In this document: positions 1 to 64,000 of the stretch, in pieces
How positions within the stretch are numbered: the stretch's first letter is position 1
Layout: every line of letters begins with the position of its first letter
From: Desulfomonilia bacterium
Lineage (GTDB): Bacteria; Desulfobacterota; Desulfomonilia; UBA1062
Length of the DNA: 64,000 nucleotides
Reading direction: 5' to 3'
Assembly (NCBI GenBank): GCA_036567785.1
Contig: DATCTV010000062.1
Coordinates: 248,001-312,000 of the forward strand
Program-made: the position numbers and the translations under genes
The notes under the pieces: model-generated
Told to the model about the DNA's origin: nothing
What the model saw: only the letters and a program-made list of their open reading frames with translations
Database searches by the model: none

Positions 1-193
1 CAGTAATATGAGGACGAACATTCGTTACGGTAAGCAGGGTGTATGCCCAGAGCTTGGAAAGGGTGAATGCGAGGTTGCCGGTTCTGCTAAATATGGCTGC
101 TGATGTAATGGGTATGAAAAGCACCAGAGTGGCAATTACAGCCCATAAAGAAAGCCACATGATTTTTAACGTATTAACCAAAGGATTGTGCAT
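1..193 (-). CDS. Partial 1-acyl-glycerol-3-phosphate acyltransferase-like protein (N-terminus only)
   Basis: The minus strand reads open from an ATG at 193, behind a strong AGGGAGG ribosome site, to the left edge of the window, so only about 64 codons are present. The peptide has a hydrophobic segment (about residues 12-38, WLSLWAVIATLVLF and on) followed by LSKLWAYTLL and NVRPHI. This hydrophobic start followed by an aromatic-rich LxxLWA segment and a short NV/GV-type strand is usual for PlsC-family acyltransferases of phospholipid synthesis; the catalytic HxxxxD box would lie outside the window. It begins 22 bases after the deoxyribosyltransferase-like gene and is probably in the same operon. 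The family call is an inference from a short stretch. Confidence 0.5.
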   Translation of the reverse strand, partial: MHNPLVNTLKIMWLSLWAVIATLVLFIPITSAAIFSRTGNLAFTLSKLWAYTLLTVTNVRPHIT

Positions 194-215
194 GAATTTC
201 CTCCCTGTTAATAGA

Positions 216-842
216 TTAATTGTCAGCCTGAGCCTCTGATATCCTCATTATTTCAATTATAATTTCATTCTGCTCTTTAGTGTTCAATCCTGATGACGGG
301 ACGTGCTTTAGAAAAGACCATATCTTTTCTCCGTAATTTACTGCCTTAAGCAGTCTTCCTGAAATATTTGCGGCGGATGGCTCAATGTTTCTTATGACAT
401 CAGGCAGCATTTTGAGTCTGCTGACAGGCGGACATGCAGAAAGGCCTCTGATCATTGAATTGTCGCCGCCTTTGAATATCGTTCTTACATCATTCTTGTA
501 TAATACAACAGGTTTTCCGGCTGCAAACGCGATGCCTGCCTCTGCAACGGCACCTTCATCCGGTACTCTTCCGTTCATGTTCATAACGAGACAGTCACAT
601 CTCTTCACAATCTGATATACATCCAGGGCGAATATTGCGTTGTCCATTTTCCTCCTGCTGCCCATTAAATCCACATTTAAAGGGGTGTTTATAAATCTGG
701 TCACGAAGCGTTCTATTCCGTCCCTATGTGGAAGGAAAGTAATGAATCCCGAGTCTTCGAGCACCTTAGAGATTGCCGACATGCCGGCCGTTTCTTCAGG
801 ACAGAAAAGGGGTCCTGAGCAATAGACGTATTTAACTCCCAC
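216..842 (-). CDS. Nucleoside 2-deoxyribosyltransferase-like protein
   Basis: A 208-residue protein with the N-terminal CSGPLF motif (8-13) and the DG/NGRxxDEG loop (91-97) followed by a glutamate in AEAGIAFAAGKP (E101), the pattern of the nucleoside 2-deoxyribosyltransferase/DUF4406 group. Known members move deoxyribose between bases or hydrolyse the glycosidic bond of nucleotides (MazG-independent salvage). The start is GTG at 842, one base after the stop of the upstream TPR gene, with AAAGGAAAG as ribosome site inside that gene's end, so the two are translationally coupled. The C-terminal 75 residues (from about 130) are not part of the core fold that I recognise. Substrate is unknown. Confidence 0.7.
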   Translation of the reverse strand: MGVKYVYCSGPLFCPEETAGMSAISKVLEDSGFITFLPHRDGIERFVTRFINTPLNVDLMGSRRKMDNAIFALDVYQIVKRCDCLVMNMNGRVPDEGAVAEAGIAFAAGKPVVLYKNDVRTIFKGGDNSMIRGLSACPPVSRLKMLPDVIRNIEPSAANISGRLLKAVNYGEKIWSFLKHVPSSGLNTKEQNEIIIEIMRISEAQADN

Positions 843-843
843 G

Positions 844-2058
844 CTACTTTCCTTTCAGCAGGTTTTCATACAGTTCTTTGGCTTCTTTCATATTGATGCG
901 ATTTTCAGCCATGATTGAAGGGCCGCCCTTGTCGGGGTTCTTTGTTATCAGATTTTCCAGAACCTTGATTGCCTCGCCCTTTCTGCCCTTGTATTCGAGC
1001 AGGAGGGCCTTCGAATACGGGATCTGGATCACGTCCGGATATACTATTGCAGCTATGTCCAGTGATGTAAGAACGTTTTCCGCCGTGACGCCTGCTGCGT
1101 TCATGCCTTTTTCAGTAACCCAGCCGCCATTTGTTATCATTGGCGCCATGGTTATTGCGAATCCGAAATTATTATACTGGGAATTTTCACGCCAGAAAAA
1201 GAGAACAAGCTCGAAAAATGTCGAAAAATGGCTTGCCTTCTTAATCAGACTGGCGTGCTGGACGGATCTTCCAAGGCACGCATTGTACCAGTATTTTGCC
1301 GGGAGACTATTGGGAATCAGCTTGTTTGCCCTTTCACCGTAGGTAATTCCCTTCTTGTAATATGTCAGCCCCTTTTTACTGTCTCCAACGTTGGTAAAGT
1401 AATCACCCATGTAAGAGCATGTCCTGATGGCCCATATCTGGACCGCTCCGTTGTCAGGGTTTGAACTGGCCCAGTCCTCCATCATCTTTTGCGCCTGTGT
1501 CGCCTTGTCTATATCATATCGGGACGCCCAGAGCTTTGCGAAATTATCCCATCCCGGCATACTGGATATGGGATCGAGACTTTCAATATAAGGCTGGGGA
1601 GATATATCCTTTATCCAGTTTCCGTATCTTGACATAATCGAGGCAGATGAATCTATGTTTGATGCGGCATCGATAAGAAGCCTTACAGCCAGGACGTTAT
1701 CCTTGTCTAAACCTCTGGCCTTTGCTGCATAGGTCACAGCATTATTGAAGGATTCAGATCTGATTTTGCCCGAAGAACGCTTTCCTTTGAGGCAATATAC
1801 CCTTGAAAACCACAAATTGAGGCTGACATTGTTCGGGTCTGTTTTCTCGATCCCCTTGAGCAATGAGATAAGCTGATCGATGTTTTTTCCGTCCCAGTGC
1901 TTGTCCCACTGCTGACGAAAGGCCTGCCATTCGGGTGTATTCGACTGAAACGGTGGGTCAATATCGTACGGAGTGGAAAAGGCTGTAGCCGGGCAAGACA
2001 GAATCGTGATGAATAGAATTGCAGTTAATACAGAACAATTTTCTTTAAAAAGTTTCAT
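844..2058 (-). CDS. Exported TPR-repeat protein
   Basis: A 404-residue protein with a signal peptide (about 1-28, hydrophobic core VLTAILFITILSC ending in ATAFS) and no obvious lipobox use, so probably periplasmic. The rest is helical with degenerate tetratricopeptide units: a pair around residues 50-75 (DPNNVSLNLWFSRVYCLKG), another around 105-120 and the last around 340-375 (YSKALLLEYKGRKGEAIKVLENLI, KNPDKGG). TPR units mediate protein-protein contacts; no catalytic domain is visible. It is the first gene of a likely three-gene operon with the deoxyribosyltransferase-like gene and the plsC-like gene. AGGAGG lies 12 bases before the ATG. Function not recognised. Confidence 0.6.
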   Translation of the reverse strand: MKLFKENCSVLTAILFITILSCPATAFSTPYDIDPPFQSNTPEWQAFRQQWDKHWDGKNIDQLISLLKGIEKTDPNNVSLNLWFSRVYCLKGKRSSGKIRSESFNNAVTYAAKARGLDKDNVLAVRLLIDAASNIDSSASIMSRYGNWIKDISPQPYIESLDPISSMPGWDNFAKLWASRYDIDKATQAQKMMEDWASSNPDNGAVQIWAIRTCSYMGDYFTNVGDSKKGLTYYKKGITYGERANKLIPNSLPAKYWYNACLGRSVQHASLIKKASHFSTFFELVLFFWRENSQYNNFGFAITMAPMITNGGWVTEKGMNAAGVTAENVLTSLDIAAIVYPDVIQIPYSKALLLEYKGRKGEAIKVLENLITKNPDKGGPSIMAENRINMKEAKELYENLLKGK

Positions 2059-2114
2059 AATTAAAAAGTCCTCCTGTTTTGATAATAAAGATTATTCTGA
2101 TGCAAAAAAATGAA

Positions 2115-2990
2115 CTAACACTCTCTCTCGTATCCTCCAGGTATTGCTGCATAAACACAGCATGCAAAAACAATTGCACAACCGAAAAACATCCTCAGTG
2201 TCAGTGGCTCTTTAAAAAATATTACCCCAAGAAAAACGTTAAGTACAGGATTAAGTATGCTGATCAGAGAACCTTCCGCTGCCCCTACAAATTTATAGGC
2301 ATGCGTCATCTGGAGCTGGGCTGCTGCAGCTACAACACCGATGAGTACAAGCATTCCCCAAGCCCCTGCCGGAAATGAATAACCCTCTTTGGCTGATGGG
2401 ACAATAGCGAACATGAGTCCGAACAGGCATTGAGAAAATAATATTGCCCTTGACGAATCTGTTTCATGCAGCTTTTTGATTGACAGGATTGCCCATCCGG
2501 AAAGAAGACCGGCGAAAAGAGCTAGTAAGTCCATAAGAGATATTGAGTCAATACCTTCAGGCGGTATTACTATCAGATACAACCCTGTTGAAGCTGCTAT
2601 TATTGCAATCCAGATTCCGATTGAAACAGGTTTCTTGAAAAGAAGAGGTGAAAGCACGGCGGCCCATAAAGGATATGTGAAAGTAAGAACTGTGGCCTTT
2701 GCCATACCGATTTTGTTTATAGTATAGAAGAAGATACAGACGGCTGCTCCGCCAAAAATTCCACGGGAGGCAAGCCATGAGCAGTTGACAAATTTTAACG
2801 GATACTTTTTTGACAATGAGAGTACGAGAATGATCATGATGCAGACTGCAAACCTCATCTCGGAAGTCTTCCATCCGCTCAGATTGTAGAAGCTGTTTGC
2901 ATATCTTACGAATACGGCCATGAAACTGAACAGTATTGAAGATGAAACCATCCACAAAACTCCGGTTATTCCGGGAGATAAACGTTTCAT
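2115..2990 (-). CDS. EamA/DMT-family transporter
   Basis: A 291-residue integral membrane protein with about ten hydrophobic helices in two repeated halves, typical of the drug/metabolite transporter (EamA) superfamily. The first half starts GVLWMVSSSILFSFMAVFVRY and the second carries the usual signature near the C-terminus: EGSLISILNPVLNVFLG followed by FKEPLTLRMFFG. I chose the ATG at 2990 because GGGTGG lies just upstream; an in-frame start at 3119 would add 43 residues that read as non-coding. It is divergent from the beta-oxidation operon. Substrate cannot be told from sequence. Confidence 0.8.
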   Translation of the reverse strand: MKRLSPGITGVLWMVSSSILFSFMAVFVRYANSFYNLSGWKTSEMRFAVCIMIILVLSLSKKYPLKFVNCSWLASRGIFGGAAVCIFFYTINKIGMAKATVLTFTYPLWAAVLSPLLFKKPVSIGIWIAIIAASTGLYLIVIPPEGIDSISLMDLLALFAGLLSGWAILSIKKLHETDSSRAILFSQCLFGLMFAIVPSAKEGYSFPAGAWGMLVLIGVVAAAAQLQMTHAYKFVGAAEGSLISILNPVLNVFLGVIFFKEPLTLRMFFGCAIVFACCVYAAIPGGYEREC

Positions 2991-3074
2991 AATATAAAAC
3001 CACCCTTTATTCTGAACCAAGTTAAAAATGATGATGTGTACATTAACAAAAACTATGTTTATAATAAAGAACTC

Positions 3075-3103
3075 TTGATTTAACATGGAGCTTGCTGTAT
3101 AGA
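3075..3103 (+). promoter_or_regulatory. Candidate sigma70-type promoter of the beta-oxidation operon
   Basis: TTGATT (3075-3080) and TATAGA (3098-3103) are separated by exactly 17 bases, with the ATG of the fused dehydrogenase/hydratase at 3181. This would leave an untranslated leader of about 70 bases. It sits in the divergent region shared with the EamA gene. No FadR-like operator was recognised. Prediction by eye only. Confidence 0.45.
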
Positions 3104-3180
3104 CTGAACGTTGATTCATTCTTCAATCATAAATTTCGGCTTTATAGAAATGTTAATAAATCACTAACGCAGGAGGTAGT

Positions 3181-5586
3181 ATGGTTAGGAGAATCAAAAA
3201 GGCTGGAGTTATCGGCTCAGGCATCATGGGTGGCGGAATTGCTGCTCTGCTGGCCGGTGCTGGCGTAGATGTCGTACTTCTTGACATCGTACCGTTCGAC
3301 CTGAAGGATGAGGAAAAGAACGATCCCAAGGCCAGAAACAGATTTGTTCTTGCGGGCATAGAAGCTCTGCAGAAGGCAAAACCGCCGTTGCTGTTCCAGA
3401 AAGAAGACCTGGCACGCATTACAACCGGCAACCTTACTGACGACTTCGACAAGCTTGCAGACTGTGACTGGATCGTAGAGGTCGTTGTTGAAAACCTCAA
3501 GATCAAACAGGATCTCTTCAAGAGGCTGGAAACAATCAGGAAGCCCGACACGATCGTTTCATCGAACACTTCCGGAATTCCTCTTAAAGACATGTCCGAA
3601 GGATTGAGCAAAGGTTTCAAGGAACATTTCCTCGGGACACACTTCTTCAATCCTGTCCGCTGGATGCATCTGCTTGAGATCATCCCCGGTGCCGAAACAA
3701 AGAAAGAGATACTCGATTTTATTGCCGACTTCGGAGAGAACAGGCTTGGCAAAGGTATCGTCTGGGCTAAGGACACTCCAAACTTCATCGGAAACCGCAT
3801 AGGCATCCATGGAATAAGCCTTACGATCAATCAGATGCTCAAGGACGGGCTTACCATCCCCGAAGTTGATGCGCTGTTCGGACCGGCACTCGGCCGCCCG
3901 AAGACTGCCATTTTTGCAACAGCAGACCTTGTAGGTCTCGACACAATGACTCATGTTACTCAGGGTACATATGACAAGTGTGTAGACGATGAGGAAAGGG
4001 ATGTATTTATAATCCCGGATTTCATTAAAGCGATGCTGGACAAGAAACTTCTCGGAAATAAAACAAAAGCCGGCTTCTACAAGAAAGACAAAACACCTGA
4101 AGGGAAAAGGGTTAAACTGGTTATCGATGCAAAGACAGGTGAGTATGTAGAAGCTGGAAAACCGACATTTGCATGCCTTGATGCGGCAAAAGCAGCCAAG
4201 ACCCTTTCCGATAAGCTGCAGGCAGTTGTTTACGGAGATGACAAGGGCGCTAAGTTCGCATGGAAGGTCGTTGCAGGCGCGTTTATTTATTCCGCAAACA
4301 GAATTCCGGAAATTTCCGATACTGTTGTCGAAATCGACAACGCAATGAAATGGGGATACAACTGGGAGCTCGGTCCATTCGAGTCCTGGGATGCAATCGG
4401 AGTGGAGAAGTCTGTAGCGAAGATGAAAGCGGAAGGAATGAAGATTCCGGCTAACGTCGAGAAGATGCTCGCATCGGGCGCCAAATCTTTCTACAAGCTG
4501 GAAAAAGGCAAAAAGATGTTCTATGACTTCGCATCGGGCACATACAAGGCTGTCAAGGTCAATCCTTCAGCTATAAGCCTTGCGGCATTGAGAGCTGAGA
4601 ACAAGGTCGTAAAGACATCGCCTTCAGCGTCATTGATAGACATCGGAGACGGCGTATTCTGCCTCGAATTCCATTCAAAGATGAACGCGATCAACAAGGT
4701 TATGGTCGATTTCATGTCTGAAGCTGGCAATTATGTAAATGAAAACGGTGTCGGCATGGTGATTGGAAATCAGGCTGGCGGTATGCCAGGCGCATTTTCG
4801 GCCGGCGGAGACCTGGCGTACATGCTGGGAGCTGCAAAAGAAGGCAAATTCGACGAGATAGACAATTTCATTAAGAATGTCCATTCCGGAATCATGGGCC
4901 TGCGTTATGCCCCGTTCCCGGTAGTTGCAGCCCCTTACGGAATTTCAATCGGCGGAGGATGTGAAGTATGCCTTGCATCCGACAGGATTGTTGCACATAT
5001 GGACCTGATAATAGGACTTGTCGAAATCGGTGCAGGTCTTGTTCCCGGCGGTTGCGGCATGATAAATCTCTGGAGAAAAACAATCACGTCCAAACCGGAA
5101 ATTTCAAAGGTTACAGACTATGCGGGATTCTTCCTCGAGGCATTCATGTGTGTGGCAATGGCAAAGACGACAATGTCTGCCAAGGAAGCAAGGGCGAGGG
5201 GATTCCTCACTGCAGAAGACCGCATTGTCATGAACCGCGACAACCTTATCGGTGAAGCCAAGAAAGAGGTCCTCAGGATGGTTGAAGACGGATATGCGCC
5301 CCCGCTCAAGAAGAAGATACCGGTATTCGGACGGGAAGCACAGGGCATGATTGAGGCTGAAATGCTGAACCTTAGACTCGGCTGGAAGATCACTCCTCAT
5401 ATGGAACTGATATCCAAGAAGATAGGATTCTGCATGTCGGGCGGAGATGTACCATCAGGAACACTGGTCAGCGAAGAATATCTGCAGAAGCTGGAAAGAG
5501 AAGCATTCGTTGAGCTGTGGAAGACCGAGAACACGCAGAAAATGGCCGAGAACATCATGGCCACCGGCAAACCGCTGTTCTTGTAG
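3181..5586 (+). CDS. fadN: FadN-type 3-hydroxyacyl-CoA dehydrogenase/enoyl-CoA hydratase fusion
   Basis: An 801-residue two-step beta-oxidation enzyme. Residues about 5-440 form the NAD-dependent 3-hydroxyacyl-CoA dehydrogenase: dinucleotide loop GSGIMGGG (12-19), catalytic-type HFFNPV (about 154) and the C-terminal dehydrogenase repeats. Residues about 480-720 form a crotonase domain with both catalytic glutamates: GGGCEVCLA and VEIGAGLVPGG. The dehydrogenase comes first and the hydratase second, the reverse of E. coli FadB and the order of Bacillus FadN. AGGAGG precedes the ATG. The thiolase follows after 29 bases, so the pair can carry enoyl-CoA through to acetyl-CoA release. In a syntroph this could also run in the synthetic direction. 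Confidence 0.88.
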   Translation: MVRRIKKAGVIGSGIMGGGIAALLAGAGVDVVLLDIVPFDLKDEEKNDPKARNRFVLAGIEALQKAKPPLLFQKEDLARITTGNLTDDFDKLADCDWIVEVVVENLKIKQDLFKRLETIRKPDTIVSSNTSGIPLKDMSEGLSKGFKEHFLGTHFFNPVRWMHLLEIIPGAETKKEILDFIADFGENRLGKGIVWAKDTPNFIGNRIGIHGISLTINQMLKDGLTIPEVDALFGPALGRPKTAIFATADLVGLDTMTHVTQGTYDKCVDDEERDVFIIPDFIKAMLDKKLLGNKTKAGFYKKDKTPEGKRVKLVIDAKTGEYVEAGKPTFACLDAAKAAKTLSDKLQAVVYGDDKGAKFAWKVVAGAFIYSANRIPEISDTVVEIDNAMKWGYNWELGPFESWDAIGVEKSVAKMKAEGMKIPANVEKMLASGAKSFYKLEKGKKMFYDFASGTYKAVKVNPSAISLAALRAENKVVKTSPSASLIDIGDGVFCLEFHSKMNAINKVMVDFMSEAGNYVNENGVGMVIGNQAGGMPGAFSAGGDLAYMLGAAKEGKFDEIDNFIKNVHSGIMGLRYAPFPVVAAPYGISIGGGCEVCLASDRIVAHMDLIIGLVEIGAGLVPGGCGMINLWRKTITSKPEISKVTDYAGFFLEAFMCVAMAKTTMSAKEARARGFLTAEDRIVMNRDNLIGEAKKEVLRMVEDGYAPPLKKKIPVFGREAQGMIEAEMLNLRLGWKITPHMELISKKIGFCMSGGDVPSGTLVSEEYLQKLEREAFVELWKTENTQKMAENIMATGKPLFL

Positions 5587-5615
5587 GCAGAAATTGTAGG
5601 ACAGGAGGATTAACA

Positions 5616-6845
5616 ATGAGAGAAGCTTATATAGTTCAGGCAGTAAGGACACCCGGTTGTAGAAGGGCTCGCGGCGCTTTCAATCAGACCAGACCGGAAG
5701 ATCTTCTTAAGACCGCACTAAACGGCCTCATGGAAAGGGCTGGCGTCGACAAAAAGGAAGTTGAAGATATACTTGTCGGTTGCGCATTTCCGGAAGCCGA
5801 GCAGGGTCTTAATATAGGAAGGATCATTGCACAGATGTGCGGATTCCCGGATGACACCTGCGGTGCTGTCGTTAACAGGTTCTGTTCATCGGGCTTGGAG
5901 GCCATTGCCCTTCAGACTTCACGTATTCTTTCGGGATGGTGCGAAGTTGCAATCGGCGCCGGACTCGAATCCATGTCAATAGTTCCCATGGGTGGAAATC
6001 TGCCCAGGCCGCATCCCGAATGGGCCAGGGAAAACCCGAATGTATATATATCGATGGGCATGACGGCTGAAAACGTAGCCCAGAGATATGACATAACAAG
6101 AGAAATGCAGGATGCTTTTGCTGTATCATCGAACAAGAAGGCCGCTGCCGCACAGGAAAAGGGACTCTTCACTGAAATAGTTCCGACACCGGCAGTCAAG
6201 TATGTTGAAAAGGGCGGTGAATGGGTTAAGACAGTCACTATGCAGACGTTCGATGACGGTGTTCGTGCCGATACGACCATGGAAGGTCTTGCAAAGCTGA
6301 AGCCTGCATTCTCCAATGCAAATCCTTGGGTGAAGAACTGTGGTTCAGTAACAGCGGGCAATTCATCACAGACGACAGACGGCGCAGCGGCAACGCTTGT
6401 AATGAGCGGTGAAGCAGTCAAAAGGCTCGGCGTTAAGCCGATCGCAAAGATTAAGGCATATGCCGTTGCCGGTTGCAGGGCTGACGAGATGGGCGTAGGT
6501 CCGAGATATGCCATCCCCAAAGTTCTTAAAATTGCAGGAATGACGATTGATGATATGAAAAAAGACGGCATATTCGAGATCAACGAGGCATTCGCATCCC
6601 AGGCACTCTATTGTGCGCGCGAACTTGGAATCGGCGACGAAGAGCTGTGGTCACACGAAAGCGACAAGAGGATAATCAACGTAAACGGCGGCGCAATAGC
6701 CCTTGGCCACCCGCTGGGCTGCACGGGCGCAAAACTGGCTGCCACCCTTGTCACAAATATGCAGAGACTCGGAAAGAAGTATGGAATCGAGTCGATGTGC
6801 ATCGGTGGCGGAATGGGTGCAGCCGCGATATTTGAACTCTGCTAG
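5616..6845 (+). CDS. fadA: Acetyl-CoA C-acyltransferase (thiolase)
   Basis: A 409-residue thiolase that cleaves 3-ketoacyl-CoA with CoA. The acyl-accepting cysteine is C90 in NRFCSSGLEA; the C-terminal signatures are NEAFASQAL, GGAIALGHPLGCTGA (catalytic His) and MCIGGGMGAAA (second catalytic Cys). Length and motifs fit the degradative thiolase I class. I chose the ATG at 5616 because ACAGGAGG lies directly upstream; the open frame continues 33 codons further upstream inside the preceding gene but that part has no thiolase similarity. It is the second gene of a two-gene operon ended by the palindrome at 6863-6898. A large open frame on the opposite strand is a codon-bias shadow. Confidence 0.9.
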   Translation: MREAYIVQAVRTPGCRRARGAFNQTRPEDLLKTALNGLMERAGVDKKEVEDILVGCAFPEAEQGLNIGRIIAQMCGFPDDTCGAVVNRFCSSGLEAIALQTSRILSGWCEVAIGAGLESMSIVPMGGNLPRPHPEWARENPNVYISMGMTAENVAQRYDITREMQDAFAVSSNKKAAAAQEKGLFTEIVPTPAVKYVEKGGEWVKTVTMQTFDDGVRADTTMEGLAKLKPAFSNANPWVKNCGSVTAGNSSQTTDGAAATLVMSGEAVKRLGVKPIAKIKAYAVAGCRADEMGVGPRYAIPKVLKIAGMTIDDMKKDGIFEINEAFASQALYCARELGIGDEELWSHESDKRIINVNGGAIALGHPLGCTGAKLAATLVTNMQRLGKKYGIESMCIGGGMGAAAIFELC

Positions 6846-6862
6846 ATTGATCTAAAATAAAC

Positions 6863-6898
6863 AATAAATAAGGCCGCCATATGGCGGCCTTATTTATT
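6863..6898. terminator. Perfect palindromic rho-independent terminator
   Basis: A perfect 36-base palindrome (18-base arms with no loop bases by symmetry) with a GC core GGCCGCC/GGCGGCC flanked by A-rich left and T-rich right tails. It lies 18 bases after the thiolase stop and would work on both strands. Confidence 0.85.
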
Positions 6899-6990
6899 TC
6901 AGTATGATTTCTCAATTATTGCCGGAAAAGGGAGCTCAAATCGATTTTATTCCTTTGTTTTAAGCGGGCTTGTTTGCTACAGGATAAAGG

Positions 6991-7881
6991 ATGAACAGGG
7001 GCATCATCTATGCAGTTACGGCATATATAATATGGGGATTTATTCCGGTATATATAAAACAACTCAATAATGTCCCTGCGCCGCAGCTTTTGAGCCACAG
7101 GATTGTATGGTCTTTTGTGAGCCTGCTCATTGTGATCCTGACAATGTCGCGAATTTCCACATTTGGAAAATCAATAAGAAATGCGGGAGTCCTCAAGATA
7201 TATTTTATGGCCGCAATTCTTATAGGAATAAACTGGTTTACCTATGTATGGGCCGTGGGTGCTGGTTTTATAGTCGAGGCGAGCCTTGGGTACTTTATTA
7301 ATCCACTCATAAGCGTTCTCCTCGGGGTGTTCTTTCTCAGGGAAAGGCTTCGCATATGGCAATGGGTTCCCATACTCATCGCAGGCACGGGTGTGGCGTT
7401 TCTAACATTCGTCTATGGCAAGATACCTTGGATTGCCCTGGTACTTGCCTTCTCGTTCGGATTCTACGGAATGGTAAAGAAGAAAGGGGAACTCAATTCG
7501 CTCGACGGACTTTCGCTCGAGACTGGAATTCTTCTAATGCCGGCCTTGATCTACATTTTCCTTATGGAATTGAACGGCAGAGGAGTAGTTTTTCATTCGG
7601 GAGTCAGCACAATCCTGCTGCTTATGGGCGCAGGTGTCATCACGGTTGTGCCTCTGCTCTTGTTTGCCTCGGCGGTGAAGAAGATAGCTCTTACGACAAT
7701 AGGCATCCTTCAGTATATCGCGCCAACTCTTCAGTTTCTCGTAGGGGTGGTTATATATAAAGAGCCTTTCAATCTTTCCAAACTGACAGGTTTCGGGATA
7801 ATATGGTTTGCCCTCATTATATTCGGCATTGAAAGCTGGATTCATCATCAGGCGCAGCCTTTTGTTACGGATATTGAATAA
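6991..7881 (+). CDS. rarD: RarD-type EamA permease
   Basis: A 296-residue ten-helix membrane protein of the RarD branch of the EamA superfamily. The N-terminus GIIYAVTAYIIWGFIPVYIK and HRIVWSF, and LQYIAPTLQFLVGVVIYKEPF near the C-terminus, match the RarD signature closely. E. coli RarD was named from chloramphenicol sensitivity, but the natural substrate of the group is not settled. It stands alone on the plus strand after the palindromic terminator, convergent with the HAD gene. ATAAAGGATG provides a ribosome site overlapping the start region. Confidence 0.85.
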   Translation: MNRGIIYAVTAYIIWGFIPVYIKQLNNVPAPQLLSHRIVWSFVSLLIVILTMSRISTFGKSIRNAGVLKIYFMAAILIGINWFTYVWAVGAGFIVEASLGYFINPLISVLLGVFFLRERLRIWQWVPILIAGTGVAFLTFVYGKIPWIALVLAFSFGFYGMVKKKGELNSLDGLSLETGILLMPALIYIFLMELNGRGVVFHSGVSTILLLMGAGVITVVPLLLFASAVKKIALTTIGILQYIAPTLQFLVGVVIYKEPFNLSKLTGFGIIWFALIIFGIESWIHHQAQPFVTDIE

Positions 7882-7894
7882 CAGTTTAATACGT

Positions 7895-8554
7895 TCAATG
7901 GGGCGCCGTTGCCAGCAGGTCTTCGAGAGTTATATCGGTAAGTGATTTAAGTTTTATATCAGCCTCATCGCCTACAAGAGAGCGGGTCACCTGATTCGGA
8001 ACAGCAACAGTAAAAAGGCCGGCAGCTTTTGCGGCTTTTATACCGTTCGGAGAATCTTCTATGGCGATTGCTTCGCTTGGTTTGCAGCCCAGCACCTCGA
8101 TTATCTTGAGATAAGGGTCCGGAAAAGGTTTGTGCCTAGCCGTATCCTCTCTGCATACGATCGCGTCAAATCTGTCGAGAAGTCTTTTCCTGCCAAGGTG
8201 TTCTTCTATCCAGCTATGATTCGCACTGGATGCAATTCCGAGCTTCAGGCCTATGCTTTTTGCAGTCAGGATTGTCTTTTCAATACCGGGAAGCAAAGGC
8301 AGTCCTTTATTCAATTCCGATTCTCTTGTCGCGTACGCAAGTGCCATTTCCATGCGGTCGATAGGAAGGCCGGTAAGCTCCCTCAGGTCTTCATATGGAT
8401 CAAAGCCGCTAACAGGCACTCCAATACATTCCGCCCATTTATCGATAGTCAGCTCGTGTCCGTGTGTGAAATAGATCTCACGCCATATGTTGAACGCCGT
8501 GCTTTCGGTGTCCATGATTGTCCCGTCAAAATCAAATATGATTGCCTTGATCAT
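7895..8554 (-). CDS. HAD-superfamily phosphatase, subfamily IA (beta-phosphoglucomutase-like)
   Basis: A 219-residue haloacid dehalogenase-type phosphatase. Motif I is DFDGTIMDTE (nucleophile D8, acid/base D10), motif II SSANHSW, motif III a lysine in ARHKPFPDPYL, motif IV IEDSPNGIKAAKAAG. The helical cap between motifs I and II places it with the phosphoglucomutase/sugar-phosphatase group. It is the last gene in a minus-strand run; the methyltransferase ends four bases before its start, so they are probably co-transcribed. A sugar-phosphate substrate would fit the SIS isomerase further upstream, but that is inference. Confidence 0.82.
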   Translation of the reverse strand: MIKAIIFDFDGTIMDTESTAFNIWREIYFTHGHELTIDKWAECIGVPVSGFDPYEDLRELTGLPIDRMEMALAYATRESELNKGLPLLPGIEKTILTAKSIGLKLGIASSANHSWIEEHLGRKRLLDRFDAIVCREDTARHKPFPDPYLKIIEVLGCKPSEAIAIEDSPNGIKAAKAAGLFTVAVPNQVTRSLVGDEADIKLKSLTDITLEDLLATAPH

Positions 8555-8558
8555 TGCT

Positions 8559-9335
8559 CTATTCAGCCTTTTTCAGAATATAGATCTGCTCGAGCTTTAT
8601 GTCATCCTTGATAGGCTGAAAATCGTAGTATCCGTAAACCGATTCGATCTTTAGTCCGTTTGATTGAAGAAGACCTCTGACTTGATCAGGATACATATAG
8701 AATAAGTCGAAGTTATGTTTGTGTTCGCTTATCAATTCATTATTTTTGTATATTCTATAGATATTATTGCATTCGATGACTTGGTTTACCTTGTCATGGC
8801 GGCCTTGACTCTCGAATCTCCTGAGACTCTTGCCATCCGGCAGATCTATATTGAGTCCTTCGATATCCTTGTATATTCCCCAGTGTTCGATTAAATCAGT
8901 TAAAGGGTTGAATAAAGTAATCACTGTTGTTGATGTGGAATCCATGTGTTGTTTTATGCTCTCAAGGCAGGTTATGCGGTCAGATTCTGTGATGAGCCAC
9001 TGAAAAGACCTGAAGGGTATGATAATCCAGTTGAACGTTCTTCCAAGATCAAAGACACGCATGTCCCCTTTTACTATTTCGATTCTGCCGAATAATTTTT
9101 TAGGCAGCCCTCTTATCTTCTCAATGAAGACTGCAAGCATCTCATCCGACAGGTCGAGGCATGTCATCAGGCAGCCATGTTCTGCTAGTTCGATTGCAAC
9201 TCTGCCAGTCCCGGCTGCAAGTTCGAGAACGGATGAACCGGGAGGTATGATTTTTTTATAAAAGGGGATATCGTCCTTTGCTATTGAACGATTGTCATAA
9301 TCATAGATAAATGCGGTATCTTTATACAGGTCCAT
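8559..9335 (-). CDS. Class I SAM-dependent methyltransferase
   Basis: A 258-residue methyltransferase. The SAM-binding motif I is VLELAAGTGRVAIELAEHG (about 34-52), followed by an acidic end of strand 2 (CLDLSDEML) and motif DMRVFDLGRTFNWIIIPFRSF, which resembles the methyltransferase-25 group acting on small molecules. The C-terminal half is beta-rich (NQVIECNNIYRIYKN). No substrate can be named. It precedes the HAD gene by four bases. A perfect 14-base palindrome sits about 50 bases upstream of its start. Confidence 0.8.
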   Translation of the reverse strand: MDLYKDTAFIYDYDNRSIAKDDIPFYKKIIPPGSSVLELAAGTGRVAIELAEHGCLMTCLDLSDEMLAVFIEKIRGLPKKLFGRIEIVKGDMRVFDLGRTFNWIIIPFRSFQWLITESDRITCLESIKQHMDSTSTTVITLFNPLTDLIEHWGIYKDIEGLNIDLPDGKSLRRFESQGRHDKVNQVIECNNIYRIYKNNELISEHKHNFDLFYMYPDQVRGLLQSNGLKIESVYGYYDFQPIKDDIKLEQIYILKKAE

Positions 9336-9383
9336 TCAAGATTCCATTAGGACTAGCTCAGTCATAAGCTCGAAGACAACCAT

Positions 9384-9397
9384 TTGATTATAATCAA
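9384..9397. promoter_or_regulatory. 14-base perfect palindrome upstream of the methyltransferase gene
   Basis: TTGATTATAATCAA is a perfect palindrome placed 49-62 bases upstream of the methyltransferase start (minus strand) in the gap after the SIS gene. It contains a TATAAT core, so it could be an operator overlapping a promoter. No regulator gene adjoins it. Confidence 0.35.
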
Positions 9398-9429
9398 CCG
9401 TATAATTACTATTTCCACAGATGGCCTTC

Positions 9430-10455
9430 CTATTTGACGGAACCCTCATCAATATTCCCCACCTTCCTGGCCCTGAGAGGCTTGTCCAGGTTGATGCCTT
9501 CGGCTATGCCGGTCTCGACGAGCAGGTTCCAGCCTGATGCAATCTGAAGGAATTCGTCGTACGGGTCCAGACCGGGTATAATAATAGTGGGGAAGGGTGT
9601 CTCCTTGTGGTCGATAGCGATTATCTTCATGCCCACGCCCTTTACCAGAACGTCGCTGAACTTCTGGATTTCCTCGGCGAAAGGTTCGATAAGCACCAGA
9701 ACCTCTCGAGGGTCCATGACCTCTTCTATTCCGTGGACTGCATAGGTACCTTCGAGAAAATCAGCCTTTTTGCGGGTGATTTCATTTGTCTTGAGCGTAA
9801 GCTCTTCGGCTACTCCGTTGTTGCGGCCTGCAAAATAAATCTGCGGGGCGTCTGAGAGCATCTTTATAATGCTGGGATCGATCTTCATTGTCAGCACCTG
9901 CTCGAATGCATCTGCAAGTGATGGCAGGGCTTCGTTCATGCCTGTAGGAGAGAGATTCTCCACAATTGAGAGCATAAAAAGCGCCTGTTCGATGATCGAT
10001 TTTGTTGCAGCAACTGCATTTTCTTCACCGCATTCAAGCAGGAATCCCTTCTTTGACAATTCCATTATTGGCGTTTTGTCATGTGCGGTAATCCCGTAGA
10101 TGTTGTCGCACCCCTCGGAATTGAGCTTTCTCAGAAGCGACACAACTTCCTTTGTCTTTCCGGAATTGCTGGCCGCCAGGATCACATGGTCTTTGAGACT
10201 GTACTCCATGGACTGTCTGCCGCCGTCGGTGATCATGTTGAAGGCAAGGCCCCTTCTGTTTGCCTGGTAGATGGCGTTTTTCGCCGGGAATATGCGCGAC
10301 GAGCCCTCGCCAGTAAACAGAAGCCTGTGTTTGTGAATCACGGAATAAGCGACAGGTCTTGAAATCTTGGGGTCGAATCTTCTGATGATGGATGGCGCTT
10401 CCATCATTTCCCTGACTAGAGAAAATTTCGTGTATCCGGAATCCTTGAGGTTCAT
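9430..10455 (-). CDS. Double-SIS-domain sugar isomerase/deaminase-like protein
   Basis: A 341-residue protein with two sugar-isomerase (SIS) domains as in the C-terminal half of GlmS and in AgaS/FrlB. The first domain has GEGSSRIFPAKNA (about 52-64), the phosphosugar loop SNSGKTKEVV (about 95-104) and AATKSIIEQALFML; the second has YFAGRNNGVAEELTLKTNEITRKKADFLEGTYAVHG in pieces around residues 206-245. The glutaminase half of GlmS is absent, so it would isomerise or deaminate an amino-sugar phosphate. It ends the four-gene block PIG-L, ceramidase-like, PIG-L, SIS, which fits handling of a deacylated amino sugar. Confidence 0.8.
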   Translation of the reverse strand: MNLKDSGYTKFSLVREMMEAPSIIRRFDPKISRPVAYSVIHKHRLLFTGEGSSRIFPAKNAIYQANRRGLAFNMITDGGRQSMEYSLKDHVILAASNSGKTKEVVSLLRKLNSEGCDNIYGITAHDKTPIMELSKKGFLLECGEENAVAATKSIIEQALFMLSIVENLSPTGMNEALPSLADAFEQVLTMKIDPSIIKMLSDAPQIYFAGRNNGVAEELTLKTNEITRKKADFLEGTYAVHGIEEVMDPREVLVLIEPFAEEIQKFSDVLVKGVGMKIIAIDHKETPFPTIIIPGLDPYDEFLQIASGWNLLVETGIAEGINLDKPLRARKVGNIDEGSVK

Positions 10456-10536
10456 GCCTTTAACTGTCCTTTTACTTGTATCTTGTAATCAGTCATCGGT
10501 TTAGTTTTATTATAGCCTCATTGTCAAGGCTTCCAG

Positions 10537-11526
10537 CTATCCGCAGCATGAACAGCCTTTTGAATGCACGGAAGCTGCTTCATTATCAACGGTTTTTCCC
10601 TGCTCAAGGTGAAACACGGGTTTCGAGAGTTCATGAAAAATCCTGTCCATCATGCCGATGAATTTGACAGGCTCACCCAGATAGTCGTCGAACATGTAAT
10701 TGAAAAAGTCGATACGGTAGGGCGGTCTTGAATAGTCGCGCGGTTCGCAGACTGGTGCGAAATATTCCCTGCCGCAGTATGATTCAAAATCAAACGGTCT
10801 TCCGATGAGACCTGATACCTTGCCAAGATTATCAATGACCTTTCTGAATTTTTCAATCAGTTCAACCTGTGAAGGATAATGAAAGGCTGCGGCAAGCTTC
10901 TTTAAAAGCTCGTCACGCGTCATGTCAATAAAATACTTGGTGCCTTTGTACCATGGATTGAAGCGGAAGGAGATAAGCACTGTAAGCTCGTAGGCAGGTA
11001 TCTCCACCATCTGGATTTTCTTTCCGAACTCCCTCTCGTAGCTGTCAATGCAAGCGGCTGTCAGTACATGGGTAAGGTCATGCTCAGGCATGCCGCCCTG
11101 GAAAGCATACGTCCAGATTATGTCAGGGTCGTGTTTTTTAATCTTGGCGTAAATGTCGCGGCCCTGTTTTCTCCAGAAGGAAATGCCTTCTTCGAATTGA
11201 GCCTCGCTCTTTATCGAATTCACGAAGAGTCTGTAATTGTCAACTTCCGAATAGAGGCCGTTCGTGACGTCGTCATCTTTAAACCCCAACTCGTGCGCCA
11301 CATTCCAACCCTCAGCTACGCGCTTTTTCCCGTACTCTTCAGGAGTTACATTCTCTTTGAAATAAAGGCCATCGGAATTTGTGAGCCACATAAGCGCCGC
11401 CCCCGGCTGCAGTCTCTGAATTATTCCTGCGCTTACGATTTCGTCATCATGATGTGAAAACATGAACAGATGCTTTTTTGATTTGTCCAGAAGTGATTCC
11501 ATGGATGGGACTTTCTTGAAATCCAT
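10537..11526 (-). CDS. PIG-L family Zn-dependent N-deacetylase (long form)
   Basis: A 329-residue member of the PIG-L/LmbE family, which removes acyl groups from N-acyl amino sugars. The Zn/acid motif is HHDDE (25-29, first position His instead of the common Pro-His-Pro-Asp-Asp), and the second ligand region is PEHDLTHVLTA. It is longer than typical members (about 230 residues); the extra C-terminal 100 residues end in a CSCCG tail. AAGGAG lies six bases before the ATG. It starts nine bases after the ceramidase-like gene and is one of two PIG-L proteins in this block, so the two probably act on different acylated intermediates. Confidence 0.78.
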   Translation of the reverse strand: MDFKKVPSMESLLDKSKKHLFMFSHHDDEIVSAGIIQRLQPGAALMWLTNSDGLYFKENVTPEEYGKKRVAEGWNVAHELGFKDDDVTNGLYSEVDNYRLFVNSIKSEAQFEEGISFWRKQGRDIYAKIKKHDPDIIWTYAFQGGMPEHDLTHVLTAACIDSYEREFGKKIQMVEIPAYELTVLISFRFNPWYKGTKYFIDMTRDELLKKLAAAFHYPSQVELIEKFRKVIDNLGKVSGLIGRPFDFESYCGREYFAPVCEPRDYSRPPYRIDFFNYMFDDYLGEPVKFIGMMDRIFHELSKPVFHLEQGKTVDNEAASVHSKGCSCCG

Positions 11527-11535
11527 AATATCTCC

Positions 11536-12942
11536 TTAGTTCTTAAATATATCTGATATAAGCATTAGAACCTGTTGCCTTATATTTTTTTCAGTATCAA
11601 GCCTGAATCTGCCCGGAAGCTTATAAATGTATGGCACAACATCGACCTCGTATCCGCCGAAAGGGATTTCTTCGACAGTTGGAAGATAACCGGTCATGCC
11701 GTCCGTGTATCCGGTGAAAAGGGTTATCGGCGCTGATGAGGCAGCTTTCATCTGAATGCCGGTTTCAGTAAATGTCTCCATTGCTACCGATGCTATAGCG
11801 ATATCTCCAATCCTAAGCACTCCGGTTCTTATTGGAGTGGAATAGCCTTTGTCGTCATGTTTCAATATCGTCTTCCAAGGGTAGCGGACATCAAGAAACG
11901 GATCTATCATAAATTCAGGTATCACCGCCCCTTCCATAAGCATGGCAGCACCTTTCTTAAGCATGGGTCTGTAAATCCTTTTAACACTAAAACTTTCCAT
12001 GCCTGCCGGGACATCCACATAGGCACTAACCTCACCGGTGGCGGCCGACAAGGGTAGAGGGTTTATCTTAGTCAGCCTTCCTTCAGCTTCAATAACGGCT
12101 TCAGCAACTATACCGCCAAGCCGCTCTACATCGGGTCTGTTGTCGTCCGACCACTCAACATCGGGATTTATGTTGGCGCATGCACCCTGGATGAACATGC
12201 AGAAGCCGCCCAGTTGCTTTTCAACCTTTGCCCTCATTGCCCCCGGCCAGTCGGCGGAGATTACATTGCTTTCTTCGCCAAGCACACAGGCATGACAGGC
12301 GTAATTGACAATAGTTACGACAGGTTCGGCGCCGCTTGAAATCCGTATGATATCAACATCCCTGTCAACTAAACCGTCCCGGTTCCAGCCTATGACGGTT
12401 GTGCCGTCTGAAAGCCTCTCCCTTCTGTTGATGCCGATGCCGCAATGAGTCCGGTCATGACTTATTTCAACATTGACAAGGTTTGATGATGCGCGTGCAG
12501 CGGATGCAATCAGGCTTTTTCCCAGCCAGTCGCAGTAAAGGTAGTTTGACATTATGCCTTTTGTCGAGATGGGCTCTTCAGTCGAAAGCATGAGTCTGTA
12601 AAGGTAGTATTTCGCTCTGTTTTTAAGGGATGGTTTATAAGGCGGCCATGCAATCGGCCCTGAATGCGTATGTGAGCAGAACAGTCTGATGTTTTTTGCT
12701 GCGATGCCGAGTCTTGCTGTTATGCCAGCCTTGATGGTATCGACAGTCTCCCAGTTAAGCGCCAGAAGATCGAGTGAGATCAGGATAAGCTTCTCGTTTC
12801 CGTCATCGAGGATAAGAGTGGTTGCAGTAAGATCGGTATGTACGTCTTCAGCACCGCCCTTTCTTCCGGAATATCCGATTAGATAAATACCGCGGGGTGG
12901 TGTTATGATTATTCTGTCAATTCCTGCTTTCAAAAAGGGCAT
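11536..12942 (-). CDS. Neutral/alkaline ceramidase N-terminal-domain amidase
   Basis: A 468-residue protein matching the catalytic N-terminal domain of neutral/alkaline non-lysosomal ceramidases: AGIDRIIITPP at the start, the Zn-ligand motif CSHTHSGP (about 110-117) and a second His in NYACHACVLG (about 215), then GACANINPD. Ceramidases cut the N-acyl bond of sphingolipids; shorter bacterial relatives often have unknown amide substrates. No signal peptide is visible, so a cytoplasmic substrate is likely, and the C-terminal Ig-like domain of secreted ceramidases is absent. Being sandwiched between two PIG-L deacetylase genes suggests a shared pathway for N-acylated compounds (inference). Confidence 0.75.
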   Translation of the reverse strand: MPFLKAGIDRIIITPPRGIYLIGYSGRKGGAEDVHTDLTATTLILDDGNEKLILISLDLLALNWETVDTIKAGITARLGIAAKNIRLFCSHTHSGPIAWPPYKPSLKNRAKYYLYRLMLSTEEPISTKGIMSNYLYCDWLGKSLIASAARASSNLVNVEISHDRTHCGIGINRRERLSDGTTVIGWNRDGLVDRDVDIIRISSGAEPVVTIVNYACHACVLGEESNVISADWPGAMRAKVEKQLGGFCMFIQGACANINPDVEWSDDNRPDVERLGGIVAEAVIEAEGRLTKINPLPLSAATGEVSAYVDVPAGMESFSVKRIYRPMLKKGAAMLMEGAVIPEFMIDPFLDVRYPWKTILKHDDKGYSTPIRTGVLRIGDIAIASVAMETFTETGIQMKAASSAPITLFTGYTDGMTGYLPTVEEIPFGGYEVDVVPYIYKLPGRFRLDTEKNIRQQVLMLISDIFKN

Positions 12943-13034
12943 ATCTCACACATTTTTCTTGAGGTCAGAATTCATGTTTGTGAATAAAAGTCCTGCAAGA
13001 TTTCTTTAAAATCGCTCTTAATTCCTCACTGTCA

Positions 13035-13799
13035 TTAATAATCAATCGCCTCAGGGAAGCAGTGAAGCATATACTGTGCATGCAGAACCTTGAATCCTTC
13101 GCCGAACTCGAAATCCCTGCCTTGCGCCAGGCTTCTGCATCTCATCTCGTCATACATTTTCAGCATGCCCAGCGATTCTTCAGTGAACTGGCTTTTGTGC
13201 TCGGCAATAGCCTTGAATTTCCGCTCCCTGAAATTGCCTGCATCAATTATGACATTCGGCCTTGCGGTGAAAGAAAAGGCGATTCCTTCGATGTCATAGG
13301 GTTCAAAATTTCTGTCAATATCAGGCTCGGTAAGAATAAACGGGAAATTGTAAAGCAGCAGCGCCTCGCTTGCTGCATGCCCTGTCTTGATATGATCCAT
13401 ATGTGCCTCATACATAAGCCAGGGATCAACAGTGAAAATGAAATCAGGTCTCAGCATGCGGATATGTTTGATGATCTGGTTTCTCGCATCATGCTGCGAC
13501 CAGTCTCCGGCGTCGGTGTAATTAAGCCAGTAATAGCCTTTTACGCCAATAATTTTACCGGCGGCCATCTGCTCTTCCTTGCGCTGGTCCTGTCTCCTTA
13601 CGAGGTCGTCGGCGCCTGCATCCTTGAATCCTGCCGAATCGTCGGTCACTGTCAGATAGTTTATCTCAATACCCAGGTCTGAAAGCATTGAAAGAGTGGC
13701 TCCAGCGCTTATGTCCATATCGTCGGGATGCGGCTGAATGCAGAGAATTTTTTTTGCCTTACGCATATCCGTTATCGGGAGAATGTCTTTTATATCCAT
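13035..13799 (-). CDS. PIG-L family Zn-dependent N-deacetylase (short form)
   Basis: A 254-residue PIG-L/LmbE protein with the canonical motif PHPDDMDISAG (about 22-32) carrying the Zn ligands and catalytic Asp, and the downstream ligand motif AHMDHIKTGHAA (about 131-142). Relatives deacetylate GlcNAc-inositol, GlcNAc-malate, teicoplanin aglycone or chitobiose. AGGAGCACGGA precedes the ATG. It is the first gene of the minus-strand block leading to the ceramidase-like, second PIG-L and SIS genes, with gaps of 92, 9 and 81 bases. The upstream SUMF1 gene is ended by its own terminator. Confidence 0.85.
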   Translation of the reverse strand: MDIKDILPITDMRKAKKILCIQPHPDDMDISAGATLSMLSDLGIEINYLTVTDDSAGFKDAGADDLVRRQDQRKEEQMAAGKIIGVKGYYWLNYTDAGDWSQHDARNQIIKHIRMLRPDFIFTVDPWLMYEAHMDHIKTGHAASEALLLYNFPFILTEPDIDRNFEPYDIEGIAFSFTARPNVIIDAGNFRERKFKAIAEHKSQFTEESLGMLKMYDEMRCRSLAQGRDFEFGEGFKVLHAQYMLHCFPEAIDY

Positions 13800-13876
13800 T
13801 CCGTGCTCCTGAAATTATATTCCGATTTTTTATCTGATAATCAACTTCAAATCTGAAATGTCAACAGTCTGATAAT

Positions 13877-13911
13877 AAAAAACCCCCTTCCGTTCAGGAA
13901 GGGGGTTTTTT
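13877..13911 (-). terminator. Rho-independent terminator of the SUMF1 lipoprotein gene
   Basis: A 15-base perfect stem (13877-13891 with 13897-13911) with loop GTTCA; core CCCCCTTCC/GGAAGGGGG and A/T tails on both sides. It starts two bases past the stop codon of the minus-strand gene ending at 13914 and insulates the PIG-L block. Confidence 0.88.
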
Positions 13912-13913
13912 AT

Positions 13914-16364
13914 TTATTCTCCCCAGCGCGAGGGGTCGAGTACTATGCTGCAATCACAGAGCTTCGCCCCGGTTGGGTTTCTGAACGGGGAATAGCAGTA
14001 CTCCATAAGGAACGCCAGTTCGTCTGCTCCCACAACACGAGTATCAGTTGTAGGGCTGTTGCCCGGAATGTAGGATACAAAGCCGTTCGGAACCGTCGGT
14101 GACCAGAGGTTCCAGTTGGGCCATGTTATATAATAATCCGCAGCCTTGCTGTACTCTGTAGCAATAAGCCTTGCCTCGGAGGACTTGAGCGGAAGCCCGT
14201 TTGATGCGGCAACCAGAAGGTGGGTTGCGAGATCTGGCTCCCAGTCCGGACATGGTTCGCTTGTTGGTTTGCCCTTTCCTGCCATCATTGCATCCATCCT
14301 CTCGGACATTCCCGTGAGTAGCTTAAGGGCCATATCGTCTTCGTTGTTCATAAGCGCGTTGGAGATTGCCGCCTGATGGAAATATACTACTATCGCCATG
14401 TTGTAATAGTGAATCTGTCCGGCAACCATATCATAGAGGTTTATGGTGCCTTTCCCGCAGTCGTTGCAAAGCGGACTTTGATAGCCCAGGATGGCGGATG
14501 TAATTTTGGCGTTGCATTCCGCATTCGGCACCAGTATTTCAAAATTCACGAAGCTCATGAGGTCTTTGACCAGCCAGGGGGTTTCCTCTTCAAACATTAT
14601 CTGGGTGTTACCTTCCTTATCCTTGGCCCTTATATAGTAGCCTGAATCGACTATATCCTTTGCAAAAGCCTGCAGATAAGCCACCGCCCTTGTTGCAGCG
14701 TCTCTTATGTTTGCATCGGGGGCCTCTTTCGCCAGCCTCATTATCATCGGAACCATTCTGTATATATGCGGAACATCGTCCTTGCTTCGCATGTTCCTTA
14801 TCCAGATGCTTCCATAATAAGGGTTGATGTCGTTCGGTATCGTATGGGCGTTCCAGTCGTACTTTTCGCCGCCAGCCTTGACAGGGTTATAGTCCACCTT
14901 TACCTTTCTTCCTAGAACCGTATATTCGTGATTCTGGGTGAATATGCAGCGTGGCATGATAGTTCTCTCCGGGTCATTGTCGCTGTATTCTTCGCCCTTG
15001 AAGAATGCTTCGATTCCCCTGCAATAGCTTTCAGCAATCTTTCCCATTAAAGGATCACCGCTTGCCAGGTATCCTGCAATTACGTTATTGAGCATTTTTC
15101 CGGAACGTATCCAGAGATTATCCGATCCTCCTCCATGATGGAATGTGACAGTGTCCCCGTTCTTCTCGGCGGAGAAATCCTGGAGGTGGGCCTTATACCA
15201 TGGCATGCCGTAAGGATTGGATTCGTCCATTCCGTTGCTTGTAAGATACATCCATTCAAAGTAGTGGGTGTCTTTCCACAGTCCTGTGATCTTCTTTGTA
15301 AATGCAGCGATTTCGTTATCAGAAAGAGGAGTGCCTTTATCCGCCCTGGTAAAGGAGAATGGAAGTGTATCCGGATAATCCGGTATATTTGCTGTCAATT
15401 CATAAGAGGGAGGCGCGATCGGGTTCAAAACAACATTGATTTCAGCGCTCGCTGAAGGATTCTTTGTTTTTACAAGACGGAATCCGATAAAACGGCATCT
15501 GTAATCGGGTGTAAACCCTTCGCGGTATGCAGAGCGCAGTCTGGTGGATCCGTCGAAACGGATGCTGCCGCCGCGAACAACCTTGAAATGCCCTGTATCG
15601 GGGCCTGTAGGATTGAGAATATCGCCTGCATAGTCCCCGTAATTGTCCCAGCACCATTCCTCCACATTTCCGCTCATGTCATAAAGGCCCCATTTATTTG
15701 GTGATTTGAGGCCGACATTATGGGTCATATTGGAACTGTTGGCGCAATACCACGCAATTTTATTGAGCGTGGGATCGCCTTCACATCCGGGAACGGATAT
15801 TTCACCATTATAAACAGGGGAGGTTGTTCCTGCACGTGCCGCATATTCCCATTCGGCTTCTGTCGGCAGCCTGTATCCTTCAGCCTGATATACGCTGGCA
15901 ATACCGTTAAGGCTGACATCAGCGGATTTAATACCACCGTGGGTTCTGCATTCCATGCAGTCGGTAACAGCAGTGCCGTCTTCGCATACGACGTTGCTCA
16001 ATATGTACGTGGGTTTAAGCCCCTTTTTTATGGACTTTGCATTTGCATACGCAAGGGCATCATACCAGCTGACGTTTTCCACAGGCTTTCCTGGATTAGG
16101 CAGGGACTTTGGGAAATAGCTTGGATCAAATCCCATAAGGCTTTTGAAGTCACTCCAGGTGACCTCTGTCGAAGCGGCTTCAATATCATACGTCAGGGTT
16201 ACCTCGTGCTGTGCCTCGTTTGCCCTGTGGCCGAGTTCGTTTGCCGGACTGCCCATGACAAATTTGCCTGCCGGGATAGTCTTCTCTTTGCAGCCTGAAA
16301 AAACAATCGAAACAGCCAGAAGTAAAAAGATGAAAATTTTCCTGTTTATTAATGAATGTCTCAT
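13914..16364 (-). CDS. SUMF1-domain lipoprotein with large uncharacterised C-terminal region
   Basis: An 816-residue protein with a lipoprotein signal (lipobox VFSGC about residue 25). Residues about 30-300 are a SUMF1/FGE-type fold: GKFVMGSP, EVTWSDF, PVENVSWYDA, GYRLPTEAEWEYAARAG, GLYDMSGNVEEWCWD and VVRGGS...GFRLV. The paired cysteines needed by true formylglycine-generating enzymes after RGGS are missing (RGGSIRFDGS), so sulfatase activation is unlikely. Residues about 320-816 form a mainly helical region with no family that I recognise. I chose ATG 16364 behind GAGGTG; the GTG at 16379 has no ribosome site. Monocistronic, with a terminator at the stop. Confidence 0.75.
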   Translation of the reverse strand: MRHSLINRKIFIFLLLAVSIVFSGCKEKTIPAGKFVMGSPANELGHRANEAQHEVTLTYDIEAASTEVTWSDFKSLMGFDPSYFPKSLPNPGKPVENVSWYDALAYANAKSIKKGLKPTYILSNVVCEDGTAVTDCMECRTHGGIKSADVSLNGIASVYQAEGYRLPTEAEWEYAARAGTTSPVYNGEISVPGCEGDPTLNKIAWYCANSSNMTHNVGLKSPNKWGLYDMSGNVEEWCWDNYGDYAGDILNPTGPDTGHFKVVRGGSIRFDGSTRLRSAYREGFTPDYRCRFIGFRLVKTKNPSASAEINVVLNPIAPPSYELTANIPDYPDTLPFSFTRADKGTPLSDNEIAAFTKKITGLWKDTHYFEWMYLTSNGMDESNPYGMPWYKAHLQDFSAEKNGDTVTFHHGGGSDNLWIRSGKMLNNVIAGYLASGDPLMGKIAESYCRGIEAFFKGEEYSDNDPERTIMPRCIFTQNHEYTVLGRKVKVDYNPVKAGGEKYDWNAHTIPNDINPYYGSIWIRNMRSKDDVPHIYRMVPMIMRLAKEAPDANIRDAATRAVAYLQAFAKDIVDSGYYIRAKDKEGNTQIMFEEETPWLVKDLMSFVNFEILVPNAECNAKITSAILGYQSPLCNDCGKGTINLYDMVAGQIHYYNMAIVVYFHQAAISNALMNNEDDMALKLLTGMSERMDAMMAGKGKPTSEPCPDWEPDLATHLLVAASNGLPLKSSEARLIATEYSKAADYYITWPNWNLWSPTVPNGFVSYIPGNSPTTDTRVVGADELAFLMEYCYSPFRNPTGAKLCDCSIVLDPSRWGE

Positions 16365-16395
16365 ATCCCCACACCTCACATTGAATTAATTATCA

Positions 16396-16425
16396 TTGTT
16401 AAACCTTAATTACATATAATATAAA
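16396..16425 (+). promoter_or_regulatory. Weak candidate promoter for the epimerase gene
   Basis: TTGTTA (16396-16401) and TATAAA (16420-16425) with an 18-base spacer lie in an AT-rich divergent region between the SUMF1 lipoprotein and the epimerase gene starting at 16479. TATAAT at 16415-16420 overlaps it. By eye only. Confidence 0.3.
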
Positions 16426-16478
16426 ACATAAATCATCAAGAGCAAGAAACTTTAATTATTAAGTTCGGGAGGTTTTTA

Positions 16479-17486
16479 ATGAGAAAGGTTCTGGTGACCG
16501 GTGCAACAGGATTCATAGGCAGTCATATTGTAACAACCTGCCTTGAAAGAGGTGATGCCGTTGCCGCTCTTGTCATGCAGGGGGACACCGAAGGATTGGT
16601 GCTTGAGAAAAAAGGCGTCGAAGTCTTCTATGGAGATGTGAGGAAATACAAGTCTCTGGAAAAAGCCTGCGAAGGAAGGGATGTCGTTTTCCACTGTGCA
16701 GCAGTTGCAACGGACTGGGCTCCGAAAAAGCTGTTCTTGGATGTGACCGTGGGCGGTATGGAAAACATCTGCAAGGCATCACTGAAAGCGGGTGTTAAAA
16801 GGTTCATAGACATAAGTACGAGCGATGTGTTCGGCCTTCGTGAAGACATTACAATAGATGAAACCCTGCCGCTGCGTTTCTGGAAGGAGCCATATCCGGA
16901 TTCAAAAATCATGGCGGAAAAAATCGCTTGGAAATATCACAGGGAACACGGCCTGCCTGTCAGTATGGTTTACCCGTTATGGGTATATGGTCCCGGGGAC
17001 AAGACATTCGTTCCTCTGCTTGCAGACGCCATCATAAAAAAAGAAATGATATTCTGGCAGAGGGGTGCGATTGTCTGGCCCACTTACATTGACAATCTAA
17101 TGGATCTGCTGATGATCATATCCGAGGACGACAGGGCGGTAGGCAACGGCTATCTTGTGCATGACGGCATATCGGTTACCCTCGAGCAATTCTGTTCAGG
17201 GATTGCAAAAGCCGTTAACGCAGTTGAAGTAAATACATATATACCTTATGCTGCTGCCTACATAGCTGCATTTGTGATGGAAGTCGTATGGAGACTCTTC
17301 CGGATAGAATCGCGTCCGCTGCTCACTACATACACAGTGAAAAATCTTCACTCAAGGATGGTATTCTCAATCGACAAAGCCAGGAAGGAGCTTGACTGGA
17401 AACCCGTAGTATCATTCCAGCTTGGCTTTGGGGAAACGATGAGATGGCTGAAAACCCTTGATCTGTCAGAGTTGAAGCAGAAATAG
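16479..17486 (+). CDS. NAD-dependent epimerase/dehydratase (extended SDR)
   Basis: A 335-residue extended short-chain dehydrogenase. The NAD(P) loop is VTGATGFIGSHI (5-16); the catalytic Ser/Thr-Tyr-Lys set is seen as ISTSDVFG (about 111-118) and EPYPDSKIMAEK (Tyr about 140, Lys about 144). The pattern resembles 3-beta-hydroxysteroid dehydrogenase/sterol-type or dihydroflavonol reductase-like members more than sugar epimerases. A hydrophobic stretch near residues 248-262 (YAAAYIAAFVMEVVWRLF) could touch the membrane. GGGAGG precedes the ATG. Single gene; substrate unknown. Confidence 0.8.
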   Translation: MRKVLVTGATGFIGSHIVTTCLERGDAVAALVMQGDTEGLVLEKKGVEVFYGDVRKYKSLEKACEGRDVVFHCAAVATDWAPKKLFLDVTVGGMENICKASLKAGVKRFIDISTSDVFGLREDITIDETLPLRFWKEPYPDSKIMAEKIAWKYHREHGLPVSMVYPLWVYGPGDKTFVPLLADAIIKKEMIFWQRGAIVWPTYIDNLMDLLMIISEDDRAVGNGYLVHDGISVTLEQFCSGIAKAVNAVEVNTYIPYAAAYIAAFVMEVVWRLFRIESRPLLTTYTVKNLHSRMVFSIDKARKELDWKPVVSFQLGFGETMRWLKTLDLSELKQK

Positions 17487-17742
17487 GTTCAAGGCATACC
17501 CTTTGTTTGAAACGATATATCGCATGATATCTATCAATGATATTATGAAAAATCTGAATAACTTAAAGCGAATTATTGATTCAAGTTATTTGATTATGAA
17601 AGTCAATCATTAATAAATTAACATACTGGTTAAATGTATGGGTAGTGGGACCATCACTGATGATGATTCTGTTGGTCATCGCGATAAATAAGATAAAAAC
17701 AAGGGTACAGACGCTTATGAAAATTCCGGGGTAATCAGACAG

Positions 17743-18897
17743 GTGGAGACGATTTATTTCGACAACGCAGCGACTTCATGGCCAAAGCCGGAATCCATGG
17801 TGCAGGCTATGACGGATTTTAACGCCGGAATAGGGGCCAGCCCGGGCAGGTCCGCTCATAGAAGGTCCGTTGATTCGGGAAGGCTCATATTTGAGGCAAG
17901 GGAGAGAGCAGCCTGTATCCTGGGGGCTGAAGACCCTCTGGGTATTGTATTTACTAAAAACGGAACAGAGGCGCTCAATATCGCGATAACTGGACTTCTG
18001 AAACCGGGAGACAGCTGTATAACTTCGAGCATGGAGCACAACTCGGTAATGAGGCCTTTAAGGTCATTGGAATTATCGGGTGTCAGGCTTGATATTATCA
18101 GCTGTTCCGAATCAGGCATGCTCGATCCGGATCATATAAAACGCGCAATAAAGCCCGATACCAGGGCGATATACCTGATGCATGCGTCGAATGTTACAGG
18201 TAATGTCATGCCTGTCGCCGAGGTCGGCTTAATTGCGAAGGAACACGGCATAATATTCTGTGTGGATGCTGCACAGACAGCGGGTGCTGTCCCGATTGAT
18301 GTTAAAGGCATGGGAATCGATATGCTTGCTTTTACTGGACATAAATCCATGTTCGGACCGCAGGGCACCGGTGGTCTTTATATCAGGAAGGGACTGGAGG
18401 GGATGATTGAGCCAATAATGTCCGGGGGTACCGGCAGCCGATCCGAATATGAGCATCAGCCTGATTTCATGCCTGATAAATATGAATCGGGAACGCCGAA
18501 TACAATCGGTATTGCAGGCCTCGGAGCCGGAATCCGGTTTGTAGAAAAAACAGGAGTAGGTTTAATCAGGGACAAAGAGAGGTCGCTTTTGCAGAATTTT
18601 ATTGAAGGGCTGAAAAAGATAAGAGGTGCAATTATTTACGGGCCGCAGTCGATTTCGGACAGGGTTGCAGTTGTTTCCTTCAACCTTGAAGGCATAAGCC
18701 CGTCGGAAGCTTCCCTTATCCTTGACGAGAAATATAGAATCATGTGCAGACCCGGCCTTCACTGTGCGCCTCAGGCTCATAGAACAATAGGGACATTCCC
18801 GGCGGGCACCTTGAGGTTCAGTTTCGGATATTTCAATACAGAAGAAGAGATAGAGTACGGCCTGAAGGCGCTATATGAAATAAGCCGAAGATTATGA
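17743..18897 (+). CDS. Cysteine desulfurase-family PLP enzyme
   Basis: A 384-residue aminotransferase class V protein that would release sulfur (or selenium) from cysteine (or selenocysteine). It starts IYFDNAATSWPKP; the PLP lysine is in AFTGHKSMFGPQGTGG (about residue 200), and the persulfide cysteine region is RPGLHCAPQAHRTIG (Cys about 340). This matches the group of stand-alone desulfurases (TIGR01977-like) rather than IscS. The start is GTG at 17743 with GGGG 11 bases upstream. YedF follows after 14 bases and a DUF3343 protein overlaps that, so the likely role is feeding sulfur or selenium into a carrier relay. Confidence 0.85.
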   Translation: METIYFDNAATSWPKPESMVQAMTDFNAGIGASPGRSAHRRSVDSGRLIFEARERAACILGAEDPLGIVFTKNGTEALNIAITGLLKPGDSCITSSMEHNSVMRPLRSLELSGVRLDIISCSESGMLDPDHIKRAIKPDTRAIYLMHASNVTGNVMPVAEVGLIAKEHGIIFCVDAAQTAGAVPIDVKGMGIDMLAFTGHKSMFGPQGTGGLYIRKGLEGMIEPIMSGGTGSRSEYEHQPDFMPDKYESGTPNTIGIAGLGAGIRFVEKTGVGLIRDKERSLLQNFIEGLKKIRGAIIYGPQSISDRVAVVSFNLEGISPSEASLILDEKYRIMCRPGLHCAPQAHRTIGTFPAGTLRFSFGYFNTEEEIEYGLKALYEISRRL

Positions 18898-18911
18898 AAG
18901 GAGATTGATAT

Positions 18912-19511
18912 ATGAAGAGAACAGTTGATGCACGTGGTTTGAACTGCCCGCAGCCTGTTATCCTTGCAAAAAAAGCGCTTGAAGAGAATGAAAATATCGT
19001 TGTCATCGTAGATAATAAAGCTGCAATGGAAAACGTAAGAAGGCTTGGAGCAAAGCTCGGATGTTCAGTGGAAATGGAGAATTTAGGGGATGGTGAATTT
19101 CATATACATTTGAAAAGGGGCGATATCGACACGGCTGCAATAGCTGATGTTCCTGTTTCGTGCAACGCTTCAACTGGTGAACTCGTTGCTGTTATCTCTT
19201 CTGAAACAATGGGAAGCGGGAATGATGATCTCGGAAAGGTTCTTATGAAGGCATTCATTCATACCCTTGTACAGGCGGATGAACTTCCTTCCAGAATGCT
19301 TTTTTACAATACCGGTGTAAAACTGGCGGCGGTGGATTCCGAGGTTCTGGACGACCTGAAAAACCTGGCCGATGCCGGGGTGGAGATACTTCTGTGCGGA
19401 ACATGTCTGAATTTCTTTAACCTCTCCGGCAGCACCGGTGCGGGAAGGATTACAAACATGTTCGAGATTCTTTCCGTCATGTCAAATGCAGCCAGACTGA
19501 TCAGGCCATGA
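18912..19511 (+). CDS. yedF: YedF-type sulfurtransferase-like selenium metabolism protein
   Basis: A 199-residue two-domain protein. Residues 1-75 are a TusA/SirA domain with the CPQP motif (about 13-16) in ARGLNCPQPV; residues about 95-199 are a DsrE/DsrF-like domain ending with LLCGTCLNFFNL (cysteines about 161 and 164). This architecture is the family defined as sulfurtransferase-like selenium metabolism protein YedF, which co-occurs with SelD. AAGGAG lies seven bases before the ATG. Its stop overlaps the start of the DUF3343 gene (ATGA). No selD or selA is in the window, so a selenium role here is by family association. Confidence 0.85.
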   Translation: MKRTVDARGLNCPQPVILAKKALEENENIVVIVDNKAAMENVRRLGAKLGCSVEMENLGDGEFHIHLKRGDIDTAAIADVPVSCNASTGELVAVISSETMGSGNDDLGKVLMKAFIHTLVQADELPSRMLFYNTGVKLAAVDSEVLDDLKNLADAGVEILLCGTCLNFFNLSGSTGAGRITNMFEILSVMSNAARLIRP

Positions 19512-19735
19512 ATCATGTCAGGGAATATGTCGCTTTACTTTTCAATTCGGTCAGCCATGCGATGATGGCGGAAAAAATTCTAAAAGAAGAGGGCATATCA
19601 CATAAGCTTATTCCTGTACCCAGACATATAAGCTCAGACTGCGGTGTATGCCTGAGGATTGAACTCGGGGATGAGGAGAAAATCAGAAAGCTGCTTGATG
19701 CTAAAGTGGAAATAACAGGCAGAGGCGATCTTTGA
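19508..19735 (+). CDS. DUF3343 protein, putative Se/S carrier
   Basis: A 75-residue protein matching the DUF3343 family: start YVALLFNSVSHAMMAEKILKEEGI, then PVPRHISSDCGVCLRI with two cysteines (about 43 and 46). Members are described as putative selenium or sulfur carriers and usually sit beside YedF or cysteine desulfurase genes, as here. The ATG overlaps the TGA of yedF, indicating translational coupling. Too small for an enzyme; the CGVC pair is the likely working site. Confidence 0.8.
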   Translation: MNHVREYVALLFNSVSHAMMAEKILKEEGISHKLIPVPRHISSDCGVCLRIELGDEEKIRKLLDAKVEITGRGDL

Positions 19736-19836
19736 TTTAATAAAAAGATTTCAGTATGTTGACTAATTCTTGCAGTATATGCTATAAAAAATCAGTTTTT
19801 GTGTTTAATTACATTAATCAATTGAGGAGGCATCAC

Positions 19837-20886
19837 ATGAAACGATCTCTTTATTTTTTGTCCGTTATACTGGTAGCTTCTTTTCTGAGCGGGTGCATTA
19901 TATCAAAAACGCCTGAAACAAATGATCTTGCCATGACATTGGGCGACATAACGACTTTCAGCATGAAGGTATTTCCATCAAACGCAGTCTATACCTGGAC
20001 TCTTGATGGTGTAGATCTGCCCGATACCGAATGGTCCTATATCTATACGGCTGAAGCCGGGGACCATACGCTGACAGTCAAAGCCAAACATGTTTTTGGC
20101 ACGGATACCCAGACTTGGAATATGACAGTAAACAGTCCGCCTGTAGCCGCAGCTGCAATCAACAGCAGCATCGTAGTGTTCGGCGGCAAGGCGATCCTTG
20201 ATGGTGCTGCAAGTTATGACCCCGATGGTTCGGATTTGACCTATGCCTGGACTGTAATAATGAAACCATCAGGCAGCACGGCCGCACTTTCAAGTGACAC
20301 TGCCGTCAGTCCGACATTCATACCCGATAAGGAAGGCCGTTATATGTTCAGTCTCGTAGTGTCCGATGGTGAACTTTTCAGTAAGGCAAGCAAGGTCACT
20401 CTCGACACATTCGACGGCAGCTTCGAATCGTGCATATCAGCGCCTTGGGCCATAACTGTTGTAGATAATGTGGAATATTCATTCCCGAGTGACTATGTGC
20501 ACGGCGGTTTCCTTTCTTTCAAACCGGATGCTAAAATGGGCCATGATAATGACAACAAACTTGTCCTGAGCTTCCCGTTCCCGAAACCGACATATGTCTA
20601 TTCAATAAGCGCCTGGATGTACAGGAAAGGATCGGCCTCCTCGGCTGTCCACAGCAGGCTCTATGTTGACGGAACTCTCATGCTGAACGGAACTCCAGCA
20701 CCACGCGACCCACATGGAATTGACGGCAAGTACCACATACTGGACCCGAAAGATCCCAATGTATGGGTTCAGCGTACATGGGCGGTGAATGCCCTGGTTT
20801 CCACAATCAACTTTGTGTATGACGATCTATTTATCATTGACAATATTTACCTTGACGATATCGTAATAAACACTTGGGGAGATTAA
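19837..20886 (+). CDS. PKD-like-domain lipoprotein
   Basis: A 349-residue lipoprotein; signal peptide with lipobox FLSGC (Cys about 20). Residues about 30-105 form one Ig/PKD-like unit (VYTWTLDG, HTLTVKAKH) and about 107-200 a clear PKD domain: ILDGAASYDPDGSDLTYAWTV and YMFSLVVSDG. The C-terminal 150 residues look like a jelly-roll carbohydrate-binding or concanavalin-like module (FDGSFESC, SISAWMYRKG, INFVYDDLFIIDNIYLDDI). GAGGAGG precedes the ATG at 19837; a longer frame from 19756 would spoil the signal peptide. No catalytic residues; likely a cell-surface binding protein. Confidence 0.7.
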   Translation: MKRSLYFLSVILVASFLSGCIISKTPETNDLAMTLGDITTFSMKVFPSNAVYTWTLDGVDLPDTEWSYIYTAEAGDHTLTVKAKHVFGTDTQTWNMTVNSPPVAAAAINSSIVVFGGKAILDGAASYDPDGSDLTYAWTVIMKPSGSTAALSSDTAVSPTFIPDKEGRYMFSLVVSDGELFSKASKVTLDTFDGSFESCISAPWAITVVDNVEYSFPSDYVHGGFLSFKPDAKMGHDNDNKLVLSFPFPKPTYVYSISAWMYRKGSASSAVHSRLYVDGTLMLNGTPAPRDPHGIDGKYHILDPKDPNVWVQRTWAVNALVSTINFVYDDLFIIDNIYLDDIVINTWGD

Positions 20887-20903
20887 AGGAAAGTATTCAA
20901 ACA

Positions 20904-20931
20904 AAGGGGGATCTGCTTAAAGATCCTCCTT
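20904..20931 (+). terminator. Rho-independent terminator after the PKD lipoprotein
   Basis: GGGGGATCT (20906-20914) pairs with AGATCCTCC (20921-20929), one G-U pair, six-base loop, followed by a short T-rich stretch. It begins 18 bases after the stop codon. Confidence 0.65.
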
Positions 20932-21019
20932 CATTTTGAAGTGGTTCAAGCATGGATTTCATTACCATATTCTCCACTGACATTGACTTTTAATCTTTAA
21001 AAGGCCAGAATCATTTCAA

Positions 21020-21850
21020 ATGATACCTGTATTCTTTAAAATCGGATCAATACCTGTAACATCATATGGATGCATGCTTGCACTCGGGTTCATATGCGCC
21101 TATTTTCTTCTTGAATACGAGTTCAAGAAGAGGGGAATTCCGGGAGAATTCGCTTCTACCGAGATACTGTTGGGCCTGATCGGGGCCTTTATCGGTGCAA
21201 GGCTTTTTCACCTCCTGGATCATCCGGACAGCCTTTCCGGAACTAATCTCATATCGGCCGTAAGAAACATGGGCAGTTCATGGTATGGGGGGCTGATCTT
21301 CGCCTCTGCATTCATTCTTTATGCAGGCTACAGAAAAAAGATATCATTGACTGCTCTCATGGATGCATCCGCTCCGGCGATCGCCATAGGATACGGTTTC
21401 GGCAGGATAGGATGTTTCCTTTCAGGTGACGGGTGTTACGGAGAGCCATGCAGCCGTCTGGGTATAAACTGGCCTGCCCCTTTATGCATGTCGTTTCCGA
21501 AAGGGTCTGTTCCAACGGCCGATGTAGTACTTAATACTCCCATAATAGAGGCATTCGGGGCCCTGATCACGTTTATTATCCTGATGTTTTTGAGGGACAG
21601 GCTCAAAAAACCTGCAGCCCTTTTCGGTGTTTTCCTTATCATTCATGGTATAATGAGGTTTGCAGTCGAGATTGTCCGCATTAATCCGAACGTCGGGTTC
21701 AGCATGTCTCAGGCACAGTGGATATCATTCTTTATAGTAGCCGCAGGCATCTACCTTATGGCCGGAAAAGCCCTGCCTGAACCTGTGACAGTTAAAGAAA
21801 AACCTGTTGATAAGAACGGAAAAAAACGGAAAAAAAGAAAATCCGGTTAA
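21020..21850 (+). CDS. Prolipoprotein diacylglyceryl transferase-family protein (divergent Lgt paralogue)
   Basis: A 276-residue, seven-helix membrane protein of the Lgt family, which transfers diacylglycerol from phosphatidylglycerol to the lipobox cysteine. The start (IPVTSYGCMLALGF), the helix LIGAFIGARLFHLLDH and the signature GYGFGRIGCF match Lgt. However the usual HGG motif is YGG here (SSWYGGLIF), and the essential Asn after GRxG is Cys (GRIGCFLSGDGCYG), with three added cysteines nearby. It may be a specialised paralogue rather than the housekeeping enzyme. No strong ribosome site is visible before the ATG. The C-terminus is a Lys/Arg-rich tail. Confidence 0.75.
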   Translation: MIPVFFKIGSIPVTSYGCMLALGFICAYFLLEYEFKKRGIPGEFASTEILLGLIGAFIGARLFHLLDHPDSLSGTNLISAVRNMGSSWYGGLIFASAFILYAGYRKKISLTALMDASAPAIAIGYGFGRIGCFLSGDGCYGEPCSRLGINWPAPLCMSFPKGSVPTADVVLNTPIIEAFGALITFIILMFLRDRLKKPAALFGVFLIIHGIMRFAVEIVRINPNVGFSMSQAQWISFFIVAAGIYLMAGKALPEPVTVKEKPVDKNGKKRKKRKSG

Positions 21851-21869
21851 TCCTGAAAATATTATTTAT

Positions 21870-21903
21870 CAAGACTCCAGTCGATATTCCTGCCGGAGTC
21901 TTG
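21870..21903. terminator. Candidate bidirectional terminator between Lgt-like and AtpZ genes
   Basis: CAAGACTCC (21870-21878) pairs perfectly with GGAGTCTTG (21895-21903) around a 16-base loop in the 53-base gap between convergent genes. No long T tract, so strength is uncertain. Confidence 0.45.
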
Positions 21904-22164
21904 TCATGCTGTTTTATTCTGTTTGTAAGCGTTATTCCGGGCCTTATCCACACCATCCCTGTACATCCTGAATATTCCGAGAGAGATGCCGAGAACAAGC
22001 ATGCCGAGCATAAAAGCGGGTTCTGTGTTGAAACTTACATCGATCCATCGTCCCACATACATGAACACGAAAGAGGAGATGACTATTATGAAACCCCATG
22101 CACTGATTCTCAGGACATCGTTCATTTCTTTTCTGGCTTTGTCATCTTTGAACATCTTTTTCAT
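21904..22164 (-). CDS. atpZ: AtpZ/AtpI-family small membrane protein
   Basis: An 86-residue protein with two transmembrane helices. The pattern GRWIDVSFNTEPAFMLGMLV followed by GISLGIFRMYRDG is that of AtpZ, a small protein usually encoded at the head of F1Fo ATP synthase operons and thought to act in Mg/Ca movement or rotor assembly. AAGGAGAAGGCT precedes the ATG. Here no atpI, atpB or atpE follows, because the next gene is convergent; it is instead paired with the upstream 91-residue membrane protein. A hairpin lies between the two. Confidence 0.7.
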   Translation of the reverse strand: MKKMFKDDKARKEMNDVLRISAWGFIIVISSFVFMYVGRWIDVSFNTEPAFMLGMLVLGISLGIFRMYRDGVDKARNNAYKQNKTA

Positions 22165-22188
22165 AGCCTTCTCCTTTACTGTTTGTCC

Positions 22189-22212
22189 GGGGCGGGATTT
22201 GGATCCCGTCCC
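22189..22212 (-). other. Intercistronic stem-loop between the 91-residue protein and atpZ
   Basis: GGGGCGGGAT (22189-22198) pairs with ATCCCGTCCC (22203-22212), ten base pairs with one G-U and a four-base loop. No T tract follows on the minus strand, so it is more likely an mRNA stability or attenuation element than a terminator. Confidence 0.5.
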
Positions 22213-22224
22213 GATACGGCCTAA

Positions 22225-22500
22225 TCAGCTTACAAGGGTTTTTACGGATTCGATAACCGGCGCCGTGAAAAGCGCTACCAGAACTGCATAAAGTGCAAAT
22301 GATCCGATAGCCTCGCTCAAATACATCTTCTGATACCTGTACTTCAAAGATACGATGGTCAGTCCGCCCATGATGAGGCATCCGAGATTGAAGTAAGGAA
22401 AATTGCCGCTGCCGGAAACTGCGTTTGCCGCGAAGGCGAAGGACGCCGTTATTAATATTACGAATACCGATACGATCAATGTCTGCAATGTCCGTTTCAT
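22225..22500 (-). CDS. Hypothetical small membrane protein upstream of atpZ
   Basis: A 91-residue protein with a signal-like N-terminus (MKRTLQTLIVSVFVILITASFAFAA, split here: core LIVSVFVILI, AFA end) and two further hydrophobic segments (about 35-52 and 62-84). No family recognised. GGGAGGG lies seven bases before the ATG, so translation is likely efficient. It is transcribed before atpZ with a 60-base gap containing a stem-loop. A pairing of this kind suggests a role in the membrane sector of an ion pump, but nothing in the sequence proves it. Confidence 0.55.
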   Translation of the reverse strand: MKRTLQTLIVSVFVILITASFAFAANAVSGSGNFPYFNLGCLIMGGLTIVSLKYRYQKMYLSEAIGSFALYAVLVALFTAPVIESVKTLVS

Positions 22501-22826
22501 TTTTTAACCCTCCCTGAATTTTCGTTTCAATATTCAATTCTATAGGAAGAACCGTGCCAGTTTATGATAAAGAGTAAATAAAGTTTGTAACTAACTGATA
22601 TTGCAGTGATAAATGCTACTGAAGGATGAATTGACGATGCCAAAACTGGTAATGTTGCTGATCAATTCTTTTAAAAAAATATTTAATGATTAAATGAAAC
22701 GTTTAATTACAGCATGGAGTCCGGCATGAAAATAAAACAACATCTGTACTTTGATTTGAAGAAGAGAAATAGTTGGGGTATTATTCATTTCAGAAAGAAT
22801 CTGATAGAATGAATTGGAGGGAATAC

Positions 22827-23282
22827 ATGGAAATTCTTAAAAATCCGGTGCTCATATGGTTCATCGTGGGGGCGATTCTTTGCCTTGTTGAGATGGTGCT
22901 TCCAGGACTGGTCCTCTTTTTTTTCGGACTGGGAGCCATGCTGACAGCTATCCTGATATTGATAATTCCTCTTGCTCTTTCTTTTCAGCTTTTTGCCTTC
23001 CTTGTTTTTTCCTTGGCTTTGCTTCTCCTGCTAAGAAAGAAATTCAGCAGTGTGTTTGTAGGAAGAAACAGGACGCCGGGCACTTCGGATGAATACCTGG
23101 AGGGTTATGTGGGTAAAAATGCCGTTGTCATTCAGGAGATCAAACCAGGCATAGCCGGCAAGGTCGAATTCAGGGGCAGCTCATGGCCGGCTGTTTCGGA
23201 TATAGCAATTCCCGAGGGTGATAATGTGGAGATAACAGGCAGGGATAATATTACACTCAAGGTTAAACCGTTAAAAAAATAG
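22827..23282 (+). CDS. NfeD-family membrane protein
   Basis: A 151-residue protein with three hydrophobic helices (about 10-75: WFIVGAILCLVEMVLPGLVLFFFGLG, in parts) and a C-terminal OB-fold (about 95-151) with GKNAVV, GKVEFRGSSWPA and GDNVEITG, the short NfeD (YbbK) type. The ClpP-like protease domain of long NfeD proteins is absent. ATTGGAGGGAATAC precedes the ATG at 22827; the frame is open from 22773 but lacks a good site there. The SPFH gene follows after 14 bases, the standard NfeD-stomatin pair for membrane microdomain quality control. Confidence 0.85.
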   Translation: MEILKNPVLIWFIVGAILCLVEMVLPGLVLFFFGLGAMLTAILILIIPLALSFQLFAFLVFSLALLLLLRKKFSSVFVGRNRTPGTSDEYLEGYVGKNAVVIQEIKPGIAGKVEFRGSSWPAVSDIAIPEGDNVEITGRDNITLKVKPLKK

Positions 23283-23296
23283 ATAAGGGAGGCAAT

Positions 23297-24223
23297 ATGT
23301 CAGTCTTAACCGTCATACTTTCAATAATCATTGTTCTTGTCGTCATCATACTCGGCTGGGGTATAAGAATTGTCCCGCAAAAGACCGCATATGTGGTTGA
23401 AAGGCTGGGCAAATATTTTGCAACATGGGATGCAGGTCTTCATGTTCTCATCCCGTTTATCGACAAGGTCTCATACAAGCATTCTCTGAAAGAAGCGGCA
23501 ATAGATGTGCCGCCGCAATCATGTATAACCAGGGACAACATTGCAATCGAAGTCGATGGTGTGCTTTACCTGCAGATAGTATCCGCAGAAAAGGCAAGCT
23601 ACGGGATAGCAAACCTTCTGTTTGCCGCCATTCAGCTGGCACAGACGACAATGCGCTCCCAGATCGGCCAGATAGAACTGGACAAGACATTTGAAGAACG
23701 TGAAAAGATAAACGCCGCCGTGGTGGACGCACTGGACAAGGCATCAGAGCCCTGGGGCGTAAAGGTAATACGCTATGAGATCAAGAATATCCAGCCTCCG
23801 CAGAGCATCAAGGATGCCATGGAAAAACAGATGAGGGCCGAACGCGAGAAGAGGGCGGTCATAGCCGAGTCCGAAGGTGCAATGCAGGCAAAAATCAATG
23901 TGGCTGAAGGCGATAAGAGAGAATTTATCCTCAAGTCTGAGGGCGAAAAGCAGAAGCGCATAAACGAGGCCGAGGGAAGGGCTGCGGAAATAAGGCTTGT
24001 AGCAGAGGCTACAGCCACAGGGATAAGGGAAATAGCCAGATCCATAGGAGAATCAAACGGGCTGCAGGCGGTCAATCTCCGCGTAGCCGAACAGTTCGTG
24101 AACGCATTCGGGAATCTCGCCAAAACCAACAATTCGATGATTATTCCGGCGAACCTTTCAGACATGGCCGGGCTCATTGCAACGGCAATGACGGTGATAA
24201 AACCGGATATCCAGCAGAAATAA
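23297..24223 (+). CDS. SPFH/band 7 (stomatin-like, QmcA-type paraslipin)
   Basis: A 308-residue membrane-anchored protein. One N-terminal helix (about 5-25), then the SPFH domain (about 28-190: VPQKTAYVVERLGKY, GLHVLIPFID, DVPPQSCITRDNI, TTMRSQIGQIELD), then a long charged coiled coil (about 190-260: MEKQMRAEREKRAVIAESEG in parts) and a C-terminal oligomerisation segment. These proteins form large cage-like membrane rings and partner NfeD proteins, encoded directly upstream here. The gene is followed by a hairpin shared with convergent mntP. Confidence 0.9.
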   Translation: MSVLTVILSIIIVLVVIILGWGIRIVPQKTAYVVERLGKYFATWDAGLHVLIPFIDKVSYKHSLKEAAIDVPPQSCITRDNIAIEVDGVLYLQIVSAEKASYGIANLLFAAIQLAQTTMRSQIGQIELDKTFEEREKINAAVVDALDKASEPWGVKVIRYEIKNIQPPQSIKDAMEKQMRAEREKRAVIAESEGAMQAKINVAEGDKREFILKSEGEKQKRINEAEGRAAEIRLVAEATATGIREIARSIGESNGLQAVNLRVAEQFVNAFGNLAKTNNSMIIPANLSDMAGLIATAMTVIKPDIQQK

Positions 24224-24231
24224 GTTCAAGC

Positions 24232-24261
24232 TGCGGGCTGCCTGCCTTCCGGCAGTCCGCA
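24232..24261. terminator. Convergent hairpin between SPFH and mntP genes
   Basis: GCGGGCTGCC (24233-24242) pairs with GGCAGTCCGC (24251-24260) with one G-U pair, an eight-base loop and one further T-A pair outside. It starts nine bases past the SPFH stop and three bases short of the mntP stop, so it can serve both strands although no long T tract is present. Confidence 0.55.
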
Positions 24262-24263
24262 TT

Positions 24264-24824
24264 TCAAGTACTCAGATGGCTTATAAGTATTTTGATGCCT
24301 ATCCCTATGAGAATAAGCCCGCCCAGAATTTCGATCTTGTTCTCGAAAAGATGGCCTGCAGCCTTACCGAGCAACACGCCGCCCAGGCTGATTGCGAATG
24401 TAACTGATCCGATAATAAGAGCGGGTTTGAATATATCGACATTGAGCAGGGATATGCTCAGACCCACGGCCAGTGCGTCAATGCTTGTAGCTATGGCCAG
24501 TGTCAGCAGGAGCAGGATGTCGTTCGGGTTCATGGCCCGTTCATCTTTATTGAGCGAGAACGATTCATAAATCATTTTCACTCCTATTACCGAAAGAAGC
24601 CCGAATGCTATCCAGTGGTCGAAGCCCTCTATGTATTTTCTGATGCTCAACCCTGCAAGATAGCCAAGCACAGGCATCAAGGCCTGAAACAATCCGAAGA
24701 AGAGGGCTATCCTGAGAGCATATCTGATTTTCAGAACCTTCATGGTAAGCCCGCTTGTTACTGAAACTGCAAAGGCATCCATGGAAAGTCCGAGGGCAAG
24801 AATTATAATGGTAATGATGCTCAT
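24264..24824 (-). CDS. mntP: Manganese efflux pump MntP
   Basis: A 186-residue six-helix membrane protein with the duplicated MntP signature: GLSMDAFAVSVTSG (about 13-26) and SIDALAVGLSISLL in the second half (about 114-127), each holding the conserved Asp of the transport path. MntP exports Mn(II) to prevent toxicity. AAAAGGATTTC precedes the ATG. Only 125 bases separate it from the divergent monooxygenase gene; no yybP-ykoY manganese riboswitch could be recognised there, so its regulation is not visible. Confidence 0.9.
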   Translation of the reverse strand: MSIITIIILALGLSMDAFAVSVTSGLTMKVLKIRYALRIALFFGLFQALMPVLGYLAGLSIRKYIEGFDHWIAFGLLSVIGVKMIYESFSLNKDERAMNPNDILLLLTLAIATSIDALAVGLSISLLNVDIFKPALIIGSVTFAISLGGVLLGKAAGHLFENKIEILGGLILIGIGIKILISHLST

Positions 24825-24949
24825 GAAATCCTTTTAAAACGATTTGACGTAATGAAGCAAGGACGCTTATGTTATTACTTTCTCAATTCTTGATAATAAT
24901 GCAACTGCTTGATACACTCCGTGAAGAAAACGGGTTGAAGGAGGCCATA

Positions 24950-25249
24950 ATGATAGTCGTACTGGTTTTCATACACGTAAAAAAAGGTTCTGAAGAGATA
25001 TTCAGGGAGGCGTCCATTGAGAATGCGAAGAACAGCCTCAATGAACCCGGATTTTTGAGGTTCGACATAATGCAGCAGGATGACGATCCGTCGAAGTTTG
25101 TTTTCTGCGAGATATATGAGGATATGAGCGTCTCGGCCAGACACAAGGAAAGTGCACATTATCTCAAATGGCGCGGCATTGTTGACGGAATAATGGAAGA
25201 AACGCGCTACAGCATAAAATATACTAAAGTATTCCCAGATAACATTTAG
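24950..25249 (+). CDS. Antibiotic biosynthesis monooxygenase (ABM)-fold protein
   Basis: A 99-residue dimeric ferredoxin-like fold protein. VVLVFIHVKKGSEEIFREASIENAKNSLNEPG (in parts, residues 3-35), RFDIMQQDDDPSKFVFCEIYED and HKESAHYLKW match the ABM family, whose members include quinol monooxygenases, YgiN and LsrG-type isomerases. GAAGGAGG sits five bases before the ATG at 24950, so the longer frame from 24869 is rejected. It lies before metF with an 83-base gap; functional link unknown. Confidence 0.8.
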   Translation: MIVVLVFIHVKKGSEEIFREASIENAKNSLNEPGFLRFDIMQQDDDPSKFVFCEIYEDMSVSARHKESAHYLKWRGIVDGIMEETRYSIKYTKVFPDNI

Positions 25250-25332
25250 ATTGAAGATGCATATCAGTGTCATCCGGGTTTATATTAAGTGACTTGATGA
25301 AATGTATATGGTAAAAAATTCAAGAGGTAACA

Positions 25333-26214
25333 GTGAAAGTAATTGATATTCTGAACCAGTCCAAAATCACATTCAGCTTTGAGTTCTTTCCGCCAAAGAC
25401 GGAACCGGGATGGGAAAAGCTCTTTAACTCGATATCTGAATTGAAGGACCTGAAGCCTTCATGGGTGAGCGTAACCTACGGTGCGGGCGGTTCCACCCGT
25501 GAAAACACACACGACCTTGTCATAAGGATCAAAAACGAAATAGGTCTTACCGTAGTTTCACATCTGACCTGTGTAAATGCGGGAAGGGATGAGATAAAAA
25601 AGATACTGGACAGATATCAGGAGGCCGGGGTCGAGAATATACTGGCCCTTAAGGGTGATGCACCCGCAGGTCAGATATGGGATACGCCTGTGGACGGATT
25701 CAGGTATGCCTCTGAACTTGTCACATATATAAAGAAGAACTATCCTGGCATGTGCATAGGGGTTGCCGGTTATCCGGAAGGCCATCCCGCAACTCCGAAC
25801 AGGCTCCTTGAGATGGATTATCTTAAGGCCAAGGTCGACGCAGGCGCCGACTACATAATCACGCAGCTCTTTTTCGATAACCGGGACTTCTATGATTTCA
25901 GGGAGCGCTGTGAGCTGGTTGGGATTAAGGTGCCGGTAATAGCAGGAATAATGCCTGTTTTGAACAGAAACAGCATGGTAAAGATATCCGAAAAGACCGA
26001 TGGTGCTAGAATTCCGGCCAGGCTCCAGAAGGCGGTTCTCCGCGCCGAGAACGACCGGTTTGCCGAGAAGGTGGGCATCCACTGGGCGACCGAGCAGGTC
26101 AGGGACCTGATAGACAACGGTGTCAGGGGTGTGCATTTCTACACGCTGAATGCAGCGCGTGCCACACTCAAGATATATGAACAGCTCGGGGTAAGCTGTT
26201 CAACAAGTTTTTAA
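25333..26214 (+). CDS. metF: 5,10-methylenetetrahydrofolate reductase
   Basis: A 293-residue single-domain MetF, reducing methylene-THF to methyl-THF for methionine synthesis or the Wood-Ljungdahl methyl branch. Signatures: FSFEFFPPKTEPG (about 10-22, catalytic Glu), SVTYGAGGST (about 46-55), HLTCVN (about 77-82), ENILALKGD (about 101-109), GVAGYPEGHP and ITQLFFD. The start is GTG behind AAGAGG. No MetV zinc partner gene lies beside it. The C-terminus (GVRGVHFYTLN) is complete. Confidence 0.92.
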   Translation: MKVIDILNQSKITFSFEFFPPKTEPGWEKLFNSISELKDLKPSWVSVTYGAGGSTRENTHDLVIRIKNEIGLTVVSHLTCVNAGRDEIKKILDRYQEAGVENILALKGDAPAGQIWDTPVDGFRYASELVTYIKKNYPGMCIGVAGYPEGHPATPNRLLEMDYLKAKVDAGADYIITQLFFDNRDFYDFRERCELVGIKVPVIAGIMPVLNRNSMVKISEKTDGARIPARLQKAVLRAENDRFAEKVGIHWATEQVRDLIDNGVRGVHFYTLNAARATLKIYEQLGVSCSTSF

Positions 26215-26243
26215 GACTGAGAAAAATAATTTCGGAGGGGATC

Positions 26244-27005
26244 ATGATAAATACCAGGATTGAAGACGGCATCATCATAGCTGCATTCGAAAACGGCAAG
26301 GGGAATACGATAACGCTTGATACGGTAAAGGCTCTTGGCGAAATAGTGAAAAAGGCCGACACGGACGATGCGATAAAGGGGATTGTCCTTACAGGCACAG
26401 GCAAGGTGATGTCTTCAGGTTTCGACCTGCCCATGTTCCTGTCGCTAAAAAATCTCGATGAGGTTATCGCGTTTTTCGATATCGAAGAGCCCATTCTTCT
26501 CGACCTTTTCAGGTGCAGAAAGCCGGTCATCGCAGCTATAAACGGCCATGCCGTCGCAGCAGGGATGATATTTTCAATGGCCTGCGACTATCGTGTGATG
26601 GCCGATAACCCCAGGATAAAGTTCGGAATGAGCGAGATCAAGATAGGACTGCCGCTGTCGATAGTACAGACCGGTGTCGTGAGATTCGGCCTTAACAGTG
26701 ACAAGAATTTCCGCGATGTAATGTACTTCGGCGAAATGCTTACGCCGGAGCAGGCCAAGGCAATCGGCGCCGTCGACGAACTTGTCCCGGATGACCAGCT
26801 TATAGCAAGGGCGAAGGAACTTGTCTCAAAATTCATCGACAATCCGGGCAGGGCTTTCATCAAACTCAAGGAAGGGCTCAAGAAGCCTGTAGCCGATGCT
26901 ATACAGGCAAGGCTTGACAAGAAAGACTGGCAGCAGAGTCTCAACTGCTTCTTTGACCCGCAGGTGCGATCGGCCCTGGAATTCGTAATGAAGATGATGG
27001 GATAA
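26244..27005 (+). CDS. Crotonase-fold enoyl-CoA isomerase-like protein
   Basis: A 253-residue crotonase. The oxyanion segment is SSGFDLPMFL (about 56-65) and the second is NGHAVAAGMIF (about 94-104). The first catalytic glutamate of hydratases (GGGCE) is replaced, because AAGMIF has Ile at that place, while the second is kept in FGMSEIKIGLPL. A single remaining Glu is typical of delta3,delta2-enoyl-CoA isomerases rather than hydratases, so a role in unsaturated acyl-CoA oxidation is likely. CGGAGGGG precedes the ATG; nitroreductase follows after 15 bases. Confidence 0.8.
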   Translation: MINTRIEDGIIIAAFENGKGNTITLDTVKALGEIVKKADTDDAIKGIVLTGTGKVMSSGFDLPMFLSLKNLDEVIAFFDIEEPILLDLFRCRKPVIAAINGHAVAAGMIFSMACDYRVMADNPRIKFGMSEIKIGLPLSIVQTGVVRFGLNSDKNFRDVMYFGEMLTPEQAKAIGAVDELVPDDQLIARAKELVSKFIDNPGRAFIKLKEGLKKPVADAIQARLDKKDWQQSLNCFFDPQVRSALEFVMKMMG

Positions 27006-27020
27006 AAAAGGAGGATAAAT

Positions 27021-27572
27021 ATGGAACTCGATAAGGCAATAGCAGAAAGAAGAAGCGTAAGAAAGTATACGGATTATGTGGTTACTGACGATGAATTGAA
27101 GCAGGTGCTGGAAGCAGCCCGGCTCTCGCAGTCATGGGCCAATACACAGGTCTGGGAGTTCGTGATCATCAGGGATAAAGAGCGGATTCAGCAGGTCGTT
27201 GGAACATTCTCAGAGAAAAATCCGGCCACAAAAGGGGCGCTGAACGCATCGGTTCTGATCGTCGCCTGCGCGAAAACCGGCGTATCCGGTGGTTATGGCG
27301 GAAAAGACCTGACCAAGCACAAGGAATGGTTCATGTTCGACCTCGGCATGGCCGTGCAGAACCTGTGCCTCAAGGCCCATGAGATAGGACTCGGAACGGT
27401 TGTCGTAGGGCTTATGGACCATGACGCCTGTAAAAAGATAATTGCCCTTCCAGACGGGTATGAGGTTGTCGCCGTGCTGCCGGTCGGAAAGCCTGAGGCG
27501 TTACGCAATTCTCCGGGTAGAAAAGAGCTTTCAGCCATGACTCATCTGGAAAGGTTCGGCGAAAAATTTTAA
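27021..27572 (+). CDS. Nitroreductase-family FMN oxidoreductase
   Basis: A 183-residue nitroreductase. The N-terminal AIAERRSVRKYTDY (8-21) is the FMN-phosphate binding RRSxR motif; GTVVVGLMDHDACKKIIALPDGYEVVAVLPVGKPE (in parts, about 125-160) is the C-terminal signature of small nitroreductases. These flavoproteins use NAD(P)H to reduce nitro groups, quinones or flavins. AAAGGAGG precedes the ATG. It probably shares an mRNA with the crotonase gene 15 bases upstream. The physiological substrate is unknown. Confidence 0.87.
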   Translation: MELDKAIAERRSVRKYTDYVVTDDELKQVLEAARLSQSWANTQVWEFVIIRDKERIQQVVGTFSEKNPATKGALNASVLIVACAKTGVSGGYGGKDLTKHKEWFMFDLGMAVQNLCLKAHEIGLGTVVVGLMDHDACKKIIALPDGYEVVAVLPVGKPEALRNSPGRKELSAMTHLERFGEKF

Positions 27573-27624
27573 AATCATATTTAAAACAGCTGTTTTCATG
27601 ACTTGAAATTGATTTGAGGGTGAC

Positions 27625-28257
27625 TTGAGAAAGCGTTTTGCCGTCATGATGCTGTTCTGCACAGTCTGTTTCCCTGTGCTTGCCCATGCTGCCAGTGGAC
27701 GGCCTGCTGATAATTCCGCCATGTTCAAACTCGGTTATATGAACCCTTCCATAACGATATACAATCCGGTCGGAGACAACATCGAGCTTAACCCCGGCGC
27801 TTATTATGAACTCTCCTACACAAGGAAATTCGGCGCATTAGGGGTCAGGGGAGCCCTGGGGTATGCGCACAATTCCTGCGACAAGTCCATGGAATATGAA
27901 AACGGTTTTTGGGAAAACTATAAGGCCGACCTTTACTCGGTGAACGCCCCTGTTACGTTCATGTACATCTACAGTTCGAAGATTATCGATTTCTACGCGG
28001 GTGCCGGGCCTGGCGTGTATTACAGGAAAATAAAGATCGAGTATTCCAGCCGCTCTTACGACGAATCGGTCAATTCGACATCGTTTAATATTGGCATCCA
28101 GGGCCTTGTCGGCATCGATTTCAGGGTCTTCAAGAACCTGGCCGTCGGGGCGGATCTGGAATACAATTTATTTCGCGTCAAGTTCAACGACGATTATTCC
28201 GATAAAGATACAGCAGGAGAGTTAAATCCCTCTTTCAGCATCAGTTGTACATTCTAA
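27625..28257 (+). CDS. Outer-membrane beta-barrel protein
   Basis: A 210-residue exported protein. TTG start at 27625 behind TTGAGGG; signal peptide about 1-22 ending in AHA. The mature part alternates aromatic strands and turns (YYELSYTRKFGALGVRGALGYAHNS in parts, FYAGAGPGVYYRKI, VGIDFRVFKNLAVGADLEYNLFRVKF) and ends in SFSISCTF, whose terminal Phe is the usual barrel-assembly signal. This fits an eight-stranded OmpW/OmpA-like barrel. No peptidoglycan-binding domain. Function not known. Confidence 0.75.
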   Translation: MRKRFAVMMLFCTVCFPVLAHAASGRPADNSAMFKLGYMNPSITIYNPVGDNIELNPGAYYELSYTRKFGALGVRGALGYAHNSCDKSMEYENGFWENYKADLYSVNAPVTFMYIYSSKIIDFYAGAGPGVYYRKIKIEYSSRSYDESVNSTSFNIGIQGLVGIDFRVFKNLAVGADLEYNLFRVKFNDDYSDKDTAGELNPSFSISCTF

Positions 28258-28279
28258 TTTTCACCATAAGGACAGGATT

Positions 28280-28609
28280 ATGCCGCACGATGAAGGATTG
28301 GCGCAGAGGATCAGGAAAATTCTTGTTGATTATCGGGGCATTACCGAAAAGAAGATGTTCGGTGGCATGGCGTTCATGCTGAACGGCAACATGCTTTGCG
28401 GCATAATCGGCGAGGATTTCATAGCCAGGCTGGGGACATCCGATTATGAAGTTTATCTTGAAAAAGCCCATACCAGAAAATTCGATATGACAGGCAAACC
28501 CATGAAAGGCTTTGTCGTTGTAGGCCCCAAAGGATATGAGGACGACAGCGACCTTTCATTCTGGGTAAAGACCTGCATCAGTTTTGTGAACTCCATGCCT
28601 CAAAAATAA
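28280..28609 (+). CDS. TfoX N-terminal-domain protein
   Basis: A 109-residue protein matching the stand-alone TfoX_N family: KKMFGGMAFMLNGNMLCGI (about 30-48), FIARLG, then FDMTGKPMKGFVVV and LSFWVKTCISFVNSMP. In Haemophilus and E. coli the full TfoX/Sxy protein controls competence genes, but single N-domain proteins are widespread with unknown roles. AAGGACAGGATT precedes the ATG. The acetyltransferase frame begins directly after its stop. A Cdd1 protein related to the other half of this helix-hairpin-helix group is encoded at 50241. Confidence 0.8.
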   Translation: MPHDEGLAQRIRKILVDYRGITEKKMFGGMAFMLNGNMLCGIIGEDFIARLGTSDYEVYLEKAHTRKFDMTGKPMKGFVVVGPKGYEDDSDLSFWVKTCISFVNSMPQK

Positions 28610-29071
28610 TTGCTGCCTATGTTCATGGAAATCGAAAAGGATTCGATCGACCTTATTGAACCATTGTGGTTTCTGCTCAATGAAATGCACAAGGTTTTTG
28701 ATACTGAAACAGGCCAGCCTGTCAGAACGACCGTATGGCCCGAACGCAGGAAACAGCTTCTTGACAAGTCAGGCTTCAAGACCAGCATCGAACTGCTTTA
28801 CGTGAACGATGAAATATCAGGGTATTGCTATTCAACGATTTCAGAGGATGGCACCGGGGAAATAGAGTCTCTCTTCGTTGATGAAAGGCTCAGGTGCAAA
28901 GGTTACGGTAGACTCTTCGTCGAATCGGCACTAGGTTTTTTCGAAAGAAACAATACCACGGACATAAAGATATGGGTCCATCCGGCAAATTCTCGCGCCG
29001 CTTCTTTTTACCGGCGTTTCGGTTTCGAGGGAGGTCCTTATATGAGAAGGCTGCCTCCCTGTTCCCTGTGA
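28610..29071 (+). CDS. GNAT-family acetyltransferase
   Basis: A GCN5-related N-acetyltransferase of about 150 residues. The acetyl-CoA site is IESLFVDERLRCKGYGRLFVESAL (in parts, about 84-105: the RxxGxG-like RCKGYG loop), and the C-terminal motif is NSRAASFYRRFGFEGG. The frame opens with TTG at 28610, directly after the TfoX stop; ATG at 28619 (or 28625) is an equally possible start, since no clear ribosome site decides. It is convergent with the unknown gene at 29092. Substrate cannot be inferred. Confidence 0.78.
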   Translation: MLPMFMEIEKDSIDLIEPLWFLLNEMHKVFDTETGQPVRTTVWPERRKQLLDKSGFKTSIELLYVNDEISGYCYSTISEDGTGEIESLFVDERLRCKGYGRLFVESALGFFERNNTTDIKIWVHPANSRAASFYRRFGFEGGPYMRRLPPCSL

Positions 29072-29091
29072 AATCGCTTGCAGGCTGAGGC

Positions 29092-29772
29092 TTACTTGTC
29101 CAGTCCCACCCATTCCGAAGGCGGGCCGATCAGAACGAAGGGCGCCGGGTTTATGGCCCCTCCGCCCAGCGCCATATAGCCGCCGCAGATGTAGAGGTTG
29201 TCGTTTATCTTTCGTGCTTCGTCATGCATGGATTTTACCGCTCCGGTGTTGAAGTCGTGATAGACTAGATGTAAGGAGTTTCTGCCGTCCTTGCCCAGTG
29301 TCGTCGGTCCCACATGCGTCCTGAATTTTCTGAGTCTGAGCACTTTCGGGCTTCCCGAAGACCTGTCCGAGAAGATATTATAGCCATATCCGGATGTGGG
29401 AGTTTCCGGCAGCAAGGCCTTTCCCTCCCAGTGGGTCTTAAGGGTGACGCCGCCTGTCGGAAATACGTGATGGGTGAACAGTTCGCTCGCCTTGCCCTGA
29501 ACGCCTCCGGGCAGGACTTTAGCCGTGAACTCTCCCTTCATTGAAGCGAAGTCGGGCACATCGGCCGCATAGAAAAGCTGCATGCAGTCGGCCCTGGAAA
29601 GTCTGGCTATATCGTCGGCAGTGGCTTTTTGCGGGTCTATACCAAGGATGTCCTTCATTGTCCGGCCGTCAGGATATTTGCTCCCTGCCTGAAGTATGTT
29701 TATAACCGTGAGCGCCACATTTACCCCGAGACCAGAAACGGCGACGAATAATGCTTTTTTAAAAATACCCAT
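29092..29772 (-). CDS. Uncharacterised exported or membrane-anchored protein
   Basis: A 226-residue protein I do not recognise. It has one N-terminal hydrophobic segment (about 4-28: FKKALFVAVSGLGVNVALTV), then DGRTMKDILGIDPQ, SRADCMQLFYAADVPD and a beta-rich part with FTHHVFPTGG, HWEGKALLPE, RKFRTHVGPTTLGKDGRNSL, LVYHDFN and GGGAINPAPFVLIGPP. The repeated strands with GP and GK turns would suit a lipocalin-like or SRPBCC-like ligand-binding fold, which is a guess. AAGGAGG lies seven bases before the ATG, so it is well translated. It lies alone, head to tail with the CocE-like gene. Confidence 0.6.
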   Translation of the reverse strand: MGIFKKALFVAVSGLGVNVALTVINILQAGSKYPDGRTMKDILGIDPQKATADDIARLSRADCMQLFYAADVPDFASMKGEFTAKVLPGGVQGKASELFTHHVFPTGGVTLKTHWEGKALLPETPTSGYGYNIFSDRSSGSPKVLRLRKFRTHVGPTTLGKDGRNSLHLVYHDFNTGAVKSMHDEARKINDNLYICGGYMALGGGAINPAPFVLIGPPSEWVGLDK

Positions 29773-29944
29773 GAAATGCCTCCTTATTTGAATTACCGGA
29801 CCGGAAAATTACCGATGTGGAAATAATAACCCTATCCCGGACCAATGGCAACAGCAAAAAAAAAGGCAGATAAAGACCTATCCTATGAACCGTTTGGTTT
29901 TAAAGACAGGTCTCATCATTATATGAATGTTGCGATAAAATCGG

Positions 29945-31735
29945 TCACGGGATTACAGGCAACACGAGTTTCGACGGGTGTTCGCTGTCATGATATATCA
30001 CCTGCGAGGCCTTTACCATGGCGGATGTAGTGCCGTTGTCATCCCCGGTGTTCAGGTTTCTTCCGTATTCCGGGAAGTTGGACGAGGTAAGCTGTAGTCT
30101 TATCTTGTGCCCCTTCTTCAGGAGGATGCTCGTCGATCCGATGAGCATCTCGAACCTGTAAACCTTTCCGTTTTCCAGAAGCGCTGGTTTTTCGAACGAG
30201 TTACGGTACTTCGCCCTGATTACTGCGGCCTGTAAGTTGACGGACTTCCCGTCCGGATAAACGTCGGTCAGCTTTGCGGCAAAATCAGTGTCTTTCGCCG
30301 TAGAGGAGGCATAGAAAATAAGCTTCACGGGCCCGGTGATATTCATGTCCGTCTCAAGCGGCGCTGTCGTGTAAATCAGCACATCCCTGCGCGATTCGAC
30401 CGTTTTCTGGTTATAGGGGCCTGCCTTGAGATTGCCGTAAATAGAGGTGCCGCCGACAGATGGTACAGGGTCGGCCGGATCGTATTCGTATCCGTCAGGA
30501 TTCTCACTGCCGGGCATGGTCTTCGTGAGGCTCCCTACGCCCTCTATGCCGTTTGCATTGCCGTCGCTGTGAAGGAAATACTCATCGTACCTTACGTTTT
30601 TGGGCGGCCACTCATTTTCCGTCTTCCATGTGTTGGCCCCCATGGTGAATATCCTTACCGGCCCTTTCGTCAGGATGCCGTTGTCCTTTCCCTTGAGCCA
30701 GTAGTCGAACCAGTCGATCACCAGTTTGTACTGTTTTATAAATGATGCATCCTTGCCGAAATCGGCGTCAGAGAACTTTGATTTCATGGTATGGGTCCAG
30801 GGGCCTACCATGAGGACGCTTTGTTTTGCTTCGACGCTTCCGCCTTCATTTCTCATGCGGTTGAAGTCATTAAGGGCGAGGTCCAGATAATAGTCGTACC
30901 AGCCTTCGATAATCATGGCCGGGACCGTAATCTGCTGCACCCTGTTATCCACGCGTATCCTGTCCCAGTAGGGTCCCGGCACCGGATGGTTTATCCAGTC
31001 GTCATAGGCCGGGATGTTCTCACCGAGTGATTCGTCCGCCTTTATGAGCGGGAGAGTGGAGACTGCCTTGTTCCAGTCGATACCCTCTATGCTCCTTCCC
31101 CTGCGGGGCGCGTTCTCGTAAAACCATGCCAGCACATCGGTAATCCTGAAGATGCTGTAGTATATCCAGCGCGGATAAACATCCTGGCTTGTGTTTATGG
31201 GAACCATGGCCTTGAGATATTTACTTGAATTGGGGGAAAGCAACCACTGAGTCGAGCCCCAGTATGATGCGCCTATTGTACCGACCTTACCGGTGCTCCA
31301 AGGCTGTGTTCCCGCCCATTCAACGGTATCATATCCGTCCGCAGCCTCGAATATATAGGGATAGAATTCACCTTCTGAATCGAAGCGGCCCCTCACATCC
31401 TGGACCAGAAAGATATAACCCTGGGATGTGAAGATTCTGGCTATCGTATCGTATCCATGACTTTTATTCTGTCTGCCATACATTGTCCTTATGAGTACGA
31501 TCGGATATTTGCCTACCTTGTCAGGCATGTAGAGGTCGGCCGCCAGTTTCACTCCGTCTCTCATCGGAATCATTATGCCCTCGACGACCTTGACCTTGTA
31601 CTGTGGTTTGGGGATTCCCATGTACCATGCAACGATGTCCATTTTGTTGCATCCCACGATAAAGAGGCATGAGACAATGAATACGGCCGTGATCGTTAAT
31701 AAACTCAGAGTTTTTCCGGTTATCTTCATCGGCAT
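29945..31735 (-). CDS. CocE/NonD-family hydrolase (lipoprotein)
   Basis: A 596-residue X-Pro dipeptidyl-peptidase S15/CocE-type hydrolase with a lipoprotein-like signal (FIVGC near residue 29). The alpha/beta-hydrolase part has MRDGVKLAADLYMPD, VQDVRGRFDSEGEF and the nucleophile elbow GASYWG; the C-terminal jelly roll has PEYGRNLNTGDDN. Relatives hydrolyse cocaine-like esters, acyl amides or beta-lactam esters. Two starts six bases apart are possible; ATG 31729 has the better spacing to AAAGGTGG. A second CocE homologue is at 41073. Periplasmic ester or amide hydrolysis is the likely role. Confidence 0.82.
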   Translation of the reverse strand: MPMKITGKTLSLLTITAVFIVSCLFIVGCNKMDIVAWYMGIPKPQYKVKVVEGIMIPMRDGVKLAADLYMPDKVGKYPIVLIRTMYGRQNKSHGYDTIARIFTSQGYIFLVQDVRGRFDSEGEFYPYIFEAADGYDTVEWAGTQPWSTGKVGTIGASYWGSTQWLLSPNSSKYLKAMVPINTSQDVYPRWIYYSIFRITDVLAWFYENAPRRGRSIEGIDWNKAVSTLPLIKADESLGENIPAYDDWINHPVPGPYWDRIRVDNRVQQITVPAMIIEGWYDYYLDLALNDFNRMRNEGGSVEAKQSVLMVGPWTHTMKSKFSDADFGKDASFIKQYKLVIDWFDYWLKGKDNGILTKGPVRIFTMGANTWKTENEWPPKNVRYDEYFLHSDGNANGIEGVGSLTKTMPGSENPDGYEYDPADPVPSVGGTSIYGNLKAGPYNQKTVESRRDVLIYTTAPLETDMNITGPVKLIFYASSTAKDTDFAAKLTDVYPDGKSVNLQAAVIRAKYRNSFEKPALLENGKVYRFEMLIGSTSILLKKGHKIRLQLTSSNFPEYGRNLNTGDDNGTTSAMVKASQVIYHDSEHPSKLVLPVIP

Positions 31736-31910
31736 TCACCACCTTTGATTTTTAAAAACATTATGGCTCATTGCCCGTTTATGTCAATGATCAGCTGATA
31801 AGCTGTTGAGCTCATAAGCTAATAAGCAGATTTGAAGGATTATAATATTTTGCTTAAGAGTATTCCAGCAACACAGCCGGACAATGGAAGCACTTAAAAA
31901 CAAATAAAGT

Positions 31911-32040
31911 GTTCTGCTTGCCAGAACAAAACAGGCCGCGAAGTGACGAAATCGAGGAGTGAGACATACATTGCCGTATGTCGCAATGACGAGATAAGGA
32001 GCGACGCAGAGATGCAAAGTTGTAACGCCCTGAACTAGAA
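31911..32040 (-). repeat. Dispersed palindromic repeat, copy C
   Basis: A non-coding stretch with the central inverted repeat GACATAC-attgcc-GTATGTC (31963-31982) and flanking GAGGAG/CTCCT segments. Read on the minus strand it resembles copies A (32809-32996) and B (61706-61830): TGCGTCGC upstream and CTCCTCGAT downstream of the core. Outer GTTCTGC and GAAC segments (31911 and about 32030) make a loose terminal inverted repeat. It overlaps the last codons of the crotonase gene ending at 32035. More diverged than A and B. Confidence 0.6.
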
Positions 32041-32796
32041 CTTGCCGTGTCTCCCCTCTCCTGTTTTGTACCGGTCGACGCCCTCCAGCAGTTCGCCCGA
32101 ATTTATCGAATCCATCCCGCGCCTGAACTCATTCTTCATCGCCTCTTCAAAGGGCAGGTCGAAAGATTCGTACAAGGAAAGCCTGTCATTCTTCATGCAG
32201 GTCTGCGGGTGCTTTGCAATCTCGGTCGCAAGCTCCATGGCCGCTTCCAGCGCCTTGCCGTCCGGCACGACCCTGTTGGCAAGTCCGAATGAGAGGGCTT
32301 CTTCCGCGCCCACCGGCCTTCCCGTAAGCACCATGTCGAGCGCTCGCCCCTGGCCGATTATGCGTGCAAGCCGAACGGTCCCGCCATCTATCAGAGGCAC
32401 ACCCCACCTGCGGCAGAATACGCCGAAAACAGCGCTCTGTTCGGCTACGCGCATGTCGCACCATATGGCAAGTTCCAGCCCGCCCGCAACCGCATAGCCT
32501 GCAACAGCGGCAATCACGGGTTTACTGAGTCTCAGCCGTGTTGGGCCGAGAGGGGCCGAACCTTCAGGCTCCAGTCTGTTAAATACACCGGAAGAAAGCG
32601 CTTTCAAGTCAGCGCCTGCGCTGAAATGGCCATATTCGCCGTAGAGAATAGCCACGCGCAGGTCGGCATCGTTTTCAAACGCTACAAACGCATCGTAGAG
32701 AAGCTCGGCGGTTTCGCGGTCGATGGCGTTGCGCTCCTTGAGCCTGTCAATAATGACGATAAATACATTTCCATTACGTTCGGTTCTAACTTTCAT
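32035..32796 (-). CDS. Crotonase-family protein (enoyl-CoA hydratase-like)
   Basis: A 253-residue crotonase. Oxyanion segments are HFSAGADLKAL (about 54-64) and AGYAVAGGLELAIWCDMRV (about 98-116) with the first catalytic Glu present (GGLELA). The second catalytic Glu is lost: FGVFCRRWGVPLIDGGT has Cys/Arg where hydratases have Glu. Such single-Glu crotonases occur as hydratase-like proteins of uncertain reaction. TAGGAGG precedes the ATG. The gene is bracketed by two copies of a dispersed palindromic repeat, A upstream and C downstream, so it may have moved as a unit or simply sit in a repeat-rich spot. Confidence 0.8.
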   Translation of the reverse strand: MKVRTERNGNVFIVIIDRLKERNAIDRETAELLYDAFVAFENDADLRVAILYGEYGHFSAGADLKALSSGVFNRLEPEGSAPLGPTRLRLSKPVIAAVAGYAVAGGLELAIWCDMRVAEQSAVFGVFCRRWGVPLIDGGTVRLARIIGQGRALDMVLTGRPVGAEEALSFGLANRVVPDGKALEAAMELATEIAKHPQTCMKNDRLSLYESFDLPFEEAMKNEFRRGMDSINSGELLEGVDRYKTGEGRHGKF

Positions 32797-32808
32797 CTTT
32801 GCCTCCTA

Positions 32809-32996
32809 ATTTTGTTCTACTTCTTGTTCTGGCGTTGCCTTTGTCGGCTGCGTCGGAATGCTTCTCGAAAATGGGATCATGAGCATCCTGTTTCGCTCCT
32901 CAAGCCAAAAGCGTAGAGACATACGTCAAAGTATGCATGCATCGCTTCCTCATTGTCTCCTCGGGATAATCCCGAATATAAAGCAGAACTTAAAAT
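32809..32996 (+). repeat. Dispersed palindromic repeat, copy A
   Basis: About 190 bases beginning just behind the ribosome site of the crotonase gene. Bases 32838-32862 are identical over 25 positions to 61730-61754 of copy B. The core CATAC-gtcaaa-GTATG (32920-32935) and the following TGCATCGCTTCCTC also match copy B closely. The ends ATTTTGTTCTACTT (32809-32822) and AAGCAGAACTTAAAAT (32981-32996) are an imperfect inverted repeat. No coding frame is convincing. It would be the transcribed leader of the crotonase gene. Confidence 0.75.
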
Positions 32997-33127
32997 CAAG
33001 ACTATAATCTAATCTTATTATAATACACAAATTAGAGTATAAACATTCTTGAGTAAACTGTTTTGATGGGTTATTAATTGTTTATGGAAAAAATGTTTTT
33101 TATTGGAGAGGTAAATATAAAGAATAA

Positions 33128-33364
33128 AAGTCAGTTTATCGCGACCTCAAGAAACTCTCGAGTTCCGATGCGAAGCGAATTCTCGACTTGATTGAAACAG
33201 AGCTTATCAAGAAGCCGGAATCGAATCACAGTCTCAAGCGCCAGTTTACCGGGCTTCGAAACTATCGTATTGACGATTGCCGGGTTATCTATTCCCGATT
33301 AGGTTCAGATATACTCATCCTGCGAATCGGTGATCGTAAGAACGTTAACAAAAGCGAAATTTAA
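33128..33364 (+). pseudogene. Truncated RelE/ParE-family toxin remnant
   Basis: Translated from 33128 this 78-codon frame reads YRDLKKLSSSDAKRILDLIE, then LKRQFTGLRNYRIDDCRVIY and RIGDRKNVNK, a clear RelE/ParE-type mRNA interferase or gyrase-toxin body with the core (DLKKL, GLRNYRI..RVIY, IGDRKNVY-like end). There is no start codon: an in-frame TAA lies at 33125-33127 directly upstream. A GGAGAGG site and an ATA triplet at about 33112 in another frame suggest that a start was lost and one base was inserted or deleted. No antitoxin gene adjoins it. The rest of the 645-base gap is repeat copy A and AT-rich sequence. Confidence 0.7.
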
Positions 33365-33441
33365 CCATTGCCGGCAGCGGACGGCATACCGCCACCACTG
33401 AGGCATATGTTCAACATATCTAAAAGACAGGAGGATAAACA

Positions 33442-34422
33442 GTGAAAATTATTGGCTTGGAAGAAGAATTTCTGACTAAACGCTCACTTAAGCTCATGGA
33501 GGAAGAGCTGCAACTCCACAGATTCACGATGGAAACATCTAATGAACTCATACAAAGTGATGTGGCAGAAGAAATACTGGATTTGGGCGAGAGGCGTATC
33601 GCCGCAATGGATGAGGCAGGCATCGACATGCAGGTGCTTTCTTTTATCGGTCCTCAGGTTAAAGACCCCTCGGAGTCGCTTGAAATAATGAGGGAAGGCA
33701 ACGATAAAGCAGCAGAGGCCATACAAAAGTATCCTTCACGGTTTTCAGCTTTTGCATCCCTCCCTCTTGCAGATACCAGGGCGGCGGTGGATGAATTCGA
33801 TCGGGCGCTCAATACTAAAGGATTTGTGGGTGGGTTTGTGTGCGGGTCGATTAACGGTGAGTTCCTTGACGACATGAAATACTGGCCTGTTCTGGAATTG
33901 GCCGAGTCACGGAATGTCCCTATCTATATTCATCCTGAATTTCCGTTATCTCAGATGAGAGAGGCATACTTCAAGGGAAGAGAAGAGCTGTCAGGGCCTG
34001 AATGGGGTTTTATGGTTGATGCCAGTTGCCATTTCATGAGATTGCTCACCGCCGGCGTCTTTGACCGGTTTCCCAAACTCAAAATAATTCTCGGTCATCT
34101 TGGGGAATCCATCCCTTATAATCTGGACAGGATAGACAATCGTTTGAAAGCTTACGCGCGGGATAAAGGACTTAAGAGGTCACCTGCCGAGTATATGAGA
34201 GAAAACATGGTGGTCACGACTAGTGGAAATTTTTCATACCCTTCGTTTCTTTGTGCTTTGGGAACACTTGGAATAGACAATGTTTTGTTCTCAGTGGATT
34301 GGCCGTTTGAATCGAACAAAGTCGCCGTTGATTTTTTAAAGCATCTGCCAGTCAGCGAGCCCGATATTGAAAAGGTTGCATATAAAAATGCGGCAAGGGT
34401 CCTGAACCTGAAAGATTTCTGA
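33442..34422 (+). CDS. ACMSD-like amidohydrolase/decarboxylase
   Basis: A 326-residue TIM-barrel metalloenzyme of the amidohydrolase-2 (ACMSD/gamma-resorcylate decarboxylase) group. Metal and active-site residues are visible in GLEEEF (about 5-10, replacing the usual ALEEHF), YIHPEF (about 171-176), LGHLGE (about 219-224) and SVDWPFES (about 286-293). Members decarboxylate aromatic or muconate acids without oxygen, or act as hydrolases. GTG start behind CAGGAGG. Single gene between the toxin remnant and the VapB gene; anaerobic breakdown of an aromatic acid is a plausible role, not proven. Confidence 0.82.
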   Translation: MKIIGLEEEFLTKRSLKLMEEELQLHRFTMETSNELIQSDVAEEILDLGERRIAAMDEAGIDMQVLSFIGPQVKDPSESLEIMREGNDKAAEAIQKYPSRFSAFASLPLADTRAAVDEFDRALNTKGFVGGFVCGSINGEFLDDMKYWPVLELAESRNVPIYIHPEFPLSQMREAYFKGREELSGPEWGFMVDASCHFMRLLTAGVFDRFPKLKIILGHLGESIPYNLDRIDNRLKAYARDKGLKRSPAEYMRENMVVTTSGNFSYPSFLCALGTLGIDNVLFSVDWPFESNKVAVDFLKHLPVSEPDIEKVAYKNAARVLNLKDF

Positions 34423-34517
34423 GCATATTGCAGTAGTAGTGAGTGTATGGCCGAGCCGGAACAGATCATGAATTACAATCTTTTCTGGGATAGGTACGGC
34501 GGTGTGTATAGACATCC

Positions 34518-34572
34518 CGTAAATGATGTTTACGAATATGCCTATAATATACATATTAAGATATTAAGGCAT
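34518..34572 (+). promoter_or_regulatory. Two inverted repeats upstream of the vapB-like gene
   Basis: CGTAAA-tgatg-TTTACG (34518-34534) is a perfect six-base-arm palindrome; ATGCCTATAATAT (34538-34550) and ATATTAAGGCAT (34561-34572) form an imperfect one with a TATAAT inside. They end 22 bases before the ATG at 34595. VapB antitoxins usually repress their own promoter through such palindromes. Confidence 0.45.
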
Positions 34573-34594
34573 CACAATCGTATGAGGTGAGCGT

Positions 34595-34795
34595 ATGAGA
34601 ACGACGCTGAACATTGAGGATAATCTGATCGATAAAGCAGCCGGCATTACCGGAATCAAAGAGAAAACAGCACTTGTCAGACTTGGTCTGGAAGCGCTTA
34701 TCGCCGGAGAAAACATCCGGAGTCTTGCCAAATTGGGCGGCACCCGGAAGCAGCTTAATTACAGGACGCGAGAAGATAACGTTTTTAATAAATAA
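34595..34795 (+). CDS. Orphan VapB-type antitoxin
   Basis: A 66-residue protein of the VapB/DUF2191 type: MRTTLNIEDNLIDKAAGITG then KTALVRLGLEALIAGE forms a ribbon-helix-helix DNA-binding domain, and the tail (RKQLNYRTREDNVFNK) is the usual toxin-binding region. GAGGTGAGCGT precedes the ATG. No VapC (PIN) toxin follows: the next gene is a convergent TetR regulator ending 18 bases away. It is therefore an orphan or the remains of a lost toxin-antitoxin pair, with its operator-like palindromes still present. Confidence 0.8.
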   Translation: MRTTLNIEDNLIDKAAGITGIKEKTALVRLGLEALIAGENIRSLAKLGGTRKQLNYRTREDNVFNK

Positions 34796-34813
34796 ATTTG
34801 ATCTTCCGAAAGT

Positions 34814-35431
34814 TTATCCATCAAGTCCCAGATATGAACAGACCATGCGGTTCAGTTCGCCTACGAATTCATTTTTATCGAATTCGTCACGCCTTTCCAT
34901 AACGAACCAGTGACATGCCATCTTGATCACGAAGACAACCAGTTCGGAAGTAAGGGCCGGGTTTTCATATTTTCCAGGATATTCGGCAGCCATCCTTTCT
35001 TCGATAGTTTTTGCGTACATCTTTTCGTTCGAACGGATGATTTTCTGAATGTGCGGCGGGTAGAGCACTTCTTCATCAAGTATTCTGTGAAGATCGGGAT
35101 CACGCTCGTTCACCTCGATTGCGGTTTCGATTGCGACTGTCATGATTTCATTTAGGGTCATTTCCGGGCGGATTTTTCCTGACAGTATTTCGGGACCGGT
35201 TCCCATGTGCCTTTCAAGGAGAGCCACCAATATTGCATCCTTGTTCGGGAAATACTGGTATAGTGAACCTATCGAGACACCGGCGCGCTCTGCAATGCGG
35301 TTGGTGGTGGTTCTGACGTAACCCAGGCCTGTAAAAACCTGAGCAGACGCTTCGAGTATAGCCTCATACGTATTTATCGACCGCGGCTGAGAAGGCTTCT
35401 TGCGCGGGTTCAGCAGTTTGCCGCTTTTCAT
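34814..35431 (-). CDS. TetR/AcrR-family transcriptional regulator
   Basis: A 205-residue regulator. The N-terminal helix-turn-helix is EAILEASAQVFTGLGYVRTTTNRIAERAGVSIGSLYQYFPNKDAIL (in parts, about 22-66), the standard TetR signature; the rest is a helical ligand-binding and dimer region. I chose the ATG at 35431 because GAAAGGGGCC lies upstream; the frame is open to 35479. It is divergent from the small DUF4405 membrane gene at 35535, with about 100 bases between, which is the likely target promoter region. Ligand unknown. Confidence 0.88.
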   Translation of the reverse strand: MKSGKLLNPRKKPSQPRSINTYEAILEASAQVFTGLGYVRTTTNRIAERAGVSIGSLYQYFPNKDAILVALLERHMGTGPEILSGKIRPEMTLNEIMTVAIETAIEVNERDPDLHRILDEEVLYPPHIQKIIRSNEKMYAKTIEERMAAEYPGKYENPALTSELVVFVIKMACHWFVMERRDEFDKNEFVGELNRMVCSYLGLDG

Positions 35432-35534
35432 TATCAGGCCCCTTTCAATGCGAGTAGACAAACGCACATGTTTGAACAATCATCCCATAATATGAGCTGT
35501 TGCTCACATTGATGCAACATAAAAAGGAGAGATC

Positions 35535-35759
35535 ATGAAAAGTAAGGGTTTTAACAGGAGAAAATGGGTGACATCGGTTATGGCATTGAGCTTCATCGGA
35601 CTGCCGGTCTCGGGTGTCATGCTTCATCTGGCAAGGCATGCAGCAGAGGCGGAATCGATCCATGCCTGGATGATCGCGCACAATTCGCTAGCACTAGTTT
35701 TCCTGATAACGGGCTGTGTTCATATTGTATTCAATTTCAAGGCGATCAGGCGCTATTAG
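35535..35759 (+). CDS. DUF4405-type small membrane protein
   Basis: A 74-residue protein with two transmembrane helices (about 10-30 and 45-68). Histidines at both ends of the helices (MLHLARHAAEAESIHAWMIAHNSLALVF in parts, CVHIVFN) are in the arrangement of the DUF4405/cytochrome b561-like group, where they could bind haem. AAAAGGAGAGATC precedes the ATG. It is divergent from the TetR gene and may be under its control. Whether haem is bound is untested. Confidence 0.65.
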   Translation: MKSKGFNRRKWVTSVMALSFIGLPVSGVMLHLARHAAEAESIHAWMIAHNSLALVFLITGCVHIVFNFKAIRRY

Positions 35760-35894
35760 ATCAAATATCAATACAAATCGTTCCTTCCGGGTGGTATATA
35801 AACAGGTGCGGATGTTACCGTGCGTAAAAGGGAATGCACAGTCTGATGACGGCAAAAGAAATGACTGTATCAATATACAATACCGGAGGGTATC

Positions 35895-37025
35895 ATGGCA
35901 TTAAGATTTGGCATTATTGGCTGCGGACAGGTGAGCCGTGTAGGTCACGGGCCGGCTATCATGGCGGACAGTCGCGCAACTATAGAGGCGTTTGCCGATC
36001 CGGATGAAGGCAACCGTACGTCGTTTGCGCGGAAATTCAAGGCGGGCCGCGCTTTCAAAGACTACCGTGAAATGATTTCGCAGACAGGACTTGACGCAGT
36101 GGTGATAGCCTCTCCTCCATGGCTTCACAGGCAGATGTTCGAAGACTGCATCGCTGCGGGCGTGCATATACTCTGCGAAAAACCACTGGCAACAACAGTC
36201 GAAGACTGCACGCGCATGACAGAGCTTTCGAAGACGACCGGCAAGATTATCCAGATCTGCCATTCCAAGCGGTTTGAAACCGGATTCCAGAAGATAAAGG
36301 AAATGTGCGACAGCGGCTCACTTGGCCGGATATACCAGATGAGTCTGGACTGGCATTATTACATCCCGGACTTCACGCAGGGCTTTTTAAGAAAGACGCT
36401 CGACCTCTTCAAAAAGGCAGGTGTCGATTTTGAAAAGAAATACGGTGTATGGCGCTATTTCGATGAGCGCACCGGCGGAGGCGATTTCTTCGACCACGGG
36501 CCGCACTACATCGACCTGATGAGGTTCTTCTTCGGTGAAATCGAAAGCGTATACGCCAAGACCGGCTTCTCATATCCCGGCCGCAAATATGAAGACCAGG
36601 CGGTTGCCGTTTTCACACTTTCGAGCGGGGCTCTCGCAGTTATCGAAAAGAGCTGCCTGGCCATAGGAAGGCCGGAGGGCTATGAAAAGGGGATGATTAA
36701 CGCGGAAAAGGCGCGTATCCGTTTCGAGGCGTTCCAGGAATATGAGCACAAACCCATGAAGCTTGGTGTTTACAGGCATCTCAATATGATACCGGATGCG
36801 TTCACGCCGGTCTTTCTTCCAAGGGGAATAGAGAATACCCTTTATTTCAGGCAGATGAGGCACTTCATAGACAGGCTTACCGGCTGCGACAGCATTAAAA
36901 GAAATTTCACGGGGAAATGGGCGGCGGATACGGAGGATGCGGCAATCGCCGTTGCGTGGACCCTGGCCGCATACCGCTCGTCAAGGGAAGGCCGTGAGAT
37001 TAAGAGGTCTGAATTGTTCGCGTAG
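35895..37025 (+). CDS. Gfo/Idh/MocA-family oxidoreductase
   Basis: A 376-residue NAD(P)-dependent oxidoreductase. The Rossmann loop is [16 protein letters not shown] (about 6-21); [12 protein letters not shown] (about 95-106) is the family EKP motif with the catalytic-type Lys; [20 protein letters not shown] (in parts, about 198-217) carries the conserved His/Asp of the C-terminal domain. Family members oxidise or reduce sugars, inositols and related polyols, or biliverdin. CGGAGGG precedes the ATG. The CMD-family gene follows after 40 bases, perhaps in the same operon. Confidence 0.87.
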
Positions 37026-37065
37026 CTGGTCCGGGCCGACGGCAATCATGATCAAGGAGGTGAAT

Positions 37066-37458
37066 ATGGAATCGGAAAGATACAAGCGCGGATTGGAAAA
37101 GCTGAAGGAGATTGACGGTCACGGAGGTGAGATCGTGATGGAATCCCTGAAGGACATCGCACCGGACCTCGCCAGGTATGTCATCGAGTTTCCTTTCGGG
37201 GATGTCTATTCCCGCGGGGTCCTGACACTCAAGGAACGCGAGATCGCAACGGTTGCCGCACTGGCCGCACTCGGCAATGCCAGGCCGCAGCTTATGGTCC
37301 ATATTCACGGTGCCCTAAACGTCGGGTGTACAAGGCAGGAGATCGTGGAGATCATGATCCAGATGGCAGTTTATGCAGGCTTCCCAGCTGCTTTGAACGG
37401 TGTCCTTGCAGCAAAGGAGGTTTTTGCCGAACGCGACGGGCTGGGCCAGCCGGATTGA
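37066..37458 (+). CDS. Carboxymuconolactone decarboxylase-family protein
   Basis: A 130-residue protein of the CMD/AhpD-like fold. The core is [59 protein letters not shown] (read in parts, about 53-112), including the [10 protein letters not shown] segment typical of gamma-CMD. It has a single Cys in this segment, so the two-Cys AhpD redox chemistry is not expected. I chose the ATG at 37066 because AAGGAGG lies five bases upstream. Decarboxylase activity is known only for a few members, so function is open. Confidence 0.85.
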
Positions 37459-37497
37459 ACGGTTTATAAGGTCACAGAAATAGCTGATGGAAATAAC

Positions 37498-37965
37498 ATG
37501 ATGAATGTAAGACGCTCGACGATGGATGACTATGCAGGATGGCTTGAACTGGCGAAAGAGGTTGAACCATTATTCGGTCCCATGTCGGAGGAACCTGCGT
37601 TTTGCGAGGGCCTCAAACAGGCCGTAACAGACGGTAAGGCCCTGTGCATTGCCGATGACAAAGCAGGCTGTCTTGTTGGCGGTGTCATAATATCCTTGGA
37701 GGCTAACGAAATATTATGGCTGGCCGTGGCCAAGCGCAGCCGCGGACAAAAGGCCGGTGCCGCACTGCTGGCTGAGGCCATAGCATGTCTCGACTGCATG
37801 AGGCCTGTTACAGTGACTACTTTCGACGGCACTGTAGATGCGGGATTTCCAGCAAGAAGGCTATACGAATCGTTCGGGTTCCACGATCTGGCTTCGGCAG
37901 GTAAGAATCCGGCAGGAATACCGATCGCCGTCATGGTGCTCGACAGGGCATGCGCCGGTGCTTGA
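37498..37965 (+). CDS. GNAT-family acetyltransferase
   Basis: A 155-residue N-acetyltransferase. LWLAVAKRSRGQKAGAALLAEAIA (in parts, about 74-97) gives the acetyl-CoA binding loop (RSRGQKAG), and GFPARRLYESFGFHD the C-terminal motif B. Two ATG codons are adjacent (37498, 37501) with GATGGAAATAAC upstream; the ribosome site is weak. First of a run of small genes (GNAT, broken GNAT, YciI, GNAT, RhtB, DUF6485) that looks like an accessory patch rather than one pathway. Confidence 0.78.
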   Translation: MMNVRRSTMDDYAGWLELAKEVEPLFGPMSEEPAFCEGLKQAVTDGKALCIADDKAGCLVGGVIISLEANEILWLAVAKRSRGQKAGAALLAEAIACLDCMRPVTVTTFDGTVDAGFPARRLYESFGFHDLASAGKNPAGIPIAVMVLDRACAGA

Positions 37966-37986
37966 CACGGACACTCGGGATTTCCA

Positions 37987-38444
37987 ATGCGAACAGCAAC
38001 GAATCAGGACAGGAACAACATTGAAAGGCTCGTGTTCGGAATACTCAATGAGTACGGACTAAAGCCCGACCCTGATTCAACGGATTCAGATCTTTCGGAC
38101 ATCAGGCGAGAATATTCTGACAGGGGGGCGCGTTCGATGTAATGACTGATGAAAACGGCAGGATAATCACTACCGTGGGTTTGTACAGGTTCGATTTGAA
38201 CACGTGCGAGATACGCAAGATGTATCTTGAGGCGGTTCATCGAGGAAAGGGATTGGTACGCCGTCTCCTGAAGCACGCTCTTTCAAGGGCGAAGTCTCTG
38301 GGATATTCACGGGTCGAACTCGAAACGGCATCTGTCCTTAAGGAAGCTATCGCACTTTATGAAGGATACGGCTTTCGCAGGTTCGACAGAGGACATCTGG
38401 CCTTACGCTGCGACGCGGCATACTTTCTTGAGCTTAAGCCTTGA
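37987..38444 (+). pseudogene. GNAT acetyltransferase gene with a one-base frameshift in a G tract
   Basis: The first frame from ATG 37987 gives a GNAT N-terminus (NNIERLVFGILNEYGLKPDP, then DIRREYSDRG) and stops at 38140-38142. A second frame continues with FDVMTDENGRIITTVGLYRF, RKMYLEAVHRGKGLVRRLL and YEGYGFRRF to 38444, the acetyl-CoA loop and C-terminus of the same fold. The frames join at a run of six G (38123-38128); seven G would give DRGGAFDV, a normal continuation. Either a true frameshift, a phase-variable tract, or a sequencing error. The second frame alone could start at ATG 38142 but lacks half the domain. Confidence 0.75.
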
Positions 38445-38469
38445 GAAAAGAAACTGTACGGGAGAAAGA

Positions 38470-38817
38470 ATGAAATTTCTGCTGATCATAAGCCACGATG
38501 CTCATTTCAGGCCGACAAAAGATCTTGTCGAAGACATCTTCAAATGGATGGATGAGATGACCGGCCGTGGAATCCTGATACACGGGAACCCGTTGCGGCC
38601 TGCCGAAGAGGCAATAACCGTTCGTGTGCGAGGCGGTAAGATCAAGGCTGTAAAAGGACCTTCGACGCACGCAAAAGAAAAGATCTCGGCATACGTACTG
38701 ATAGACTGTTTGGAGATGGATGATGCCGTTAAGATAGCATCAGCACACCCGATGGCAAGGGCCGCGACTATTGAAGTGCGTCCGGTATGGGAAGAGCTGG
38801 CAGTGATTCACGGTTGA
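38470..38817 (+). CDS. YciI-family protein
   Basis: A 115-residue protein of the YCII-related family: KFLLIISHDAHF, then MTGRGILIHGNPLRPAEEAITVRVRGGKIKAVKGP (in parts, about 33-67), AYVLIDCLEMDDAVKIASAHPMA and TIEVRPV. The fold is a dimeric ferredoxin-like alpha/beta unit; related proteins are sometimes fused to sigma factors, and some dehalogenate small ligands. The ATG at 38470 follows GGAGAAAG. It starts 25 bases after the broken GNAT gene. Confidence 0.82.
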   Translation: MKFLLIISHDAHFRPTKDLVEDIFKWMDEMTGRGILIHGNPLRPAEEAITVRVRGGKIKAVKGPSTHAKEKISAYVLIDCLEMDDAVKIASAHPMARAATIEVRPVWEELAVIHG

Positions 38818-38949
38818 ATGTAGAGCGTACTGACAATGGAGAGATATTTTATAAAAATCGGGACATGATAATGTATTGTTTTAAATAAGCAGGACGGGGT
38901 GTTTGCTTGAGCCCCGGCTTCCGGATTAAGATTAGAATGGGGGACGGCA

Positions 38950-39459
38950 ATGGATGTCATCATAATAAAGGCTGATAGCAGAGATGCGGTTGAAATACTC
39001 GCCCTGCAGAAGGAGGCTTATCTGAGAGAAGCCGAGTTGAACGGGGACTTTTCGATCCCGCCGATGACGCAGACTCTCTCAGACATCGAGTCGGAATTTC
39101 ATAAAAAGATTTTTCTCAAAGCCGTGCATGATGATAAGATAATCGGATCGGTGAGGGGGCATCTCGATAAGGGCACATGTTATATCGGCAGGCTTATAGT
39201 CAATCCCGGATGGCAGGGGCGCGGTATTGGAAGCATGCTCATGGAAGGCATTGAAAAGGCATTTCCTGATGCTGAGAGATTCGAGCTGTTTACTGGCAAG
39301 AGGAGCATTGCAAATATCAGGCTTTATGAAAGGCTCGGCTATGAAAAGTTCCGCGAGGACGATCTGAATCAGAAGGTAAGGCTTGTCTTTTTGTGGAAAA
39401 ACCAAATGCGAAAGAATATTGAGAAATCATGTTCGACTATTCATTGGCACACTGGATGA
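38950..39459 (+). CDS. GNAT-family acetyltransferase
   Basis: A 169-residue acetyltransferase: RDAVEILALQKEAYLREAEL at the start, then IGRLIVNPGWQGRGIGSMLMEGIEKAFPDA (in parts, about 78-107) with the Q/RxxGxG acetyl-CoA loop GWQGRGIG, and SIANIRLYERLGYEKF. GGGGGACGGCA precedes the ATG. Its 3' end overlaps the RhtB gene by 31 bases, so the two are probably co-expressed, which suggests an acetylate-and-export pair (inference). Confidence 0.85.
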   Translation: MDVIIIKADSRDAVEILALQKEAYLREAELNGDFSIPPMTQTLSDIESEFHKKIFLKAVHDDKIIGSVRGHLDKGTCYIGRLIVNPGWQGRGIGSMLMEGIEKAFPDAERFELFTGKRSIANIRLYERLGYEKFREDDLNQKVRLVFLWKNQMRKNIEKSCSTIHWHTG

Positions 39460-40067
39460 CGTTTTTTTCAGCAGCCGTGCTGCTGAACCTCTCTCCAGGT
39501 CCGGACATGGCGTTCATACTCGGAAGGACCGCAAGACAAGGAGTGAAAGCTGGCTTCACTGCAATGTTCGGCGTGTGGAGCGGTGCGTTTGTTCACGTGA
39601 TTTTTGCCGCGCTCGGGCTGTCCGCTGTCCTGGCCGCATCGTCAACGGCGTTTTCCGTCGTCAAGTGGATAGGGGCGATTTATCTTATCGTTCTGGGCAT
39701 CCAGTCGCTGATCTCAAAGGGTAAGGGCGGGACTGTCGATGCCGGGATCGTCCAGAATGATCCGGTCAAGATTTTCCGTCAGGGTGTATTCGTGGCGGTA
39801 TCCAATCCCAAGACCGCCGTTTTTTTTCTGGCGTTTCTTCCCCAATTCGCCGTGACCGGTGCAGGGCCTGTCGGCGCGCAGCTGTTCCTGCACGGCTCGC
39901 TTATAATAGTGGTGGCAGGCTTTATTGAACCTCCCCTTATCATTGTGGGAGGAAGGCTTACAGGCTATCTCAACCATAATATCCGTATTTCGCGCTGGCT
40001 GGACCGCGGCCTTGGCACCCTGTTCGTGGGATTGGGAATAAAGCTGGCGATAAGCGAACGCATCTGA
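39429..40067 (+). CDS. LysE/RhtB-family amino acid exporter
   Basis: A 212-residue, six-helix membrane protein. LNLSPGPDMAFILGRTARQG (about 19-38) is the RhtB signature, followed by WIGAIYLIVLGIQSL and SNPKTAVFFLAFLPQFA. The family exports homoserine, threonine, lysine or related compounds. The start lies inside the upstream GNAT gene (31-base overlap) in another frame, with only a weak ribosome site, suggesting coupled translation. Substrate cannot be assigned. Confidence 0.87.
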   Translation: MFDYSLAHWMTFFSAAVLLNLSPGPDMAFILGRTARQGVKAGFTAMFGVWSGAFVHVIFAALGLSAVLAASSTAFSVVKWIGAIYLIVLGIQSLISKGKGGTVDAGIVQNDPVKIFRQGVFVAVSNPKTAVFFLAFLPQFAVTGAGPVGAQLFLHGSLIIVVAGFIEPPLIIVGGRLTGYLNHNIRISRWLDRGLGTLFVGLGIKLAISERI

Positions 40068-40104
40068 AGAATGCAGTTCCGCATCAGACAATGATAGAAA
40101 AACC

Positions 40105-40112
40105 GGGGGGGG
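40105..40112 (+). repeat. G8 homopolymer at the ribosome site of the DUF6485 gene
   Basis: Eight consecutive G residues end seven bases before the ATG at 40120, where the Shine-Dalgarno sequence should be. Length changes by slippage would alter ribosome-site spacing. Seen directly; any variability is inference. Confidence 0.5.
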
Positions 40113-40119
40113 TTATATA

Positions 40120-40323
40120 ATGGAATGCAAAAAAGAAAAGAACCTTGAACGGTGCAACTGCACCACCGAGCCCTGCAGCAGGAAAGGCATATGCTGCGAA
40201 TGCATCGAACATCATCTGAAGATGAGGAAACTTCCCGCCTGCTGTTTTCCCGGGGATGAAGAAAAATCGCACAACCGATCGTTCGAACATTTCGCAGAGC
40301 TTGTTTCAAAGGGCAGGATATAA
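40120..40323 (+). CDS. Cysteine-rich DUF6485-type protein
   Basis: A 67-residue protein with eight cysteines: CKKEKNLERCNCTTEPCSRKGICCECIEHH (in parts, residues 3-31) and ACCFPGDEEKSHNRSFEHF. This matches the small cytosolic DUF6485 family; the CNC, CCxC and HH spacing suggests a zinc or Fe-S binding unit. The ribosome site is an eight-G run. It stands alone after the RhtB gene. Function unknown for the family. Confidence 0.72.
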   Translation: MECKKEKNLERCNCTTEPCSRKGICCECIEHHLKMRKLPACCFPGDEEKSHNRSFEHFAELVSKGRI

Positions 40324-40394
40324 CTATGAATATCGAAATTAAAACATGATATCACACTTGATTAAATCATTTATAAGGAGACAATGTAAGTCCG

Positions 40395-40874
40395 ATGATC
40401 GAATATACAACAACAATCAAAATTAAAGACATTACTCCAAATCAGATAATTGATTTCATGATTACATGTACTGATGAGGAGTATAACAACTGGTGGCCGG
40501 GAACTCATATTTCATTCCACGAACTTGATCACAAGCCGGACATCATAGGAAGTTCGGTGTACTTTGATGAATTTGTAGGCCCAATAAGACTTAAATTCCA
40601 TGCCGTCATCTCGGACTATATTCCTGACAAACTGATTTGCTGGCAGATGAAAAAGCTGATCCTGCTGCCCGCAAAGCTTGTCCTTAGGACCGAGCAGAAA
40701 AACAATGATGTGATCCTCAAGCATTCGTTGTTGATCGGCTTCAAGGGATTCCTTTCGATATTGGATCCGATAATAAAATTATTCATTCCGAAGAATCTTG
40801 AATCCGAACTGAACGAACATGCCAGGCACGAGTTTGGAATACTCCCTGAAATACTTGAATCGAGAAGGCGCTGA
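40395..40874 (+). CDS. SRPBCC-like hypothetical protein
   Basis: A 159-residue protein with the look of a START/SRPBCC ligand-binding fold: an initial strand (IEYTTTIKIKD), a helix (NQIIDFMIT), then NNWWPGTHISFHELD, GSSVYFDEFVGPIRLKFHAVISDYIPDKL (in parts) and a long C-terminal helix (ELNEHARHEFGILPEILE). No catalytic residues stand out. AAGGAGACAATGTAAGTCCG upstream gives a distant ribosome site (15 bases). Family call is tentative; no partner gene. Confidence 0.55.
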   Translation: MIEYTTTIKIKDITPNQIIDFMITCTDEEYNNWWPGTHISFHELDHKPDIIGSSVYFDEFVGPIRLKFHAVISDYIPDKLICWQMKKLILLPAKLVLRTEQKNNDVILKHSLLIGFKGFLSILDPIIKLFIPKNLESELNEHARHEFGILPEILESRRR

Positions 40875-40948
40875 GATCAGAATGGGAAGCCGCCGGCATT
40901 CCTGCAAGCCATGAGGAAAAATTGATACGGTTTGGTGGATTAACATTA

Positions 40949-40977
40949 TTGAGAAATCTGTTTTGATAGCTTAATAT
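40949..40977 (+). promoter_or_regulatory. Candidate sigma70-type promoter for the second CocE gene
   Basis: TTGAGA (40949-40954) and TAATAT (40972-40977) with a 17-base spacer, about 95 bases before the ATG at 41073. The 198-base gap shows nothing else. Confidence 0.45.
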
Positions 40978-41072
40978 TTGTGAGAGGAATAAACCATTTA
41001 ACAGGGATTAATCATTAATAGAAGATTCTTTTATTGAAACTCCTGATTCTAATAAATAAGAAGGGGAATTGA

Positions 41073-43178
41073 ATGATAAAAAGTCTAATCCGGGTATTAC
41101 TGGCGGTGGTATTGTTTATCGTAGGTTTCCAGACAGGCTTTGCGTCAGAAGAAGAGGCCCAGAAGCCTGCGGGGACGGCTTTGCAGGATATATCAGGCAA
41201 ACGCGTAAGCGAGCCGTTCAAATATTCGGGATACGGAGCGCCTAAATTCAAGGGTGTCAGCAAAGAAACAACCTTTGTCGCCATGAGTGACGGGACAAAA
41301 CTGGCTGTGGACATATTCCTGCCGAAGGACGGTCCTAAAACAGATAAGTTTCCCGCAATATTCATCTTCACACCCTATGGCAGGTCATATCTCTATCCGC
41401 AGATGACTTGGTATGAAAAAGTGATTGCCCGCATAACCAAAGGGACCTCAGGCCCGGTTTTCGACTATTCCCTTAAGTATGATACGAAACTCTTTCTTTC
41501 GCATGGCTATGCAATCGTTGTGGCAGACATGAGGGGAACAGGCGCCTCCTACGGGTCGCAGATTCCCTTTACACCTGTTCTGGCTGAAGACGGAAAAGAG
41601 ATGGTGGACTGGATCGGCTCACAGCCCTGGTCGAACGGAAAAGTCGGGATGACCGGGCAGTCGTATCTGGGCTGGATTCAACTCATGATAGCTGCGAAGC
41701 ATCCCAAGGCTTTAACCTGCATCATGCCCGAGATGATACTGGCCGACGGCTTTACCGAAGGCATACGACCCGGCGGGATTGATGCAATCGCATGGATTGA
41801 ACGTTACAGCGAATTTCTGCAGAACCTAAATCTCAACCGGTTTGATCCCGGGAAAATGAGTCTACCCACGACACCTGCAAAGGATGAGGATAATGATGGG
41901 AGTTGTGCAGATGAAATGCCGCTCATGAAGGACGGCTCATTCCTCGATAATGGAGTGCCTGTATACAGCGACGGCAGGAAGCGGCAGGATATCTACTTCA
42001 ATGCCACGAAAGAGCACACATCTGACATTCCATTCAACTTCTTCGCCAGAAAGAATACACCATATTTCGACAGCACCGCACCGGAGATTATCGGTAACGC
42101 GCGCTTCGTCGACAGCAGCCCGGACTTCTATATAAACGAAATAATCGCATCCGGCATTCCGGTATATAACGTCGGCGGATGGTTCGACGGGTTTACCAAG
42201 GGCACGACAAAACTCTATGCAACGATGGAAGGCAAGACAGCTGCCCGGATGAACATAGCGCCCAGATTCCACTATCATCCGTTCATAACCAAACAGTATA
42301 AAAAATATTTCGGCTACGAAGAAGACTATACGAAACAGATAGCCGCCGAGCGGCTGCGTTTTTTCGACTTCTATCTGAAGGGGATACAAAACGGCATAGC
42401 CTCCGAGCCGCCTGTGAACATATATGTCATGAATTACGGCTGGCGCACAGAAAGAGAGTGGCCGCTCAAGCGTCAGAAAGTGACGCCTTTTTATTTCAAT
42501 TCCCAGAACGGACTGTCACAAAAGCCTTCAAATGAAGGTGCTGATACATATATGGCGGACTTCACCCACAGTTCGAGCTATGGGAAAAACAATAAAAACC
42601 GCTGGCTGATGATGTATACACCCGACGGGCTGATGGACCGAACCGCTCCTGATAAAAAATGCCTTGTCTATGAGACGGAGATTCTGGTCGGCGACATAGA
42701 GGTCACCGGACATCCGGTTGTGGATATATGGGTTTCGTCCAGTAGGGATGACGGCGATTTCTATGTGTATCTTACCGATGTGGACGAATCCGGGAGATCT
42801 CTTTACGTGACCGAAGGTGAACTTCGCGCCGGATGGAAGAACGAATACAATGATGACGACCAGGTGCTCGGAAAAACGGATATTAAGCCTGATCTTCCAT
42901 GGCACGGATACAGGAAAGATCAGTACACTGAAAAACCGTTTGCGGACGGCAAAACAGTAGAACTCAGGTTTGATCTGATGCCGACATCATGGGTTTTCAA
43001 AAAAGGCCACAGGATAAGGATAGCCATAGCATGCGCTGACTATAGGAATTTCGAAATGAATCCGTACCTATGCTCGGGCAATGAGCCGGGAGACTGTCCC
43101 GAAACTCTTGTCTCGATAAAGCACACCAAAGAATACCCGTCAAGAATTGAACTGCCGGTGATACCGTCTGCGCAATAA
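41073..43178 (+). CDS. CocE/NonD-family hydrolase (exported)
   Basis: A 701-residue exported hydrolase. Signal peptide about 1-25 ending in GFASE. The alpha/beta-hydrolase core has MSDGTKLAVDIFLPKDG, VADMRGTGASYGS and the nucleophile elbow GQSYLG (Ser about 199), with GWFDGFTKG downstream; the C-terminal galactose-binding-like jelly roll contains PVVDIWVSSSRDDGDFYVYLTDVDESG (in parts) and KKGHRIRIAIACAD. It is longer than the homologue at 29945, with insertions near residues 240-340. Predicted to hydrolyse esters or amides in the periplasm. Own promoter, likely monocistronic. Confidence 0.83.
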   Translation: MIKSLIRVLLAVVLFIVGFQTGFASEEEAQKPAGTALQDISGKRVSEPFKYSGYGAPKFKGVSKETTFVAMSDGTKLAVDIFLPKDGPKTDKFPAIFIFTPYGRSYLYPQMTWYEKVIARITKGTSGPVFDYSLKYDTKLFLSHGYAIVVADMRGTGASYGSQIPFTPVLAEDGKEMVDWIGSQPWSNGKVGMTGQSYLGWIQLMIAAKHPKALTCIMPEMILADGFTEGIRPGGIDAIAWIERYSEFLQNLNLNRFDPGKMSLPTTPAKDEDNDGSCADEMPLMKDGSFLDNGVPVYSDGRKRQDIYFNATKEHTSDIPFNFFARKNTPYFDSTAPEIIGNARFVDSSPDFYINEIIASGIPVYNVGGWFDGFTKGTTKLYATMEGKTAARMNIAPRFHYHPFITKQYKKYFGYEEDYTKQIAAERLRFFDFYLKGIQNGIASEPPVNIYVMNYGWRTEREWPLKRQKVTPFYFNSQNGLSQKPSNEGADTYMADFTHSSSYGKNNKNRWLMMYTPDGLMDRTAPDKKCLVYETEILVGDIEVTGHPVVDIWVSSSRDDGDFYVYLTDVDESGRSLYVTEGELRAGWKNEYNDDDQVLGKTDIKPDLPWHGYRKDQYTEKPFADGKTVELRFDLMPTSWVFKKGHRIRIAIACADYRNFEMNPYLCSGNEPGDCPETLVSIKHTKEYPSRIELPVIPSAQ

Positions 43179-43252
43179 TGGTGGATGCAAACGGGTAAAA
43201 TTTCATAATGACGATAATCGGGCAGGTCTTAATTCTTGAAAATAAAATTATT

Positions 43253-43282
43253 TTGACAAACCTGAAAGGATGACTCACTAAT
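43253..43282 (+). promoter_or_regulatory. Candidate promoter for the helical exported protein
   Basis: A consensus TTGACA at 43253-43258 is followed 18 bases later by ACTAAT (43277-43282), 32 bases before the ATG at 43315. The -10 element is only a partial match. Confidence 0.4.
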
Positions 43283-43314
43283 AATTTATCAAATAAAATG
43301 GTCGGGAGGCTAAA

Positions 43315-43875
43315 ATGAAAATTCAAAAAATAATGGCGCTGATTTTCATTGTCTGCCTCTTTGTACCTCTCAATCAGGTTATGGCCGGGCAGTGTGATGA
43401 TCTATACAAGATTGCAAAAGGAAACGTTGATACCGCAAAAACATTTGCCAGCCAGAAAAATTACCAAAAGGCCCAGGAGCTTTATCTGGATGCAGCTCGT
43501 CAATTTGAGCAGGCGGCTGCCATGAATGACTGCAGCACCAGGGAAATGATGGAAAATTCCAGGCAAAACGCGGAATACTGCAGGAATGAAGCGGCAGCGA
43601 TAAAGGAAAATGTGAATAGAAGTGCAGCCAATGACAAACTGTTGGATGACTTCAACCAGGCGAAAGACATATACAATCAGGGAGTTGATCAGATGAACAA
43701 CCACCAGTGGCTGAATGCCATAAGCTCTTTCGATCAGGCTGCCGCCTTATGGAATCAGGTGGCGGCGGAGGCTCCTCCGAGCGACTTGAAGAATAAGGCC
43801 CTTCTCTATGCAAAAGATGCCAATGATACTGCAAACCTTATCAGGGAATATAAAAAGAAGAATCTGTACCGCTGA
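43315..43875 (+). CDS. Exported helical (TPR-like) protein
   Basis: A 186-residue protein with a signal peptide (about 1-25, ending VMAGQ) and a mature part that is almost all helix. Two similar units read [36 protein letters not shown] and [36 protein letters not shown] (both seen in parts), the shape of TPR-like helical pairs that expand and pack. No enzyme motif. GGGAGG precedes the ATG. It is followed after 41 bases by the FKBP gene, so both may serve periplasmic protein folding or scaffolding (inference). Confidence 0.6.
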
Positions 43876-43916
43876 TAAACTCGAAAAAAAATATTAAGGC
43901 CAGGGGAGGTGAAGGT

Positions 43917-44342
43917 ATGAAACGATCAGGGTTAATTATAGTTCTGGTTATTGCGGCGGTGTTGATTGCTCTGCCTGCATCTGCCAAAGAGGAGGGTAAA
44001 ACAGTGACAACAGCATCCGGCCTTAAATATATCGATGTTGTTGCAGGCAACGGCGCCTCGCCATCTGTAGGTAAACGTGTAAAGGTGCATTATACCGGGA
44101 CACTTGAAAACGGCAAAAAATTCGACAGTTCGGTTGACCGGAATCAGCCTTTTTCGTTTATTATAGGTGTGGGTCAGGTCATCCCGGGGTGGGATGAAGG
44201 TGTCATGACGATGAAAGTCGGCGGTAAAAGGAAGCTTATCATACCTCCCAATCTCGGTTACGGTGCTAAGGGAGCGGGCGGGGTCATTCCTCCGAACGCA
44301 ACGCTGCTTTTTGATGTGGAGCTGCTCGACGTCGAAAAATAA
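43917..44342 (+). CDS. Periplasmic FKBP-type peptidyl-prolyl isomerase
   Basis: A 141-residue protein: signal peptide about 1-24 (ending SAKEE) and one FKBP domain (about 32-141). Diagnostic segments are [20 protein letters not shown] (about 55-74), [18 protein letters not shown] (about 78-95), [15 protein letters not shown] and [14 protein letters not shown]. The active-site aromatic and Asp residues (Tyr, Phe, Asp, Trp) are in place. It speeds proline cis-trans isomerisation in the periplasm. GGGGAGGTGAAGGT precedes the ATG. Confidence 0.93.
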
Positions 44343-44415
44343 TCAGCCTTAAGATATTTCCGCCGGCGGTTCATGTGATGAGGCTGCCGGTTTAATATCA
44401 TGCTGGAGTACACGA

Positions 44416-44892
44416 GTGAGCAATCTGATTTCAGCCGAAGGCTTGAAAAAACTGATCGAGGAGTATGATTATCTCTGGAAGGTGGAGCGCCCTAAAGTGG
44501 TTCGCGGTGTCGCCGATGCCGCAGCGGAAGGTGACCGATCGGAGAATGCCGAATACATCTATGGCAAAAGGCGCCTGAGAGAGATAGACAGCAAGCTTAA
44601 ACATCTTTCTTCCCGGCTGAAAGTGCTGAAAGTGGCTGATCCTCCCCCTGAACATCCGTCTGCGGTTACTTTCGGATGCTGGGTCACGTATGAGGAGGAG
44701 TCTGGAATCAAACGTTGTTATCAGCTGGTTGGTCCCGAGGAGACTGATGTGAGCACAGGCAGGATCAGCATTGACTCGCCTGTCGGCAGGGCGCTGCTTA
44801 ACAGGAAGGTGGATGAGGAAGTTACTGTTAAGAGGCCTGACGGAGAGATCACATTGTGTATCACAGGGATTTTTTCGACCCGGCCTGAATAA
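44416..44892 (+). CDS. greB: Transcription elongation factor GreB
   Basis: A 158-residue GreA/GreB factor. The N-terminal coiled coil contains the catalytic tip DRSENAEYIYGKRRLREID (about 39-57), in which the D..E pair chelates Mg in the RNA polymerase active site; the YIYGKRRLREID text is the GreB form rather than GreA. The C-terminal FKBP-like domain has GRISIDSPVGRALLNRKVDEEVTV (in parts). It rescues backtracked polymerase by stimulating RNA cleavage. GTG start behind TGGAG. Confidence 0.92.
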   Translation: MSNLISAEGLKKLIEEYDYLWKVERPKVVRGVADAAAEGDRSENAEYIYGKRRLREIDSKLKHLSSRLKVLKVADPPPEHPSAVTFGCWVTYEEESGIKRCYQLVGPEETDVSTGRISIDSPVGRALLNRKVDEEVTVKRPDGEITLCITGIFSTRPE

Positions 44893-44973
44893 TGAAGGCA
44901 AGACTTCTGGAACTGGCTTCAAAACGCAAAAGACCTGAAGAAATTGAGCTTAAAAACAATAGGGGAGGGTGTA

Positions 44974-45336
44974 ATGGTTAAAATTCTGCTTTTTCTTGTT
45001 CTGGGTTTGACTGCGGGAGGGTTAAGCGGCTTGATCGGTATTGGTGGTGGAGTCATCATTGTTCCTGCCCTGATATTCCTGTTTGGTTTTTCACAGCATA
45101 TGGCTCAAGGCACGACTTTAGCCCTGCTGGTTCCGCCAATCGGCATTCTTGGCGCATGGGCATACTACAGGCAAGGTTATGTTGATATAAAAATTGCATT
45201 AATTATCTGCCTGGGCTTCTTCATCGGAAGCCTCATTGGGGCAAAGTTCGCCGTAAATATACCCGGGAGGCTCCTGGAAAAGATATTCGGGATAGCCTTG
45301 TTTGCGATATCGTTAAAAATGATATTTTCCAGATGA
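44974..45336 (+). CDS. Half-size TauE/SafE-family membrane protein
   Basis: A 120-residue protein with four hydrophobic segments. GLTAGGLSGLIGIGGGVIIVPALIFLFG (in parts, about 9-36) is the N-terminal TauE/SafE (sulfite exporter) signature, and MAQGTTLALLVPPIG and GAKFAVNIPGRLLEKIFGIAL complete a single repeat. Full members have two such halves (about 250 residues), so this one probably works as a dimer or with a partner half. GGGGAGGGTGT precedes the ATG at 44974. Its stop overlaps the next ATG by four bases. Confidence 0.8.
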   Translation: MVKILLFLVLGLTAGGLSGLIGIGGGVIIVPALIFLFGFSQHMAQGTTLALLVPPIGILGAWAYYRQGYVDIKIALIICLGFFIGSLIGAKFAVNIPGRLLEKIFGIALFAISLKMIFSR

Positions 45337-45575
45337 AACAGGATATGAGACGGGATCCGTGCAGGATTGAAGAGGCATATGATTCCGTAGCCGATGAATT
45401 CCTGGGCATGAAAACACATCTGGACTTCATGTATTTCACTGTTGATTTCATTTTCGGCTGCCTGAAAAAGTGCGGCTTGGTCGATGTTGATATAATTGAA
45501 AGAGAGCCGTATCCGGATGTGGAATATCAAAGCGGAAGGGCTTATGTGTTTACAGTAAAGCCTGCCGGGATATAA
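45333..45575 (+). CDS. Short ORF resembling an internally deleted SAM methyltransferase
   Basis: An 80-residue protein. Its N-terminus, RIEEAYDSVADEFLG, resembles the entry helix of class I methyltransferases, and its C-terminus, LDFMYFTVDFIFGCLKKCGL then IIEREPYPDVEYQSGRAYVFTVKP, resembles their last helix and strands (typically a RePYp.vEyqSrRaYvfa.KP ending). The whole SAM-binding Rossmann core that should lie between is missing, so an internal deletion of roughly 130 residues is the simplest reading. The frame is intact and overlaps the TauE stop (ATGA), so it may still be translated. No activity is expected. Confidence 0.5.
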   Translation: MKQDMRRDPCRIEEAYDSVADEFLGMKTHLDFMYFTVDFIFGCLKKCGLVDVDIIEREPYPDVEYQSGRAYVFTVKPAGI

Positions 45576-45601
45576 TTATTTATATTGGGAGGTTGGTAAA
45601 G

Positions 45602-46117
45602 ATGTTGTGCGTAAATATATGGAGTTTCAGGGGCAAGTCGGCTGCGTGGGGACATGCTTCGATGCAGATTGACAGGACATATATCTCATGGTGGCCGGAA
45701 AGGCCGGGGCTTGTTCCTTCTCACATTCACCAGAACATATATTCGTCCAATCCTTTCAGGAACAGGACATTCGATGAGGATGTAAAGGCTGAAAAGCAGA
45801 AGCCCGACCATCAGATATACATAGAAGGGCTTGACGAAAACAGGATCAAGGACTGGTGGCAGTCGTTCGGCCTGAACAGGGACGGCGTGAAGTTTCAGGG
45901 CCCGCTTCTCCCATGGGATACTCTCAAATTAAACTGCTCGACCGTCGTATCCACTGCATTGAGGAAAGGAGGGGGCGACAGGTATTCAAGTTGGGTTAAG
46001 TCTTGGAACCTCGTATGGAAACCATCTGATGTTCTTGCCTATGCCCTGTCCATCCAGAAGGGACTTGCAAGGAAAGACAAGAGCGAAGATCCCCTGAAGA
46101 ACTACAAGGGATTCTGA
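45602..46117 (+). CDS. Putative permuted NlpC/P60-like cysteine hydrolase
   Basis: A 171-residue protein without a signal peptide. It holds a conserved-looking WGHASMQI (His18) followed by TYISWWPERPG near the N-terminus and LNCSTVVSTALRKGG (Cys112) near the C-terminus. A His before the Cys, each in such contexts, is the arrangement of circularly permuted papain-like/NlpC-P60 hydrolases (LRAT/YiiX type). The WGHAxM and YISWWP text also recalls proteins found with secretion-system effectors. GGGAGGTTGGTAAAG precedes ATG 45602; a TTG three codons earlier is less likely. Fold call tentative. Confidence 0.5.
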   Translation: MLCVNIWSFRGKSAAWGHASMQIDRTYISWWPERPGLVPSHIHQNIYSSNPFRNRTFDEDVKAEKQKPDHQIYIEGLDENRIKDWWQSFGLNRDGVKFQGPLLPWDTLKLNCSTVVSTALRKGGGDRYSSWVKSWNLVWKPSDVLAYALSIQKGLARKDKSEDPLKNYKGF

Positions 46118-46167
46118 TGCCCGTTCCTTGAAGCATGCAAAAAGGTGTGGTGATATGAGGACTCACA

Positions 46168-47016
46168 ATGAAAGCTGACAGTCCGAGTGAAACCGCAATG
46201 AAGGTTGCGTTGAGGCGTGCCGCCCACCAGATTATGGACAGGCCCAGGGTGTTAGAGGACCCACTTGCATTGCGCATCCTTGGTCTTGAAAATGCCTTGT
46301 CGCAAAACCCATTACCAGAATGGCTGAAGGATTCAACACTATCTCGCGTGATCAGGGCCTCAATGGCCGCCCGCAGCAGGTTTGCGGAAGACGAACTTGG
46401 CAGGGCCGTGCAAAACGGAATCAGACAATATGTGGTTCTCGGCGCAGGGCTCGATACATTTGCATACAGGAATCCCTACGAAGATCTGCGCGTGTTCGAG
46501 GTGGACTGTCCGGACACGCAAACATTTAAGCGCACTCTTTTGAATAAATCAGGCATTGATGTTCCATCAGGACTTACATTCTCACCCGTTGATTTTGAAA
46601 AAGAGACGCTCGCTGAGGGCCTGATCCGGGCAGGCTTCAAGAGGGATGAAAGGGCGTTCTTCTCGTGGCTGGGCGTTACCATGTATCTGAGCGGGGCTGC
46701 AATCGATACGACACTTGCATTTATCGCATCAATGCCTGCAGGAAGTGTTGTGGTTTTCGACTACATGATATCTCCTTCACTGCTCGGGCCGACAGGCATG
46801 AAAGCATTTGAAGGTCTGTCCAGTCATGTGGCCGAGGCAGGCGAACCGTTTCAAAGTTTCTTCGATCCGTCCGAGTTGAGGAAGCATTTACTGAAAATGG
46901 GATTCGCTCATGCCGAAGATATTGGTCCTGATGATATGAACGCAAGATACTTCAGCAATCGTACCGACGGAATGAAGACGGGAAGGCTCGCACATTTAAT
47001 GAACGCGCGGACCTGA
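46168..47016 (+). CDS. PPM/leucine carboxymethyltransferase-family methyltransferase (TIGR00027-like)
   Basis: A 282-residue SAM methyltransferase of the family with AHQIMDRPRVLEDPLALRILG at the start, SMAARSRFAEDEL, and the SAM motif YVVLGAGLDTFAYRNPYEDLRVFEVDCPDTQ (in parts, about 91-121). FSWLGVTMYLS and DDMNARYFSNRTDG complete the pattern. Mycobacterial members are numerous, and polyketide and protein carboxyl methylation are known in relatives. GAGGACTCACA precedes the ATG. Single gene, convergent with the lysoplasmalogenase-like gene. Confidence 0.87.
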   Translation: MKADSPSETAMKVALRRAAHQIMDRPRVLEDPLALRILGLENALSQNPLPEWLKDSTLSRVIRASMAARSRFAEDELGRAVQNGIRQYVVLGAGLDTFAYRNPYEDLRVFEVDCPDTQTFKRTLLNKSGIDVPSGLTFSPVDFEKETLAEGLIRAGFKRDERAFFSWLGVTMYLSGAAIDTTLAFIASMPAGSVVVFDYMISPSLLGPTGMKAFEGLSSHVAEAGEPFQSFFDPSELRKHLLKMGFAHAEDIGPDDMNARYFSNRTDGMKTGRLAHLMNART

Positions 47017-47048
47017 CCGGATGAACAGGGCTGAATTCTAAAATCGAA

Positions 47049-47732
47049 TCAGTCGCTTAAGGCCGAGCAAACCTTTTTGCCGTATGAGGCGCTCAACGCG
47101 ATCAAAAGCTGTCCCCCTGAATAGAGGAAAGGCCCGAACAGTATCGGCACAACCTTTGAGTATGTATGAAGGGCGAATTCGACATCGCCTATATATAGCA
47201 TGGCGGTGCCGATTGTAAGGAATGTTGCCTGAGTCTTTGATATCTTATTTCCGAAAAATGTGGAAACCGCCCTGGTGACGACGAACGGTAGCACGAGCCC
47301 GTATATCATCCCGGGTATCCTCATATTGCCGAGATAGGGCCAGAGATATGACATGACGCCTGCGTATATAACGAGGGCCGCCGCTCCCACATACAGGTCC
47401 TGCCTGTGAAAGCCGTTTATTACGGTAAGCCCCACGGCGTATGTCATGTAGGCGATGATTGCGATTACGAGGCCCCTTATGACAACGAACGGGTCGGTCA
47501 TGTTGAGGTTCAGAAAGTCTCCAAGGAGAGCAATTGCAAGACCTGCAGAGAGCCAGACAGTGAGTTTTCTGTTGGTGCCAGGCCTGGTGAAGGAGAGCAG
47601 GGCGGTTATTATGCACAGGATCGTTATAACGGGCTGGACTACCGAAACGGTCGAAAGGTCGTTCTGCTGGCGAGCCCACCAGTAGATTACAATACCCACG
47701 ACTGCGAAAAGAACCGGGATAAGATAATACAT
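47049..47732 (-). CDS. Lysoplasmalogenase-family (YhhN/TMEM86) membrane protein
   Basis: A 227-residue protein with about eight transmembrane helices. Family signatures are QPVITILCIITALL, GLAIALLGDFLNL (about 66-78, catalytic Asp region), GLVLPFVVTRAV and LTIGTAMLYIGDVEFALH (second Asp), followed by FLYSGGQLLIALSA. Members hydrolyse the vinyl-ether bond of lysoplasmalogens, lipids found in many anaerobes. GGGGAGGCGGCC precedes the ATG. Isolated on the minus strand. Confidence 0.82.
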   Translation of the reverse strand: MYYLIPVLFAVVGIVIYWWARQQNDLSTVSVVQPVITILCIITALLSFTRPGTNRKLTVWLSAGLAIALLGDFLNLNMTDPFVVIRGLVIAIIAYMTYAVGLTVINGFHRQDLYVGAAALVIYAGVMSYLWPYLGNMRIPGMIYGLVLPFVVTRAVSTFFGNKISKTQATFLTIGTAMLYIGDVEFALHTYSKVVPILFGPFLYSGGQLLIALSASYGKKVCSALSD

Positions 47733-47886
47733 GGCCGCCTCCCCGAGAATAATATTTACTTGATTCTCTTTATCGATACCACATCCGGCCTTTAATCACT
47801 ATTTCAAAAGAATTGGGTCTTGGATAAGGCTTTGTCTGCTTGCTTCATCATTGACAAATACTGATTAATGCCGAAAATGAAATGAT

Positions 47887-48276
47887 ATGGAAATATTCAA
47901 TAGAAATAATTGGAGGAACACCGGAAAGCTCGAAGCCCTCACCTCATACATGCTCATAAGCCCATACAGCTCATCGTGCGGAAATCTGTCAATACAGGTT
48001 TCCGAGGTTCCGGCCGGGTCGGAGCAGCCTGTTCATGCACATGAACCCGAACAGTGCTATTATATCATCAGCGGTAAAGGGCTTATGATCATTGAAGACG
48101 AGAGACGGGAGGTTTGCGCAGGTGACGCAATTCATATCCCGCCAAACAGAAATCACGGGATAAAAAATACGGGAAATGAGGTTCTGGAATATCTGACTGC
48201 CAACTCGCCCTGCTTTTCAAAAGAGTATGAAGACCGGTTGTGGCCGGCAAACCCTAAAAAAAACAGGAAAAGATAA
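47887..48276 (+). CDS. Cupin-domain protein
   Basis: A 129-residue single-cupin protein. Motif 1 is PVHAHEPEQCYYIISGKGLMII (in parts, about 47-68: H..H....E) and motif 2 is GDAIHIPPNRNHGIKNTG (about 81-98), so the metal ligands His, His, Glu and His are all present. Small cupins bind sugars or act as isomerases or dioxygenases. The ribosome site is weak. It is followed after two bases by the DUF3795 gene, so both are co-transcribed. Confidence 0.85.
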   Translation: MEIFNRNNWRNTGKLEALTSYMLISPYSSSCGNLSIQVSEVPAGSEQPVHAHEPEQCYYIISGKGLMIIEDERREVCAGDAIHIPPNRNHGIKNTGNEVLEYLTANSPCFSKEYEDRLWPANPKKNRKR

Positions 48277-48278
48277 AA

Positions 48279-48818
48279 ATGAAAAAAGAGGAAAGTCATC
48301 AGGCAAAAGAGGATAAAAAACTGGCAGCGGTATGCGGTCTTTACTGTGAGGCTTGCTCCTTATATATCGCAACCACTGAAGACCCGGCCAGGCTCAAGGC
48401 TATGGCCAGCCGGTTTCAGATGTCAGAGGAAGAAGTGAAATGCTATGGGTGCCTCGCGGAAAAGAGAGGCCCTTACTGCAGGATATGCAAAATGTCCGGT
48501 TGCGCCGCTCAAAAGGGAATCGGTTTCTGTGTGGAATGTGACGAGTATCCATGTGAAGCTTTGAAAGAATTTCAGTCGGCAATGCCGCACAGGATCGAGC
48601 TTTTCAAAGACCTTGACCGGATCAGGACAGCGGGATGGGAGAACTGGCTGAAGGAGATACGGGAAAACTACAGTTGCCATAAATGCCGGACAATTAATTC
48701 CGCCTACGATATTAAATGCAGGAATTGCGGCGAAGAACCGGGCAGTGATTACGCGGCCAGAAATAAAGAAGCAATCGGTAAGCATCTGAAGAAAATGTTG
48801 TTCACTTGTGATGACTGA
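48279..48818 (+). CDS. DUF3795 cysteine-rich zinc-ribbon protein
   Basis: A 179-residue protein. Residues about 14-100 match DUF3795: AAVCGLYCEACSLYIATTED, CYGCLAEKRGPYCRICKMSGCAAQKGIGFCVECDEYPCEAL (in parts) with about eleven cysteines. Residues 128-150 form an added zinc ribbon: YSCHKCRTINSAYDIKCRNCGEEP, two CxxC knuckles. Metal binding is nearly certain, function unknown. It starts two bases after the cupin stop. Confidence 0.82.
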   Translation: MKKEESHQAKEDKKLAAVCGLYCEACSLYIATTEDPARLKAMASRFQMSEEEVKCYGCLAEKRGPYCRICKMSGCAAQKGIGFCVECDEYPCEALKEFQSAMPHRIELFKDLDRIRTAGWENWLKEIRENYSCHKCRTINSAYDIKCRNCGEEPGSDYAARNKEAIGKHLKKMLFTCDD

Positions 48819-48875
48819 AGATGGTCTGCACAATAAAAGATAAATTATTACCTGAAAAAGAAAGGATAAATAATT

Positions 48876-49811
48876 ATGGAAAAGACAGATATCATTAAAG
48901 CGTACGGTGAAACAAATTTCAGGACTGCTGCTAAGCTTTCAATATGCCTGGGCGGTTTTCTGATGATTATTGCATTGAATTCAGTGCCTCTTCAGGCTGA
49001 GACGAATTGGCCTCATATGGCCGTATCAAAAGACGGCGTTCCGATTTCATATGAAATATACGGTGCAGGAGAGCCGACCCTTGTCTTCGTGCATGGCTGG
49101 AGCTGTGATTCGCGTTACTGGAGGGCGCAGCTTCCGTATTTTTCAAAAAAATACAGGGTTGTCGTCATCGATCTTGCAGGCCACGGTAATTCCGGCCTGT
49201 CGCGCAAGGATTATACGATGAAGTCTTTCGGAGAGGATGTCAAGGCGGTTGCCGATGCGGCGGGAGGCGGAAAAGTCATCCTGATAGGCCATTCAATGGG
49301 CGGTTCTGTGATAGCGGAAGCCGCCGGGCTCATGCCTGATAATGTCATAGGCCTGATCGGCATAGATACGCTTCAGGACATTGAGTATCCGCTCACACAA
49401 AAAGAGCTTAAAATGATGACTGAGCCTATTGAAAAAGACTTTAGGACAGGAAGCCGTGAATTTATCAAACAGATGATATTACCCGGAACCGATAAAAAAC
49501 TCAGTGAATGGATTCTATCCGATATTTCGGCTGCACCACCAACTGTAGCCATGAGTGCAATGAACAATATGATGGCCCAGTACATTACAGGGGACGCTGC
49601 GAAGATATTCGATAAAATCCGCGTTCCGGTCATTACGGTGGATGGGGATATGTCGGCGATCAACTATAAGGCCAACAGGAGGCATATGTTTTCCTTCGAA
49701 GCGATCATTATAAAAAATGCCGATCATTTCCTGATGATGGACAAATCCGACGAATTCAACCTGGCATTGGATAAGGCGATAGATAAGCTCTCGGGAAAAC
49801 CGGATAAGTAA
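48876..49811 (+). CDS. Exported alpha/beta hydrolase
   Basis: A 311-residue hydrolase with an N-terminal membrane/signal segment (about 21-42: LSICLGGFLMIIALNSVPLQ). The fold is complete: oxyanion loop VFVHGWSCDSRYW (about 71-83), IDLAGHGNSGLS, nucleophile GHSMGGSV (Ser about 139), a late Asp in VITVDGDMS and the His in IIKNADHFLMMD. Likely acts in the periplasm on an ester or similar bond. AAAGGATAAATAATT precedes the ATG. Confidence 0.85.
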   Translation: MEKTDIIKAYGETNFRTAAKLSICLGGFLMIIALNSVPLQAETNWPHMAVSKDGVPISYEIYGAGEPTLVFVHGWSCDSRYWRAQLPYFSKKYRVVVIDLAGHGNSGLSRKDYTMKSFGEDVKAVADAAGGGKVILIGHSMGGSVIAEAAGLMPDNVIGLIGIDTLQDIEYPLTQKELKMMTEPIEKDFRTGSREFIKQMILPGTDKKLSEWILSDISAAPPTVAMSAMNNMMAQYITGDAAKIFDKIRVPVITVDGDMSAINYKANRRHMFSFEAIIIKNADHFLMMDKSDEFNLALDKAIDKLSGKPDK

Positions 49812-49855
49812 GCTTTGAAGAGTTATAAAAATCTCATTTCAAGGAGGAAATGAAG

Positions 49856-50221
49856 ATGAAATTTATCTCTATGCTTTATGTAATAAACGCAACACTGCTT
49901 ATCCTGCATGAGATCGAGTCTGCCTATGAAAAGGAATGGGAGATACTAAGACTTCCGGGAAAGATAACCGGCTTTCTGCTCCTTCATGTTCCGATTGTCA
50001 TTCTGATTTTCTATGGATTGATCGAGATTGAGAAATTGAGCACCATCGGATTTGTATTCGGCATTATAACAGGCATAGGCGGGGTTGTTCCTTTTATAGT
50101 TCATAAAATTATCGTCAGAAGAAATGGGCATTTCAACCTGATTATTTCAAATGTAATAATCAACCTTAATGTCTTGTCGGGAATATGCCTGTTTCTTTTA
50201 TCGGTGCGGTATTTTGTTTGA
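49856..50221 (+). CDS. Small membrane protein of the DUF6713 type
   Basis: A 121-residue protein with four hydrophobic helices. ILHEIESAYEKEWEILRLPGKITGFLLLHVPIVILIFYGL (read in parts, about 15-55) with the early HEIxSAY motif is, as I recall, the DUF6713 signature. I preferred ATG 49856 over 49850 because it lies eight bases behind AGGAGG. It lies between the alpha/beta hydrolase and Cdd1 genes. Function unknown. Confidence 0.6.
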   Translation: MKFISMLYVINATLLILHEIESAYEKEWEILRLPGKITGFLLLHVPIVILIFYGLIEIEKLSTIGFVFGIITGIGGVVPFIVHKIIVRRNGHFNLIISNVIINLNVLSGICLFLLSVRYFV

Positions 50222-50240
50222 ACGTCGTGGAGGACTCAAG

Positions 50241-50528
50241 GTGAAGAATCCGGACAGAGAATCGGTATCAAGGCTCGAAGAGCTTCCTAATATCGGCAAG
50301 GCTATTGCAGGAGACCTCAGGCTCATAGGCATCGATCATCCGGCTAAGCTCATCGGAAAAGACCCTTTTAAATTGTATGAAAAGCTCAACAGGGCGACGG
50401 GAAAAAGACAGGACCCGTGCGTTATCGATGTGTTCATGGCGGCTGTTCATTTCATGGAAAGCGGCGACGCTCTTCCATGGTGGTCGTTTACAGATGAGAG
50501 AAAAAGGCTCGTTAAAGGAAGAATCTGA
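50241..50528 (+). CDS. Cdd1/pathogenicity-locus helix-hairpin-helix protein
   Basis: A 95-residue protein. LEELPNIGKAIAGDLRLIGIDHPAKLIGKDPFKLYEKLNRATGKRQDPCVIDVFMAAV (in parts, about 11-68) followed by WWSFTDERK is the Cdd1 (pathogenicity locus) family signature, a helix-hairpin-helix unit like the TfoX C-domain. It probably binds nucleic acid or a protein partner, but the family role is unknown. GTG start behind GTGGAGG; starts 20 bases after the DUF6713-type gene. Convergent with the ROK kinase. Confidence 0.85.
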   Translation: MKNPDRESVSRLEELPNIGKAIAGDLRLIGIDHPAKLIGKDPFKLYEKLNRATGKRQDPCVIDVFMAAVHFMESGDALPWWSFTDERKRLVKGRI

Positions 50529-50543
50529 TATCAAGGTTCATAT

Positions 50544-51422
50544 TCATTCACATGAATCAAGCCCGTATATCGCTGTGGCGATCGCACCCATGAGCGCCGT
50601 GTCATAGCCGAGCCTGCTGAGCCTCACAGCAGGCGCAGGAACGATTTTCAGATACCCTGCCATGACATCTGCCGCGGCGTTTATGAAATTTTCCCCGGCA
50701 CCTATGGCAACGCCTCCTCCGATTACTATAACGTCAGGAAGATATATTGCGGCAAGATTTCTAAGTCCCTGGCCCAGGTTATATGCTACTTCTTCCCATT
50801 CTTCAGGGTCAAGTTCCTCGGCGGGTTTGCCATAAATGCGCCTTATTCCGTTGCCTGAGACAAGGGCTTCTAAACAGTCAGTAGCACCGCATTCGCAGAC
50901 GATATTTTCAGGATGGCTGCACCTGAAATTTATTGACTGGTGGCCCGCTTCAGGGTGTGCGCCTCCTGATCCCCTGTATATACGGCCGCCCACGATGTAT
51001 CCGCCGCCCATGCCGGTGCTGATTGTAAGATAGAGAAGCCTTTGAGACTTTTCTCCGCCGAAGTAGTATTCTCCCAGCGCTGCAATATTTGTATCGACAT
51101 CAACATGAAAATCGCAGTGCCATTTTCCGGTCATGATCTTCTTTAAGGGCACGTTCCTCCATGCCGGCTGATGAAGCGGCGAAACAATACCAGCCTGCCA
51201 GTCAAGAGGTCCGCCGATTGCAGCGCCTATTGATTTTATACGTCTTCCGCTGGAAACTTCTTCGATCATGGAGTCAATCAGGTTGAGTCCGTCGGCAAGC
51301 TTCACCGGGGTTCCAGTCTGAATCCTTCTTATAATGCCGCCCGAGGAATCGGCCGAGGCGACAAGCAGCTTTGTCCCACCTATATCCAGCCCGATATAAA
51401 TACCGTTATCATCAAAATCCAT
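50544..51422 (-). CDS. ROK-family sugar kinase (glucokinase-like)
   Basis: A 292-residue ROK protein. The ATP phosphate loop is YIGLDIGGTKLLVAS (about 9-23); the middle motifs include GYIVGGRIYRGSGGAHPEAGHQSINF (in parts) and the zinc knuckle CECGATDCLE (about 176-185), and VIVIGGGVAIG closes the C-lobe. There is no N-terminal DNA-binding domain, so it is a kinase (glucose, mannose, N-acetylmannosamine or similar), not a repressor. AAAGGACAGC precedes the ATG. Alone on the minus strand. Confidence 0.9.
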   Translation of the reverse strand: MDFDDNGIYIGLDIGGTKLLVASADSSGGIIRRIQTGTPVKLADGLNLIDSMIEEVSSGRRIKSIGAAIGGPLDWQAGIVSPLHQPAWRNVPLKKIMTGKWHCDFHVDVDTNIAALGEYYFGGEKSQRLLYLTISTGMGGGYIVGGRIYRGSGGAHPEAGHQSINFRCSHPENIVCECGATDCLEALVSGNGIRRIYGKPAEELDPEEWEEVAYNLGQGLRNLAAIYLPDVIVIGGGVAIGAGENFINAAADVMAGYLKIVPAPAVRLSRLGYDTALMGAIATAIYGLDSCE

Positions 51423-51576
51423 TACAGCTGTCCTTTTGTCTTTTCATTGTAGCATCCTGCTTCTTGGCAATTCGAGAAATGTCAACTTTAAGCTTGCAAA
51501 AATGATGTAAGCAAGTCGTGTATTCTGTACATCGTGGTATGCCGGAATGCGGAATATCACTTAAATTCCAAGACGG

Positions 51577-51801
51577 CTAATCTTTGAACTCATCGGTATT
51601 CCTGAGAATTTTATATTTTTTCAGAAGCAGTTCCTCATGGTTTTTCTCCTGCAATATGAATTCCCTGATAATATCTTTTATTGAAGGATCATCACTGCTG
51701 TCCAGCATCTCGGCGTACAGTCTTTGCGCATCCTGTTCCCCCTTTATCGCTTTCTTAAAAAGAAGAAGCAGTTTTTCCTGTTTTTGTGTAAGGGTTGACA
51801 T
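51577..51801 (-). CDS. Small ferritin-like helical protein
   Basis: A 74-residue protein with two helices. KKAIKGEQDAQRLYAEMLDSS (about 16-36) and IIREFILQEKNHEELLLKKY (about 44-63) carry the E..Y/A and ExxHE patterns of one half of a rubrerythrin/ferritin-like four-helix bundle, so a dimer could bind a di-iron centre. AGGAGG lies six bases before the ATG. This matches other short ferritin-like proteins of anaerobes, often linked to oxidative stress, though the role is unproven. Confidence 0.65.
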   Translation of the reverse strand: MSTLTQKQEKLLLLFKKAIKGEQDAQRLYAEMLDSSDDPSIKDIIREFILQEKNHEELLLKKYKILRNTDEFKD

Positions 51802-51949
51802 AATGCCTCCTAATTTTTTTTGGTAATAATATTTCTGTCTATCGGTAAATCTGGCTCATATGATTAATCTGCCTGTACATACTGCGGAATATCAAGTCAG
51901 CGCCCGTGATTTGCCAAAGTAAACTTAATTAAAATGATAAAGGTTGATC

Positions 51950-51974
51950 CGTACTCTTGCCGATCAGGGGTACG
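51950..51974 (+). promoter_or_regulatory. Leader hairpin abutting a strong ribosome site
   Basis: A ten-pair stem (51950-51959 with 51965-51974, two G-U pairs) with a five-base loop ends one base before AAGGAGGG (51975-51982), the ribosome site of a 20-codon ORF. The position suggests translational or transcriptional control of the following genes. Confidence 0.45.
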
Positions 51975-51987
51975 AAGGAGGGCGAAA

Positions 51988-52050
51988 ATGAAAACCGGAA
52001 ACAGGCTCAGGGCTTTCATGCAAGGATATGCGACGAAGGGATGTGTATAA
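51988..52050 (+). CDS. 20-residue ORF, possible leader peptide of the polysaccharide deacetylase gene
   Basis: MKTGNRLRAFMQGYATKGCV followed by TAA. The ATG is preceded at good spacing by AAGGAGGG, one of the best ribosome sites in the window, and directly upstream is the 51950-51974 hairpin. It ends 37 bases before the deacetylase ATG. The peptide is basic, with no run of one amino acid that would mark a classical attenuator. It may be a leader peptide or a small protein; no homologue is known to me. Confidence 0.4.
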   Translation: MKTGNRLRAFMQGYATKGCV

Positions 52051-52087
52051 AATGGATTCCCTGGAAAGATTCTAAGGAAATTAAAAA

Positions 52088-52888
52088 ATGAAGAAAGGAT
52101 TTACTGCATTTGCGGCATGCCTGTTTATAGTTCTTGCTGTCCTGAACGGGTGCGCCTGGCTCGGCGGAAAATTGGCGAAAGAGGAAAAAGCCGAACCGTG
52201 CAGGTTCCTGTTTTATGACCAGTATGCCGATTATCTGAGCCGAAAGGACATCAAGCTGAAGGATGCATTCGTCTTTGGTGTTTCGAGCAAGGAAAAAATT
52301 GTTGCCATAACCTTTGATGACGGCCCGTCCGAAAATTCCGGTAAGATCCTCTCAATTCTTAAGGAGCTTGAGTGTCATGCCGCGTTTTTTCTCGTGGCTG
52401 AAAATATGAATTTCGAGAATATCGTACAGTACAGGGAGCCGCTTTTCGAGACATATATTCACGGATATTCACATGAAAAGTACACCGCTTATGATAGGGA
52501 AAAATGCTTTGAGGAAGTCGAAAAGGCGCGGTATGTGTTTGAGAGTCTGGGAATAACGTCCGAATATTTCAGACCGCCTTATGGTGCCTTCAATGATAAT
52601 CTGAAGAATGCGCTTGCCGGAAACAAGCTTACGGGAGTGCTCTGGAGTCTTGATTCTCTCGACTGGGCCGGACTTTCAGGAAATGACCTTACCGGCAGGG
52701 TGGTGTCGAATGTCCGGGACGGAGACATAATACTTTTTCATGAAACCCCATGGACCCCTGATGAACTGGAAAGGATAGTCACTGGAATCAGGGAAAAAGG
52801 CTTCAGGATTGTGCCTTTGAAATACCTGCTTCAATTCCGGAAATGCCCTTCTCCAGAAGGCATGCAGATCGCTTCACTTGAAAATTGA
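52088..52888 (+). CDS. Polysaccharide deacetylase-family lipoprotein
   Basis: A 266-residue NodB-homology protein with a lipoprotein signal (VLNGC, Cys about 22). The five NodB motifs are visible: TFDDGPSEN (about 78-86, catalytic base and metal Asp), HGYSHEKYTAY (metal His residues), RPPYGAFNDNL, SLDSLDWAG and ILFHETPWT. It removes N- or O-acetyl groups from peptidoglycan, chitin-like or other surface glycans in the periplasm. AAGGAA lies upstream of the ATG. Confidence 0.88.
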   Translation: MKKGFTAFAACLFIVLAVLNGCAWLGGKLAKEEKAEPCRFLFYDQYADYLSRKDIKLKDAFVFGVSSKEKIVAITFDDGPSENSGKILSILKELECHAAFFLVAENMNFENIVQYREPLFETYIHGYSHEKYTAYDREKCFEEVEKARYVFESLGITSEYFRPPYGAFNDNLKNALAGNKLTGVLWSLDSLDWAGLSGNDLTGRVVSNVRDGDIILFHETPWTPDELERIVTGIREKGFRIVPLKYLLQFRKCPSPEGMQIASLEN

Positions 52889-52930
52889 ATCAGATTTTTG
52901 TCTGTAACTTATACATTAAATTCACGGCAA

Positions 52931-52970
52931 TGGAATATTTCCACATCAATATAATTGCAATATGGAAATA
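52931..52970. promoter_or_regulatory. Inverted-repeat operator candidate upstream of the MarR gene
   Basis: TGGAA-tat-TTCCA (52931-52943) is a palindrome; its TATTTCCA (52936-52943) is also repeated inverted as TGGAAATA at 52963-52970, with ATTGCAAT (52954-52961) between. The cluster lies 20-59 bases before the MarR ATG at 52990, the usual place for autoregulation. Confidence 0.5.
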
Positions 52971-52989
52971 ATAGTGTTATTTTATTGTC

Positions 52990-53457
52990 ATGAAGAAAAA
53001 TCCCATTAACATCCCAAGAAAGGAACTGGATGATCTTCTGTTCAACGCCCTTCTTGCCGTTTACAGGTTTGAAAGGCAGAAGATCAATACCTTCGGACTG
53101 GACTACACCGCCATACTTGCCCTGCAGATGCTCAGGAGAAAAAATCCCCAGCGCATGCGTGAACTGGTGGACGGGATAGGCCTTCCGTTCAGCAGCGCCA
53201 CGAGGCTTTTCGGGAAGCTTGAAGAGGCTGGTTACGTGAAAAGGGTTTACGCCGAAGAGGACAGGCGTGGTGTCCATGTCTATCTGACCACAAGCGGTGA
53301 GGAGATTGTACAGAAACTGGAAGAAGATACATATAAAATCATATCCGAGACCTCGAGACAATATGATGCCAGAACGTTGAATCATTTCATAAAAACAGCG
53401 GACAACATGGGCAGGATTCTGGGAGTTGAGAATATAAACCAAACCAAGGGTGAATAA
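52990..53457 (+). CDS. MarR-family transcriptional regulator
   Basis: A 155-residue winged-helix regulator. QNPQRMRELVDGIGLPFSSATRLFGKLEEAGYVKRVYAEEDRRGVHVYLTTSGEEIVQKLEE (in parts, about 55-115) is the MarR recognition helix and wing, with EEDRRGVHVYLT the conserved DxRxxxxxLT wing. No Shine-Dalgarno sequence is obvious. It overlaps or directly precedes the SDR gene, which is its likely target along with itself. Ligand unknown. Confidence 0.88.
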   Translation: MKKNPINIPRKELDDLLFNALLAVYRFERQKINTFGLDYTAILALQMLRRKNPQRMRELVDGIGLPFSSATRLFGKLEEAGYVKRVYAEEDRRGVHVYLTTSGEEIVQKLEEDTYKIISETSRQYDARTLNHFIKTADNMGRILGVENINQTKGE

Positions 53458-53476
53458 CCAGATAAGGAGGTTTTTT

Positions 53477-54313
53477 GTGGGCTGCTGCAAAATCGAGTTA
53501 AGAGGAAAGAATGTACTTGTGACAGGCGGTGCGATGGGCATGGGGAAATCCATGGCCGGGCTTTTTCTGAAGGAAGGTGCGCGTGTGGCGATAGTAGATA
53601 TCAGGGAAGCCGAGCTTGCAGCCGCAACAAAGGAACTGGCGCCATCGGGTCAGATTGCCGCCTATGTATGCGATATCTCCGATAAGTGGAATATATATTC
53701 GCTTGCGGAAAAGTTGAAGAAGGAATTCGGCACGATTGACATCCTCGTTAACAATGCGGGAGTCGTCCGCTCTGCGCCCTTTTTGCAAAAGACGGATGAG
53801 GTGATTGAAAAGCTTATTGCCGTAAACCTCATGTCGATTTTCTGGACTACAAAGGCATTTCTTCCCGACATGGTTTCAAAAGGCGAGGGCGTCATAGTTA
53901 ATATGGCATCTGCAGGCGGTCTGCTGGGAGTACCTTATATTTCTGACTACTGTGCATCAAAATTTGCCGTCGTAGGACTAACCGAATCTCTCAGACAGGA
54001 AATGGCTCTGGCGGGACAGAAAAAGATTAAATTCATATATGTATGTCCGAATACGGTTTCAACCGGCATGTTTGAAGGAGCGCAGGCTGTAAAAGGCACC
54101 AGAATGCTCACGCCTGAAGATGTGACCGTGAAAATCATAGAAGGCATCAAAAACGGCAGGGCGATGATAGGCGTGCCGTCGAGCGTTTATACTCTGCCCC
54201 TTGTTAAGGCCATCCTGCCGATAGGCGCCATGGACTTTTTATGCAGGGTGCTCGGCATTGCCACTTCATCAAAGAACATGACCGGAAGAAAAGATTCCAT
54301 AATCTTAAGATAG
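53477..54313 (+). CDS. Short-chain dehydrogenase/reductase
   Basis: A 278-residue classical SDR. NAD(P) loop TGGAMGMGKSMAG, NNAGVVRSAP, the catalytic Ser in NMASAGG and the YxxxK pair in YISDYCASKFAVVG. An acidic DIR after strand 2 (VAIVDIREAE) suggests NAD. The C-terminal 40 residues (about 235-278, VKAILPIGAMDFLCRVLG) are hydrophobic and may sit on the membrane. GTG start at 53477 with AAGGAGG six bases upstream; a GTG at 53450 that overlaps the MarR end is less likely. Probably regulated by the upstream MarR. Confidence 0.85.
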   Translation: MGCCKIELRGKNVLVTGGAMGMGKSMAGLFLKEGARVAIVDIREAELAAATKELAPSGQIAAYVCDISDKWNIYSLAEKLKKEFGTIDILVNNAGVVRSAPFLQKTDEVIEKLIAVNLMSIFWTTKAFLPDMVSKGEGVIVNMASAGGLLGVPYISDYCASKFAVVGLTESLRQEMALAGQKKIKFIYVCPNTVSTGMFEGAQAVKGTRMLTPEDVTVKIIEGIKNGRAMIGVPSSVYTLPLVKAILPIGAMDFLCRVLGIATSSKNMTGRKDSIILR

Positions 54314-54335
54314 ACCCGATAGGGAAGGCAGACCT

Positions 54336-55067
54336 ATGGGAAACATTAGAATCATTTTCACGGCGTTGATTGTTCTTATACCAGCAATTTCTGTTGCGGC
54401 AGGCTTCAACTGTGAAAGGGCATCTTCCTCCATAGAGAAGATGATCTGCGGAAATCCCGATTTAAGCCTGATGGATGAAAGCATGACCGCTGCATACAAA
54501 AAGGCAGTGGCCGGGGCCTCGGATTCGGCCCCGCTGTCGGCGGACCAGAAGCTGTGGCTTAAAAACACCCGGAATGCATGCAGGGATGTGTCCTGCCTGA
54601 AGAAGGCTTATCAGGAAAGAACAGCCGAGCTCAATAAGTGGAATGAACCTGCTGATAAAAACGACAGGGATATTTTTGGAAACTATACAATAACCAGGGA
54701 CAACTATATCCATAATCCCGATACCGGCAGGGATGAGCCGGCAAGGACCACGGACTGCCTGACAATAAAGAAATCCAAAGGAGACAGGATTTATTTCTCT
54801 TTCATTCTCGTTGGTGCAAACGGCCATACCTGCTCGATGGACGGCGAGGCGGTTTACAAAGGCACTGCATATCAGTCTGTCCCTGAGAGAAATAATCCGG
54901 ACTATCCGAAAGATTGCAGGATTAATATCCGCATAAAAAGGAACACAATACTGATTGAAGATATGAACGGCGGTTGCAAGGAATCCTTCTGCGGCATGAG
55001 GGCCGTAATAGACGGAGTGGAATTCGGCCGCAAACAGAAGACTTCAAAAGAATGCGAGCAGTTTTGA
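54336..55067 (+). CDS. LprI/DUF1311-domain exported protein
   Basis: A 243-residue exported protein: signal peptide about 1-22, then an LprI-like domain (about 25-95): FNCERASSSIEKMICGNPDLSLMDESMTAAYKKAV and QKLWLKNTRNACRDVSCLKKAYQERTAEL (in parts) with the four paired cysteines. LprI-type proteins inhibit lysozyme in some bacteria. The C-terminal 140 residues, with several more cysteines (DCLTIKKSKGDRIYFSFIL, GGCKESFCGMRA), are of unknown fold. GGAAGG precedes the ATG. Confidence 0.78.
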   Translation: MGNIRIIFTALIVLIPAISVAAGFNCERASSSIEKMICGNPDLSLMDESMTAAYKKAVAGASDSAPLSADQKLWLKNTRNACRDVSCLKKAYQERTAELNKWNEPADKNDRDIFGNYTITRDNYIHNPDTGRDEPARTTDCLTIKKSKGDRIYFSFILVGANGHTCSMDGEAVYKGTAYQSVPERNNPDYPKDCRINIRIKRNTILIEDMNGGCKESFCGMRAVIDGVEFGRKQKTSKECEQF

Positions 55068-55101
55068 CGCCTGGGTGTGAAGTAAACGGAAGTCAGACAA
55101 G

Positions 55102-56412
55102 TTAAACGACTTCGCCTGTCAGGGTGTTTTTGTTGCCGCGCGTTATTTTTACCACGGCCTCATGGCCTACAAGGGACAGGGGCCCCACGAAATTCACTAT
55201 CGTATTATGGGTGGTGCGTCCGAATATCTGAGAAGGATTTTTCTGGCTCGGCCCGTCAACGAGCACTTCAAATGTCTGACCTGCCCTTGAGCGGTTTATC
55301 TCAAGCGTTATTCTGTTCTGAATGGTCTGGAGGATTGAAAGCCGCTCCTTTTTGAGCTCTATAGGGACGTCATCCTCGATACCGGCAGCAACGGTGCCGG
55401 GCCTTGGCGAATATTTGAACGAATAGAGCACATCGAACCTTACAGCTTCGATCAGGTCGAGAGTTCTCCTGAAATCATCATCGGTTTCCGTGGAAAACCC
55501 TACCATTGTGTCCGCGCTGAAGGCGATATCCGGCCTGGCCTTCCTGAGTTCGCTCACAAGCCTTAAATAGGAATCAAACGTATAGTTGCGGTTCATCGCC
55601 TTCAGTACCTTGTCAGAGCCTGACTGAAAGGGCAGGTGGATATGGCTGCAGAGATTGTCGAGACTCGCAAAACAGTCGATGAGTTCGGGACTCACATCTT
55701 TAGGGTGTGAGGTTGTGAATCGTATCCTTGTTATGCCGTCAACTTCAGCAATCTTTTTGAGAAGCGCCCCGAAACTTATGCCCCCTGCATACGAGTTCAC
55801 ATTCTGCCCGAGAAGGAAGATTTCCTTTACGCCCCTCTCTGCATGTATCCTTACTTCATCGATTACATTTCTCCAGTCGCGGCTGATCTCTCGGCCCCTT
55901 ACATAGGGAACGATGCAGTATGAGCAGTAGTTGTCGCAGCCCTGCATGATGTTTATGTATGCCCTGTGGCCTGGACGGATAAAAGATTTCTCCGGAATAA
56001 GTTCAAGAGACGGGATGAACTCGGAGAAAGCCGTATGGATTTCCTGAGAGCGGGATTCTCTGACATTCTGAACGATCTCAGGAATTCTGTGAAGCTGATG
56101 AGTGCCTACAACCGCATCTATATACGGCATCTTTGCAATAAGAGCTTCGCCTTCCTGCTGGGCCACGCAGCCGGTGACGATTATTGTTACCCCGGGCCTC
56201 TTCTTCTTAAGATACTTGAGCCGCCCAAGATTGCTCAGAGTCTTTTCCTCGGCCTTTTTTCTTACCGAACAGGTGTTCAGGATTATTACATCGGCGTTTT
56301 CGGAATCGGTTGTTTCATTGTAGCCAAGCCCGGCAAGGGATGAATAAATTTTCTGGCTGTCCAGGTCGTTCATCTGGCAGCCATAGGTGAATATCTGAAC
56401 TTTGCCCTTCAT
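55102..56412 (-). CDS. miaB: tRNA-2-methylthio-N6-isopentenyladenosine synthase MiaB
   Basis: A 436-residue radical-SAM methylthiotransferase. N-terminal UPF0004 domain with cysteines in TYGCQMN (10-16), LNTCSVRKKAEEK and VTGCVAQQEG for the second Fe-S cluster; radical-SAM motif CDNYCSYCIVPYVRGRE (about 158-174, CxxxCxxC); C-terminal TRAM domain ending in LTGEVV. It adds the methylthio group to i6A37 of tRNAs. Its ATG overlaps the TGA of the upstream lipoprotein gene (ATGA), so the two share a transcript, an unusual partnership. Confidence 0.93.
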   Translation of the reverse strand: MKGKVQIFTYGCQMNDLDSQKIYSSLAGLGYNETTDSENADVIILNTCSVRKKAEEKTLSNLGRLKYLKKKRPGVTIIVTGCVAQQEGEALIAKMPYIDAVVGTHQLHRIPEIVQNVRESRSQEIHTAFSEFIPSLELIPEKSFIRPGHRAYINIMQGCDNYCSYCIVPYVRGREISRDWRNVIDEVRIHAERGVKEIFLLGQNVNSYAGGISFGALLKKIAEVDGITRIRFTTSHPKDVSPELIDCFASLDNLCSHIHLPFQSGSDKVLKAMNRNYTFDSYLRLVSELRKARPDIAFSADTMVGFSTETDDDFRRTLDLIEAVRFDVLYSFKYSPRPGTVAAGIEDDVPIELKKERLSILQTIQNRITLEINRSRAGQTFEVLVDGPSQKNPSQIFGRTTHNTIVNFVGPLSLVGHEAVVKITRGNKNTLTGEVV

Positions 56413-57731
56413 TCAGGATAAAATGGATCAGGCGTCTTTCCCCATACCCAGAGCTGACCGTCCGCAGTCCTGAAATAAACAAGACCTTCGGCGCTCACAA
56501 TGGTATAATCAAAAACAAGGCCGGCAGGGAATACCCCTTGCGTGTCGGGATTGAACCACTGGTCTTCTCCGGCAGCCGGTGACGGATTATATCTGTATTT
56601 GCCTACCCATATTCTGCCTTTCGGGTCTTTTGAAATTTTGGACACGCTGCTGATGTCAATACCCGTTGGCGTTATATCTGAGGAACTCCATGTTATTCCA
56701 TCAGGTTTGTAATATTGCATAAGCTTACCGTTATCAAGCAGGGCGAAGATGTTAAGCGGACTTGACTTCGCAACCACAGAAAGTGTTTTTTCACCTGAAT
56801 CAGATGGGAGATGCTCCCAGTTCATGGCGTTTGTAGTGCAGTAGTATACGCCCATAGAGGTTGCGACCGCGGAAAGACTGCCTGAATTATCGGCATTGTA
56901 TGATTCATAGGGGATCTGATTTGTAAAACCTGTTGTTATTGTATCAAACTTCCATAAGCCCGAATCTGCCGAGATCCAGATATTGTCGTTGATAAGAGTG
57001 AGACTGTTGACGGAGTCGGTTGGGCTTGTTGTCTTTGTATATACGATATCATCCGCCGATGAACTGTGATCGACCAGTGATAAACTGTCACCGTTCATAT
57101 AGCCCCCCCATATAACATAAGAGGTAGCGTAAAATATTGAATAATATATGGGATAAATTGCTTCCAGAGGGTAGGTTCCACCCCAGCCCATATCAATTTT
57201 GAACATTACGGATGTGAACATCTTTACATTGTTTGAGACAGTTCCGTCACTGTTCTTGTCGCCGGACACCACTGCAAATATTCCGCCGGACATTGTATTC
57301 ACGTCATAACTTATGGATTCAGCTGTTGCAGGGTTTGCGTTCATAAGCTGTATGATTCCTCGGGCTGAAACATTAATTATGAAACATGCCGTCTCCGTCT
57401 TATCATCCAGTTTGTCTCCGATGGTGCATGTCACGGTATAGGTTCCCGGTGTCCGGGGAGCCACCCAGTACAGACCATACAAGCTGGTAACCGTTCCCGG
57501 TGTTATAATATTTCCGTTGCCGTCCTGAAAGTAGCTGTCTGAACTGTCACAATTCCAGGTGTACGTCATGGGAGGATTGTTGGTCAGACAGGACACTCCC
57601 AGGACTATTTTCTGTTCGGTGACAGGGTAACGGTCTGAAAGGGAGACTGACGTAATATCAGGCCCGTCAGCGGAACATGCGGCTGAAAGCAATATGAATA
57701 ATGAAACAAATATAAAGTCAAGCTTTCTCAC
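56409..57731 (-). CDS. Ig/PKD-like lipoprotein with propeller-like C-terminal region
   Basis: A 440-residue lipoprotein (GTG start; lipobox LSAAC about residue 19). Residues about 25-125 form an Ig/PKD-like unit: DRYPVTEQKIVLGVSC, TYTWNCDSSD, PGTYTVTCTIGD. Residues about 140-440 are a run of short strands with repeated W and G turns (LTLINDNIWISADSGLWKF, GVYYCTTNAMNWEHLPSD, PKGRIWVGKYRYNP, YFRTADGQLWVWGKTPD), as in two-component-regulator or ligand beta-propellers. No enzyme motif. It is transcribed ahead of miaB with a four-base overlap. Confidence 0.65.
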   Translation of the reverse strand: MRKLDFIFVSLFILLSAACSADGPDITSVSLSDRYPVTEQKIVLGVSCLTNNPPMTYTWNCDSSDSYFQDGNGNIITPGTVTSLYGLYWVAPRTPGTYTVTCTIGDKLDDKTETACFIINVSARGIIQLMNANPATAESISYDVNTMSGGIFAVVSGDKNSDGTVSNNVKMFTSVMFKIDMGWGGTYPLEAIYPIYYSIFYATSYVIWGGYMNGDSLSLVDHSSSADDIVYTKTTSPTDSVNSLTLINDNIWISADSGLWKFDTITTGFTNQIPYESYNADNSGSLSAVATSMGVYYCTTNAMNWEHLPSDSGEKTLSVVAKSSPLNIFALLDNGKLMQYYKPDGITWSSSDITPTGIDISSVSKISKDPKGRIWVGKYRYNPSPAAGEDQWFNPDTQGVFPAGLVFDYTIVSAEGLVYFRTADGQLWVWGKTPDPFYPE

Positions 57732-57841
57732 AAAAATTATTCCTCCATACCGGGATTGAAGGGTTTCATATCAGATAGAGATAAAAGCTTCAAGTTGTGA
57801 TAAAAGATATACAATCAATATTTAATATCCCGAGGGACTTT

Positions 57842-59503
57842 ATGATACTTGGCATTGATGTCGGCGGTACTCATACTGATGTTGTATGTATCAGCAAGGG
57901 AGAGGTTGTTTCATCCATGAAGGTGGAAACAGCCCCCGATATTGTCGAATCAATCACTGCAGGGGTTTCATCCATGAATATCGATTACGATGGCATCAAG
58001 AGAGTTGTACTTTCGACAACCCTTACCACCAATGCGATAATCGAAAACAGGCTTGAAAGGGCGGGGATGTTTGTGAGTGCAGGGCCCGGCGTCAATCCTA
58101 AATCATATTTCCTCAACAGGGATTTTCATCTTATTGAAGGCGCCATAGACCACAGGGGCAGGCAATATATACCTCTCGATGAGCCTGGAGTGGAGCGTGC
58201 CGCGCGGCTGCTCAAGGATTCGGGGATTGATTCGGTCGGCATAGTATCGAAATTTTCGGTAAGAAATCATTATCATGAACTCAGGATAAAATTCATGATA
58301 GAAGGAAGGTTCAAATACGTTACAATGGGGCACCAGATGAGCGGCAGCCTCAATTTTCCAAGAAGAATCCATACGGTATTTTTTAATGCAGGCGTTCTGC
58401 CTGTTCAGGCCCGTTTTGTCTCTTCAGTCAAAAAAGCATTTGCCGGACTGGGAATCAAATCCAGAATTCTCTTTTTGAAGGCGGACGGCGGGACATTCTC
58501 TTCATCTGCCGCGGAAAGGCTTCCTGTTGAAACAATCATTTCGGGACCGGCAGCCAGCATAATGGGGGCTTTTGCATTAAGGCCGGATGAAAAATGTGCC
58601 GCAGTGCTCGATATTGGAGGCACCACGACTGATATAGGGCTACTTGCGCTTGGCCTGCCCGTATTCGAACCGAAAGGCATAAGCATTAAAGGTCTCAAAA
58701 CCCTTGTGAGAGGCCTGAAAACAGTTTCAGTCGGTGCAGGCGGCGATTCGGCTGTTATTGTCGATAAGGGAAATATACAAGTGGGCCCCTCAAGAAAAGG
58801 GCCTCCGTGCTGTCTGGGCGGAACTGTTCCCACGGTAATGGATGCCTTGAGGGTGCTGGGCTATGTAAAAACAGGCAGCGAGGATAAGGCGGTAAAAGCC
58901 GTAAGCGATATTGCTTCGGCCTGCGGGATGAATGTCGAAGAAACAGCAAAGACTATTATCAGACAGATGGTGGGCATAATAAAAAATGCGTACACGGATT
59001 TTCTGGAAGATGTGAATGCGAATCCTGTCTATACCATATATGAAATGCTTCATCCTGAAACCGTCAAACCTGAGAAGATTATACTGATCGGGGGTCCGGC
59101 ACTAGCGCTGAAAACATTTATTGAGGAGGAGTTGGGCATACCCTGCGTAGTACCTGAAAATTATGATGTTGCAAATGCCATAGGCGCAGCGGTCTCTAAG
59201 ACGACGGCCAGGATAACTCTCCTTGCAGATACCCAGCGAAAACAGATGATATGCCCTGAACTTGAAGCTGAAGATATAATACCTCCCACGTATATGATTG
59301 AAGACTTGAAAAGCAGCGGGGAAAGACTCTTGAAAAAAAATGCTGTTTTTCTTGGCCTTGCAGATGACTACGGAATTGATGTCGTTGAAGAGCAGTGCTT
59401 CAACATGGTCAGCGGGTTCAGGACTGTGGGCAGGAATATGAGGCTCAAGCTCCAGACCAGGCCCGGGATCATACCGGAATTCAGAAGAAAGGCTTCAGGG
59501 TGA
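57842..59503 (+). CDS. Hydantoinase/oxoprolinase-family protein (HyuA-like)
   Basis: A 553-residue protein of the HyuA/ATP-dependent oxoprolinase group in the ASKHA ATPase fold. The phosphate loop is GIDVGGTHTDVV (about 4-15, with His where Phe is usual), then LTTNAI, ISGPAASIMGA, the second loop LDIGGTTTDIG (about 260-270) and SVGAGGDSAV. Family members phosphorylate and open cyclic amides or carboxylate ketones, normally with a HyuB partner, which is absent here. ATG 57842 follows CGAGGGAC. Its stop overlaps the HDAC-fold gene (GTGA). Confidence 0.8.
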   Translation: MILGIDVGGTHTDVVCISKGEVVSSMKVETAPDIVESITAGVSSMNIDYDGIKRVVLSTTLTTNAIIENRLERAGMFVSAGPGVNPKSYFLNRDFHLIEGAIDHRGRQYIPLDEPGVERAARLLKDSGIDSVGIVSKFSVRNHYHELRIKFMIEGRFKYVTMGHQMSGSLNFPRRIHTVFFNAGVLPVQARFVSSVKKAFAGLGIKSRILFLKADGGTFSSSAAERLPVETIISGPAASIMGAFALRPDEKCAAVLDIGGTTTDIGLLALGLPVFEPKGISIKGLKTLVRGLKTVSVGAGGDSAVIVDKGNIQVGPSRKGPPCCLGGTVPTVMDALRVLGYVKTGSEDKAVKAVSDIASACGMNVEETAKTIIRQMVGIIKNAYTDFLEDVNANPVYTIYEMLHPETVKPEKIILIGGPALALKTFIEEELGIPCVVPENYDVANAIGAAVSKTTARITLLADTQRKQMICPELEAEDIIPPTYMIEDLKSSGERLLKKNAVFLGLADDYGIDVVEEQCFNMVSGFRTVGRNMRLKLQTRPGIIPEFRRKASG

Positions 59504-60813
59504 AGACAGGAAGGATCAAGGCAAAAAACAGAACCGGGCTTATTTTCTTTCCGGCCTATGACTGGGAGATATCGGCCTTCCATCCGGAAAGGAAAGAGCG
59601 CCTTCTTTACACCCATGATCAGGTCATCGAGGAGGGGTTGCTTGACATTGAAGGGATAAGCGAATTCAAGGCCGGAATTGCAACGGATAAGGACATATCA
59701 AGGGTTCATTTCTGTCTTCCGGACATAGATTCGGTTATAACGGATTCCCACAGGATATCAGCGGGCGGCTGCATCGAGGCCGCAAGGCTTGTGCTTGAGA
59801 AGAAGGTGGACAGGTCATTCGCACTTGTAAGGCCTCCAGGTCATCATTCCATGCGTGTCGTCCACGGTTGCAGGGGTTTCTGCAATATCAACATGGAAGC
59901 GATCATGGTTGAATGGATCAGGACGAATTACCCGCATATCAAGAAAATTGTTATCGTAGACACCGACTGCCATCATGGAGACGGCACACAGGATATTTTC
60001 TGGCATGACCCGGATATACTCTTTATTTCCGTGCATCAGGATGGAAGGACGCTCTATCCCTGGTCCGGATTTCCTGAAGATCTGGGCGGTTCAGGGGCGA
60101 GGGGGATGACGCTGAATGTGCCGCTTCCTCCCGGAACGACCGACGACGGATTCATATATGTAGCTGAAAACCTGATCAGGCCGATACTCGATGAATTCAA
60201 ACCTGATATTGTCATAAACTCGGCCGGGCAGGACAACCACTATTCCGACCCCATCACCGACATGCAGTTCACTGCGGGAGGTTATGCAAGACTCACCGAA
60301 ATCGTTTCCCCTGACATATGCGTCCTGGAAGGCGGCTATTCCATAGAAATGGCCCTGCCGTATATCAATACGGGCATAATACTTTCCCTTGCAGGCGTGG
60401 ATTATTCATATCTGAAAGAGCCTGATTTCAGGCCTGACAGGTTCAAGCAGGCCTCAGTCGAGATGAAGTATATTGCAGGCTTATGTGACTCGATGCTTAA
60501 TTACTGGCGCAAGAGGCAGGGAATACCCCTGAAAAAGGAAGGCATAGTCGAGCGCCGCAAGACCGTAAGATATGACACCGACAATATAGTTGACAGACAG
60601 GCCGAGTTTAAGAAGATGTGCGACTGTCCAGGGGTATTCAGGATTGAGACAAGGGCGTCAACCGGAAACAGCGCAACCTGTGTTCATATACCGAGGGGCG
60701 CATGCGAAAGTTGCAGGTCTCAGGGTATTGAATGGTTTGATTCTGCGGAAGGCTTCGACTTCGTGCAGATGCAGGACATGGACAAGGACATATTTACATC
60801 GAGAAAAGGATGA
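59500..60813 (+). CDS. Histone-deacetylase-fold amidohydrolase with Cys-rich C-terminal tail
   Basis: A 437-residue class-II-like HDAC/acetylpolyamine amidohydrolase. Catalytic His pair in RPPGHHSM (H115, H116); Zn ligands D156 and H158 in VDTDCHHGDG and D245 in SAGQDNHYSDP; transition-state Tyr in LEGGY (Y280). Residues about 325-437 are an extra domain with five cysteines (C374, C376, C394, C402, C405; CDC and CESC) that may bind a metal. GTG start at 59500 inside the HyuA stop; its own stop overlaps the patatin ATG. It would remove acyl groups from amines or lysines. Confidence 0.87.
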   Translation: MKTGRIKAKNRTGLIFFPAYDWEISAFHPERKERLLYTHDQVIEEGLLDIEGISEFKAGIATDKDISRVHFCLPDIDSVITDSHRISAGGCIEAARLVLEKKVDRSFALVRPPGHHSMRVVHGCRGFCNINMEAIMVEWIRTNYPHIKKIVIVDTDCHHGDGTQDIFWHDPDILFISVHQDGRTLYPWSGFPEDLGGSGARGMTLNVPLPPGTTDDGFIYVAENLIRPILDEFKPDIVINSAGQDNHYSDPITDMQFTAGGYARLTEIVSPDICVLEGGYSIEMALPYINTGIILSLAGVDYSYLKEPDFRPDRFKQASVEMKYIAGLCDSMLNYWRKRQGIPLKKEGIVERRKTVRYDTDNIVDRQAEFKKMCDCPGVFRIETRASTGNSATCVHIPRGACESCRSQGIEWFDSAEGFDFVQMQDMDKDIFTSRKG

Positions 60814-61706
60814 AGATCAGAAGGAAAAGAAAAGTGGTGCTGGCCCTTGGCGCAGGAAGCGCGAGGGGGCTTGCCCATATCGGTGTGCTGAAGGCCCTGA
60901 AAGAGGCCGGGATCCCGATAGATGCGATTGCCGGAGTATCCTTCGGGGCGATAATTGGCTCATTGTACAGCATTTACAGGGATATAAACGAAGTTGAAAA
61001 GAGGGTCAGGGAATACATGGATTCACCTTTTTTCAAGGACGCTCAGAAAGAGATAAAATCAATGGAAAGGGAATCGGCCCATTCGTTTTTCGAACGCATT
61101 CAGGCGACATTCAAAAAAGGGTATTTCTATACCAAGGCGGTCAACAATCTATCAATTCTGACCCAGGAAACGTTTGTCATGAACATGAGACTTCTCGTAG
61201 GAGACAGGTCTTTTGAGGATATGACGATACCGTTTAAATGCCAGGCGATTGATCTCATTACCGGCGACCCGATTGTGTTCTCGGAAGGCAGCCTGTGCGG
61301 TGCTCTTCAGGCAAGCAGTGCCATCCCGGGATATTTCCCTCCCATAAGCATGCATGATATGCTGCTGGTTGACGGAGGAGTGGCGGAGATGGTGCCTGTA
61401 CACCTGGCGAAGACATTTAATCCTGACTACATAATCGGCGTGAATGTGAGGAAAGGTATTGAGCCTCTGACTGATCCCGATAACGAACTGAAAAACACCT
61501 TTGATGTTATTTTCAGAAGTTATGACATAACCAGGGATTTCATGGACATCTATCTGTGCAATGATCTCGACTGTGTCATCACCCCGGAAATCCATTCTCA
61601 ACACTGGTATGATTTTGACCGCATCGATTATTTTGTGGAACAAGGCTATAAGGCGGGCAGGGCCAAGATAGATGAGATTAAAAAGGATATCTACTGGTTC
61701 TATTGA
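60810..61706 (+). CDS. Patatin-like phospholipase (RssA/NTE type)
   Basis: A 298-residue patatin-fold serine hydrolase. Oxyanion motif ALGAGSARGLAHIG (about 10-23, GxGxxRG-like), nucleophile GVSFGAIIG (Ser about 48) and catalytic Asp in VDGGVAEMVPV (about 192-202). It hydrolyses acyl chains from phospholipids or lysophospholipids at the inner face of the membrane, as no signal peptide is present. The ATG overlaps the TGA of the HDAC-fold gene, third in a three-gene overlap operon. Repeat copy B begins at its stop codon. Confidence 0.88.
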   Translation: MKIRRKRKVVLALGAGSARGLAHIGVLKALKEAGIPIDAIAGVSFGAIIGSLYSIYRDINEVEKRVREYMDSPFFKDAQKEIKSMERESAHSFFERIQATFKKGYFYTKAVNNLSILTQETFVMNMRLLVGDRSFEDMTIPFKCQAIDLITGDPIVFSEGSLCGALQASSAIPGYFPPISMHDMLLVDGGVAEMVPVHLAKTFNPDYIIGVNVRKGIEPLTDPDNELKNTFDVIFRSYDITRDFMDIYLCNDLDCVITPEIHSQHWYDFDRIDYFVEQGYKAGRAKIDEIKKDIYWFY

Positions 61707-61830
61707 TTCCAACTCTCATTCAAGCACTACCTTTGTCGGCTGCGTCGGAATGCTCCTCAGCATACGTTAAAGTATGCTTGCGTCGCCTCCTCCTGGCCTC
61801 CTCGATATCATCTTGAATGAGGGTTGGAAT
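61706..61830 (+). repeat. Dispersed palindromic repeat, copy B
   Basis: A 125-base element with 19-base ends that are inverted repeats with one mismatch (61706-61724 and 61812-61830). Inside are the 25 bases identical to copy A (61730-61754), the core AGCATAC-gttaaa-GTATGCT (61759-61778) and a CTCCT-rich right half. The first base coincides with the last base of the patatin stop codon. The structure resembles a MITE or a large terminator-like palindrome. Confidence 0.78.
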
Positions 61831-61903
61831 ATATGAAAACCATGATAAAAAACACAGACTCCTGCGATTTTTAATATTTTGATGTCAGATAACTAACCGG
61901 ATA

Positions 61904-61953
61904 AGTTTGAAAATCAAGCTTTCAAACTCCCAATAGATAATGTTTAAAACATT
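61904..61953. promoter_or_regulatory. Two perfect palindromes upstream of the beta-lactamase-like gene
   Basis: AGTTTGAAA (61904-61912) and TTTCAAACT (61920-61928) form a perfect nine-pair stem; AATGTTT-a-AAACATT (61939-61953) is a perfect 15-base palindrome 40 bases before the start codon. Operator-like; no adjacent regulator gene. Confidence 0.4.
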
Positions 61954-61992
61954 CTTATTGAAATTTTAATGCAAGATTATTAGAGTGTTAGG

Positions 61993-63819
61993 GTGATACT
62001 CTCAGATTATTCAGCTTTCGCGATAACCATAAAACGGTTGCCCTCAATTGTTTTTTTATTGATTTTTTCATGCCTTCTTTCGATAAATTGCAGTTCCCTG
62101 CATCCGGATCGACCTGCCTTCAACAATGGAGATCCTGAAGGCGCGATAAGCGCACTTGACGAAAATATCAGAGTTAACCTGGAGAAGCAACGGATCCCCG
62201 GTGCGGCCGTCGCTTTGGTACATGATGGCCGCGTTATATTTTCGCAATGCTACGGGTATGCAGATACCAGAAAGAAAGTTCCCATAACAGAAGACACTTA
62301 TTTCATGATCGGCTCGCTCACAAAATCCTTTACTGCACTGGCGATACTTAAACTCATAGAACAGGGTAAAATCGATCTCAATGCCGATATAAGGAAATAT
62401 ATCCCCGATTTTTCCATCAAAAACCTTGATGGTGGTGAAACCACGATCACGGTGAATCATCTTCTCACACATACGTCCGGGCTTATGATTGACTATTACC
62501 TGCGTGATAACGGCAAGGAAATTCAATCCGATACCGAACTTCTCTCTCAAATAAAGGATGAATACCTCTGTTTCAAGCCGGGCTCCGCCTCAAAGTATTC
62601 GAATGTCGGATACCGGCTCCTTGGAATCATGATCGAGAGGGTTACCGGTGAACGATTTGAAAAATATATCGAAAAAGAGGTTTTTAAACCGCTTGGTCTG
62701 CGCCAGACCTCTTTTCTTTATACTGATGAAATCGCTGCTCATATGTCCAAGGGGCATAATGGAAATACGGAGATATCGAGGATTGACAACGAAGACAAGC
62801 CTGCGAGCGGTCTGTACAGCACACTCAGGGATCTTACTGTGTTCTTGAGGTTTTTGTCCTCAAGTTCCAATGCTTCAAATGCAGAATTTAACAGCAGCCG
62901 CATAGTGGGTTCAATCATGAAGAATGCTGATCTCACCATCGACACGTTTTATGATAACACGAACATATACTCTTCCGGATGGTATTTGAATTCCTATCAG
63001 TTCAAAGGCATACGTACGACAATATCCGGAAGTGGCAATATCAACGGTTTTTCCTCTGCGATGACTTACATTCCAGAAGAAAGACTCGGAATAGTGATCC
63101 TCACGAATTCGTCTGTCGGATGGAAAGCGAACATGGAAATCATCGCAAGGGGACTTGGTGGCATCATTGATTTATACAGGGTCACCGACACCCAATATCC
63201 TGTTTGTGAAAATAAAGAGATAAAATTCACAGAGGATTATGAATCCTTGTGCGGGCGATATGAGGGTTTTGGCCCTATTGTCGATATTTTTCTGAAGAAA
63301 AATGGATTATACGCGAAATTTAAAGGCCCTGCGGCCCTTCTTATTCCGGAAGGTGATGGCGTTTTCAAACCGGTACTTCGAATTCTCTTCATGGATTTGG
63401 ATGTCGCACGGTTTACCGAATATGAAAGTATACGGTTCAGGTTCGCGAACAACCGCAATGGGGATAAATTCCTGTATATGGAAGCACAGGAAGGCGAATC
63501 TACATTTTCCATTCCACTCCATCATTACCGGAAAAACCTTATTCCCAAGTCTTACAACCGCTATTATGGCATATGGGCACTTGACGGGAATGAGACTTAT
63601 CCGGATATACTGAAACTTTATCTGCCGTCGAATAGGCTGTCTTTTTTCGAAAAGGACGGATGGCCCATGATCAAGATAAATACCTGGATCGGGGAAGGAC
63701 AACTGCTGCTTGTCCCTCTCTCGGAGAATCTGGCTCGTATTGCCGGATCCGGGGAAATTGTCAAAATTAATGAAGATACCATGAGCTATATCGGGCTTTC
63801 ATTTAAAAAGGTACAGTGA
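61993..63819 (+). CDS. Serine beta-lactamase/transpeptidase-like lipoprotein
   Basis: A 608-residue exported hydrolase. GTG start, hydrophobic signal with lipobox-like SINC (about 31-34). The class C beta-lactamase-type domain (about 50-390) has SxxK in GSLTKSFTALA (Ser about 98), YSN in KYSNVGYRLLG (about 197) and LLTHTSG; the KTG-like third motif appears as GSGNINGFSSAM. The C-terminal 200 residues are beta-rich and unassigned (YEGFGPIVDIF, KSYNRYYGIWAL). Such proteins are peptidases or esterases for cell-wall or D-amino acid substrates. Weak ribosome site. Confidence 0.83.
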   Translation: MILSDYSAFAITIKRLPSIVFLLIFSCLLSINCSSLHPDRPAFNNGDPEGAISALDENIRVNLEKQRIPGAAVALVHDGRVIFSQCYGYADTRKKVPITEDTYFMIGSLTKSFTALAILKLIEQGKIDLNADIRKYIPDFSIKNLDGGETTITVNHLLTHTSGLMIDYYLRDNGKEIQSDTELLSQIKDEYLCFKPGSASKYSNVGYRLLGIMIERVTGERFEKYIEKEVFKPLGLRQTSFLYTDEIAAHMSKGHNGNTEISRIDNEDKPASGLYSTLRDLTVFLRFLSSSSNASNAEFNSSRIVGSIMKNADLTIDTFYDNTNIYSSGWYLNSYQFKGIRTTISGSGNINGFSSAMTYIPEERLGIVILTNSSVGWKANMEIIARGLGGIIDLYRVTDTQYPVCENKEIKFTEDYESLCGRYEGFGPIVDIFLKKNGLYAKFKGPAALLIPEGDGVFKPVLRILFMDLDVARFTEYESIRFRFANNRNGDKFLYMEAQEGESTFSIPLHHYRKNLIPKSYNRYYGIWALDGNETYPDILKLYLPSNRLSFFEKDGWPMIKINTWIGEGQLLLVPLSENLARIAGSGEIVKINEDTMSYIGLSFKKVQ

Positions 63820-63861
63820 AGCAAACTAAATGGATAAGTGTCATGTGGTGTCATGTAGAGT

Positions 63862-63912
63862 ACGCTGATGATAATATGACAACAAATTTAATATTCATAT
63901 TATCATCAGCGT
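63862..63912. repeat. 18-base perfect inverted repeat near the right edge
   Basis: ACGCTGATGATAATATGA (63862-63879) and its exact reverse complement (63895-63912) flank a 15-base AT-rich loop. No T tract follows. The last 180 bases of the window hold no convincing gene; a short frame after the repeat (FDHDRYDLIFRW) cannot be judged at the edge. Confidence 0.6.
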
Positions 63913-64000
63913 CCCTCGGTTTGACCATGATAGATACGACCTGATATTTAGATGGTCACCATTTGAAGAATTCAATTCAATGATTCAGAAATAGAACTTG

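Follow-up and report, generated by a model that had tools for sequence, protein, structure and literature searches.

A conserved HyuA-HDAC gene pair in bacteria and methanogenic archaea suggests a two-part amide-cutting machine

HDACs have been studied as self-sufficient, ATP-independent hydrolases, and HyuA enzymes as the partners of HyuB. In the caprolactamase CapAB, ATP in CapA activates the lactam, which is then hydrolysed at a zinc site in CapB (PMC8453981). The locus described here lies in a 64,000-nucleotide stretch of DNA (the window) and shares with CapAB, 5-oxoprolinase and the HyuAB N-methylhydantoinase the HyuA fold, both ATP phosphate motifs and a two-part make-up, an ATP subunit plus a zinc enzyme. 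Unlike CapAB, however, it encodes a shorter HyuA (CapA has about 696 residues) and neither HyuB nor CapB, and its zinc partner is an HDAC-fold protein. We found no description of a HyuA-HDAC pair in the open-licence literature searched, in keeping with an earlier sequence-only reading that had not recognised the combination as described, and a survey of bacterial deacylases makes no mention of hydantoinase (PMC11532494).

Table 1. Positions of the operon, its internal features and its flanking elements within the window.
Feature	Position	Strand	Remarks
miaB	55102-56412	-	upstream; not part of operon
440-aa ORF	56409-57731	-	divergent, upstream; not part of operon; probable lipoprotein; no Pfam match
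HyuA-like gene	57842-59503	+	ATP-site protein, 553 aa; phosphate motifs DVGGTHTD (residues 6-13) and DIGGTTTD (257-264) intact
GTGA overlap, HyuA stop/HDAC start	59500-59503	+	4 nt; recurs in the window's family
HDAC-fold gene	59500-60813	+	zinc amidohydrolase, 437 aa; GTG start inside GTGA overlap
Extra C-terminal domain of HDAC	60523-60810	+	about residues 342-437; conserved YDTD motif; C374, C376, C402, C405; zinc-ribbon-like
First Cys pair of HDAC	60619-60627		C-x-C
ATGA overlap, HDAC stop/patatin start	60810-60813	+	4 nt; recurs in most family members
Patatin-like hydrolase gene	60810-61706	+	298 aa; ATG start inside ATGA overlap; GVSFG serine motif, DGG
Palindromic repeat	61705-61835		directly 3' of patatin; 19-bp outer stem; fold z-score -5.6
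Serine beta-lactamase-fold hydrolase	61993-63819		3' of operon; 608 aa; lipoprotein-like N-terminus

The three genes of the operon (Table 1) matched the Pfam families Hydantoinase_A (1.2e-42) and Hydant_A_N (8e-28), Hist_deacetyl (2.2e-63) and Patatin (7.2e-28), respectively. The HyuA reading frame is open on the plus strand from either a GTG at 57797 or the ATG at 57842 to its stop at 59503; the ATG is probably the true start, since relatives align from it. That two consecutive four-base overlaps tie the three genes together, as had been noticed from the sequence, was confirmed, and both overlaps are present in most loci of relatives in the window's family, whose protein identity is about 51-74%. 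Promoter and terminator counts were at chance level. The genes thus form a real, tightly overlapping unit within the family, but the triplet as the unit did not hold up: beyond this family only the HyuA-HDAC pair was recovered, and it occurs without an adjoining lipase in other Desulfobacterota, in Bacillota, in Spirochaetota and in archaea.

The predicted HyuA model (mean pLDDT 90.4) aligned over its full length with CapA (6yra; Z 30.0, rmsd 5.3 over 516 residues), and also with acetophenone carboxylase and acetone carboxylase subunits. It has the N- and A-domains and both phosphate motifs characteristic of HyuAB, oxoprolinase and caprolactamase, and these motifs are kept in 118/119 and 114/119 distinct sequences; its score of 121.6 of 1000 bits nevertheless falls far under the caprolactamase equivalog cut-off. 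The HDAC model (pLDDT 85.8) shows the arginase-deacetylase fold and matches the structures of HDAH, Kdac1 and HDAC6 with Z 34-36, over residues 9-341 only. With HdaH, Kdac1 and class II HDACs the protein shares this fold (Z about 36), the RPPGHH and EGGY motifs and the catalytic residues, including the His-His dyad, the Asp/His/Asp zinc ligands and the catalytic Tyr, with H115, H116, D154/D156/H158, D245 and Y280 all intact; it differs from them in its extra, conserved C-terminal Cys domain and in having HyuA as a strict genetic partner, and is just about 25-28% identical to them in structural alignments. The RPPGHH, EGGY and DTDxHHGDG motifs occur in 177, 176 and 173 of 177 sequences. RPPGHH and EGGY, together with a gatekeeper of the PI type (PIT here, PIS in ApaH), are also found in acetylpolyamine amidohydrolases, although these are not the nearest relatives by sequence; across the family the gatekeeper varies, reading DPIT, DPLA, DPLG or DPLT. 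RPPxHH together with EGGY limits the foot pocket to acetyl-sized groups (PMC11532494), and the motifs of this HDAC suggest acetyl or a similarly small acyl group. Two Cys pairs (CxxC..CxxC) in the C-terminal 95 residues are conserved in 174-175 of the 177 sequences, although the first pair of the window's own protein has lost one residue relative to nearly all relatives. The best PDB sequence match of this domain reached only E 0.14, and its matches to Pfam zinc ribbons were weak.

The distribution of the pair was surveyed with an HDAC subfamily profile of 26 rows at a threshold of E<=1e-80, which found the subfamily in 49/198 Desulfobacterota genomes, 118/299 genomes of the Pelotomaculum phylum, 32/198 genomes from the phylum to which a Spirochaetia genome belongs and 83/295 genomes of the Methanothrix phylum; carriers of the pair include named syntrophs and Methanothrix, and Pelotomaculum propionicicum and Desulfoluna spongiiphila are examples of carriers in culture. 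Linkage was likewise counted by profile search, because automatic ORF calling put antisense frames in place of some genes in G+C-rich loci. A same-strand HyuA lies upstream in 169 of 177 distinct full-length HDACs; two of the remainder start at a contig edge, leaving 175 testable loci, and six are without one. Had homologues never been neighbours elsewhere, the overlap would have been dismissed as accidental; instead, the linked loci span Desulfobacterota, the Pelotomaculum phylum, Spirochaetota and methanogenic archaea, with HyuA first in every one, a median of 5 nt between the HyuA stop and the HDAC profile start, and no HyuA-HDAC gene fusion among the loci surveyed. Five of the six exceptions belong to genus g84, whose five genomes encode HyuA elsewhere, far from HDAC, and the sixth is a spirochaete locus (L214, genome G853). 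The pair is thus firmly supported as a deeply conserved module, broader than the local triplet, while the g84 genes and L214, which has no nearby HyuA, show that gene adjacency itself is dispensable. The archaeal matches comprise 21 full-length HDACs and about 60 weaker hits, which cover some 330 positions and have no C-terminal domain; a sister subfamily of about 330-360 residues (L178-L186, L226-L235) is without the Cys domain, and HyuA lies upstream in most of the short-form loci that were read.

The two genes also occur together when linkage is left aside. A separate search with a HyuA profile returned the identical 49/198 Desulfobacterota genomes and, in the Pelotomaculum phylum, 118/299 genomes, of which 116 are common to the HyuA and HDAC sets; in the four discordant genomes, the relevant contigs measure 3.2-7.6 kb and the partner is either truncated at a contig end or fragmentary, with G341, one of the four, showing a reversed order of fragments. 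The corresponding Fisher values, 1e-47 for Desulfobacterota and 2e-78 for the Pelotomaculum phylum, are uncorrected for phylogeny. Simple hitch-hiking is disfavoured because g84 keeps both genes although they are unlinked, and because the pair is scattered over many families. Protein distances of HyuA and HDAC are strongly correlated (Mantel r 0.90, 113 pairs), with shared ancestry contributing to the value. In a quick HDAC tree containing several long branches, archaeal sequences group with those of Bacillota, apart from Desulfobacterota and Spirochaetota, making inter-domain transfer possible. The sequence-only reading had reported a HyuB partner to be missing, and this was borne out not only for the operon but for the window's whole genome (PF02538, E<=1e-20); HyuB is absent from 31/49 pair-bearing Desulfobacterota genomes, the window's own among them, which rules it out as this HyuA's general partner; the other 18 encode a HyuB somewhere, which normally accompanies another HyuA.

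Based on these results, we favour, with somewhat less than an even chance of being right, the explanation that HyuA and HDAC are obligate partners, together making up a two-component hydrolase that cleaves amides or lactams at the cost of ATP, with HDAC in the place of HyuB. This reading rests on the linkage, the identical Desulfobacterota pattern, the near-complete sharing in the Pelotomaculum phylum and the unlinked retention in g84, as well as on the correlated distances, the frequent lack of HyuB, the CapA match, the intact motifs and the precedent of CapAB; we count against it the unlinked g84 genes, L214 and the 18 genomes that do encode HyuB. The HyuA subunit, which keeps its ATP site, would activate an amide as CapA does, as a phosphorylated or carboxylated lactim, and the HDAC-fold zinc amidohydrolase would supply the hydrolytic site in place of HyuB or CapB, while the CxxC..CxxC domain may provide a docking site for HyuA or for the substrate. 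The patatin, added in the window's family, would perhaps act on a linked ester. Of this scheme, genomics shows the partnership, the order of the genes, the lack of HyuB and the intact motifs, and we infer the physical complex, the direct coupling to ATP and the substrate. Known HDACs deacetylate lysine or amines without ATP, so the chemistry does not require direct ATP coupling, and since the HDAC fold is unrelated to that of CapB, the interface between HyuA and HDAC would be new. More tentatively still, the pair could represent a new class of two-subunit, ATP-driven amidohydrolases in bacteria and archaea, in which HyuA hands an ATP-activated amide to an HDAC-fold enzyme. The strictness of the partnership in both bacteria and methanogens points to an unassigned reaction in anaerobes, including methane-cycle syntrophs and methanogens, suggests an undescribed two-part amide-cutting machine, and makes it testable whether an HDAC-type enzyme here needs ATP and HyuA.

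The two proteins could instead catalyse successive steps in the salvage of amines, for example polyamines, with HDAC deacetylating the amines and HyuA opening a lactam or imide derived from the same compounds, in a shared pathway but without a complex. In genus g84 (L254:5889-9970, L248, L249, L290), HDAC directly precedes a carboxynorspermidine synthase-like gene, with nspC also beside it in L254, and nspC is mildly enriched in pair-bearing Desulfobacterota (19 shared genomes versus an expectation of 10.6; Fisher p 0.002 without phylogenetic correction). RPPxHH and EGGY are, moreover, common to bacterial acetylpolyamine deacetylases, whose gatekeeper PIS resembles the PIT of the window (PMC11532494). 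However, nspC is missing from 30/49 pair-bearing genomes, no polyamine genes were observed next to the pair except in g84, and HDAC lacks a Glu gatekeeper of the HDAC10 kind, so that we regard amine salvage as unlikely.

Control by protein deacylation, in which HDAC would deacylate lysines of metabolic enzymes and HyuA would serve as an ATP-sensing regulator or delivery factor, seems to us rather unlikely as well. Such control would be needed by organisms that live on acyl-CoA near equilibrium, the carriers include named syntrophs and Methanothrix, and the nearest solved relatives of HDAC (HDAH, Kdac1, HDAC6) are lysine deacetylases; yet HyuA-type proteins are carbonyl-activating enzymes and not known regulators, and a candidate link to the Wood-Ljungdahl pathway and CODH/ACS was rejected, with CdhC shared by 25 Desulfobacterota genomes where 30 were expected.

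A role in translation or nucleic-acid metabolism, with the pair editing a modified tRNA base or a side chain of an elongation factor and the zinc-ribbon-like domain serving to bind RNA or a protein, would agree with the weak zinc-ribbon matches and with some of the neighbouring genes. In Desulfobacterota, an EpmA-like gene (class II tRNA-synthetase fold) lies directly 3' of HDAC in L048, L237 and L255, and RlmN in L050, L239 and L240; in many Bacillota, mutS and mutL flank the pair and miaB and miaA are among its neighbours (miaB-ylbF-mutS-[pair]-mutL-x-miaA-hfq). These neighbours vary between lineages, however, most loci are without one, and the miaB-mutS-mutL-miaA-hfq order has reasons of its own, which makes this role improbable. 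There is no universal third partner; the next co-directional gene differs by lineage. In six Spirochaetota loci (L270, L271, L273, L065, L092, L098), a type III glutamine synthetase gene is found near the pair on the opposite strand.

The sequence-only reading had proposed that HyuA, HDAC and patatin together process a lipid-linked amide. While the conserved four-base overlap of patatin with HDAC in the window's family speaks for a joint function, no patatin gene was observed next to the pair in loci beyond this family, nor in some members within it, such as L047, and the RPP and EGGY motifs restrict the HDAC pocket to short acyl chains; with the HyuA-HDAC pair as the conserved core, the proposal was not upheld and appears very improbable. 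Judged by its distribution, the patatin is an accessory, local addition to the pair. Its nearest solved relative is PlpD (5fqu, 5.1e-38), and it carries the phospholipase signature of a GxSxG nucleophile motif and a DGG aspartate; it shares the serine and DGG motifs with PlpD and RssA, but is without an outer-membrane barrel and, with 108.6 of 272 bits, stays under the RssA equivalog cut-off. An anti-phage phospholipase of the CBASS effector type was considered and rejected, since the patatin reached just 20.9 of the 200 bits set by the curated NCBIfam model for the CBASS lipase and 22.6 of the 400 bits for DS2_1, and PADLOC gave weak generic lipase matches only, with none for HyuA or HDAC. 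That overlap and adjacency are accidental has nothing in its favour and next to no probability, and is already refuted by linkage and co-occurrence in several phyla and two domains.

Around the operon, the frame of the 440-residue probable lipoprotein is conserved next to the pair, in 16 loci from the window's family. The long palindromic repeat behind the patatin gene has 16 further matches, whole or partial, in the window's own genome; it resembles mobile palindromic elements or a REP-like family, and may also form the transcript end.
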